Below, piece after piece: positions 1 to 34,210 of a DNA stretch of 34,210 nucleotides; the first letter of the stretch is position 1, and every line of letters begins with the position of its first letter. The notes under the pieces are model-generated. The model worked only from the letters and a program-made list of their open reading frames with translations. It was not told where the DNA came from and made no database searches. Where the stretch lies: the IMG/VR virus record IMGVR_UViG_3300034122_000877, positions 1 through 34,210 of that record. The stretch is one strand, 5' to 3'. The stretch is from a virus. A program made the translations under genes and the position numbers.

Positions 1-127
1 GTTAAAACGAATGAATCCATCAGCTTCGGGCAACAATGTTGAGAGTGATTGCTCAATTCTCTCTAAGATAGGGCGCAGTGAGTGCTGCACAAATGAAAGG
101 TTTTGGGCTTCAACTGATGCAAATGAC
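1..127. repeat. Terminal redundancy, copy 1 (circular-join overlap)
   Basis: These 127 bases are identical to 34084-34210. Both copies lie inside the portal coding sequence, and the reading frame continues exactly across them. A 127-base exact overlap is the usual signature of a de Bruijn assembly of a circular or circularly permuted molecule at k=127, so I read it as an assembly overlap rather than a biological terminal repeat. The true genome would be about 34,083 bp. Confidence 0.95.
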
Positions 128-1035
128 ATTGCACCGGCAACGGGATGACCCAACAAAGACAATGGCACGCGGAAAATGCGGGCAATTTCTTCAACAGAAA
201 AGCGCCGTGTGTCCAACAACTGCGCATCTTGGGCATTGATTGTGAGCGGTTTGAAACTTGCACCGCCTGAAAGTATGCCGATCTTGCCTGCACGGTATGG
301 GCCTGTGTGGGTAATGTTCCAATCACGGCCAATATCTGATGCCTGCTCTTGTGTTAATTCTGTTGGAACTTCAATCACACCGCCAGGGTTGGCAGCGTTG
401 CCAAAATATGAGGCAGCATAAACATCGGCTGCCATTGCTGAAGCGATAGTTGTTCGGCAGGCTGCGATTGGTGAAAGTCCATAGCGCTGACCTGGCAAAC
501 GGAAATCAGGAATGTGCAAAACATCTTTGTCACTCAGGCGTTGTTCGTAAATGCCTTGGGTGTCTTTGACTTTGACAAAATACACAAGTGGTTCGTTTGG
601 CGCTAGGCGCTCGATGCGCACATTGCGTGGGTCAATCACATACAGTTCTTCAACGTCACCTTGATCATTGCGAACAATGAGAATGTAAGCGTTGCCCTCA
701 AGTTTGAATGAGGTCACAATCTGCTCATAAAATTCAAGGCGTGTAGTTTCGCGGTTTGGCTTATTCACCCAATTTGGTTGATCGCCATACACAGTTGCAT
801 ACGGCAGGCGATTACGGCCACGGCGCACATAGGCACCAACAGGCAAAGATGAAACCGTGTCTGCCAAAAGGCGAACACAAGAATAAACTGTTGACATACG
901 AATTGCAGATTCAGAATCTACAGTCACACCTGCAAGAGAGTTGAAGGCAGGTCTGCCAGGAATCAATGGCTCGATGTATTGATTGTTTGCAGCTCGCTTA
1001 CTGCCTGCCCCTGCTAGTCTTTTTGATAAACTCAT
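1..1035 (-). CDS. Portal protein, N-terminal 345 codons (continues at 34083)
   Basis: This is an HK97-type phage portal protein, the dodecameric ring at the capsid vertex through which DNA enters and leaves. The frame is open from an ATG at 1035 to base 1 and continues in the 33724-34210 segment, giving 464 residues in total. Recognisable parts are a short N-terminal arm, the family segment containing STVYSCVRLLADTVSSLP, and GNAYILI followed by RNDQGDVEELYVIDP. The start follows GAGAAGG and overlaps the upstream stop (TGATG). TerL and a tiny membrane protein lie upstream and the prohead protease downstream, the usual HK97 head order. The apparent truncation is only the point where the circle was opened. 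Confidence 0.93.
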   Translation of the reverse strand, partial: MSLSKRLAGAGSKRAANNQYIEPLIPGRPAFNSLAGVTVDSESAIRMSTVYSCVRLLADTVSSLPVGAYVRRGRNRLPYATVYGDQPNWVNKPNRETTRLEFYEQIVTSFKLEGNAYILIVRNDQGDVEELYVIDPRNVRIERLAPNEPLVYFVKVKDTQGIYEQRLSDKDVLHIPDFRLPGQRYGLSPIAACRTTIASAMAADVYAASYFGNAANPGGVIEVPTELTQEQASDIGRDWNITHTGPYRAGKIGILSGGASFKPLTINAQDAQLLDTRRFSVEEIARIFRVPLSLLGHPVAGAMSFASVEAQNLSFVQHSLRPILERIEQSLSTLLPEADGFIRFN

Positions 1036-1175
1036 CACTCAGCCTTCTCTGTAATCCATACAAGAAACACACCTGATACAACCAACGCCAATGGTACTGA
1101 GATCATTGCAAGACCGGCTGCCGCAAGGCTTGCGCCTATAACTTCAACAACAATTGAAAGATCAATCTTTTTCAT
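1035..1175 (-). CDS. 46-residue membrane protein between TerL and portal
   Basis: An ATG at 1175 opens 46 codons starting MKKIDLSIVVEVIGASL. One hydrophobic helix spans roughly residues 7-41 (small, Ala- and Val-rich), followed by a short charged tail (ITEKAE). The gene begins 8 bases after the TerL stop, and its TGA overlaps the portal ATG. A tiny membrane peptide between terminase and portal recurs in actinophages; its function is unknown. I recognise no family. The perfect fit between its neighbours supports a real gene. Confidence 0.72.
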   Translation of the reverse strand: MKKIDLSIVVEVIGASLAAAGLAMISVPLALVVSGVFLVWITEKAE

Positions 1176-1183
1176 CTTGCTCC

Positions 1184-2713
1184 CTAGACTTGAATTGAAA
1201 AGAATCGTGCAACAGGCGGTGGCGGTTCAAGCGGTTGTGTCGCTCTGTCATAACCAAAGATTGATGCAACTGCCGCATCTACCTTGCGCCGACTGCTTGC
1301 CTTGGCAACCATAACACCACGGCTTGATTGTTTGGTCACACAGTTTGCAACGTGTCGCGCAAGTCTTTCATCGCCATCGTGTGTGAACGATTCGTTCACT
1401 ACTGCTTCGTAGAATTTTTGTGTTGCGGGTACCATATTTGCAGCACTGTTGGGGTAAGAAACAACTGGCAAGCCCTCTTCATCAAGAACCATAAAAGTTC
1501 GTTGCCATCGTGCGGGGTCAAATACGATTTCTCTGACGTTGAATCTTTCATCTCTGAAGGTGTTGATAATTGTTTCTTCGACCTCTGCAACGGGGATGTG
1601 CCATCCTTGTTCGGCATCGTCTGGCCTTTCCCATAATCCAACAACCATCAAGTGAGGCTTTTCTCCACCAAGTAACCACATCACAAGCGCAGTTGAGTCA
1701 TTAGAAAACGCGCCATCAAATGCAAGAATTACAGTTTCGCCCGGTTCGGGATAACGGTCACGATCAATCAACGCATCCCACGCCCCTGTTGGCAACCAAG
1801 CCACTGAGGTATTGACGAAACAATTGAGGCGCTTGGTGCGAAATTCTGCTTCAGGTGTACGCAACACCGCGCTCTGCATTTCCTCTTTGTCAACAATATC
1901 TGCAAACCCTGGGTTAGCTTCAACCCACAATGATTCGTCACGGTGATCTGCTTCAGGCTGAGTTGGCTCCCACCAAGAAAAGAAAAACGATGGGTCTTTC
2001 TTTTCGCCCTTCACAACCTGTTGGCCGTATTGATAGAGCGAATAGCAAAGTGAATCTTGGCCGTTGCTTTGTGTCTTAACACCTGCAGTTGTAATGCCAA
2101 GCAATAATGAATCTGCTCGCGCACCACCTGCAAGAGATAGAACGTTCCAAAGTTCCCACGATGGTTGTGCGTGAACCTCATCAAAGATCACAAGTGGTGA
2201 CGGGTTCAAACCCTCTTTTGAATAAGCCTCTGCAGAAAGTACGCGGTACACGCTGCCCTTGTCTTTGAACTCAATGGCATCGCGGTACAAGGTAAACATT
2301 GATGAAAGTTCTTGATCTAGTTCAATCATTCGCTTGGCAGTACCAAACACAATGCGTGCCTGATCGCGGTCTGCAGCGCACGAATAAATTTCAGAGCCAT
2401 TGCCACCAAGGGTTAAACCTGCAAGACCCATTGATGCTGCCAATGCGCTCTTGCCATTTTTCCGCGACATTCCAACCAAGGCGGTGCGGTGGCGAAATCT
2501 GCCATCATCCCTACGAGCTAGAACGTGCTTCAATAATTCTTTTTGCCATCCGCGCAGTTCAAGCAACTTGCCTGCAGGCGATGCCACTGAATCTTTGGTG
2601 ACTCGGCAAACGGCCTCTGCGAAGTTGGCATACAACTCGCCATCGCCGTTGATCTGTTCTTCAATCGGCACAGGCGTGAGCCAACGCGGTGGCCACCCTT
2701 GGACTTCAGACAT
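1184..2713 (-). CDS. terL: Terminase large subunit (TerL)
   Basis: This is the ATP-driven DNA-packaging motor plus headful or cos nuclease, which docks on the portal. The 509 residues have the usual two-domain length. The ATPase domain carries a Walker A-like loop at about residues 81-91 (GMSRKNGKSAL) and Walker B with its catalytic Glu at about 174-183 (LVIFDEVHAQ). The C-terminal RNase H-like nuclease begins at VILAFDGAFSNDSTALV (an acidic active-site Asp) and ends near ASIFGYDRAT. The start ATG overlaps the TerS stop by 8 bases. It belongs to the HK97-like Terminase_1 group common in actinophages. Confidence 0.95.
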   Translation of the reverse strand: MSEVQGWPPRWLTPVPIEEQINGDGELYANFAEAVCRVTKDSVASPAGKLLELRGWQKELLKHVLARRDDGRFRHRTALVGMSRKNGKSALAASMGLAGLTLGGNGSEIYSCAADRDQARIVFGTAKRMIELDQELSSMFTLYRDAIEFKDKGSVYRVLSAEAYSKEGLNPSPLVIFDEVHAQPSWELWNVLSLAGGARADSLLLGITTAGVKTQSNGQDSLCYSLYQYGQQVVKGEKKDPSFFFSWWEPTQPEADHRDESLWVEANPGFADIVDKEEMQSAVLRTPEAEFRTKRLNCFVNTSVAWLPTGAWDALIDRDRYPEPGETVILAFDGAFSNDSTALVMWLLGGEKPHLMVVGLWERPDDAEQGWHIPVAEVEETIINTFRDERFNVREIVFDPARWQRTFMVLDEEGLPVVSYPNSAANMVPATQKFYEAVVNESFTHDGDERLARHVANCVTKQSSRGVMVAKASSRRKVDAAVASIFGYDRATQPLEPPPPVARFFSIQV

Positions 2714-3176
2714 TCTTGTTTTGCTGCTCTAACAACTGAGCCAACTTGCCCTTTGTTGTTACTTCAGCAACCCCCAATTTGCTGCGATCAACTGGCGTGA
2801 GGCCAAGCAGTGAAAGCAGTTTTACAATGTCACCTTCAACGGTGTTGAGCATCCCAAATAATGGGTTCGCGTAGGCGTATCCCTTGTCTGTAAAAAGTAC
2901 ATAATCGGTTGCCGCTAACTTCTCGCGCAACTCATATTTCTTGTCCATCTTCTCGCAAAGCTCAGTGAGCAGTTTGCCATCGGTGGTTGCAATCCACGGT
3001 GCCATTGCTCGCACATCTGACCACATCTTTGCACCGGCTTCGCTGAGGTGCAACGGTGCATCGCCCTTGATTGGTACAAGTGAAATGACATTTTTCAGGT
3101 CAGGCAATTTGCGCTGCCCTGGGTTTCCATTCCTGCGCTTTTGCTCTGTTGGTTTTGGTGGTCTGCCTGCTGGCAT
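2706..3176 (-). CDS. terS: Terminase small subunit, P27/Terminase_4 family
   Basis: This 156-residue protein recognises the packaging site and loads TerL. The basic N-terminus MPAGRPPKPTEQKRRNGNPG is the hallmark of the P27 small terminase family. It is followed by a helical region with DAPLHLSEAGAKMWSDV and a C-terminal oligomerisation region. The ATG overlaps the preceding gene's stop by one base (TAATG), and the end overlaps terL by 8 bases. The order nuclease, TerS, TerL, portal is typical of HK97-type cos phages. Confidence 0.9.
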   Translation of the reverse strand: MPAGRPPKPTEQKRRNGNPGQRKLPDLKNVISLVPIKGDAPLHLSEAGAKMWSDVRAMAPWIATTDGKLLTELCEKMDKKYELREKLAATDYVLFTDKGYAYANPLFGMLNTVEGDIVKLLSLLGLTPVDRSKLGVAEVTTKGKLAQLLEQQNKNV

Positions 3177-3592
3177 TATTTTTCCAATCGCTTGTAATCC
3201 ATCGCCCCCGATAGATGAACTGCTTTGCTAATTGGCAAGAACCCAACAACCTTGCTGATCTTATTGCCGTTTTGAAAGTCTGTTGTTGCTGGCATTTGTT
3301 CTTGTTGCCAATCAATTGCATTGTCATTGTAGAGATTCCAAAGGTAAATCCCAAGCGGTGTTGAGTTCACATAAACCGCGAGATAGCCAAGTTCATCAGC
3401 TCGCGCAATCAGTGCATCAAATTTTTTCTTCTCGATCAAGAGTTGGTCATAGTGCGTGCGCCGGCATTTGAGTTCAATGACCATACGCGCTTCATCGCTC
3501 ACGCAATCGGTGCGCTCGAATTGATCGGCGCTTTTTTTCAAATCGCGCAGGTAGTGAGTTTGCAAAAACTGAAACAGTTCAAGTTCATTCAA
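3176..3592 (-). CDS. Small PD-(D/E)XK / VRR-type nuclease-like protein
   Basis: This is a protein of about 138 residues with the core MVIELKCRRTHYDQLLIEKK. E-x-K sits on a predicted beta strand and is followed by a Lys-rich helix and then YLAVYVNSTPLGIYLWNL, as in small VRR-NUC or Holliday-junction-resolvase-like phage nucleases. Asp, Glu and Arg just before (CVSDEARM) could supply the other active-site acid. There is no in-frame ATG near the 5' end. I favour TTG at 3592, 7 bases after a GGGGGG ribosome-binding site; TTG at 3607 would add five residues. It lies directly upstream of terS, so a role in packaging or DNA-end processing is an inference. Confidence 0.65.
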   Translation of the reverse strand: MNELELFQFLQTHYLRDLKKSADQFERTDCVSDEARMVIELKCRRTHYDQLLIEKKKFDALIARADELGYLAVYVNSTPLGIYLWNLYNDNAIDWQQEQMPATTDFQNGNKISKVVGFLPISKAVHLSGAMDYKRLEK

Positions 3593-3607
3593 ACCAAAAC
3601 CCCCCAA

Positions 3608-3713
3608 TCAAAATATCGCAGAGAGATGTGCGCTCGGGGCAGCGGGGTTTATATCACGCACGCTCAAGCAACTTTCTACCCGTACCCGCTATTGCCACGG
3701 GGGGTGGTATGTG
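3608..3713. other. Non-coding gap upstream of the terminase block; possible cos region
   Basis: No convincing gene lies in these 106 bases. They include a GC-rich patch (CCAC, five G, GTGG at about 3694-3706) with short inverted arms. In phages with HK97-type terminases and an adjacent HNH gene, the cohesive-end site usually lies next to the HNH and terS genes, so this gap is the most economical place for cos. No overhang can be defined from sequence alone. Confidence 0.22.
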
Positions 3714-4019
3714 CTATCCGTTGCCTTTTTGTGAATTGTGTGAACGGCAAAGCACCCGCAGGTTTGTTATCTCCAACCGCAGGTGGGGGGCATCCCCCAG
3801 GGGGATGATGTGGTCAACAGTTAAATCTTTATTGGTGCAACCTTTAATGGAACAGAATGGTTGTTGTTCTCGCAAGTGTTTGCTCAGCTTGTTCCATTGG
3901 TAATCATAACCGCGTTGCGTTCGGGTAGGCCTACCCCTACCCAGTACCCTCTTGCACTCTGCACATCGAGAGGCTCGCACTATCACACCACATCCTGCGC
4001 ACGGTCTAGGTAATGTCAT
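3714..4019 (-). CDS. HNH endonuclease
   Basis: This is a 101-residue HNH nuclease. The N-terminal zinc-binding CAGC and CAEC pairs (about residues 8-21) are followed by the beta-beta-alpha metal core. That core has a Cys (FCSIKGC), TVDHIIPLGDAP with the first His at about residue 70, and LRVLCRSHNSQK supplying Asn and the terminal His. Phages with HK97-like TerL carry this HNH next to the terminase genes, where it is needed for cos cleavage with TerL. It starts with an ATG inside the 3' end of the endonuclease VII gene (14-base overlap), which implies coupled translation. Confidence 0.9.
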   Translation of the reverse strand: MTLPRPCAGCGVIVRASRCAECKRVLGRGRPTRTQRGYDYQWNKLSKHLREQQPFCSIKGCTNKDLTVDHIIPLGDAPHLRLEITNLRVLCRSHNSQKGNG

Positions 4020-4380
4020 CAGCTCTCACTAGGTATGCAATGGCAAATGCCAATGTTGTTGGATTGTCTTTGAAGTAACCCAAACCAAGATTGCAATTGC
4101 TACACAATAGACCGCGCACTGTTCCTGTGTTGTGGTTATGGTCAACACTGAACTCTCGCTTATAGTCTGCACGTTCAACGCGACATACTGCACAACAACC
4201 ATCTTGCTTCATAAGTAAATAAATATAATCATCACGCGATATGTTGCTCATTGCTCTGTGATGTGTACGGCACGCAATGCAATCAGCGCGTTTGCGGTTG
4301 GTAGTGCGCCGGTCTGAATGAAACTCATCGAGTGGTTTCTCGGTCTTACATTTGCTGCAAATCTGTGTGTTACTCGTCAT
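4006..4380 (-). CDS. Recombination endonuclease VII-like protein
   Basis: This 124-residue protein is of the T4 gp49 (endonuclease VII) type, which resolves Holliday junctions and branched DNA before packaging. Two Cys pairs near the N-terminus (CSKC and CIAC) precede a second zinc site (CCAVC). The signature FSVDHNHNTGTVRGLLCSNC is followed by NLGLGYFKDNP, with the catalytic His/Asn beta-beta-alpha motif intact. I chose ATG at 4380; a TTG two codons upstream is possible. The start overlaps the preceding 44-residue gene. It forms a nuclease cluster with the HNH and VRR-like genes just ahead of the terminase. Confidence 0.88.
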   Translation of the reverse strand: MTSNTQICSKCKTEKPLDEFHSDRRTTNRKRADCIACRTHHRAMSNISRDDYIYLLMKQDGCCAVCRVERADYKREFSVDHNHNTGTVRGLLCSNCNLGLGYFKDNPTTLAFAIAYLVRADDIT

Positions 4381-4504
4381 CCTCAATCATCTTTTCAAAC
4401 TCTTCAGATGATATGAAGTAACGATTGTAAGCCTCAAGAGTTGAGTTGGTTGCGCGAGTCAATAGTGTTTCAATCGCATCAAATGACATCTGTTGATCTG
4501 TCAT
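4370..4504 (-). CDS. Small acidic protein, 44 residues, unknown
   Basis: An ATG at 4504 opens 44 codons starting MTDQQMSFDAIETLLTRATN and ending in an acidic tail (MIEDDE). It is predicted to be mostly helical, with no recognisable motif. The TAA overlaps the first codons of the endonuclease VII gene by 11 bases. It starts 11 bases after the stop of the 61-residue gene upstream, consistent with a compact operon. I do not recognise a family. Support comes from spacing and coding frame only. Confidence 0.55.
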   Translation of the reverse strand: MTDQQMSFDAIETLLTRATNSTLEAYNRYFISSEEFEKMIEDDE

Positions 4505-4515
4505 AATGTCTGTTG

Positions 4516-4701
4516 TTACCTCACCGATGCTGACTGCAATGCTGAGCATTTTGCCAACTCCAATCGTGAGTCCAAGAGATCATCAATGAATTTGTCAACG
4601 ATATGTTTCTTTGAGTCAATAGTGTTGGCACGCGTACTTACTGCAAACGCTAAGGCTTCATCTATTTCTTTGATTGTTTCGGTATCCATATCCTTATCCA
4701 T
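4516..4701 (-). CDS. Small helical protein, 61 residues, unknown
   Basis: I read this from ATG 4701 (MDKDMDTETIKEIDEALAFA), with a second ATG at 4689. The protein is helical, with an acidic N-terminus, and the DDLLDSRLELAKCS segment suggests an amphipathic helix. A longer reading from 4749 would run through a terminator-like hairpin and has no clear ribosome-binding site, so I rejected it. It would be the first gene after the promoter and terminator candidates at 4705-4796 and so may open the packaging operon. Function unknown. Confidence 0.55.
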   Translation of the reverse strand: MDKDMDTETIKEIDEALAFAVSTRANTIDSKKHIVDKFIDDLLDSRLELAKCSALQSASVR

Positions 4702-4704
4702 AAA

Positions 4705-4729
4705 TAAATAAAGCCCAACCAAATGGTGG
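4705..4729 (-). terminator. Terminator-like hairpin after the zinc/HTH gene
   Basis: On the minus strand GCCCACC, loop ATTT, GGTTGGGC form a GC-rich stem (one bulged base). A T-rich run TTTATTTATTT follows immediately, the layout of an intrinsic terminator. It lies downstream of the gene at 4800-5549 and just before the 61-residue gene, so it could end or attenuate the replication transcript. The T run also carries the start region of the next gene, which is unusual. Confidence 0.42.
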
Positions 4730-4764
4730 GCGGTGTTTGGGGATAGCAATACCTGTTACACGGA

Positions 4765-4796
4765 AGTGTATCAAAGAGGTGTGAACTTTGTGTCAA
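4765..4796 (-). promoter_or_regulatory. Candidate promoter with perfect -35 (TTGACA)
   Basis: The minus strand has an exact TTGACA (4796-4791) followed by weak -10 candidates: TGATAC at 17-bp spacing or TACACT at 20 bp. The spacer holds an inverted repeat, CAAAG (4790-4786) and CTTTG (4776-4772), a possible operator. The site follows the stop of the 249-residue gene and precedes the nuclease/terminase block, where a late promoter would make sense. The -10 is poor, so confidence is limited. Confidence 0.35.
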
Positions 4797-4799
4797 GTT

Positions 4800-5549
4800 T
4801 TAGCGTGATGAGATGATTGCTGCCAAGTCATAGAGTTGCCCCTTGTTGGCAATCTTGTTGGCCTTGACGATCTTATAGACCTGCCTTTGAGTAAGCCCTA
4901 GCCATAGCGCGATGGCCTCAACATCGAGAAAGAATCGGCGGGTGGGATTACTCATTGCCAATGTAACCAATCGCAAGACTGACCACGATTGTTTGCATCC
5001 ATAACAACTGACCTCATTGCTCAAGCCATTGTCTGCCACTGCCACCACATCAATCACCACAAACTTTCGGCAATCATCTGTTGGGCAGGGGATTCTGCGC
5101 GGTTGCTCAATGAATCTCTTGGCGGCTGACATTCCCTTGCCGTGCAACTCTTTGACCTCATTGAAGAAATCATTTGCCCACTCTTGATCAAGACTCCACA
5201 GGATGTGTGCCAATTGAAAGTCACAGGCAGTTTGTAGCTCTTGGTCAATAGTTGGCTCTTTGCGCAGAAACGCCGGCGGTGTCAACTGCCGTGCGCTGCG
5301 AATCATTGATTCCCAACTGTGAAGGATTGCCAGGGTTTCGATGGCCATTGCATAATCAAGGGCGTTGACATTGACCCCAATGCTGCGCTCGGCGCTGACT
5401 GCGCCTGAAGCTGATCTGCCTGGCTCAATGAAATCCTCAGCCTCACGGCGCAATTCGGGTATCTCCCTTAGCCATTGGCAAATGTTGAGGTAACACTTTT
5501 TGCAGGTAGGGCTTTCGTTGACAAAGCCTTGGCATACGTTGCAGTTCAA
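4800..5549 (-). CDS. Zinc-ribbon and helix-turn-helix protein, unknown role
   Basis: This 249-residue protein has an N-terminal Cys cluster (CNVCQ then CKKC, about residues 3-19), a central helical domain, and a second zinc ribbon (CPTDDC then CYGC, about 155-184). The C-terminal segment has the look of an excisionase/MerR-like helix-turn-helix: VEAIALWLGLTQRQVYKIVK then KGQLYDLAAI. Proteins of this architecture recur next to actinophage primases and are annotated only as DNA-binding. A sequence-specific DNA-binding or regulatory role is an inference. Its ATG overlaps the upstream stop (ATGA). Confidence 0.72.
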   Translation of the reverse strand: MNCNVCQGFVNESPTCKKCYLNICQWLREIPELRREAEDFIEPGRSASGAVSAERSIGVNVNALDYAMAIETLAILHSWESMIRSARQLTPPAFLRKEPTIDQELQTACDFQLAHILWSLDQEWANDFFNEVKELHGKGMSAAKRFIEQPRRIPCPTDDCRKFVVIDVVAVADNGLSNEVSCYGCKQSWSVLRLVTLAMSNPTRRFFLDVEAIALWLGLTQRQVYKIVKANKIANKGQLYDLAAIISSR

Positions 5550-5887
5550 AATGGCACATCCTCACTTGTTGGGTTGATCTTGATGGTGTTGAAGTATTGC
5601 GGTGGCACCTCGCCAAACCTGAAGGCTGACGGGTCACAGAGATGATCAGCCAAAACAATTGGGTTGACCGCTAACAGGTAGCCACCTCGCCTTGGGGTGG
5701 TTTCAAATGAGGTGGCCGTTCGATGTATCTGATGGGTGCGCCTGCCCGTCACCTTGGCCACAATTTCTTGAGGCAGGGTGAGTGGGCTGACATCAAGGCG
5801 GGTGAGAAATCCTGCCCAACATAGACCGACCCACACGATGTTGCCACACTTGCGACAATCTGAGAGGTAGAAATTGTTGTTGATCAT
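5546..5887 (-). CDS. Small Cys-containing protein, 113 residues, unknown
   Basis: It starts MINNNFYLSDCRKCGNIVWV, with one CxxC pair at residues 11-14 and a further Cys at WVGLCWAG and ADHLCDP, so a metal site is possible. The rest is Arg/Thr-rich (VTGRRTHQIHRTATS) and ends in a flexible Pro-rich tail. I recognise no family. It is translationally coupled to the zinc/HTH gene by an ATGA overlap and is the first gene after the repeat-rich gap at 5888-6028, so it may be controlled from there. Confidence 0.62.
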   Translation of the reverse strand: MINNNFYLSDCRKCGNIVWVGLCWAGFLTRLDVSPLTLPQEIVAKVTGRRTHQIHRTATSFETTPRRGGYLLAVNPIVLADHLCDPSAFRFGEVPPQYFNTIKINPTSEDVPF

Positions 5888-5892
5888 TTGGG

Positions 5893-6026
5893 CGTACCTG
5901 TACCGAGTGTGATGGTGTACCTATTTCCGCATATATACATATGCGGAACAGTACGCACACCGATCACGCTCAAAACTGCCCCTGTACCTTTTTTGAAAAG
6001 GTACACAAAAGGTACAGTACGGTACA
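5893..6026. repeat. Cluster of TGTACC/GGTACA repeats between primase and the 113-residue gene
   Basis: The gap has no gene. TGTACC occurs on the plus strand at 5899-5904, 5916-5921 and 5983-5988, and its complement GGTACA at 6000-6005, 6011-6016 and 6021-6026. CGTACC (5893-5898) is a near copy. Two copies form a 10-bp inverted repeat (TGTACCTTTT, 3-base spacer, AAAAGGTACA at 5983-6005), and a third AAAAGGTACA follows in tandem. Six exact copies of a 6-mer in under 140 bases is far above chance. The arrangement fits a protein-binding array such as origin iterons or a multi-site operator. Confidence 0.7.
5925..5948. repeat. Perfect 10-bp palindrome in the repeat cluster
   Basis: TTCCGCATAT (5925-5934), spacer ATAC, then ATATGCGGAA (5939-5948). 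The arms are perfectly complementary and the centre is AT-rich. It sits in the middle of the TGTACC cluster. It could be a dimeric regulator operator, a hairpin in the leader of the 113-residue gene, or part of an origin. No T run follows it, so an intrinsic terminator is unlikely. Confidence 0.7.
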
Positions 6027-6028
6027 CC

Positions 6029-8125
6029 TCAGTTCGCCTTCAATTCTGTAATTTGGGCATCTAAAAGGTTGAAATGGCTCTTGCCTTCATCGGAAATGTA
6101 GAGAATAAATGACCGATCATTGCCCTTGTTCTCAATCCAACCGCCTGCCATCAAGTCGCTGATTCGATCACCAATGGCATCTTTTGACCCCGTAATGCCA
6201 TCCTGCACCATACGCCGTGAAGCGCCAGGATGATTGTGAATGAACTCAGCCACCTCAAGTTGTTTCTTGTATTCCTTGTTGCTCTCCATCTCATCTTCAA
6301 GCATTGGCACTGTGATGGCATATTGCATTTGCGCCTTGGTTGAATCAATGATGAAAATTGCAGCCTCTTGGGTGCGGTCAGACTTGCGCCACATCCCCGC
6401 AATCTTGCGCACAAACCCTGGGCGGTCTTTGGTCACACGCATTGTGAGAGTGCCAACCCTGCCCGGTGCTAACGCCTCAAGAGGTTCAACAAGATATGCA
6501 GCACCGTCAATGGTGGCCAACTTCGCCTGCCCGCCGATGGCAAACCGCCCCCGTGTTTCGGCGTTCTTTGTGATGTGATCAATAAGCACAACGGCAGCGC
6601 CTGAGGCTGAGGCAACCGTTCGTGGAAACAATCGCATCCATCGTGTGATGGCATCATTATCTTTGGACTCGCCACCCCACATCGTCAGGGATTCAGTCAC
6701 GCCGTCAATGACCACAAGGGTTGCAGATTCAGGTTGCAAGATCGCCTGCCAATATGGGTCATCGGCATCGCGTGCGCCGTCAGGTCTGATGTAGGTGAAA
6801 TAGTGCAACAGGTTAGCTCGGCTCACACCCAAGGCTTTGAGTCTGTTCACGATGTCAATTGCATCGCTTTCAAAATCAATATAGATGACTTTTTTATCAT
6901 TCTTAAGGCACTCAGCCGTTGCAATTTGTGCAATCCAAGATTTGCCTGATTCTGATTCGCCATAAATGGAATGAACACGCCCTGTGTAGATAAGGCCGTT
7001 GCCATCTGATCGCTTAAGGATTGTCGCAATCGGTGCTTGAAATAAGCCATCAAAGTAATCGGCAAGGGGTACAGGCTTCCAACTTGACTCATCCTCGCTT
7101 AAAATGGCCTCTGAAGGCTTATCAATGGCACTCAGGGGTGCATTTGATACTTCAAGAACTCCCAATTCTCTGCTCTGTCCGTATCCTTGAGCCTTGAGAT
7201 CGGCTGCCGCGTTCTTAAAGTTACCGTGATGATGCAAGTGTGCGTACGTTGCAAACTTTGAATATGATGTTTCACTGTCAAAGATTGTGCTTGTGCTGAA
7301 AACGTATAATTTATCGTTTCCGTTAAAGTTTGTTGTTGCACTTATCCCCTCATTCTTGCCTGGCCTACGCCACACAGTTGCCTCGCCTTTGTTGTACACC
7401 TTTGACCATCCAAGGGGTAGCAATATCTCATCCCACGTTGTTTTTGCTGCATAATCATCGCCGGCGCTTGTGACACCATCAACCTTGTGGCTGACCTCTT
7501 GGGCAATACTCTCGGCCTTTGGCATTTGATCAAATAGGGCAAAGAGTGAGTGCAGTGCGGTGTGTTCTTGTTTGGTCAGCGTAGGAATCTGCTCAATCGA
7601 GCCACGCAAGAGTTGCCAAGCCCCACCTGATGGGTGAGTTGACCCACCTGATGGTGCGCAGATAGAAAAGCCACCTTCACCGCGAGTTTCGGCCAAGACT
7701 TCAACGCCACCATTCTCACCCGGTCTGCGAGCTAACTTCAGGTTGCCTGCAACGGGTGAGTCAAGGCGGTAAAGCCAATGAAGCCCACCTGATGGGGTCA
7801 TCTCCACATATCCTGAGTTGATTTTCTCCCATAGATCGGACAAGCCTGAAGATTCGGCAATCTCAGCAATCTGCAGGTGCATTTTGTCGGCAACTGCTCG
7901 CCCTTCAAGTTCAAGCATCTCAAGATTGCCTGAAATCTTGCCTGTGATCACACCTAAGCCCTCAACACCATTTTTGAACCACATCAAGAGTTCATCAGTG
8001 ACGGGCGTTTCACGTTGAAATCTCTCCCAAGCAAATGCAGGTCGCTTGGAACCATCTTTGGCGGTGGGAACTGCCACGATGCCTTGCGTTGCAAAGCGTA
8101 GGGCGATTGGTAACAAATTACTCAT
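6029..8125 (-). CDS. Bifunctional primase-polymerase / RecA-like helicase
   Basis: This 698-residue replication protein starts at ATG 8125, overlapping the methyltransferase stop by 8 bases; a start at 8155 would add ten residues inside that gene. An N-terminal Prim-Pol (AEP) domain shows GLGVITG, NLEMLELEG at about 67-75 in the place of the usual acidic motif, GGLHW at about 113-117 and a W-R-P-G-K segment. The helicase domain has Walker A GESESGKS (about 389-396), Walker B ATLVVIDG, and VVLIDHITKN. A winged helix lies near the C-terminus (NHPGASRRMVQDGITGSKDA). It is the likely replisome core for primer synthesis and unwinding. In the acidic motif Glu replaces the textbook Asp pair, as in many actinophage homologues. 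Confidence 0.93.
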   Translation of the reverse strand: MSNLLPIALRFATQGIVAVPTAKDGSKRPAFAWERFQRETPVTDELLMWFKNGVEGLGVITGKISGNLEMLELEGRAVADKMHLQIAEIAESSGLSDLWEKINSGYVEMTPSGGLHWLYRLDSPVAGNLKLARRPGENGGVEVLAETRGEGGFSICAPSGGSTHPSGGAWQLLRGSIEQIPTLTKQEHTALHSLFALFDQMPKAESIAQEVSHKVDGVTSAGDDYAAKTTWDEILLPLGWSKVYNKGEATVWRRPGKNEGISATTNFNGNDKLYVFSTSTIFDSETSYSKFATYAHLHHHGNFKNAAADLKAQGYGQSRELGVLEVSNAPLSAIDKPSEAILSEDESSWKPVPLADYFDGLFQAPIATILKRSDGNGLIYTGRVHSIYGESESGKSWIAQIATAECLKNDKKVIYIDFESDAIDIVNRLKALGVSRANLLHYFTYIRPDGARDADDPYWQAILQPESATLVVIDGVTESLTMWGGESKDNDAITRWMRLFPRTVASASGAAVVLIDHITKNAETRGRFAIGGQAKLATIDGAAYLVEPLEALAPGRVGTLTMRVTKDRPGFVRKIAGMWRKSDRTQEAAIFIIDSTKAQMQYAITVPMLEDEMESNKEYKKQLEVAEFIHNHPGASRRMVQDGITGSKDAIGDRISDLMAGGWIENKGNDRSFILYISDEGKSHFNLLDAQITELKAN

Positions 8126-8873
8126 TGCCCACCATTCTTGAAATAATCCACTCAACCACCGGCACTGCTACTGCATTGCCCATTTGCTTGTACCTGTTCG
8201 AATCGGCTTGGCCATCTGTCCAATTGTCAGGGAACCCCTGCAGGCGCTCACACTCAATTGGTGTTAGACGGCGCACCACTGAAGAATCAATAATGGCTCC
8301 TGTGTGATCGGGGCCACCAGAACCTTTTCTCAGGGTTTGATTCATTTCTGAAAGCGAATGATTATAAATATCAACGGCAAGTGGTGAATTATTGTTTGTC
8401 ATTCCCGCCCTCAATGTTCCCATTCCCTCAGAATAATCAGCAAAGCCTGATGGTGAAAAAGCAACTGCCATTCCTGCGCCCCCTGTTCTAAGTGTTGGTG
8501 AATTTGTTTCACTTGGTTGTATATCTAAACCTTGAGTGTGGCTAAAAATCATTGGCACATTCCCCCCGCCCGTTCCATATCGTGAAATTACTGTTGGCAT
8601 TATGCCATCCTCATAAACTCGCACATCGTTGACACGGGTGCCATCAATAATTAAAACACTTGGCATTGAAGTAATACCGCCCCCCGCTTTGATCGTTTGA
8701 AAAGCATTTTCTGAAATTTCAGCATTGTAAATATCAACGCCAACTACTAGAACAGTTGCAAATGCCTCACCATTATTATCCATTGCGTTCAATGTTGGTA
8801 CTACCCCCCCCCGCTTCCAAGACTCATAATCATTAACATTTTGCGCCCGTTTAGCTTTCGTGAAGAACAACAT
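8118..8873 (-). CDS. C5-cytosine methyltransferase, C-terminal part (TRD plus motifs IX-X)
   Basis: This 251-residue segment begins MLFFTKAKRAQNVNDYESW, a common opening of target-recognition repeats in phage Dcm-like enzymes. Several repeats of the T-L-R/N type follow (VVPTLNAMD, TLRTGG, GMGTLRAGM, NQTLRKG). Motif IX is VVRRLTPIECERLQGFPDNW and motif X is YKQMGNAVAVPVVEW. It lacks motifs I-VIII, which are in the gene immediately upstream in another frame. The two pieces could act as a split heterodimer like M.AquI, or the gene could be broken. A run of nine G residues (8804-8812) lies within it. Partial readthrough from the upstream frame is not needed, since an ATG is present. Confidence 0.8.
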   Translation of the reverse strand: MLFFTKAKRAQNVNDYESWKRGGVVPTLNAMDNNGEAFATVLVVGVDIYNAEISENAFQTIKAGGGITSMPSVLIIDGTRVNDVRVYEDGIMPTVISRYGTGGGNVPMIFSHTQGLDIQPSETNSPTLRTGGAGMAVAFSPSGFADYSEGMGTLRAGMTNNNSPLAVDIYNHSLSEMNQTLRKGSGGPDHTGAIIDSSVVRRLTPIECERLQGFPDNWTDGQADSNRYKQMGNAVAVPVVEWIISRMVGNE

Positions 8874-8878
8874 TATCT

Positions 8879-9550
8879 TCAGGCACCTTGGGTGTATTTT
8901 GCGAATCCTGATTGGCCGTATGCTGCAGTGCTTGCTCCAGTTGCGGTGGCAGTGTCTTTTCTCTGCGGTTTGCTCGCCTCAAGATACCTTGCGCGGCTCT
9001 GGCCGATAGCGAGTATTTCTTCAGGTGATCGCCCTGAGTTTCCAAGACATCCGACAATGAACACTCTACGCCTTCGTTGGGGTACTCCGAAGTGTTGAGC
9101 ATCAAGTACCCGCCACGCGATGCGATACCCGCGCTCGACCAACGCTTCAACCACAACGGCCATATCTTTTCCCCCATTTGAGGAAAGTAAACCAGGCACG
9201 TTTTCAAGGATAAAGTTTTGCGCTCTTGTTTCGTCAAGCAATCGGCAGATTTCCCAAAATAATCCTGATCGAGAACCACCCAATCCTGCTCGCTTTCCAG
9301 CCACTGAAAGGTCTTGGCAGGGAAATCCGCCTGTAATGATTCCGTTGCTTGGCTCAAATCCGCATTGAATAAGTTGTTCACCTGTAACCCCCGTAATATC
9401 GCCAAAGATAGTTGAATCAGGGAAGTGCCGGCGTAGCACATCCTGGGCTTTTTTATCAATCTCAACAGATGCCACTACTTTGACACCTTGGCGTTCAAGA
9501 GCTAAATCAAAACCCCCAACGCCTGCAAACAAACTGACTGCAGTTTTCAC
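8879..9550 (-). CDS. C5-cytosine methyltransferase, catalytic N-terminal part
   Basis: This 223-residue segment transfers methyl groups from S-adenosylmethionine to cytosine C5. Motif I is SLFAGVGGFDLALE (about 6-19), motif IV GGFPCQDLSVAGKRAG with the nucleophilic Cys, motif VI FILENVPGL, and motif VIII QRRRRVFIVG. It ends YGQSGFAKYTQGA at a TGA just where the target-recognition domain should begin. A normal single-chain enzyme would continue into the next segment. The start is a GTG overlapping the FmdB-like gene's stop (GTGA). It probably protects phage DNA or was acquired with mom as an anti-restriction set. Confidence 0.9.
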   Translation of the reverse strand: MKTAVSLFAGVGGFDLALERQGVKVVASVEIDKKAQDVLRRHFPDSTIFGDITGVTGEQLIQCGFEPSNGIITGGFPCQDLSVAGKRAGLGGSRSGLFWEICRLLDETRAQNFILENVPGLLSSNGGKDMAVVVEALVERGYRIAWRVLDAQHFGVPQRRRRVFIVGCLGNSGRSPEEILAIGQSRARYLEASKPQRKDTATATGASTAAYGQSGFAKYTQGA

Positions 9551-9717
9551 GGCTTACTCCCCCAACCTGTTCCCTTAAAAATGGCACCAACCGGCGTGTA
9601 AATCCTCACCAACGGCTTTTCACAATCTTCGCAATACTGTAAATCTTTATTCTCACACGAAAGACTCAGTTCAAAGGTATTACTGCACTGCTCACATTTG
9701 AAATCATAAAGTGGCAT
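9547..9717 (-). CDS. FmdB-like zinc-ribbon protein, 56 residues
   Basis: An ATG at 9717 opens MPLYDFKCEQCSNTFELSLS. The first CxxC is at residues 8 and 11, the second at 29 and 32 (YCEDCEKP), then VRIYTPVGAIFKGTGWG. This is the FmdB zinc-ribbon pattern in length and order, including the characteristic FKGTG end. The family is often called regulatory, but its biochemical role is not settled. It overlaps the Mom-like gene by 14 bases and the methyltransferase by four, so all three are probably translated together. In phage Mu a small zinc-finger protein (Com) activates mom translation; an analogous role here is a guess from proximity. Confidence 0.85.
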   Translation of the reverse strand: MPLYDFKCEQCSNTFELSLSCENKDLQYCEDCEKPLVRIYTPVGAIFKGTGWGSKP

Positions 9718-10378
9718 TTTTCATCCCTTCAGCCTTTGGGTACTTCTCTTGAGGCCAAATACATTTGACGGTTTTATCCATCAAAAACAGGTATCGGTGC
9801 TTGCGTGATCGCGGCACCCACTTGCCCTCAAAACCTTTTGATTTGCCACGCGATAACTTTCTGCCATCGGCAAAAAAGAAATCATTTTTCTGTGGTGTCA
9901 ATCCGTGATATGTAAAGTTTGCCGCCTGATAGACCGCGCCAATGTGCCTTGATGAGTCAGCGTAACTGATCACCGCTTTGATATTGCTTTTCTTTAACTG
10001 CCTCAATGATTGGGCAATCAAGTATGAACCGTGATTCTTTCCATTCAGCGATGGGTTCAAAACCAAACGGCTCATCTCTAAAAATTCAGGATAATTCCCA
10101 CGGGGCAAGCCAAATGCCGATGTCGCAGAATTAGGCACTGAAAGAGGTGAATACACAACTGCCCCTTTCAGCTCGTTTTCAATAAAAAGTCCAAAACAGT
10201 ATTGCCCAATGAAACGCTTTTTGCCTAAGTAGTGAAAGGTACTCACCAAATCGTATGCTTCACGGTATTTGATACTTTGCACATATTGGAGCGATGAAGT
10301 CGGAATTGAACCGCTAACCGATAACTGGAAAGTCATCTGTGTTGCCATTACACCATCATCGCAAATCTGTTTACTCAT
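9704..10378 (-). CDS. Mom-like DNA modification protein (GNAT-fold)
   Basis: From ATG 10378 (MSKQICDDGVMATQ; GGGGCGG just upstream) this gives 224 residues, close to Mu Mom (231). Family landmarks in order are FHYLGKK, FGLFIENELKGAVVY, PEFLEMSRLVLNP, SYLIAQSLRQLKK, AVISYADSS, IGAVYQAANFTYHGL, and a basic C-terminal region (PRSRKHRYLF). Mom changes adenines in phage DNA to a methylcarbamoyl form that blocks host restriction. The same frame extends upstream to 10468, but that stretch overlaps a hairpin and a tRNA-like element, so I take the shorter start. It is the first gene of the modification cassette. Confidence 0.82.
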   Translation of the reverse strand: MSKQICDDGVMATQMTFQLSVSGSIPTSSLQYVQSIKYREAYDLVSTFHYLGKKRFIGQYCFGLFIENELKGAVVYSPLSVPNSATSAFGLPRGNYPEFLEMSRLVLNPSLNGKNHGSYLIAQSLRQLKKSNIKAVISYADSSRHIGAVYQAANFTYHGLTPQKNDFFFADGRKLSRGKSKGFEGKWVPRSRKHRYLFLMDKTVKCIWPQEKYPKAEGMKNATL

Positions 10379-10402
10379 TACCGCCCCGTTCAATCGTCTT
10401 GC

Positions 10403-10463
10403 GTGAGATGTTTGGACTTGAACCAAAAAGTGTTCCCCAACACTTGCAAACCTGCCATCTCGC
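10403..10463 (-). other. tRNA-like or degenerate tRNA element in the mom leader
   Basis: The minus strand carries a canonical T-arm: stem TTTGG, loop TTCAAGT, stem CCAAA (10427-10411). It is followed by CATCTCAC, which pairs with GCGAGATG (10463-10456) with one mismatch, like an acceptor stem. Between them is an arm AAGTG, eight-base loop TTGGGGAA, CACTT, resembling a proline GGG anticodon arm with an extra base. The D-arm region is far too short and no CCA is encoded. The total is only about 61 bases. It is either a decayed tRNA, a tRNA mimic, or chance. Confidence 0.3.
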
Positions 10464-10488
10464 ATCACCTAGAAAGGATTAGGTGATG
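10463..10488 (-). promoter_or_regulatory. Nine-bp hairpin upstream of mom
   Basis: CATCACCTA (10488-10480 on the minus strand), eight-base loop, TAGGTGATG (10471-10463) form a perfect 9-bp stem. It lies 85 bases before the mom start and directly abuts the tRNA-like element. No T run follows, so it is more likely a processing or leader structure than a terminator. Confidence 0.5.
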
Positions 10489-10504
10489 GCCTTGCTCCCA
10501 ACTT

Positions 10505-10528
10505 CAACCAAGTTTTAAGGCTTGGTTG
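10505..10528 (-). promoter_or_regulatory. Eight-bp hairpin enclosing the SSB-like gene's stop codon
   Basis: CAACCAAG and CTTGGTTG are perfect complements with an eight-base loop containing the TAA stop of the gene at 10515-10976. No T run follows on the minus strand. It could protect the 3' end of the upstream message or reduce readthrough into the mom cassette. Confidence 0.45.
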
Positions 10529-10976
10529 CCCCGAGTTGAGCCAAGAGTGCTTGCACATCAGGTGGCAAGTTGCTTACATCTGCCACTGTCTGCGCTGCCA
10601 CAGGCGTTGCCTGAGCCGGTGCCGATGAAATAAACGCGTTTGCCTTGGCAACGGCAGTTGCATCGGCGGTTGCATCAAGCAGAATCCAAGGCGCAGATTT
10701 GCCTGGCTTGGCAGTTCCCTGACCAATGCGAGCCAACACTTTCTGCCCGATCTTGGTCTTGAGTGCGTTCTTGAGTGCAACATTGAAGAATAAAACGTTG
10801 TTGTGGACTGAATTGCCATTGTCTAAGTTGACAATGTTCACTTCAACTGCATCTGATGGGCCGTGAACTGTTTCAATTCCCACCTTGTATTCAATTGGCT
10901 CGATGATGAGCAACTGACCATTAAGATCGGCAACTTTCACCGATTCGCTCTGTTGTGATGGTGCGCTGAATGTCAT
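10515..10976 (-). CDS. Probable single-stranded-DNA-binding-like protein
   Basis: This 153-residue protein has an N-terminal beta-rich domain (VKVADLNGQLLIIEPIEY, then AVEVNIVNLDNGNSV, FFNVALKNALKTKIGQKVLARIG) consistent with an OB-type fold, and a flexible Ala/Pro/Val-rich tail (about 110-153). Similar proteins sit in actinophage replication modules between a RecB-like nuclease and primase, where they are called SSB-like. Unlike bacterial SSB the tail does not end in an acidic peptide (it ends QLGATKP). Its ATG overlaps the 50-residue gene's stop (ATGA). The assignment rests on context and fold impression. Confidence 0.6.
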   Translation of the reverse strand: MTFSAPSQQSESVKVADLNGQLLIIEPIEYKVGIETVHGPSDAVEVNIVNLDNGNSVHNNVLFFNVALKNALKTKIGQKVLARIGQGTAKPGKSAPWILLDATADATAVAKANAFISSAPAQATPVAAQTVADVSNLPPDVQALLAQLGATKP

Positions 10977-11125
10977 TTGACATCCCCCGTTTCTGTTTGT
11001 GTTGGTGTTTGGTTTTCTTTTTGTTCTTTGTTGAAATCTGAGATTGTTTTAAGACCGAGAAGGTGCAAGGTACCATCTCGCATTGTTTCCTTGCACGCGC
11101 ATTGGCAAGAATCCTGCTCACACAT
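10973..11125 (-). CDS. 50-residue cysteine-rich protein
   Basis: An ATG at 11125 lies inside the last codons of the RecB-like gene (8-base overlap), and its TGA overlaps the SSB-like ATG (ATGA). The N-terminus MCEQDSCQCACKE packs four Cys at positions 2, 7, 9 and 11, suggesting a metal site. The C-terminal half is Gln/Thr/Glu/Lys-rich and probably disordered. I know of no family. Tight coupling at both ends is the main support. Confidence 0.6.
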   Translation of the reverse strand: MCEQDSCQCACKETMRDGTLHLLGLKTISDFNKEQKENQTPTQTETGDVK

Positions 11126-11858
11126 CGGTATCACCGTTGCAGGCTTTGCTCAAATCTTTACTGAAAGGCTGATAGTAAGGGCAGTACATACACAAGCGAG
11201 ATGGGGCTTTGGGTATGACTTGCCACATTGCGGGTGAGTTCTCAACATCAACTGTTGAAAGTAGCTCGTACACTGAATCCAATCGTGCCAGGGCATCCAA
11301 TGCAATCTGTTCATCGTAATCGTGCAACTCAACATACATATCATCAATCTGCCCACCTGTAGGCAAAAAGATCAGGCCGACCTTGTTCACGGTTGCACCC
11401 TCTTGTGCCTTGCCGTAACCGTAAAGCATCACCTGAATAATCTGTTGGCGCGAAGCACCCTCACTGCGCTTGATCTTTACTGAGGCGGGTGAGGTAGTTT
11501 TCCAATCGAGAACAAGCCCCAAATCTTTGTCAAAGAGGTCAATCGTTCCCGATAGGTTGGCTCTGATCTTCACCTTACTTTCAACCTCATACCTTTCAGG
11601 CATCTTGCTGAAAATAGCCTCAAGGTGTGCGTGTATGGCAGTACCAACTTGGGCAGCCCAATTGCCTGAACTGCCTTCGTTGACCTGCTCCCAATCAAGT
11701 AATTTGTACGCGAGCCGGCGGGTACATTCCTGACCCACTTCAGATGGGCCGATGTACACCTGTTGAGATCGCGGTGCGAACCTGCCCGCATCGGTGATGA
11801 TGCGGGCAAGTTCGACTGCAAGCTCTTGATTAGGCGTTGAAAGTGGTGAAAAGGTCAT
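11118..11858 (-). CDS. RecB/Cas4-like PD-(D/E)XK exonuclease with Fe-S cysteines
   Basis: These 246 residues match the Cas4/RecB nuclease layout. Cys45 lies in SEVGQECTRRLAYKLL, His76 in VGTAIHAHLE, Asp107 in GTIDLFD, D-x-K in LVLDWKTTS (about 118-120), and Gln142 in QQIIQVMLYGYG. Three further Cys follow near the end (CMYC at 223 and 226, Cys240). The four Cys are the usual ligands of a 4Fe-4S cluster. It probably resects DNA ends in replication or recombination. Its position beside a YqaJ-tail-like protein and an SSB-like protein supports a phage recombination module. It is not part of a CRISPR system; no array or other cas gene is present. Confidence 0.9.
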   Translation of the reverse strand: MTFSPLSTPNQELAVELARIITDAGRFAPRSQQVYIGPSEVGQECTRRLAYKLLDWEQVNEGSSGNWAAQVGTAIHAHLEAIFSKMPERYEVESKVKIRANLSGTIDLFDKDLGLVLDWKTTSPASVKIKRSEGASRQQIIQVMLYGYGKAQEGATVNKVGLIFLPTGGQIDDMYVELHDYDEQIALDALARLDSVYELLSTVDVENSPAMWQVIPKAPSRLCMYCPYYQPFSKDLSKACNGDTDV

Positions 11859-11861
11859 TGA

Positions 11862-12179
11862 TCAATCATCCTCTTGAACGATTGAAAAACGGCGCGACAC
11901 GCTCACAACTTCAAGCGCATCAATAACTTGGGCAGGCAAGATTTCTCTCGCCCGCTTGGTGTCAAATCGCTTTGACTCAACCTTTGTCCACCTGACCACA
12001 GGCCGATTCAAAAACATCCCAAGTTCGCAATCACCCAATGCACGTTCAATATGTGCGCGGGCAACATCTGCAACCTCATTCAGTTCTTTGATCTTGGCAA
12101 GAGCTGATTTGTACTGCTCAAGCCACGCGGCAGTGTTGGCATCTAAGTCAACAATACCTGTTTCAATTTCTACACTCAT
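11862..12179 (-). CDS. YqaJ-exonuclease tail-like accessory protein
   Basis: From ATG 12179, after GGGGGA, this gives 105 residues: TAAWLEQYKSALAKIKELNE (helix), then RAHIERALGDCELGMFLNRP, VVRWTKVESKRFDTKRAREI, and ending SVSRRFSIV. This order (coiled helix, short GD beta unit, W-x-x-x-x-x-x-R/D, final R-x-F) resembles the C-terminal tail of YqaJ/lambda-Exo-type nucleases. Here it is a free-standing polypeptide, 3 bases upstream of the RecB-like nuclease gene. I infer it is a partner or DNA-binding subunit of that nuclease. Confidence 0.6.
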   Translation of the reverse strand: MSVEIETGIVDLDANTAAWLEQYKSALAKIKELNEVADVARAHIERALGDCELGMFLNRPVVRWTKVESKRFDTKRAREILPAQVIDALEVVSVSRRFSIVQEDD

Positions 12180-12189
12180 TCCGTTCCCC

Positions 12190-12573
12190 CTAGTAATAAG
12201 AGTGCTTTTTCCAAAATGCCCAAGCAGCACACGGGCCACCTGAACCATATTTGCGCCCGATGTAGGCAAGCGCAGCAACTGTTTGTGCAACAGTTGAGTC
12301 TGATCGTTTCATCCCAAGGTTTTTGTATGTCGAGTCAAGCAGTTGGCCTACACCTTCGGCTGAACTTGTTGGGTTTTTCTTATCTTTCCAAGCGCTTTCT
12401 TTGCCCATCAATTGGGTAAAACACTTGAAATCTTTGACCGTGAGAAGTTCACGGGCAACTTGTTTGGCATCAACCTGCATCAGAGGTGGCCGTTCTTTGT
12501 AAACGATCATCTCAGGTATTGCCGGTGGTGCCATTATAGATTGAATCATCAATGAGGTCATCACGCTAACCAT
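12190..12573 (-). CDS. Lytic transglycosylase-like, probably membrane-anchored or secreted
   Basis: This 127-residue protein has a hydrophobic N-terminus (MVSVMTSLMIQSIMAPPAIP) that could be a signal or anchor. The SLT-like core is FKCFTQLMGKESAWKDKKNP, with the catalytic Glu in KESAW, then TSSAEGVGQLLDSTYKNLG, and the closing AALAYIGRKYGSGGPCAAW. The family cleaves the glycan strands of peptidoglycan. Its place between WhiB and recombination genes, far from the endolysin and tail genes, is unusual. A role in cell-wall remodelling, lysis timing or inhibition of superinfection is possible but not shown. Two Cys could form a disulphide. Confidence 0.8.
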   Translation of the reverse strand: MVSVMTSLMIQSIMAPPAIPEMIVYKERPPLMQVDAKQVARELLTVKDFKCFTQLMGKESAWKDKKNPTSSAEGVGQLLDSTYKNLGMKRSDSTVAQTVAALAYIGRKYGSGGPCAAWAFWKKHSYY

Positions 12574-12578
12574 AACGA

Positions 12579-13022
12579 TCAGCCCAAGCCTTTTGATGAG
12601 TTTTTTTTCTGTTGGTGTAATTGGTTTGCTCCCTGTTCGGTTGCTGCCAACTTTTTCAAGATTCGTACAACATAGCTCTTGGATGTATAAAGTTGGGCAG
12701 CAATTTCGTGAGCAGATAGACCTTTGGCGTGCAATTGCGTGATTACCAATGAGATACCTGTGAAGGTATGCACCTCGGTTTTCTGCAATTCCTTGTATCT
12801 TTCATCGGGTGTTTTACCACCCCAAATGCCGTAATCAATCTGCTTTTTCAGTGCATAAGCCAAGCACTCCTTTTCGTGAATACAACTGTGACATATCGCC
12901 TTCAGTTGGTGCAGTCTTTCTGCTTCAAGTTTGCGACCATCGGGGAAAAAGAAATCTTTATCCTCGACCTCGGCGCATCTTGCTTGGTCAAATCGTGGCA
13001 GGTCAACAAAGAAAGTGATCAT
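12579..13022 (-). CDS. whiB-like: WhiB-family protein with extra C-terminal helix-turn-helix
   Basis: The 147 residues from ATG 13022 overlap the nuclease stop (ATGA). Cys16 (ARCAEV), Cys44, Cys47 (ICHSCIH) and Cys53 (KECLAY) match the WhiB 4Fe-4S pattern, followed by the signature GIWGGKTPDER (about 65-75). Most phage WhiB proteins end soon after. This one continues with a helix-turn-helix-like segment (LSAHEIAAQLYTSKSYVVR, about 102-120) and a basic tail. WhiB proteins are confined to actinobacteria and their phages and bind sigma factor region 4. This is the best single host marker, and a likely transcription regulator of phage or host promoters. Confidence 0.92.
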   Translation of the reverse strand: MITFFVDLPRFDQARCAEVEDKDFFFPDGRKLEAERLHQLKAICHSCIHEKECLAYALKKQIDYGIWGGKTPDERYKELQKTEVHTFTGISLVITQLHAKGLSAHEIAAQLYTSKSYVVRILKKLAATEQGANQLHQQKKNSSKGLG

Positions 13023-13369
13023 TGTTTTTCTGCCAACCATTGAGTCAGGTCTTGGATAACCCAAGCCTTTTCAATCCCCGCACTTCTCCGTTTGAGGATT
13101 ATGTAATGCAATGGCACCTGATCAAGTCCACGCGCCTTTGCATAGTTTTCTGCCTCAACCTCGGCTTCACGCCAAAATTCAGGCAAACTTATTGTCTTGC
13201 GATTCTTGAGTTCAAGAATGTATTGCTTGCCGGCAATAACTGCGACAAGATCGCCCTCATCGTTCTTGCCTGCTTTTACCAAACGCTCACATAAGGCACC
13301 GGCACCGCGTAACCAACGCATCACATCGGTTTCAAATTGTGCGCCTTTGCGCCCGTTTGGGTTAGCCAT
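13019..13369 (-). CDS. Holliday junction resolvase-like PD-(D/E)XK nuclease
   Basis: This 116-residue protein opens NGRKGAQFETDVMRWLRGAG with the conserved Glu at about 13. It continues ERLVKAGKNDEGDL (Asp at about 40) and YILELKNRKTISLPEFWREA (E-x-K at about 53-55), then a helix VEAENYAKARG. This is the Hjc/resolvase-like pattern seen in actinophages. It probably resolves branched recombination intermediates. ATGA overlaps link it to WhiB downstream and to the 117-residue gene upstream. A second resolvase-type enzyme, endonuclease VII, is encoded near the terminase. Confidence 0.85.
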   Translation of the reverse strand: MANPNGRKGAQFETDVMRWLRGAGALCERLVKAGKNDEGDLVAVIAGKQYILELKNRKTISLPEFWREAEVEAENYAKARGLDQVPLHYIILKRRSAGIEKAWVIQDLTQWLAEKQ

Positions 13370-13722
13370 TATTTCACAACCCTCAATTTTGCCACTCTTG
13401 TTGCCATTTCATCGGCATTAAAGATTCGGCGCTTTTTGATTGAAGAAATAATGTCTTGGCAAAGATTGAAAGCCTCATCTTCAGTCATTGAGGCAATCAA
13501 GATTGCAGCATCAGGCATTGCATCGCGTGCGCGATCTAGCGCTTCAACTGCTCCTTCATCGCGCAAATTACGGCGATTGGCAGCCTGCAACTCATCAAGG
13601 TCGCGCAATTCAAAATACCCAACAACATCGCTTGCAAGATCAACAACTGCATCTTGCTCTTCAAGGTACAAAATGACCTTGCCCTGATCGGTTGTATGTA
13701 CTGAAAACAACGGGTCACGCAT
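13369..13722 (-). CDS. Acidic helical protein, 117 residues, unknown
   Basis: I chose ATG 13722 (MRDPLFSVHTTDQGKVILYL), which overlaps the small membrane gene's stop by 8 bases. The protein has a short beta-like start and then a long acidic helical region (DLDELQAANRRNLRDEGAVE, ALDRARDAMPDAAILI) and a basic end (KKRRIFNADEMATRVAKL). No catalytic motif or known family is apparent. An extension to 13815 would run over the membrane-protein gene in another frame and is unlikely. Confidence 0.65.
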   Translation of the reverse strand: MRDPLFSVHTTDQGKVILYLEEQDAVVDLASDVVGYFELRDLDELQAANRRNLRDEGAVEALDRARDAMPDAAILIASMTEDEAFNLCQDIISSIKKRRIFNADEMATRVAKLRVVK

Positions 13723-13828
13723 CTTTGTCACCGCGTAGCTCGTCACCGAGAAAATCATCTTTGTAGAAAATTGCAAGGAAACACAAGAAAGTAATTGTGA
13801 TGCCCATTGCAACAATAAAGTATTCCAT
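13715..13828 (-). CDS. 37-residue single-pass membrane protein
   Basis: From ATG 13828, preceded by GAAAGGAT, the peptide starts MEYFIVAMGITITFLCFLAI. It is one hydrophobic helix, followed by a charged cytoplasmic-type tail (FYKDDFLGDELRGDKDA). Its ribosome-binding site can be masked by a hairpin (13833-13855), implying controlled translation. It sits directly after the proteasome-like gene. A role in host membrane takeover or superinfection exclusion would be speculation; I do not recognise a family. Confidence 0.65.
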   Translation of the reverse strand: MEYFIVAMGITITFLCFLAIFYKDDFLGDELRGDKDA

Positions 13829-13832
13829 TTTT

Positions 13833-13875
13833 ATCCTTTCGTTCGGGTAAAGGATTGCACACACTACACCCGAAC
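13833..13875 (-). promoter_or_regulatory. Two mutually exclusive hairpins over a ribosome-binding site
   Basis: On the minus strand GTTCGGGT (13875-13868) can pair with ACCCGAAC (13848-13841), leaving the Shine-Dalgarno sequence GAAAGGAT free. Alternatively ATCCTTT (13855-13849) can pair with AAAGGAT (13839-13833), which hides it. The arms interleave, so both stems cannot easily form together: only one base would bridge the second arm pair. This is the layout of a simple RNA switch controlling the 37-residue membrane protein. Confidence 0.5.
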
Positions 13876-13892
13876 ACCGACAAGGCGCACCG

Positions 13893-14441
13893 TCAGCGTG
13901 TCTGTAATTCCACCTGAAAGGGTGCGCTTGTATTGACATCATATTTTGCAGATACCTCAAGGGCTTTGATCATCTCGCCATCAGCCCATTCTTGCTTGGC
14001 AAGGTTGGGCAGTTGCCCCGCCAAAAAACCCAAGGCGTAGGCAGAGCCTGAGCCGATTCCATAAAGGCCATCTGAACTTTGACTGATGCTCAAGTCATCG
14101 CCAATTTCAAAAAGGTTGGCATCAAAGGCGAGAAGGTAGGAATATGAAATGCCCTCTTTGGTGTAATCGAATCCCTGCGCCTTGAACGCTGCAACCATAC
14201 TTGGAATGATTTTCTTGCCCATAAATCGCACGGGGTCGGTGCCATCGTAAGCCGGTGGTGTCCAATTGTAGGTCAGCACATCCCCTGGCCGACAATCCCC
14301 ACTGACTGCCAAAAGATACTTTTTCAGCTTTACGATCTTGGGCGTGCTTGGACTCAACACCCGCTTGTCACCATCGGTGATTTGGGAATCTGCGGCAAGC
14401 CAAACAAAGCCCTCGCCCTGATACCCGATCACTGTGGTCAT
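13893..14441 (-). CDS. Proteasome/HslV-like Ntn-hydrolase
   Basis: This 182-residue protein has the 20S-beta/HslV fold signature. After removal of Met1 the chain would start TTVIGYQGEG, with Thr1 as nucleophile. Asp falls exactly at position 17 (VWLAADSQITDG) and a Lys at 34 (SPSTPKIVKL) near the canonical Lys33. Next come YLLAVSGDCRPGD (the S-G-D turn), YSYLLAFDANLFEI and YGIGSGSAYALGFLAG, the G-S-G-S loop that completes the active site. The C-terminus VSAKYDVNTSAPFQV matches the family's last conserved strand. It is the first gene of the leftward operon and so probably expressed early. Host-protein degradation or an interplay with the actinobacterial proteasome is inferred. No ATPase partner is visible. 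Confidence 0.85.
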   Translation of the reverse strand: MTTVIGYQGEGFVWLAADSQITDGDKRVLSPSTPKIVKLKKYLLAVSGDCRPGDVLTYNWTPPAYDGTDPVRFMGKKIIPSMVAAFKAQGFDYTKEGISYSYLLAFDANLFEIGDDLSISQSSDGLYGIGSGSAYALGFLAGQLPNLAKQEWADGEMIKALEVSAKYDVNTSAPFQVELQTR

Positions 14442-14447
14442 ACCCCC

Positions 14448-14453
14448 ATTTTA
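14448..14453 (-). promoter_or_regulatory. Candidate -10 (TAAAAT) of the leftward operon, possibly leaderless
   Basis: TAAAAT ends seven bases before the ATG of the proteasome-like gene (14441). A start site 6-8 bases downstream would coincide with the ATG, giving a leaderless message, which is common in actinobacteria. No good -35 is seen at 16-18 bp. The DnaA-box pair lies directly upstream. A GGGGGT run touches the ATG too closely to serve as a normal ribosome-binding site. Confidence 0.42.
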
Positions 14454-14476
14454 GGGCATAAACGGCAAAATGAGAG

Positions 14477-14497
14477 TTATCCACAGGTTGTGGATAA
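14477..14497. other. Two perfect inverted DnaA boxes; candidate origin or operator
   Basis: TTATCCACA (14477-14485), spacer GGT, then TGTGGATAA (14489-14497). Both arms match the consensus DnaA box TTATNCACA exactly and face each other. They lie in the divergent intergenic region between the two transcription units. This could recruit host DnaA for replication initiation or transcription control. An unrelated dimeric repressor recognising the same palindrome is the main alternative. Confidence 0.6.
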
Positions 14498-14512
14498 GTT
14501 TAGGCTCAAAAC

Positions 14513-14534
14513 CGTTACCAAAACGTTACCAAAA
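14513..14534. repeat. Tandem 11-bp repeat (CGTTACCAAAA, two copies)
   Basis: CGTTACCAAAA at 14513-14523 is repeated with no gap at 14524-14534. The 11-bp period places both copies on the same face of the helix, as expected for cooperative protein binding. It lies 15 bases from the DnaA-box pair and could be an iteron or an operator for one of the ribbon-helix-helix proteins encoded rightward. Confidence 0.6.
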
Positions 14535-14540
14535 GGAACC

Positions 14541-14563
14541 CTGTATGGTCGGTGACTGTATGG
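14541..14563. repeat. Direct repeat CTGTATGG, two copies 15 bp apart
   Basis: CTGTATGG occurs at 14541-14548 and again at 14556-14563, just upstream of the candidate rightward promoter. Two eight-base direct repeats in the -35 region are a plausible regulator site, although this short a repeat can arise by chance. Confidence 0.35.
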
Positions 14564-14568
14564 ACAGG

Positions 14569-14577
14569 TGCTAAGAT
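14569..14577 (+). promoter_or_regulatory. Candidate extended -10 promoter for the rightward operon
   Basis: TG, one base, TAAGAT (14572-14577) resembles an extended -10, which can work without a good -35; none is visible. Transcription would begin at about 14584, exactly at the start of the inverted repeat 14584-14608 and 40 bases before the first ATG. Confidence 0.35.
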
Positions 14578-14583
14578 TTGGGT

Positions 14584-14608
14584 ATTGGAAAACGAACGGG
14601 TTTCCAAT
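14584..14608 (+). promoter_or_regulatory. Eight-bp inverted repeat in the rightward leader
   Basis: ATTGGAAA (14584-14591), nine bases, TTTCCAAT (14601-14608) form a perfect inverted repeat between the candidate promoter and the first rightward gene. It could be an operator covering the transcription start, or a 5' mRNA hairpin. The operon encodes at least one ribbon-helix-helix protein that could bind it. Confidence 0.5.
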
Positions 14609-14623
14609 AGAACGGATTACAAA

Positions 14624-14797
14624 ATGAACAAGTTGGATAATTTGTTAGCAATTTTGGTTTCACGTCACGCAGCAAATCTTGGTTTATCTTTGGAATTGCG
14701 TGACCAAATGGTGCGCGAAATGGCAATTCTTGCAGAGCGTGGTTACAACTCACGCGCTGAACTCATTTTACTTACAAAGAAAGCGATTGGTGCCTAA
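14624..14797 (+). CDS. 57-residue helical protein, possibly ribbon-helix-helix-like
   Basis: From ATG 14624 (MNKLDNLLAILVSRHAANLG), a GTG start at 14552 is possible but would begin inside the operator region. The segment LRDQMVREMAILAERGYNSR, followed by AELILLTKKA, looks like the two helices of an Arc/CopG ribbon-helix-helix domain, but the usual N-terminal strand is not obvious. It ends IGA, and the TAA overlaps the next ATG (TAATG). As the first gene of the rightward operon, it could autoregulate; that is inference. Confidence 0.6.
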   Translation: MNKLDNLLAILVSRHAANLGLSLELRDQMVREMAILAERGYNSRAELILLTKKAIGA

Positions 14798-14979
14798 TGA
14801 CTACAGTTCAAGATTTCAAAATTGGAATGATGGTTGAAGTTTCACACATTGGCGGAACTGAGATTGGTCATATTGATCAAATCAATTTCGAATCAGGAAA
14901 AGTTGTTCTTTATTTCCTTGAGGGTTTGAATCTTAATTTCTGCACATTCAACATTTCACAGATTAAGGCGGTTGCATAA
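14797..14979 (+). CDS. Small beta-rich protein, 60 residues, unknown
   Basis: It starts MTTVQDFKIGMMVEVSHIGG and contains strand-turn-strand patterns (GHIDQINFESGKVVLYFLEG) that suggest a small SH3-like barrel. There is no known family that I can name. It is coupled at both ends by TAATG. The end IKAVA with AAGGCGG supplies the ribosome-binding site for the next gene. AT-rich codons, like its neighbours, differ from the leftward genes. Confidence 0.68.
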   Translation: MTTVQDFKIGMMVEVSHIGGTEIGHIDQINFESGKVVLYFLEGLNLNFCTFNISQIKAVA

Positions 14980-15218
14980 TGACTACACAAAAACTTTGGA
15001 TTTCTGACAATGGGGATGTTCTTTGCGAAGATCACTCAGGTATGTATTTGAAATGCGCAATTCAAGCAAAGCCAAAAGCAATTAAGCACAAAACCCCATT
15101 GGGTGATTGGTGCTTGTATTACACACATTTACTTGGTGGCGAGAATCTAGTTTGTGAAACTTGTGTTCCTTGGGATTCACCAAATCATCCATCTAACAAA
15201 ATGAAGGCAGGTGCATAA
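14979..15218 (+). CDS. Small Cys/Trp-rich protein, 79 residues, unknown
   Basis: It starts MTTQKLWISDNGDVLCEDHS and includes YLKCAIQAK, DWCLYYTHLLGG and LVCETCVPWDS. Five Cys, including one CxxC, suggest a zinc site. Small proteins of this sort are common in actinophage early regions, with no assigned role. It is coupled by TAATG on both sides and ends MKAGA. Confidence 0.68.
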   Translation: MTTQKLWISDNGDVLCEDHSGMYLKCAIQAKPKAIKHKTPLGDWCLYYTHLLGGENLVCETCVPWDSPNHPSNKMKAGA

Positions 15219-15349
15219 TGTTCACAATTGAGTTGACACAAGAACAAATTGAATGGCTCAAATATGCGGTTGCCAATTCATCTCAACAAATGTGGGATTA
15301 CACATTGGTAAATTCTATCAATGAGGCGTTAGAGAAGGCGGTTGCCTAA
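15218..15349 (+). CDS. 43-residue helical protein, unknown
   Basis: An ATG at 15218, in a TAATG overlap, opens MFTIELTQEQIEWLKYAVAN followed by SSQQMWDYTLVNSINEALEK and AVA. It is predicted to be helical. No family is known. The end EKAVA carries AAGGCGG, which would act as the ribosome-binding site for the following overlapping gene. Confidence 0.65.
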   Translation: MFTIELTQEQIEWLKYAVANSSQQMWDYTLVNSINEALEKAVA

Positions 15350-15456
15350 TGTCCACCACCGAAAACACCTGCCTCAACTGTGGGGCGCGATTTGATTCAG
15401 TAGCAAAAATGCACGAATGTTTTGATTGTTTTCTCATTAGAGTAGGGGAGAAGTAA
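15349..15456 (+). CDS. 35-residue zinc-ribbon peptide
   Basis: MSTTENTCLNCGARFDSVAK is followed by MHECFDCFLIRVGEK. Two CxxC pairs at residues 8/11 and 24/27 make a compact treble-clef-like zinc site. It starts within a TAATG overlap. Such micro zinc fingers are frequent in phages and usually bind nucleic acid or a host protein; no specific role is visible here. Confidence 0.65.
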   Translation: MSTTENTCLNCGARFDSVAKMHECFDCFLIRVGEK

Positions 15457-15458
15457 AA

Positions 15459-15635
15459 ATGGGTGCAATGAAGAATTTGATGATTGATGCAAGTGACCAA
15501 TTGTTTATCATCAGCCGTGACTTGGAAGAGGCATCGCTGACTGCCGACCTTGATGAGATGAAAAAGGCTCTGCGCCGTGCAATCGTCAACTCAGCTTTGG
15601 CAATCGCCTTTATTGAAGAATTGGGGCAGATATGA
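15459..15635 (+). CDS. 58-residue helical protein, unknown
   Basis: It starts MGAMKNLMIDASDQLFIISR, then DLEEASLTADLDEMKKALRR and AIVNSALAIAFIEELGQI. This is two or three amphipathic helices with no recognised family. It begins two bases after the zinc-ribbon gene's stop, with GGGGAG upstream. The TGA overlaps the next ATG (ATGA). Confidence 0.65.
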   Translation: MGAMKNLMIDASDQLFIISRDLEEASLTADLDEMKKALRRAIVNSALAIAFIEELGQI

Positions 15636-15793
15636 TCACCAAGCGTGGCAAGCGTGTGCGTGCAGTTGCAATCCTCATTGGCGCAATTCTTATATGGCAG
15701 ATTGTTGCCAACTTGTGGTGGGTCGGTAACTCACCCAATGCAGATTTTCTTGGTTGGTGTTGGGGTTCAATGACTGAATGTGAGGTGCTTTGA
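15632..15793 (+). CDS. 53-residue single-pass membrane protein
   Basis: The basic N-terminus MITKRGKRVR is followed by one hydrophobic helix (AVAILIGAILIWQIVANLWW, about residues 11-30) and a short outside tail with two Cys (GWCWGSMTEC). The positive-inside rule predicts N-terminus in, C-terminus out. Function unknown. Its ATG overlaps the previous stop. Membrane placement in an early operon may point to host-envelope modification or superinfection exclusion, but nothing in the sequence proves it. Confidence 0.65.
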   Translation: MITKRGKRVRAVAILIGAILIWQIVANLWWVGNSPNADFLGWCWGSMTECEVL

Positions 15794-15795
15794 TA

Positions 15796-15924
15796 ATGGC
15801 AACACCTATTCGATCAATCCGCATCAGCGCCGATCTATGGCAAAAGGCTACGCAAAAGGCAACCGATGAAGGCAAAAGCGTGTCTGCAGTTGTAGTGCAA
15901 ATGCTTGAGGCATATGTAAAGTGA
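15796..15924 (+). CDS. Ribbon-helix-helix (Arc/CopG-type) DNA-binding protein
   Basis: 42 residues from ATG 15796: strand TPIRSIRISADLW, helix QKATQKATDEGKSV, then SAVVVQMLEAYVK. Spacing and length match the ribbon-helix-helix fold, which binds palindromic or tandem operators as dimers through its N-terminal strand. It is the last gene of the rightward operon, and the perfect terminator begins 11 bases later. The repeats at 14477-14608 are obvious candidate binding sites, so it may control the divergent promoters. Confidence 0.78.
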   Translation: MATPIRSIRISADLWQKATQKATDEGKSVSAVVVQMLEAYVK

Positions 15925-15934
15925 AGTGAAGGCG

Positions 15935-15972
15935 AAAAAGCCACCTGCAGGAACGGCTGCAGGTGGCTTTTT
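15935..15972. terminator. Strong bidirectional intrinsic terminator
   Basis: AAAAAGCCACCTGCAG (15935-15950), six-base loop GAACGG, CTGCAGGTGGCTTTTT (15957-15972) form a perfect 16-bp stem with an 11-bp GC-rich core. It is flanked by A runs and T runs, so it can work on both strands. It ends the rightward operon and, on the other strand, the leftward series whose last gene stops at 15987. Confidence 0.92.
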
Positions 15973-15986
15973 CTATTCGGTCAAAC

Positions 15987-16265
15987 TTATTCAGTGGCGA
16001 TCTCGCCGGAAATACTTGCGTATGCGGCAAGATCAACAAAACTGTCAAGGTGGTCAGGTGATTCAATCAATCGTGCAACCTTAACCAACCCCATACAAAT
16101 TGCAACCTGCGCGGGTGTGATCTCTTGTTCAAGAAAGATTGACCACAAGCTCGCAATGCGTGCGTGATTTGTCAGTGGCTTGCCGTAATTCTTGTTGCGA
16201 TCACCGTGGGTCAGGCGCTTGGCTTCATCTAAAATCTCACCGCGTTCCATCATCCCCCATTTCAT
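15987..16265 (-). CDS. DUF6378-like phage protein
   Basis: 92 residues containing the family pattern GDRNKNYGKPLTNHARIASL, W-x-x-x-L, EITPAQVAICMGLVKVARLI and DSFVDLAAYASISGEIA. Proteins of this domain are widespread in phages as small helical proteins of unknown biochemical role. ATG codons at 16265, 16253 and 16250 are possible starts, all within the glycosyltransferase 3' end. The one at 16250 sits best behind GGGGG. It is the last gene before the terminator. Confidence 0.82.
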   Translation of the reverse strand: MKWGMMERGEILDEAKRLTHGDRNKNYGKPLTNHARIASLWSIFLEQEITPAQVAICMGLVKVARLIESPDHLDSFVDLAAYASISGEIATE

Positions 16266-17307
16266 ACCAACCTTTGCCCCATAGGGTCAAAAGGCGCTCA
16301 AAGTAAGCGTTGTAAGCGGTGCCGATAGTATCAAGGTTGTAGAGAGAAACTGCACGCTCTCGGATTGAGGCGCGGTCTAAGGTTTTGACCTTTTCGGCTG
16401 CATCCATAAATTCAGCCAAGGTGCGACACCTGAAACCTGTCACCCCATCAGGGTTGTTTTCGGTAAATGCTCCCCAATCGGTGGTGATTGTAGGCGTGCC
16501 ACAAGCCTGTGACTCGATGACCACATTGCCAAAAGGTTCGATGTAAAGGGTTGGGGCGAAGGTGGCGATGGCACCGCCCATTAGCTCAGCCCGCTTTTGC
16601 GGGTCAACACTGCCAACAAACTCGCCATATCCTGATTGCTCGCCCGGCCCTGCCAAAATCAGGCGCTTGCCAAGGCGTTCACAGACCTCTTGGGCAATTC
16701 TGTAACCCTTGCGATCAATCAGACGGCCAATGAAAAGGTAGTAATCGCCCTTGCCATCGCCAAGTGGAAACATTTCGGGTTCAAGATAGCCAGGAATGAC
16801 CGCATCAAAGAATTGGCCATCAGCCGTTGTGGGGTTTTTCCACCCTGCATATATTGAGTGCATCCAAGCGTATGACTCAAAGACTCGGTACTTGCTAAAC
16901 ACGCCCCCGTATCCCACGCCAAATTCCACCGCAATTGCGGTGGGAAAGGCATCGGCAATGGGCTTGTGAGCGCCCCCGCCGATGAGGCAAATGAAATCCT
17001 TTTGCTCAAAACGCTGCCCGATGCCGGCAATGACATTGGCGTTGAATGTCTGCCAATGGGGCAGGGATGTATCAAATGAAACTGAGGTGTAATGATTGGT
17101 GCCTTGAGCCGTTGCACGCATTGTTTCTGAGATGCAGGTGATCAGCTCATCTTCAACGCCTTCAGATTGCTCACCGGCGTACAAATAAACTGTGTGACCT
17201 TGAGCCTTCATCATCATTACGAACCGGCGCACCTTTTCAGTAAAGGCACAACCGGCATATTCTTTCGTGACTTGCGTGTGAGGCAGTGCTACAACGTGAA
17301 AACGCAT
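16237..17307 (-). CDS. GT-B fold glycosyltransferase (GT4-like)
   Basis: This 356-residue protein has an N-terminal Rossmann domain (MRFHVVALPHTQVTKEYAGC, VRRFVMMMKAQGHTVYLYAG). The C-terminal donor-binding domain is clear: YYLFIGRLIDRKGYRIAQEV, KRLILAGPG, then TLYIEPFGNVVIESQACGTP with the E-x7-E motif, and TGFRCRTLAEF. It transfers sugar from an activated donor. Its position after the adhesin genes suggests glycosylation of tail fibres or of host surface glycans. Its ribosome-binding site lies inside a GATTC/GAATC palindrome identical to that before the GT2 gene at 31226. Confidence 0.9.
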   Translation of the reverse strand: MRFHVVALPHTQVTKEYAGCAFTEKVRRFVMMMKAQGHTVYLYAGEQSEGVEDELITCISETMRATAQGTNHYTSVSFDTSLPHWQTFNANVIAGIGQRFEQKDFICLIGGGAHKPIADAFPTAIAVEFGVGYGGVFSKYRVFESYAWMHSIYAGWKNPTTADGQFFDAVIPGYLEPEMFPLGDGKGDYYLFIGRLIDRKGYRIAQEVCERLGKRLILAGPGEQSGYGEFVGSVDPQKRAELMGGAIATFAPTLYIEPFGNVVIESQACGTPTITTDWGAFTENNPDGVTGFRCRTLAEFMDAAEKVKTLDRASIRERAVSLYNLDTIGTAYNAYFERLLTLWGKGWYEMGDDGTR

Positions 17308-17308
17308 T

Positions 17309-17322
17309 GATTCCCCCGAATC
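17309..17322 (-). promoter_or_regulatory. Palindromic ribosome-binding site (GATTCGGGGGAATC), copy 1
   Basis: GATTC, GGGG, GAATC ends one base before the ATG of the GT-B gene. The Shine-Dalgarno run GGGGGA is in the loop and 3' arm of a 5-bp hairpin. The identical 14 bases occur at 31228-31241 before the other glycosyltransferase, also one base from its ATG. I saw no third copy. Confidence 0.65.
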
Positions 17323-17325
17323 GTT

Positions 17326-17685
17326 TTATTCTGTTGGAAGTGTTATTGCCTGCCAATTGAGATCAGCCTCAACCCATTGGTACATAAGTCCATCTGTTGG
17401 GTAAGGCGTTGGTGCCTGCCAACGGCAAGTTTCTTCATCAAGTACCCAAGAGTCAAAAGGCTTTGGTGCAATGAAGGCATCGCGTGCCTCATCAAAGTAA
17501 TACCCAATGCCCGCGTAGTTCTTGCGGTAGTTGTTGTTGTAGCTTGTGCGCTTGCATACCTGCCCGCGAAAATCACCGTACCATTTCTCCCAATCGGAAA
17601 TGCCATCAACAACTTCATCTTCATTGCGCCCTGGGATAACCTCAGTGACGATGTTGTTCTCATCAAGAAATGCGTAGTGTGCCAT
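17326..17685 (-). CDS. Fibre-associated small phage protein
   Basis: 119 residues starting MAHYAFLDENNIVTEVIPGR, with central YNNNYRKNYAGIGYYFDEAR and the Pro/Trp-rich stretch FIAPKPFDSWVLDEETCRWQ followed by a repeat-like end (MYQWVEADLNWQAI). Proteins with this FIAPKPFxSW pattern are common in marine and freshwater phages beside fibre genes; no function is established. A tail-fibre chaperone or structural role is inferred from position. The ATG overlaps the stop of the glycine-rich gene. Confidence 0.7.
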   Translation of the reverse strand: MAHYAFLDENNIVTEVIPGRNEDEVVDGISDWEKWYGDFRGQVCKRTSYNNNYRKNYAGIGYYFDEARDAFIAPKPFDSWVLDEETCRWQAPTPYPTDGLMYQWVEADLNWQAITLPTE

Positions 17686-18671
17686 TATATTGTTATGCTC
17701 CCTGTTCCCGCGGTGAATGTGTAAACTTTAAACCCTGTTGGGGTTGTGCGTGTATAAGTGAGACCAACCGCAATTGTAGTGATGTCGGGCAATGTGTTTG
17801 CGTATTTAATAATGACAACACCTGACCCACCTTGACCGCTAAGACCAACAGGTGCGCCACCGCAACTACCACCACCACCTGAACCTGTGTTTATCGTTCC
17901 AGGGGTTGCGTTAGCACCTGCCGTATTAGCACCTGCACCACCGCCACCTGTACCGCCAGCGCCAGCAGTAGGATTTCCACCTGCACCGCCACCACCTGCG
18001 TAAGTAATAGATGAACCACTTATTGATGAGGCAGATCCCGCACCACCTGTACCACCTGATGCAGCAGATATTCCAACTCCACCTGCACCACCACCACCGC
18101 CACCTCTAAATGGCGCTGCAGCACCTGTACCACCTGTGCCACCGTTGTTGCCTTGACCTGAAGGTGAAGCAGTGCCACCAACTTCTGATGAACCATTGCC
18201 TGAAGTTCCACCACCGCCACCGCTGCCACCGTTGTTGCCCGCACCGCCAGTAGGGTTGCCGTAACGACCACCACCGCCACCACCTGCAGAAGTAATTGTT
18301 GAAAATGTTGAATTCACGCCATCATTGCCTTGAGTGCTTAAAGTATTTACTGAAGCACCGCCTGCGCCAACTGTAAGAGCGTAAGTTGTTCCACGCGCAA
18401 GAGTTTGAGTAGCAAACTCTCGGTATCCACCCGCACCGCCACCACCTGAACCAACGCCACCTGTACCCACACCACCTGAGCCACCACCTGCAATGACAAG
18501 ATAATCAACAACAAACGGCGCAAGAGCGCCAACAATTCCCCAGTCTGTTGGATTTTTTTGGAAGAAATTTTCCTGTGTTGTGTCGTAATAGAGCTGACCT
18601 GTGAAACCTGTCGGCCTGTTGGCAGTTGTGCCAATAACAATGCCTGATGCAACATCGCGTGATCTTGTCAT
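17685..18671 (-). CDS. Glycine-rich tail adhesin 1
   Basis: 328 residues. N-terminal attachment region about 1-60 (RPTGFTGQLYYDTTQENFFQ), then FVVDYLVIAGGGSGGVGTGG, a long domain of glycine runs with Asn/Ser/Ala (about 60-280), and a closing GSGVVIIKYANTLPDIT and PTGFKVYTFTAGTGSITI. Glycine-rich loops of this sort form the receptor-binding tip in several phages, for example T-even gp38-type adhesins. It is paralogous to the next gene upstream, including the FDYLVIAGGGG start and the YTRTTPTG end. Probably host recognition. Confidence 0.8.
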   Translation of the reverse strand: MTRSRDVASGIVIGTTANRPTGFTGQLYYDTTQENFFQKNPTDWGIVGALAPFVVDYLVIAGGGSGGVGTGGVGSGGGGAGGYREFATQTLARGTTYALTVGAGGASVNTLSTQGNDGVNSTFSTITSAGGGGGGRYGNPTGGAGNNGGSGGGGGTSGNGSSEVGGTASPSGQGNNGGTGGTGAAAPFRGGGGGGAGGVGISAASGGTGGAGSASSISGSSITYAGGGGAGGNPTAGAGGTGGGGAGANTAGANATPGTINTGSGGGGSCGGAPVGLSGQGGSGVVIIKYANTLPDITTIAVGLTYTRTTPTGFKVYTFTAGTGSITI

Positions 18672-19573
18672 TAAACTGTCACCGTTCCTGTTCCTGCCGT
18701 GAATGTGTAAACCTTGTAGCCTGTTGGAGTTGTGCGTGTATAGGTAAGACCTGCCGCAATTGATGTTATATCGGGAAGCGTGTTTGAATAGCGCAAAATT
18801 ACAACACCTGAACCACCGCCACCTGCAGGGCCTCGACTTGAGAAAGAATCGCCACCACCGCCGCCACCGCCTGTGTTTTCACTACCCGCAGTTGGTCCTG
18901 AATTAAAACGTCTTGCGCCTGTTCCACCGCCACCTGCACCACCACTTGCTGCAGATAAATTTGAACCGCGAGCGCCACCGCCACCACCTGCGCGAGTGAC
19001 TGAAGTTCCCGTAATGCTTGATGCTAAACCAGCGCCACCTGTTGAACCGCTTGCGCCATTGACTCCAACGGCACCCGCACCGCCACCGCCACCACCAGCA
19101 AAGCCATCATTAGTAGGCGTGTTGTTTCCACTGCCGCCATTATTTCCCTGACCTGAAGGCGATGCGGTTCCAGCAGTTGCGCCTGAATTTGGATTGTATC
19201 CACCACCGCCACCTGAACCACCATTTCCAGCAGCAATCGCATCACCACCACCGCCACCACCACCTGTTGCAGTAATTGATGCAAAGGTACTGTTAAAACC
19301 AACGGTGCCAGTAGCACCGGCTGAAGAAGAAGCACCAGGACCACCCGCGCCGACAGTAACCGTAAATGAAGAAACTGCACCAAATGCATCTGCCGTTAAA
19401 TAACCACCCGCACCACCGCCACCTGAAGCTGAATCACCACCACCACCGCCGCCTGCAATAACAAGGTAATCAAAAGAAATTGCAAGACCCACAAATTGAT
19501 TGCCAAACCAATTAGCAACAACATCAGTTGTTGCGTTGTTACCCTGCCGCGTGCGTTGCCCGTATCTGCTCAT
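18671..19573 (-). CDS. Glycine-rich tail adhesin 2
   Basis: 300 residues. The N-terminus (RTRQGNNATTDVVANWFGNQ) differs from its paralogue, but from SFDYLVIAGGGGGGDSASGG onward the glycine-rich body and the C-terminus (SGVVILRYSNTLPDITSIAA, YKVYTFTAGTGTVTV) match it closely. The stop overlaps the start of paralogue 1 by one base (TAATG). Probably arose by duplication; different N-termini suggest that the two attach to different places on the tail or fibre. Confidence 0.8.
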   Translation of the reverse strand: MSRYGQRTRQGNNATTDVVANWFGNQFVGLAISFDYLVIAGGGGGGDSASGGGGAGGYLTADAFGAVSSFTVTVGAGGPGASSSAGATGTVGFNSTFASITATGGGGGGGDAIAAGNGGSGGGGGYNPNSGATAGTASPSGQGNNGGSGNNTPTNDGFAGGGGGGAGAVGVNGASGSTGGAGLASSITGTSVTRAGGGGGARGSNLSAASGGAGGGGTGARRFNSGPTAGSENTGGGGGGGDSFSSRGPAGGGGSGVVILRYSNTLPDITSIAAGLTYTRTTPTGYKVYTFTAGTGTVTV

Positions 19574-19927
19574 TTATGCGATTCGATTCACATAGCCAAA
19601 AATGTTAATGACATTGGCAGTGCCTGCAAAAGCACGCACAACAAGGCCATTTTGTAGCAATATGCCAGGGGCAACAAGAATTAAACCTGTACCTTCAGCG
19701 CCAATGTTAATTTCAATGTGGTCATCAGGTGCAGTAACACCGCCCCATTCAAGGGTAAGTTTTACTGTAGCAGATGATGTGTTGTGGGCATAAAGCCAAA
19801 TTTCATCTTCAGATGATGTGCCTGCAATGGCAGTATGGATGAGAGTACCCGCAGTTGCAGTTGCAGCAACTTTAATGCCTTTGCCGTTTGTGCTACCGCT
19901 AAGAAGTTGCTTTGAGTATGTGGCCAT
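19574..19927 (-). CDS. Small virion-type beta protein, 117 residues
   Basis: MATYSKQLLSGSTNGKGIKV begins a beta-rich protein with TAGTLIHTAIAGTSSEDEIW, LYAHNTSSATVKLTLEWGGV and LILVAPGILLQNGLVVRAFA, ending INIFGYVNRIA. This resembles small jelly-roll-like proteins found beside fibre genes in aquatic phages. I give it a structural role by context; no named family is certain. Confidence 0.65.
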   Translation of the reverse strand: MATYSKQLLSGSTNGKGIKVAATATAGTLIHTAIAGTSSEDEIWLYAHNTSSATVKLTLEWGGVTAPDDHIEINIGAEGTGLILVAPGILLQNGLVVRAFAGTANVINIFGYVNRIA

Positions 19928-19936
19928 TGTTTTCCC

Positions 19937-21967
19937 TTATCCGAAGATTTGATTTGCTAGAATGTTTTGATCTGAGCTAAGAAGTTCATCGCTCTCTGCT
20001 TTTGTGTAAACATTGGCAACGTTAAAAGTTCCATATGCCACAACAAGCAAAGTATCATTAAGAACTGCACCGCTTGCAAGAACAACGCTAGTGCCATTGG
20101 TTGCAGTGTAATCGCTAGTGCGAACAAGCAAAACACCATTGAGATAAACCTGTTCGGCTCCAACCGTATATGCAAGTGTGAGCGAATTGAGATCGGTGCC
20201 TGAAAATGTAGTTTGACCTGCGCTTGCAAGATAAGAATATGTAATTGCAGCACTAGCACCGGCAGAACCACTTGCACCTGTGGCACCTGTTGAACCCGTT
20301 GCACCTACGGCACCACTTGCACCTGTTGGGCCTGTTGCCCCTTCAGGTCCTGTGGCACCAACTGCGCCATTTGCACCTTGCGGTCCTGTAGCACCCGTTG
20401 CACCAACATCGCCATTTGTACCTGCAGGGCCTGTGGCACCTGTAGCGCCAACGGCACCATTGGCACCTGTTGCGCCCACGGCACCTGTTGCCCCGATTGG
20501 CCCTGTTGCTCCAACATCACCTGTGACACCTTGCGGGCCTGTGGCACCAACGGGGCCTGTGGCACCAATTGGACCTGTAACGCCAACATCTCCCTGTGGG
20601 CCAACAACTCCCTGTGGACCCGTTGCACCTGTAGCTCCTACTGCACCACTTGCACCTGTTGCGCCTGTGGCACCATCAATGCCTGCAGGTCCTGTTGAAC
20701 CCGTGGCACCGATTGGGCCTGTGACTCCTGTTGCGCCAACATCGCCTGCAACCCCTTGTGGCCCTGTCGGTCCTGTTGCACCAACAACACCTTGAGGCCC
20801 TGTCGGTCCAGGCACTGTTGAATCAGCACCTGATGCGCCTGTGGCACCTATCGGACCCGTTGGCCCTGTAACGCCTGTGGCTCCGATTGGGCCTGTGGCA
20901 CCTGCAGGGCCTGTGGCTCCTGTGGCACCTGTAAGACCAGTTGCGATTGTAATGACTGCGAGAAGTTGAAAGTTTGAAAAGTTGGTTGTACCCGTGCCAC
21001 CTGATGAATCAATAACAACAGGCAATTCGACATACCCTGTTTGCAAGGTTGGTGCGCCAGTAATTAAGAATTTTTGGAAGTTGTTGTTGACATCTCGATC
21101 TTGAATAATAATAAAATCATTTGCTTTAAGTAATGCAAGCAAGAAATCAATGTCATCGCCGTTATCGTCAATGTGATCTATATTGATGCGGGTTGAATTG
21201 ATTTGCGTTGCATTACCCCAACGAATATCACCTGAACCTGGCTTGCCTGTTGTGCTTGAAGTATCTGCTGCATATTCAAAGATTGATGCAGACCCACCAT
21301 TGGCACCTGCAGGCCCGCTTGCACCTGTTGCACCCGTTGGACCTTGATCACCCGTTGCACCAATTGGACCCGTTGCACCTGTGGCACCGATTGGACCTGT
21401 AACACCTGTTGGTCCTGGCACAAAAGAATCCGCACCCGTTGGACCTGTGGCACCAATTGGACCTGTTGAACCTGTGGCACCAACAACGCCTTGAGGCCCT
21501 GTCGCGCCTGTGGCTCCGACATCGCCCTGAATACCTGTGGCACCTGTCAAGCCCGTTGGACCGACTTCGCCTGTGGCACCTGTTGCGCCAATTGGACCTG
21601 TTGAACCTGATGCGCCGATTGGTCCTGTTACACCAATTTCACCTTGGATTCCCTGAATACCTTGTTGGCCGGTTGCTCCGATTGGACCTGTTGGGCCTGT
21701 AACTCCGATTGGACCTGTTACACCAACGGGGCCTGTTGCACCTGTTGGACCGCTTACGCCTTGAACACCTGTTGCACCAATTGGACCCGTGACACCCGTT
21801 TGACCCGTTGCACCTGTAGCTCCAACAACACCTTGGGGGCCTGTTGGCCCTGTTGCACCTGCAGGGCCTTGTGGACCTTGTTCATTGCTGACAATTACTT
21901 CAGCGCTTGATGCAATTTCAACAATAACATCTGTGGTGCTTGATGATACATAAACAATTGAACTCAT
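19937..21967 (-). CDS. Collagen-like tail fibre
   Basis: 676 residues. A short N-terminal domain ([20 protein letters not shown]) is followed by a G-x-y collagen-like block (repeats such as [10 protein letters not shown], about 30-225). A folded insert of about 115 residues follows ([20 protein letters not shown] through [14 protein letters not shown]), then a second collagen block (about 345-590). The C-terminal trimerisation-type domain reads [14 protein letters not shown] and [20 protein letters not shown] and ends [12 protein letters not shown]. The whole should form a long trimeric fibre. The DNA is repetitive, so repeat number may vary or be mis-assembled. Confidence 0.88.
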
Positions 21968-22314
21968 CGAGTCACCTCAGGCGAAATGTTAAGTTCACCC
22001 TGAACAAGTCGAGTGACCGCGCCAACGGCTGAAATCAATTCAAGGTCATAAACATATTCACCGGCAGGCAAAAGTGCAGTCTGTGTTGCAGTGCGATCAA
22101 GTGAGATTGTGCCTGCTGCACCACCAAGAGTGATGCCACCACCGGCAGTTGTGGTGAGAGATAAAACTGTGTCAGTTTCTTCAATATCAATGCGAGCCTG
22201 TAGGCGTGCAGTCCAATTGGTTATGTTCACAGGAACATCATCAATTTTCCAAGTCAAAAGTAAATTGAACGTTGCCCCTTGTTCAATGGTGAAATCAAGT
22301 GTGCCTGCTGCCAT
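21964..22314 (-). CDS. Virion beta-sandwich protein upstream of the fibre, 116 residues
   Basis: I chose ATG 22314 ([20 protein letters not shown]), preceded by GGGAGC; an earlier start at 22368 would lie in the endolysin gene. Segments [20 protein letters not shown] and [20 protein letters not shown] with [18 protein letters not shown] are typical of phage tail or baseplate beta-sandwich proteins. Function not known. The stop overlaps the collagen-like gene's ATG (ATGA), suggesting they form one structure. Confidence 0.7.
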
Positions 22315-22342
22315 TTGTTTTGCTCCCAATAAGTCGGATGAA

Positions 22343-22855
22343 TCAATCTTTGAACTTGGGCTTGCCAAATCCTACAATATAAACTGAAACTGATTTTTTT
22401 AGACTGCCACTGTTTTTGACTTTGTAGGCTCGCACCTTGCGGCAGACTTGCCCGCCGTTGCGCTGATCGCCTTTTTTGTCAGGGCTTGTGTTGCCTTCAA
22501 TGACTGTCACCAAGCCTTTTGCCTCATCAACACGGGCAACAATGCCGATGTGAGAAATTCGGTCAAGCGAATCCATTGGGAAATCAAAGAAAGCGAGATC
22601 ACCAACCTCAGGGGTGGCATTTTCTACCATCTGAAAGCGCCCTTGCTTTTCAAGAGCTTTGGCACCTGCAACCGTTGATACACAGTTTGGAATCTTGAGC
22701 GCGACCTGATCGGCGCACCACATAACGAAAGAACCACACCAAGGGAGAAAGTTAGCCTTGGCAAACTTGCCATATTTGGTTTCATTCTCTTTGGGGCCTT
22801 CAATTGTGCCAATCTCGCCCCGTGCGACTGCAACAAATTCTGCCCGTTGGCTCAT
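22343..22855 (-). CDS. CHAP-domain endolysin
   Basis: 170 residues covering one CHAP amidase/endopeptidase domain. The nucleophile is Cys40 in FLPWCGSFVMWCADQ, followed by the Asp/Phe strand EVGDLAFFDFP, His102 in DRISHIGIVARVD, and Glu/Asn in VTVIEGNTSP. It would cut peptide bridges in host peptidoglycan at lysis. No separate cell-wall-binding domain is seen; the last 30 residues are basic. It starts by an ATGA overlap with the holin-like gene upstream. Confidence 0.9.
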   Translation of the reverse strand: MSQRAEFVAVARGEIGTIEGPKENETKYGKFAKANFLPWCGSFVMWCADQVALKIPNCVSTVAGAKALEKQGRFQMVENATPEVGDLAFFDFPMDSLDRISHIGIVARVDEAKGLVTVIEGNTSPDKKGDQRNGGQVCRKVRAYKVKNSGSLKKSVSVYIVGFGKPKFKD

Positions 22856-23085
22856 TTTTTCTTGCTCTCCTGAAATGCGCCTTCAATTTCATCCTTGCTC
22901 AACTTGCCATCTGCAATGTATGCCTTGGCGAGTGATTCGCCTACCTTAGCAACTGCGAGAAGCCCTGCCATTCCTGCGGCAGTGGCTGCGCCTACGCCAA
23001 ACAATGAACCTGCGCCGATTGTTGCAAGTGCTGACACATAGAAAACTGCAGCAAGGCGAATCACGAGTTTTTTGGTTTCTTTCAT
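22852..23085 (-). CDS. Holin-like membrane protein 1
   Basis: 77 residues: basic MKETKKLVIR, then hydrophobic LAAVFYVSALATIGAGSLFG and AATAAGMAGLLAVAKVG (two helices or a hairpin), then a charged C-terminus (DEIEGAFQESKKK). Size, topology and the ATGA overlap with the endolysin gene all fit a holin. Confidence 0.7.
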   Translation of the reverse strand: MKETKKLVIRLAAVFYVSALATIGAGSLFGVGAATAAGMAGLLAVAKVGESLAKAYIADGKLSKDEIEGAFQESKKK

Positions 23086-23099
23086 TGTTTTTCTCTTTT

Positions 23100-23294
23100 C
23101 TACTTGTTTTTTACGATGTCAAGAACAATTTGCATTTGCGCTTCAAGGCGGTTGATCGAATCTCTCAATGAACTGCCACCGTTGGGCTTGAGTTCATTCA
23201 AGTAATGTTTGACAAGCCACCGCACCGAGCCTGCAAAGGCACTTACAATTGCGATGACGGATACGATCAAGCCTGCCCAATTTGCTGGGGTCAT
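23100..23294 (-). CDS. Holin-like membrane protein 2
   Basis: 64 residues: NWAGLIVSVIAIVSAFAGSV is one transmembrane helix, followed by a basic segment and a C-terminal coiled-coil-type helix (LRDSINRLEAQMQIVLDIVK). This single-helix plus coiled-coil form recurs next to actinophage endolysins (DUF2746-like) as a second holin-associated protein. Confidence 0.65.
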   Translation of the reverse strand: MTPANWAGLIVSVIAIVSAFAGSVRWLVKHYLNELKPNGGSSLRDSINRLEAQMQIVLDIVKNK

Positions 23295-23316
23295 TTGCGC
23301 GGTTTCCCGTTCTTGG

Positions 23317-23433
23317 TTAAGTGGTGGATTGGTTGATTTGTGCTTTAAGAATTGCGTTTTCCTGAGCTAGTGCGCCAATGGTTTCACGCATATTTTTCAA
23401 AACTTCTTCGACGTTGACTTGTTCTTCCATCAT
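23317..23433 (-). CDS. 38-residue coiled-coil peptide
   Basis: It starts at ATG 23433 (overlapping the fibre stop, ATGA) or at the adjacent ATG 23430. MEEQVNVEEVLKNMRETIGA followed by LAQENAILKAQINQ has leucine/isoleucine heptads. It sits between a trimeric fibre and the holins. It may be a fibre accessory helix or a lysis helper; unknown. Confidence 0.6.
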   Translation of the reverse strand: MMEEQVNVEEVLKNMRETIGALAQENAILKAQINQSTT

Positions 23434-24692
23434 TTCCCCTCTAGTGCCTTGATTCGCGCTTGTTGATCTTGGATAAGTGCCAACATTGCAGGGATAATCA
23501 TACGATCATTCCAAGTTTCAACGCCATCGGTATAATCTGTTGCGGCAGGGTAAATTGCATCCATTTCTTCAGCAATAAAGCCCGGAACCAATACGCCAAA
23601 ACGATCATCTGTTTCAGGCAAATAACCCTCTTTGAAACGAAACGCTCGCACGGGTAAATCATAAAGTGCTTTTGGATTAAGTTCAGGCACATCAATCAAG
23701 TTGACAATATCTGTTTTGTAGCGTTCAGATGAAGCCGTTGATCTGCGAAATTGACCTGTCGAAGAAATCCACACAGTTGCAGCATTGGCAGTGGTTGTGC
23801 TAAAAGCAAGGGGAACGCGCAGGTCAGATGTAGAACTGAGGTTCACATCTGCATTTGCAACAATGTTGCCAGTTGCCGTGATGGTCCCACTTGATGTGAT
23901 TGATGAACCGCCGATTGCTCCTGCACTATTGATATTTCCTGTGGCCATATTAAGAGCGCCACCATTCATACTGATATTGCCACCACTGCTAAGTGTAATT
24001 CCTGTGGTTCCTGATGCAGCATTGATAAACAAATTATTGAACTGCGCATTGCCGTTTGAACTGTTGATGTAAAAAGTCGCAGCAGCGTTGCCAATATAAG
24101 TTGTGCCAATAAAGAATCCACCGATGCTGCCACTTGTTGAATTGATTGTGCCTGTAAAAGAACCACTTGTGGCAGTAATCGTGCCTGTAATTGTGGCACC
24201 TGTTGCAGTTAAATATCCGCTTGCATCAATGATGGCGTTTCCACCAATGTTCATTGTTGAGGCAGTAATACTTGAACCCGTAACGCTGCCCGAAAATACT
24301 GCCGCGCCTGTTGATGCGCTTACTGAGAAAGTGGCAGTGCCACCCGAATTAAAACCTGCAAGCCCTGTTGAATTGAGAACCACACGCGCACCTGTAGTTG
24401 CAGATGCTCCTGAATAAATTGTGATGCCACCACCGTTGATGGCGGTCATTTGATTGCTTGCGTTTACAATTGTGTTTGCACTTGGCTGAAGTGAATTAAT
24501 AGCTGCGGTGTATGCAACTCCTGCTTCAGCGAGTGCGTCATTTGCCTCTGCTAATGCGGCAGCAGCATCTGCAAGGGCGGTGTTAACCTGTGTTGTGGTT
24601 GCAGGCAATACAGGAATGACATCGGTGACTGTGAAATCTGCAGTCAAAGAAACTGTGATTGGCGTGTTGGTAATCTGTGGGCAAAGTGGCAT
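23430..24692 (-). CDS. Tail fibre with C-terminal S74 intramolecular chaperone
   Basis: 420 residues. Short N-terminus, Ala-rich coiled coil (LADAAAALAEANDALAEAGV), and a repetitive beta-helix region rich in Thr, Ser, Gly (SGSVTGSSITASTMNIGG and similar). The C-terminal Peptidase_S74 chaperone domain (about residues 325-420) begins at the serine in SSERYKTDIV, with Lys nearby, and continues VPELNPKALYDLPVRAFRFK and ends in an autoprocessing helix (MLALIQDQQARIKALEG). These domains trimerise the fibre and then cut themselves off. A host-binding or polysaccharide-binding fibre is likely. Confidence 0.9.
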   Translation of the reverse strand: MPLCPQITNTPITVSLTADFTVTDVIPVLPATTTQVNTALADAAAALAEANDALAEAGVAYTAAINSLQPSANTIVNASNQMTAINGGGITIYSGASATTGARVVLNSTGLAGFNSGGTATFSVSASTGAAVFSGSVTGSSITASTMNIGGNAIIDASGYLTATGATITGTITATSGSFTGTINSTSGSIGGFFIGTTYIGNAAATFYINSSNGNAQFNNLFINAASGTTGITLSSGGNISMNGGALNMATGNINSAGAIGGSSITSSGTITATGNIVANADVNLSSTSDLRVPLAFSTTTANAATVWISSTGQFRRSTASSERYKTDIVNLIDVPELNPKALYDLPVRAFRFKEGYLPETDDRFGVLVPGFIAEEMDAIYPAATDYTDGVETWNDRMIIPAMLALIQDQQARIKALEGK

Positions 24693-24701
24693 CGTTCCCC
24701 C

Positions 24702-25847
24702 TTAAATTGTGATTGAGTAAGGATTGATGGCGCTTGTGGTGTAAGAAACCAACCAATTGTTTTGGGTAATGGTGTGCGACATACCTTCAACCACAAGATT
24801 CCATTGATTTGCACGGCCATCATAGGTTGTGCGCACAACGCTTACCTGATCGGCCAATTCTGTTGCCAAAAAGTCAGGGTATAAGGCACCAAAGGTTCCC
24901 AAAGATAGAGCGTTGAAATCAATGCGTTCAACATAGGTCACGGGCGAAGCGTTTTTGCGTGATTCATAAAGAGCTAAATTCTGAGCGTTGCTATCTGTGG
25001 CAACGGGTGCATCAAGAACAATTTTGGCAATCCCGTAATCACTCACACTTGGGTTATAGCGTGAGGTGTATTGCTTGGTGGTATTGGTGCGATCAATGAT
25101 GGCTTGGTTTACTACAAAATAAGTGCCAGGGTTGGTAAACAACTGCATATATCCAACAGTGTTACTTGCCTGAGTATCAGTAAAAAGCAATTGAGTTGGG
25201 CGTGAAAACTTATCAGCCAAAGGCACAAGAGTTGCCACACCATTGCGTGAGATATAGAACCGCCCTGCAATGCTATCAACTGCCTGATAGATCATCTGCA
25301 TACAAGAGAGATTTTGAACAGTTGCAAGCATCCCGACTGTTCCTGTGAGTGAGCGTGAAGCCCCACTTGGCCACCCTGCGATGTCAAGCATACGGCCAAC
25401 GCGAGTGGCAGCAGTTTCGGCATTGGCAGCAACTGCAAGAGCCGGTGCCTGAGCATCGGCAATGTAAGCAATGCCGTCAACAAATGTCATTGTTACGCCT
25501 GGCGTTTCGCCTTGGTCAACTCTTGTTGTTTCTAAAAATCCATAGTAAAGGTTGTAAGCAACCCCGCCGATTGTTCCCACAATCCGCATCTGCAGACCAT
25601 CGCGCAAGATACTTGCACCGCTAACAACCCAAGGGCTTGAGGCGCTTGTGTTGTCAGGGTCATAAATGCCTGAGGTGTTATTGAAAACGATTGTTGAAAC
25701 TCCACATTGGTCGCGCTCATCTTGTCGAGTGCGACCACGGCGAATGTCAATTCTAATCAAATCAGTGGTTGTCACCGATGTCCAAGTTCCACTTTTTAGA
25801 AACTGAACACTGACTGCAGGCGAAGTTGTACCGTCAAAGGCAGGCAT
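24702..25847 (-). CDS. Minor tail protein (distal tail / tail-hub type)
   Basis: 381 residues, directly after the tape measure gene. It contains DLIRIDIRRGRTRQDERDQC, IVFNNTSGIYDPDN and later AGRFYISRNGVATLVPLADK, ending with YDGRANQWNLVVEGMSHTIT. This is the pattern of tail-hub/minor tail proteins in actinophages: beta-rich, with a D-P-D-N turn near residue 65. It probably forms the tail tip that holds the fibres. Confidence 0.78.
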   Translation of the reverse strand: MPAFDGTTSPAVSVQFLKSGTWTSVTTTDLIRIDIRRGRTRQDERDQCGVSTIVFNNTSGIYDPDNTSASSPWVVSGASILRDGLQMRIVGTIGGVAYNLYYGFLETTRVDQGETPGVTMTFVDGIAYIADAQAPALAVAANAETAATRVGRMLDIAGWPSGASRSLTGTVGMLATVQNLSCMQMIYQAVDSIAGRFYISRNGVATLVPLADKFSRPTQLLFTDTQASNTVGYMQLFTNPGTYFVVNQAIIDRTNTTKQYTSRYNPSVSDYGIAKIVLDAPVATDSNAQNLALYESRKNASPVTYVERIDFNALSLGTFGALYPDFLATELADQVSVVRTTYDGRANQWNLVVEGMSHTITQNNWLVSYTTSAINPYSITI

Positions 25848-27442
25848 TATTTAATCACCGGCGCGAATCTGCCACTATTGCCGAAACTTCGGCGTGTGGT
25901 GCGTTGTTGCCCATCATTGATTGCAGTGATCAGGTCTTGCTCTGTTGAAACTGACCCCGCAACATTGACCACTACGCTACCCCCTTGTTGTGAACCAAGC
26001 GCACCTGAACTGCCGATGCCAATGGTTGCAGATTTGGCAATCGCTTTTTGGCGTTGTGCATTTTTTAGAATTGCCATTTGAGTAATGGCTTCCTGCTGCT
26101 CTGTGGTGACAATGCCCAATTCTTTGAGTTTTAGATTGAGTCTTTTTTGTTCCTCTGTAAGCAAAGCCTTGCTTGCCTTTGCCGTTGTGGTCATTGTTTT
26201 GCCAAGGCTATTCAAAAAAGTTTGTAGATCAGATTTAGGACCTGAAACTACAGTGCTTGATGTAGTAGGAAACGAACCACCCAATGCAGAACTAGGGTAT
26301 CCACCCATTCTTGGTCTTGATGGTGCATCTGCTTGACGTAATGATTCCCCATATTTGTTTGCTGCGTATGAACCGCCAACCGCTAGAAGAATTGCGGCAG
26401 CTCCAATACCGCCAGCGATGGCAGATGAACCAGCCGTTGCAAATGAAAGTGCGATAGCGGTGGTTGTGGCAAGAGTTCTCATAGCAACCAAAGCCGTGGT
26501 AATTGTGGCAAGGCTTGTAAGAAAGACTGCAAGGCCATTGATGACAAACATACCAGCAATGATTGCTGCCAAAGTTTTTACTGTTCCCATATTGTTTGAA
26601 ACCCATTCGCCAAAGGCAAATGCAACTCCAAGGAATTTTATGGCAAACTCTGTTGCTACTTGAAAACTTGCAGCCAATCTGTCTTTGTTTGCTGCAATCC
26701 AGTATTCGATTTGTGGCAGAATCTTTGTTGAAAGTGTGGTGGCAAATGTTTGCAAAACAGGCAAAAGTGCATACCCAAGAGTTTCAAGAATTTCACCGAA
26801 AGCAATCTTGAGTCCTGCAAGGCGATATTCAAGAGTTTCTGCGCGAGTTGATGCTGCCCCTGCAGTAAGTTTGCTAACCTTATCAAGAATTTTTCCATAA
26901 TCTTTTGTTGCAAGTGTGGTTGCATCTAAGCCAGGAACAAGTTTTGCAAGCGCCCTAAATTGTCCTCTTGTTCCAGCAATGATTGCCTTGACTGCAGTTC
27001 CTAAATCAGCACCACTGTTTGCGCTTACATCCAAGGCAGTTTGCATCAATGATTGCGCTGAAGTCACTGACCCCGTGGCAGCAGTCAATGCCGCCATTGC
27101 CGGCCTCAAATCGTCATCCACTACCGAAAATTGTTTTTGCAAAGCCGTTATGTAGGCTTCAGTACCTGCAATTGCCTGATCGGTTGCGCCAACAGTATTG
27201 CGCAAAGAATTTGCAAGTAACGCCTGAGATTTCTGATCGGCAATCGCAGCCTGAACCGCATCTGTACCAATCTTAAAGGCAAGCGCTGCAGAGGCAGCAG
27301 CAGCAACGCCGAAAGCCTTGGCAGATCGTCTAGCAAACTTATCAAATGATTTGCCAAGCTTGTTAATATCTTTTGCAGCAGCCTTTGAACCCTTGTCAGA
27401 ATACTGTGTGAGGATACGGGCAACAATTGAACCAACTGCCAT
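25847..27442 (-). CDS. Tape measure protein
   Basis: 531 residues, helical and Ala-rich. It has an N-terminal coiled segment (DINKLGKSFDKFARRSAKAF), a central hydrophobic part (LAAIIAGMFVINGLAVFLTS, AIAGGIGAAAILLAVGG), and a C-terminal region with LLTEEQKRLNLKLKELGIVT. It determines tail length; with about 1.5 angstrom per residue the tail would be near 80 nm. Position after the assembly chaperones and before the distal tail protein is canonical. Its ATG context includes a TAATG overlap with the downstream gene. Confidence 0.88.
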   Translation of the reverse strand: MAVGSIVARILTQYSDKGSKAAAKDINKLGKSFDKFARRSAKAFGVAAAASAALAFKIGTDAVQAAIADQKSQALLANSLRNTVGATDQAIAGTEAYITALQKQFSVVDDDLRPAMAALTAATGSVTSAQSLMQTALDVSANSGADLGTAVKAIIAGTRGQFRALAKLVPGLDATTLATKDYGKILDKVSKLTAGAASTRAETLEYRLAGLKIAFGEILETLGYALLPVLQTFATTLSTKILPQIEYWIAANKDRLAASFQVATEFAIKFLGVAFAFGEWVSNNMGTVKTLAAIIAGMFVINGLAVFLTSLATITTALVAMRTLATTTAIALSFATAGSSAIAGGIGAAAILLAVGGSYAANKYGESLRQADAPSRPRMGGYPSSALGGSFPTTSSTVVSGPKSDLQTFLNSLGKTMTTTAKASKALLTEEQKRLNLKLKELGIVTTEQQEAITQMAILKNAQRQKAIAKSATIGIGSSGALGSQQGGSVVVNVAGSVSTEQDLITAINDGQQRTTRRSFGNSGRFAPVIK

Positions 27443-27445
27443 TTG

Positions 27446-28000
27446 TTATGCTCGCTCTCTGTTCAAATGTTTCTGTAATTCTGCTTTTGCATCTTCAAGA
27501 GCGCGGGCAACATTGGCCTCAATTCTTGATCTGTCTTTATCAACAACACGCCATACTACACGCGAAGCCTTGCCAAATCTGTTACCAAGATTGCGCAGGA
27601 ATTGTGCTGAACTTGTGCGCCCTGCAGTTGCATTTGTTTTACGCCCTGCAACTTCAAAGATAGAACCTGCTGCAGACTTGTTAAGCAATGCACCCGCACT
27701 TGTTGTGTAATCGCCACGGACCTTGCCTTGGGCTTTGGTCTTGCTGATCTTTGACTTGATTTCACCTGCGTTCCACCCTGGCCAACCGGCACCGCCACGG
27801 GTTTTACCCCGTGCGGCATCTGCCTTACGCCAACCACTCATTGGTGGTTCTTCGCCAATGATATTGCGGGCATCTCTTTCAGCGCCTGCAAGTTCATTGT
27901 TGATGACCTTGTTGAAACGCTTCACGGCATCTTTGTCAAAATCTTTCAAGGCATCAAGTGTTTCTTTAATGCCTCTCAAAACAATTACTTCTTCAGCCAT
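27446..28000 (-). CDS. HK97 gp10-like or minor tail protein between chaperones and tape measure
   Basis: 184 residues from ATG 28000, overlapping the frameshift product's stop by 8 bases (a GTG at 28012 is less likely). Helical ends (GIKETLDALKDFDKDAVKRF, DRSRIEANVARALEDAKAEL) surround a basic, Gly-rich centre (RKADAARGKTRGGAGWPGWN). The pattern resembles the HK97 gp10 head-tail joining family, though that gene usually lies before the tail tube. Its place here is odd; a tail-completion role is possible. Confidence 0.55.
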   Translation of the reverse strand: MAEEVIVLRGIKETLDALKDFDKDAVKRFNKVINNELAGAERDARNIIGEEPPMSGWRKADAARGKTRGGAGWPGWNAGEIKSKISKTKAQGKVRGDYTTSAGALLNKSAAGSIFEVAGRKTNATAGRTSSAQFLRNLGNRFGKASRVVWRVVDKDRSRIEANVARALEDAKAELQKHLNRERA

Positions 28001-28396
28001 TTTTCTTGGCACGCTCTTTCATATAAATTGTGATTGCTTCGAGTATTCCCTCAGGCGCATCCAAAAGGTCTTGGGGGCTTATGCCTGTTTCAACCGCAAC
28101 GGCTGCAATCGTATAGGTCAAACTGTTGCGGTGGATTCGAAAGAACTGTCAGAGTCCAATTCGGCTGATGTAATTGTGTCCAAAAATTCAGGTCCAAAAA
28201 CTTTTACCACAACCCCGTTTACCTGAAGAGCTTTCCAAGCAAGCCAGTAGATATGCTCAATCTTTTGCTGCTCGCCCAACAACTTGGGCATCCCTGCGCC
28301 AAACTGTTGTTCAAATGCAACGATGATGCGCGGTGTGAGCTTGTATGAAGCCTCAACGCCATCAACTGTCTTGATCTTGATTGCTAATCCATCCAT
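27993..28396 (-). CDS. Tail assembly chaperone, -1 frameshift fusion (GT-type)
   Basis: After about residue 86 a -1 shift gives FRIHRNSLTYTIAAVAVETG, then ISPQDLLDAPEGILEAITIY and MKERAKKNG, ending at TGA 27993. The fused protein is about 134 residues. The -1 frame is open from just after a TGA at about 28149, so the slip must occur between there and the zero-frame stop at 28118. TTTC at 28142-28139 lets tRNA-Phe re-pair from UUC to UUU and gives D-S-S-F-R-I-H. The frame is open, has coding character and ends on the next gene's start. No perfect X-XXY-YYZ heptamer is seen. Confidence 0.75.
28118..28396 (-). CDS. Tail assembly chaperone, unshifted form (G-type)
   Basis: 92 residues: MDGLAIKIKTVDGVEASYKL, TPRIIVAFEQQFGAGMPKLL, YWLAWKALQVNGVVVKVFGP, and an acidic Ser-rich tail ending at TGA 28118. 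Between the tail tube and tape measure genes, this is the classical position of lambda gpG. The C-terminal extension is read in the -1 frame (see the fusion entry). Confidence 0.85.
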   Translation of the reverse strand: MDGLAIKIKTVDGVEASYKLTPRIIVAFEQQFGAGMPKLLGEQQKIEHIYWLAWKALQVNGVVVKVFGPEFLDTITSAELDSDSSFESTATV

Positions 28397-28414
28397 CTTT
28401 TTCCCCCTTGTTTG

Positions 28415-28843
28415 TTATGGTGTGATTGATTTTGTGATTGCGCCTGAAATTGGCCAAGTCACCGATGCCGTGGCTAACTCGCCAACGGCTGCAGATAACG
28501 CTTGCCATTCGGCCACAAGCACGTTGAACGTAAATTTGGGATTGCTTGCACTTACTGTTGTGTTGACGGGGCGAATTTCCATTGCAACCGTTGTGCCAAC
28601 CTTTGATGTTGCAAGTGATGTGCCGTTGATAATCTCTTCAAGGGCATTGTCTGCATAATCCTGATTGAATTCAAGCCCTAATGAATTGTCAAAAAGTCCA
28701 CCAACGCGAGTTCTTGCGGTGTTTCCAAGCCCGGTGGTTTCAATGACATCCACGCTTGTTGAAAGCGCCACTGAGGTTACATATTCGCTTACATCGGTGC
28801 TTGCAAAAACGACGTATGCGTTTGTCAATACTAGACGTGGCAT
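28415..28843 (-). CDS. Major tail tube protein, paralogue 1
   Basis: 142 residues: MPRLVLTNAYVVFASTDVSE, YVTSVALSTSVDVIETTGLG, GGLFDNSLGLEFNQDYADNA, FTFNVLVAEWQALSAAVGEL, ending TWPISGAITKSITP. The whole protein aligns end to end with the upstream gene. The D-N-S-L-x-L-E-F-N-Q-D and W-P-I-S-G-A-I-T-K motifs are shared. It is a beta-barrel tail tube subunit by position just before the chaperones. Confidence 0.82.
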   Translation of the reverse strand: MPRLVLTNAYVVFASTDVSEYVTSVALSTSVDVIETTGLGNTARTRVGGLFDNSLGLEFNQDYADNALEEIINGTSLATSKVGTTVAMEIRPVNTTVSASNPKFTFNVLVAEWQALSAAVGELATASVTWPISGAITKSITP

Positions 28844-29266
28844 TTATGCAACCGCCTTTGTGATCGCACCTGAGATAGGCCACGTTGCAGAAATCGTGGT
28901 TAGCTCGCCCACGGCTGCAGATAAGGGCTGCCACTCGGCGCATAACGCAGTGAACGAATAACTTGGGTTGCTCGCGCTGACCGCTGCTGATGTTGGTTTG
29001 ATTACAACTGTGAAGGTTGTGCCAACAAGTGAAGCGCCGACTGCGTTGATTGAAATTTCAGGCCCGCCTGTTGCAAAATCCTGATTGAATTCAAGCGCAA
29101 GTGAATTGTCAGCAAGTCCTGAGATGCGGGTTCTTGCTCCTGCAGTTCCCATTCCTGTGGTTTCAACAACATCTTCGCTTGTTGAAAGGGCCACTGATGT
29201 AATAAATTCTGAAAGATTGATGCCGTTGACAACAACTGAAGCATCTGTAAGTACTAGACGGGCCAT
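28844..29266 (-). CDS. Major tail tube protein, paralogue 2
   Basis: 140 residues starting MARLVLTDASVVVNGINLSE and ending SATWPISGAITKAVA. It is colinear with paralogue 1; identity looks near half by eye. The two genes abut with no gap. Either both are in the tube (a two-subunit tube) or one decorates it. Related duplicated tube genes exist in other siphoviruses. Confidence 0.82.
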   Translation of the reverse strand: MARLVLTDASVVVNGINLSEFITSVALSTSEDVVETTGMGTAGARTRISGLADNSLALEFNQDFATGGPEISINAVGASLVGTTFTVVIKPTSAAVSASNPSYSFTALCAEWQPLSAAVGELTTISATWPISGAITKAVA

Positions 29267-29434
29267 TTATTTTGTTTCCTCTACTGTTGTTGTTTTGATT
29301 GGTGCATTGCTCTTGAGATGATCGCCGGCAACAAGTGCCTCAACGTTCAACCCAAGTTCAAGCAATTCTTTTTCGGTGACTGATTCACCATTTTTTTTGC
29401 CCTCAAAATTGTCTGAGGTGACTGTGTAGCTCAT
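29267..29434 (-). CDS. Small acidic protein upstream of the tail tube, 55 residues
   Basis: MSYTVTSDNFEGKKNGESVT then EKELLELGLNVEALVAGDHL and a charged tail. ATG 29434 lies eight bases after the terminator protein's stop, with TCTCC-complement GGAGA nearby, and the stop meets the paralogue 2 ATG. The role is not known. Similar tiny proteins appear at this place in other actinophages. Confidence 0.65.
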   Translation of the reverse strand: MSYTVTSDNFEGKKNGESVTEKELLELGLNVEALVAGDHLKSNAPIKTTTVEETK

Positions 29435-29442
29435 CTGTTCTC

Positions 29443-29841
29443 CTATCCGTAAATTGTAAGGCGGTAGCGATATGAAAGAAATTCAATATCTCCTGAAACG
29501 TATGTGCCTGCCTCTGCCGATGTAACGCGCAAAGTGCTGCAAGCCCCACCAAGAGTGCGATCTGATTCAATTGCCGTTTTGATTGAAAAGGCACCTTCAC
29601 CTGCAAGGTACTTGTCAAGATCGTTTTGAGCTGATCTTTCTGAGAAGCGACCAACCAAAACAACAACGTCACAGTTCGCCTGATCTAATCCACGGGCATT
29701 GTTAAGGTCAAAGGTAAAGTCAAGTTGGCCAACGATGGCGCAGGGTGCAATGGCCGGTGTTGGTATAAGTTCGTACACGCGCATACCCTTGATTGCCTCT
29801 AGGTTGGCTTTTAAGCCACTGCGCACCTGTGTTGGCAACAT
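29443..29841 (-). CDS. Tail terminator / head-tail joining protein
   Basis: 132 residues: MLPTQVRSGLKANLEAIKGM, RVYELIPTPAIAPCAIVGQL, ANCDVVVLVGRFSERSAQND, LDKYLAGEGAFSIKTAIESD and GDIEFLSYRYRLTIYG. The order (N-terminal helix, P-x-x-I-x-P-C-A-I-V-G strand, LVGR, final beta sheet) is that of gpU/gp17-type tail terminators. The ATG overlaps the connector stop. Confidence 0.8.
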   Translation of the reverse strand: MLPTQVRSGLKANLEAIKGMRVYELIPTPAIAPCAIVGQLDFTFDLNNARGLDQANCDVVVLVGRFSERSAQNDLDKYLAGEGAFSIKTAIESDRTLGGACSTLRVTSAEAGTYVSGDIEFLSYRYRLTIYG

Positions 29842-30449
29842 CAGTACGCCAATCCATTGTTCTTGCGCATAGGGCGAAGCAGTGCCTCTACATCGGCATC
29901 CAGTTTGGCTGCTAAGCGCACGGTTCCCATATCGGTATTGCCTGCAATTCCAAATGGTGATTGGTTACGCAAGAACAAGCGTGATGCCTGAATCTTTGCT
30001 GCAGTTCGCACCTCATAAGGCACTGATGACCACCCAAAGATACCCCTGAGGCGTACAGATTGTGGCAAGTTAGCGGGGAAAACGTATGAACCAACTGCCA
30101 GGATTCGACTCAATGGCCATCCGCGTGAAGGATTGTTGACAGGTTCAAACATACGATCTGAAGCAGTCCAAATTGTTTGATAAAGCTGATCAAAATTGTC
30201 ATCTGTGGCGATCTCTGAAAGGCTCACAAAGTCATCAACCTGCACTGTGTAAAAGTCGGTTGGGGTGTAATAGCGCGTTGCAGGTGCTACTTCGGTGCCA
30301 TCCTTGTAAAAGAATCGCCCGCAATAGTCATCAATCATTCTGCTCGCCGTAGCAATTGCAAGTTCAAGGGCTGCGTTTTCAATTGAGTCATCAAGGTTCA
30401 AAGAATCTTTGACCTCATTGAGTGTTGTGTAGCCGTTAACTATCGCCAC
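29841..30449 (-). CDS. Head-tail connector (HK97 gp6-like)
   Basis: 202 residues. The opening YTTLNEVKDSLNLDDSIENA, LELAIATASRMIDDYCGRFF is the gp6-like connector pattern, followed by a beta region (TRYYTPTDFYTVQVDDFVSL) and a final helix (VRTAAKIQASRLFLRNQSPF). It binds the portal and stabilises filled heads. The start is a GTG at 30449, inside the end of the 41-residue gene. Confidence 0.85.
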   Translation of the reverse strand: MAIVNGYTTLNEVKDSLNLDDSIENAALELAIATASRMIDDYCGRFFYKDGTEVAPATRYYTPTDFYTVQVDDFVSLSEIATDDNFDQLYQTIWTASDRMFEPVNNPSRGWPLSRILAVGSYVFPANLPQSVRLRGIFGWSSVPYEVRTAAKIQASRLFLRNQSPFGIAGNTDMGTVRLAAKLDADVEALLRPMRKNNGLAY

Positions 30450-30561
30450 GTTGTTTTCTCGTTTCTACTTTGGGAACCATTGCGCGTTCAAGTGGGGGGA
30501 TGGCGGTTGCGGTTTCCTTGGGTTTGACTTTAATTTTGAAGATTCTTTTTAGGCGTTCCAT
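30436..30561 (-). CDS. 41-residue basic peptide, unknown
   Basis: ATG 30561 lies in the last codons of the GT2 gene (13-base overlap). MERLKRIFKIKVKPKETATA then IPPLERAMVPKVETRKQRGD is strongly basic. TAA lies 14 bases within the connector gene. No known family; the overlap at both ends supports it weakly. Confidence 0.5.
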   Translation of the reverse strand: MERLKRIFKIKVKPKETATAIPPLERAMVPKVETRKQRGDS

Positions 30562-31226
30562 AAATCGTGCTGCCTATCATCTAGCCAATAACTCTTTGAG
30601 TGTTGCAATACTGCGCCTGTGTGAACGTAAATTGGAAAACCTAATGATCGCACGCGCCTGCAAAATTGCAAATCTTCGCCAATCCAAGTGCCGTTGATTG
30701 GGCCATCCCAAAACCAACACCAATCTTTGCCTTGGTGCGGGTCGGCATCTGCTTGTATTGCCTCAAGCACGCTCCGATGAATCAACAGGCAACCTGTACC
30801 TGCAGCATCTACTTGAAACAATGAATCTTTGTCATACTTGTTAAGCGGCAAGAAACCTTGAGCGGTATCTTGAAAAATTGTTGGTACAGGTTGTGGGTAA
30901 GGGTGGCCTGTTTCAAAACTTGCAAAGACCAAGCCCGCAATCACGGGGCGGTCTTTATCGTGTGCCGCCTCAATGAGTTTGTCAAAGGCTGACACAGGCA
31001 GTTGTTCATCTGAATCAATCATCAAAAGCCAATCAGACTTGGTTTCAAGAAATTGCTTGACCAAGCGATTGCGTTGTTTAGATAAAAGACCTGAACCTTT
31101 GATTCGTATGAATGGACCAAGGCGTGATGATCGAGATTGTGCAAGCTGAATCAGACTATATGCAAACCCGCCGTTTACATTGCCAGGGTCGCACGCCCCC
31201 ACTGAAACTTTGTGTGCTGATTTCAT
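30549..31226 (-). CDS. GT-A fold glycosyltransferase (GT2-like) in the head module
   Basis: 225 residues: KGSGLLSKQRNRLVKQFLET, SDWLLMIDSDEQLPVSAFDK with the metal-binding D-x-D, RPVIAGLVFAS, then AAGTGCLLIHRSVLEA, ENG-type acceptor segment WIGEDLQFCRRVRSLGFPIY and GAVLQHSK. It fits inverting GT2 enzymes. Placed between major capsid and connector genes, it could glycosylate virion proteins. Its ribosome-binding site is the palindrome shared with the GT-B gene, and a 17-bp hairpin with a complementary loop lies upstream. Confidence 0.85.
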   Translation of the reverse strand: MKSAHKVSVGACDPGNVNGGFAYSLIQLAQSRSSRLGPFIRIKGSGLLSKQRNRLVKQFLETKSDWLLMIDSDEQLPVSAFDKLIEAAHDKDRPVIAGLVFASFETGHPYPQPVPTIFQDTAQGFLPLNKYDKDSLFQVDAAGTGCLLIHRSVLEAIQADADPHQGKDWCWFWDGPINGTWIGEDLQFCRRVRSLGFPIYVHTGAVLQHSKSYWLDDRQHDLWNA

Positions 31227-31227
31227 A

Positions 31228-31241
31228 GATTCCCCCGAATC
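31228..31241 (-). promoter_or_regulatory. Palindromic ribosome-binding site (GATTCGGGGGAATC), copy 2
   Basis: Identical to 17309-17322 and placed the same, one base from the ATG (31226). CGGGGGAA within it is complementary over all eight bases to the loop TTCCCCCG of the hairpin at 31251-31292. That base pairing would cover the Shine-Dalgarno run of the GT2 gene. Confidence 0.65.
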
Positions 31242-31250
31242 TTTGGTGAA

Positions 31251-31292
31251 GTGTGGGTGAGATCAGTCGGGGGAAACTGATCTCACCCACAC
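31251..31292 (-). promoter_or_regulatory. 17-bp hairpin with a loop complementary to the downstream Shine-Dalgarno
   Basis: GTGTGGGTGAGATCAGT and ACTGATCTCACCCACAC are perfect complements with an eight-base loop, TTCCCCCG on the minus strand. No T run follows, so this is not a standard terminator. It lies after the capsid gene and before the GT2 gene, where it can lower expression of downstream genes relative to the capsid and protect the capsid message's 3' end. The loop's exact match to the GT2 ribosome-binding site suggests a loop-RBS interaction. Confidence 0.75.
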
Positions 31293-31298
31293 AATGTT

Positions 31299-31319
31299 TA
31301 CTTTCTAAATTAGAAAGTA
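31299..31319 (-). promoter_or_regulatory. Hairpin overlapping the capsid stop codon
   Basis: TACTTTCTAA (31299-31308), one base, then TTAGAAAGTA (31310-31319) form an AT-rich inverted repeat. It contains the capsid stop codon (31310-31312). Together with the 17-bp stem it makes a double-hairpin 3' end for the capsid message. Confidence 0.5.
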
Positions 31320-32659
31320 GGTGCTACCAAGCCGGTGCCTGAAATAATTGAGGCAGCCTTTGGATAACGCTCTGCAGAAAACGCGCCGAACCCGTAAACA
31401 ACAGACTTGATTGTGAGTGTTGAAGCGCCTGTTGCATCAAATGAGAGTGCAAAAGGTGAACCTGGCTGCTCCCAAAGGTGCATTTCAGGTGCTGCAACGC
31501 AATAGATTTCATCCTGATTTGTTGCTGCGCCGTATGTTGTACCAACGTTTGCATCAGAGATGATTGGAAGGCCCATCATTGTGTAGCCTGAGTTTGCATA
31601 CGCTGCTGCGCCTGCTCCTGCTGCTGAACCGTTCATTGGACCTTGTGCCGTTGGTACTACCAATGGGCGGCCTGTTGAATCTGTCGCTGCGAGAAGGAAC
31701 GCAAGACGGCGTGGGTGCATAATCCAATGTGTTGGTGTTTCAAAGACGTTGCTCTGAATCTGCTGAATTGCATCAGCCAACTTTGGATATAGAAGTGCAA
31801 CTGTTGGTGTTGTCGCTGTGAATGTAATTGCGTTTCCACCTGAGTTGCGGATTCCCTTGAACTGTCCGTTTGAACCTGAACCGTTAAGAACCTGAGCATC
31901 AACAGTTGTGTGCCAAGAGCGAATGAGATCAGCAAGCACGAATGAATCAATGCCTGTTCCACGCTCAATTGCTTGGCGGGATAGGTCTTGCTGACCGGCG
32001 ATTGTGCGAACTGGGATTGAAAGCAGTGTGTCATCAGCATCTGTTTCAGATACTGCAGTGTTTTGAGTTTCCTGTACTGCCGTTGAAGTTCCGGTTGTCA
32101 TACGGGAAATTTCCAGCGACATTCCAGATGCTGGCAATGTGTGCTTTGCAGTTGCAAAGTCAGCCGTTGGGCGGCCTGCGCGTGCAAATGGTGCAGCAAG
32201 GTCAACAAGGTACTGTGGAACCACAAGACCTGCGAAGTTTGATGTATCAACATCACGGCGCTCAATTGACTCTTCGCGTGTGTGACGAGCTAGGCGCTCT
32301 GATGCTGCATAATCATTTTTGAATTGTGCGTTGAACGCATCCTTCACGAATGAAGCAGAAGCCTCAGGTGAGTATGTGCGTGCTTCGCGTGTTACAACTG
32401 CGCCACCAACAGGTGTCACGATTGCTGCAACTGAAGCGCGAGCCTCAACTGCCTTTGCATCTGCAGTTGCTTGTGCTGAGAACTTTTCGATCTTTGCATC
32501 TAGTGCGCGTGACTCTTCAACGAGAGCATCAACCTTTTCGGTTTCCTCTGCAGTAAGGTCGGTGCGTGATTCTGAAGCTACTGCCTCAAGAACTGCATCC
32601 ATTTCAGCCTTTACTGCATCACGGCGCTCAAGAGCAACATCAAGGTATGACTTTGACAT
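31310..32659 (-). CDS. Major capsid protein, HK97 fold
   Basis: 449 residues. An N-terminal delta/scaffold region of about 110-130 residues is coiled coil (RRDAVKAEMDAVLEAVASES, ALVEESRALDAKIEKFSAQA), removed by the prohead protease. The mature HK97 fold shows FAGLVVPQYLVDLAAPFARA, LPASGMSLEISRMTTGTSTA, the E-loop region, then QDLSRQAIERGTGIDSFVLA, THWIMHPRRLAFLLAATDST and ALSFDATGASTLTIKSVVYG. GGAGAAATA precedes the ATG, a strong ribosome-binding site for the most abundant product. HK97 family without visible decoration. Confidence 0.93.
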   Translation of the reverse strand: MSKSYLDVALERRDAVKAEMDAVLEAVASESRTDLTAEETEKVDALVEESRALDAKIEKFSAQATADAKAVEARASVAAIVTPVGGAVVTREARTYSPEASASFVKDAFNAQFKNDYAASERLARHTREESIERRDVDTSNFAGLVVPQYLVDLAAPFARAGRPTADFATAKHTLPASGMSLEISRMTTGTSTAVQETQNTAVSETDADDTLLSIPVRTIAGQQDLSRQAIERGTGIDSFVLADLIRSWHTTVDAQVLNGSGSNGQFKGIRNSGGNAITFTATTPTVALLYPKLADAIQQIQSNVFETPTHWIMHPRRLAFLLAATDSTGRPLVVPTAQGPMNGSAAGAGAAAYANSGYTMMGLPIISDANVGTTYGAATNQDEIYCVAAPEMHLWEQPGSPFALSFDATGASTLTIKSVVYGFGAFSAERYPKAASIISGTGLVAPTF

Positions 32660-32770
32660 TATTTCTCCAATGAGTGTTTGATTGTTGTGAGGTGGTGGCG
32701 ATGCTCTCCACGGCGCTTTCAGGGTGTGGGATTCGCTCCGACTTCGATCTGCTACTTGTGCAGCAGAAAC
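32660..32770 (-). other. Gap between protease and capsid genes
   Basis: 111 bases without a convincing gene. Near its end GGAGAAATA is the capsid ribosome-binding site. I see no clear -35/-10 pair and no strong stem. The gap's length is unusual in this packed genome, so it may contain a capsid promoter or RNA-processing site that I cannot identify. Confidence 0.4.
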
Positions 32771-33724
32771 TTATTTTGTGTTGTTGATGATTGCTTGCGC
32801 TAGGCGCAGGGAAATTGATCGAGTTGCTGCAACTGCTACAGGCTCAACTGGCACCTCTTCAACTTCAGGCTCTTCAATTTCAATTTCCTCTTCAGACTCT
32901 CCACCTGTGAGCATTGCCATCATTTCAACGGCCTTCATAATGTAATCGTGGCCTTCGCTTAAATCTTCAAAAATTGTGTTGAGAACTGCCAAAGATTCGC
33001 CTGTGATCTCACGGCCCTCTTTGATTGCCTCAATTGCGGTGCGCAAAGCCTCACGCGCCTCAACTGTTGTTGTTGGGTAAGCGGGATAAGTAACCACTGA
33101 CACATCTCCATCTGCTAGTGAAACCTCTGTAAGTGTTCGCGTTGTACGATCTTCATTCCATTTTTGACGAATTACGCGAAAGGCAAAACTCATTTGGTCA
33201 ACATCTCCGCGCTCAACCAACTTGTAAAGGTCGCGCCCCTCTGAGGTATCAGCGATTGTTGCATCCATATAAAGCCCGCGATCATCTTCAGTCAACATCA
33301 AGGTGCCATTCTTGGTACGAGCTAGTGGCAACCCTTCGTGATTGATGAGCAAGCGCACATCAGGTGTTTCGCTTAATGTCTTGCGAAATGCGCCCGGTGC
33401 AATTCTTTCAATAAATGGAAGCGGCACACTGTCATCATTGAACACTGCAGCATATCCGCGCAATCTCATTGTGCCATCTTCGGCTTGGCGTGCCTCAACA
33501 TCTCGAACGGTAAAGGTACGGCGTTCAATCTTTTTCATTTTGCTCCTTGAGTTAACTTCCCCACCCGGTTCCATATCTTCAGAAATTGAAACTGCAACCA
33601 TCTGATCTATTGCATCTTGTTTGTTATCGTGGCAAGTAATTGTTGTGTATGAATCATCGGCCTCTTGTTTTACTGTTGCCCATCCTGCGCAATCAGATTG
33701 TTTGTCGCTGACAAAATAAGGCAT
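32771..33724 (-). CDS. HK97-type prohead protease with N-terminal extension
   Basis: 317 residues. The U35-type protease core begins near residue 62 at MKKIERRTFTVRDVEARQAE and includes MRLRGYAAVFNDDSVPLPFI, VRLLINHEGLPLARTKNGTL with the catalytic His, and DVDQMSFAFRVI with the Ser. An acidic C-terminal tail follows (EEEIEIEEPEVEEVPVEPVA). The first 61 residues (YFVSDKQSDCAGWATVKQEA, TTITCHDNKQDAIDQMVAVS) form a separate Cys/His domain seen in some actinophage head proteins. An internal ATG at MKKIER could give a shorter protease. It matures the capsid shell. The ATG overlaps the portal stop. Confidence 0.9.
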   Translation of the reverse strand: MPYFVSDKQSDCAGWATVKQEADDSYTTITCHDNKQDAIDQMVAVSISEDMEPGGEVNSRSKMKKIERRTFTVRDVEARQAEDGTMRLRGYAAVFNDDSVPLPFIERIAPGAFRKTLSETPDVRLLINHEGLPLARTKNGTLMLTEDDRGLYMDATIADTSEGRDLYKLVERGDVDQMSFAFRVIRQKWNEDRTTRTLTEVSLADGDVSVVTYPAYPTTTVEAREALRTAIEAIKEGREITGESLAVLNTIFEDLSEGHDYIMKAVEMMAMLTGGESEEEIEIEEPEVEEVPVEPVAVAATRSISLRLAQAIINNTK

Positions 33725-34210
33725 TATTCAACCTCATATGCTGCTGAAGGGTCTGTTGGGTCAATTGTTGAAATCTGTTGCAACTGACTTGATGGCAAAC
33801 CTGTGTGCTTCATATCAGGCAAGCCTACTGCCTCAGTGACTGCTGCAGGGTCAAAGCCAACTTGAATCAATGCGGCAGCAATTTCTGCACGCAATTTGAG
33901 GCCAATATCTTTTGCATCTGTGGCATCAATGTTTTGCAATGGCACGCGGTATTGATCGCCACTTTCGATTGGTGCCATATCCTCATATGCGTGAACATCA
34001 TTGAGTGAAAGGAATCCTTCACGCAATCCCTTGGTGTAGGCATCGTAGCGTTCAATGGTTGTGCCGCGAAGCAAGGCATCTAAGTTAAAACGAATGAATC
34101 CATCAGCTTCGGGCAACAATGTTGAGAGTGATTGCTCAATTCTCTCTAAGATAGGGCGCAGTGAGTGCTGCACAAATGAAAGGTTTTGGGCTTCAACTGA
34201 TGCAAATGAC
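33724..34210 (-). CDS. Portal protein, C-terminal part (continues from base 1)
   Basis: This is the remainder of the portal gene. The non-redundant part adds 119 residues after codon 345. Bases 34084-34210 duplicate the window start and encode the same residues (QHSLRPILERIEQSLSTLLP region). An internal GTG at 34173 could be mistaken for a start, but the frame is open upstream through the whole N-terminal half. The C-terminus is a typical flexible portal tail rich in Pro, Ser and Asp. The TAA overlaps the ATG of the prohead protease by one base (TAATG), which indicates translational coupling. Confidence 0.93.
   Translation of the reverse strand, partial: SFASVEAQNLSFVQHSLRPILERIEQSLSTLLPEADGFIRFNLDALLRGTTIERYDAYTKGLREGFLSLNDVHAYEDMAPIESGDQYRVPLQNIDATDAKDIGLKLRAEIAAALIQVGFDPAAVTEAVGLPDMKHTGLPSSQLQQISTIDPTDPSAAYEVE
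34084..34210. repeat. Terminal redundancy, copy 2
   Basis: This is an exact copy of bases 1-127. Removing one copy joins the two halves of the portal gene in frame, with codon 345 (AAC, Asn) falling at 34086-34084. Confidence 0.95.

Follow-up and report, generated by a model that had tools for sequence, protein, structure and literature searches.

A predicted T1-family peptidase gene at the head of an early-type gene block in probable lake actinophages

The peptidase gene and its surroundings

The window, meaning the whole stretch of DNA that was analysed, is the 34,210 nt IMG/VR virus record IMGVR_UViG_3300034122_000877. Its main features are listed below; counts of loci refer to the 32 loci with long flanks, window included.

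1-127, no strand: terminal direct repeat of 127 bp, identical to 34084-34210
11118-11858, minus strand: Cas4-like/PHROG 1674 exonuclease, same block as the peptidase (32/32 loci)
12579-13064, minus strand: WhiB-family regulator, an actinobacterial marker, same block (32/32 loci)
13019-13369, minus strand: RusA-like Holliday junction resolvase (PHROG 244), same block (32/32 loci)
13369-13722, minus strand: small conserved protein without known family, directly downstream of the peptidase (26/32 loci)
13893-14441, minus strand: T1-family (proteasome/HslV/BPH-like) Ntn peptidase, ATG start, 182 aa, predicted mature N-terminus Thr2
14448-14453, minus strand: -10-like box TAAAAT of a predicted leaderless promoter, ending 6 nt before the ATG
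14477-14497, no strand: inverted pair of exact DnaA-box consensus matches, TTATCCACA-ACC-TGTGGATAA, upstream of the promoter in the divergent promoter region
32771-33724, minus strand: S78 prohead protease

The 127 bp overlap of the ends indicates that the assembly is circular and complete, with a length of 34,083 bp. The WhiB gene and the nearest terminase, that of Pontimonas phage phiPsal1 (48%), indicate a host that is likely actinobacterial.

The peptidase heads a leftward block with WhiB, RusA and the Cas4-like exonuclease downstream in 32 of 32 loci. When loci were instead fetched via RusA or the exonuclease, the peptidase was present in 71 of the 74 with enough upstream sequence, and the remaining three also lack the exonuclease; some contigs are common to these 74 loci and the first peptidase search. 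The first place in a leftward operon, from which the preliminary description had suggested early expression, was borne out: small divergent genes lie upstream, and the block is of early type with its own conserved promoter. For the small protein at 13369-13722 no family was found, and its model is of low confidence (pLDDT 59).

Recognised ATPases in the phage genome are the terminase and a Prim-Pol/RecA-like protein. The scanned proteins of the complete genome included no HslU, Clp or Lon unfoldase, so the earlier remark that the phage has no ATPase partner holds for HslU/Clp/Lon-like unfoldases. A PF00227 search of the record for a second proteasome-family gene (an alpha partner) matched only the peptidase ORF, and defence-system models gave no match.

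Several other features of the window were recorded. The short divergent plus-strand genes at 14552-15793, opposite the peptidase operon, matched no known families where scanned, and two of them (15459 and 15632) are conserved in 19-21 of the 32 loci. Further upstream, 15987-16265 (minus strand) encodes a DUF6378 protein, conserved in 26/32 loci, which PHROGs labels phosphofructokinase. A C5-cytosine methyltransferase at 8118-9550 (minus strand) is carried as two ORFs, N-terminal (8879-9550) and C-terminal (8118-8873); it is split in many relatives, often with an overlap of ~20-30 nt, and fused in L034 and L049, the alternatives being a two-subunit enzyme or a frameshift. A Mom-like DNA modification protein, here in a small actinophage, is encoded at 9704-10468 (minus strand; 5/32 loci), and a tRNA call at 10287-10362 was discarded as it falls inside this gene and lacks a proper anticodon. 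The tail region includes a 676 aa collagen-like G-x-y repeat protein (19937-21967, minus strand).

Of 91 distinct regions upstream of the peptidase, 89 have a TANNNT box whose end lies 5-7 nt (mostly 6 or 7) from the start codon; shuffled upstreams gave a mean of 4.5 and a maximum of 12. One of the 91 has a Shine-Dalgarno-like motif. Among the 46 genes of the window, only the peptidase and one other gene have the box. Scans for consensus promoters and terminators did not exceed chance level; the signal is the position of the -10 box, kept across relatives. The peptidase transcript most likely starts at the start codon and is leaderless, leaderless mRNAs being a common arrangement in Actinobacteria. 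With a leaderless start at Met-Thr, removal of Met, which is to be expected ahead of Thr, would expose Thr1 with no need of a propeptide, and E. coli HslV is alike in this. Apart from the window, only its two nearest relatives have the DnaA-box pair, which is for that reason probably not part of the system.

Family membership, predicted fold and constraint

The 182-residue product of the ORF begins MTTVIGYQGEGFVWLAADSQITDGDKRVLSPSTPKIVKLKKYLLAVSGDCRPGD. It scores 31.6 bits against Pfam Proteasome PF00227 (cut-off 22.4) and falls in PHROG 1040, 'peptidase HslV family', over residues 1-178 (E=2.5e-22). These scores, together with the invariant catalytic residues described below, argue that the T1-family match is not due to chance. 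HslV equivalog models (NCBIfam) gave 20.9-22.5 bits against cut-offs of 137-157.75 and the archaeal 20S beta equivalog model 22.7 bits against a cut-off of 224; with both so far below cut-off, the protein is placed in the T1 family but outside HslV proper and the 20S beta subunits.

The ORF and the residue set read from it in the preliminary description were confirmed. With Thr2 counted as residue 1, Asp lies at 17, Lys at 34, S-G-D at 46-48 and G-S-G-S at 129-132. By alignment Lys34 corresponds to the canonical Lys33 of E. coli HslV, the shift arising because the preceding loop is one residue longer in this branch. T1, D17 and K33 are kept across the aligned phage copies of PHROG 1040, and Thr1, Asp17, the Lys33 equivalent, Gly47, Ser129 and Asp166 are invariant in 93 of 93 distinct relatives; the final Ser of the GSGS loop alternates with Gly. 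Numbered from Met1, the positions that never vary in the 93 full-length proteins include T2, T3, D18, Q20, K35, G48, R51, G53, D54, S131, D168, N170 and T171, and W60 and P63 are also invariant among distinct relatives. The conserved leaderless promoter and the further invariant residues R51, G53, D54, W60, P63, D168, N170 and T171 go beyond what had been described earlier.

A single-chain AlphaFold model, built from 17 related phage proteins, reached pLDDT 87.6 and pTM 0.87. Its first match in a Foldseek search of the PDB was BPH of Thiobacillus (TM 0.78), followed by HslV and 20S beta subunits, and against viral models it matched other phage T1 homologues at TM 0.8-0.9. The Ntn alpha-beta-beta-alpha fold, the absence of which would have spoken against the original proposal, is present in the model (Foldseek probability 1.0 to BPH, HslV and 20S beta), and the family profile aligns to HslV and BPH starting at the first Thr. 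Both helix pairs are present, with helices at 52-59 and 70-88, of which H1 is short. The weakest part of the model is the loop at 21-30, near the active site (pLDDT 55). A conserved insertion of 6-11 residues (W60-x-P62-P63) lies in the H1-H2 region of this branch and is absent from HslV; it may alter assembly. Together with the invariant R51, G53 and D54 beside the oxyanion Gly, it suggests a specialised pocket and a changed outer face at the place that HslU or an alpha ring would occupy in other members.

In IMG/VR, 155 relatives were confirmed by scanning with the window protein and at least 582 (counted as stretches) by a profile scan. Median pairwise dN/dS was 0.10 (637 pairs from 93 distinct full-length relatives). 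This value and the invariant catalytic residues indicate a constrained enzyme rather than a remnant, and the peptidase looks like an active enzyme maintained by selection. The earlier proposal of a phage-encoded, active proteasome/HslV-type Ntn peptidase is thus upheld by PF00227, PHROG 1040, the model and the catalytic residues to the extent that the product is apparently active, a catalytically competent T1-family enzyme as far as its sequence can tell.

Phage and bacterial homologues

Two pattern scans, which distant relatives may escape, covered 84,980 bacterial and archaeal genomes and confirmed no relative there; among the collected phage records, no copy exceeded 33% identity. The branch appears virus-restricted in these data and looks like an actinophage-restricted branch of a known kind. 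In the tree it consists of nine freshwater rows (support 88/96) and lies outside a clade (97/94) of proteobacterial and Firmicutes phage copies and rhizobial/Streptomyces/Bacillus plasmid copies. All actinophage rows may form one group, at weak support (68/91) and with long branches. One plasmid copy (L137, 3001-3546), on a symbiotic plasmid of Sinorhizobium, has nifQ on one side and an iron-sulfur/nifS region on the other.

All tested phage copies belong to PHROG 1040, and those of Epseptimavirus SuperGirl, Geobacillus E3, Arthrobacter Hum25 and Planktophila phage F5 share it with the window protein over the whole length. The window peptidase differs from them as a separate actinophage branch heading a WhiB/RusA/Cas4 block, where several copies elsewhere have an RNR/thymidylate/PhoH cluster. 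Thymidylate synthase, DHFR, RNR or PhoH genes adjoin the copies of Geobacillus E3, Pantoea AAS21, SuperGirl, Vibrio 1.101, Pseudoalteromonas J2-1, Aeromonas 2L372D and Pumpernickel. The DSL-LC01 copy adjoins WhiB, and that of Gordonia Mollymur is near RusA and WhiB. T1 homologues are annotated in T5-like and Planktophila phages; the region of T5 itself that was inspected has no such annotation. In Planktophila phage F5 (OX376641; described in PMC10202952) the copy, at 21199-21735 of the reverse complement, directly follows the portal gene in the structural module, so an early position is not universal across the wider family, and the homologue possibly has a different role there. No prohead protease was recognised by eye in that phage.

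Fuchs, Alva and Lupas (2021) described 22 proteasome homologues, including PPH and AAH, and saw neither AAA+ partners nor functional context for them (PMC8665760). PPH, the proteasome homologue of phages and their hosts, has about 140 aa without helix H2 and was termed the 'first true viral member' (PMC8665760). Both PPH and the window peptidase are phage-encoded group I T1 homologues of Caudoviricetes with no AAA+ partner gene, but the window branch has ~176-188 residues and two helices where PPH has ~140 residues and lacks H2. AAH, which occurs in phages, was found in no phage of Actinobacteria (PMC8665760). It resembles the window peptidase as a compact group I homologue with phage occurrence and a link to Actinobacteria; the window peptidase falls outside the 97/94 clade, whose rhizobial and Streptomyces plasmid copies are likely proxies for AAH and not AAH references.

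BPH (5OVS) is a tetradecameric double ring without partner unfoldase (PMC5777263). It is the best structural match and likewise lacks an unfoldase, a likeness and not a membership: identity is 19%, the BPH gene is bacterial, and its product has a long acidic pore loop. HslV (ClpQ) shares the Met-Thr-Thr start, D17/K33 and a compact core without H5, and differs by the distant equivalog cut-off, the conserved H1-H2 insertion of the window branch and the lack of an HslU gene found in the phage. Phage papers annotate HslV without HslU (PMC7823757; see also PMC8953757). In the literature searched there was no function and no experimental work for any phage proteasome homologue, though hundreds of phages carry one. 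Publications on phage T1 homologues date back to 2021 (PMC8665760) and such genes are annotated, so the finding is less novel than it first seemed, and concerns a new branch of a known kind.

Possible roles of the peptidase

The best explanation, and a somewhat probable one, is an unfoldase-independent, BPH-like self-compartmentalised peptidase expressed early, in which we infer both the ring and the substrate. Host methionine aminopeptidase would expose Thr1, and the subunits would assemble into a closed (double) ring like that of BPH or HslV, the active state of such peptidases. The peptidase would be made early, alongside replication/recombination genes, would act on unfolded, flexible or peptide substrates without a dedicated unfoldase, and would aid host takeover by eliminating certain proteins of the host (or early ones of the phage). 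A ring of its own, also raised in the preliminary description, is plausible. A bolder version, put forward only tentatively, is a stand-alone viral mini-proteasome: a phage-specific T1 branch that forms its own unfoldase-free chamber early and destroys specific host (defence/regulatory) proteins, as a core function in abundant freshwater actinophages.

An HslV-like subunit might instead borrow a host AAA+ unfoldase (HslU, ClpX/ClpC or Mpa/ARC) and so degrade folded substrates. The compact HslV-like core, the match of HslV profiles to both halves of the protein and the want of a phage-encoded unfoldase, so that a host one would be needed, are in keeping with this. Actinobacteria, however, are generally not known to carry HslU. 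The HslV equivalog scores are also far too low, and the H1-H2 insertion would lie on the helix pair facing away from the ring-ring contact, as deduced from the text of PMC8665760; borrowing of this kind is rather unlikely.

The specialised pocket suggested by the family-specific R51, G53 and D54 by the oxyanion Gly and by W60/P63 would also suit an Ntn enzyme of high specificity that processes or ligates a single target of host or phage origin, perhaps as a monomer. Connectase, a monomeric T1 ligase (PMC8665760), is a precedent. The model, however, has both helix pairs and lacks the connectase-type two-helix insertion at S3/S4, and we regard such an enzyme as distinctly unlikely.

The preliminary description had also raised replacement or poisoning of a host subunit, that is, a decoy or replacement subunit entering the host 20S proteasome and re-routing or poisoning it. 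Many Actinobacteria have 20S proteasomes, and WhiB makes an actinobacterial host likely, but the proposal gained no positive support. Identity to beta subunits is ~20%, the strictly conserved catalytic set would be needless in a pure poison, and phages that infect E. coli, Vibrio and Aeromonas carry homologues; E. coli has HslVU and is not known to have a 20S proteasome. Given relatives whose hosts lack the 20S particle and the strictly kept catalytic residues, a role inside the host 20S is very improbable.

A capsid maturation protease or virion protein, which the position of the Planktophila phage F5 homologue behind the portal gene might suggest, is more improbable still: in 32/32 loci the gene stands first in a DNA-metabolism block that is separate from the head genes, and the capsid protease role was rejected because the window has its own S78 prohead protease. 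A non-functional remnant or chance ORF is refuted by the invariant catalytic residues and dN/dS of ~0.10.

An early, self-compartmentalised peptidase remains the preferred reading. In this branch the gene is core, strictly conserved and part of an early block, and its lake actinophages form a large group, with at least 582 IMG/VR stretches. The branch bears on the gap left by PMC8665760, where no phage of Actinobacteria carrying such a homologue (AAH) was found. Cultured relatives are at hand in Planktophila phages E7/F5 and in phage SuperGirl of E. coli K-12, whose homologue is gene bas29_0065. These cultured relatives and the core, conserved nature of the gene make the question of what phage proteasome homologues digest directly testable.
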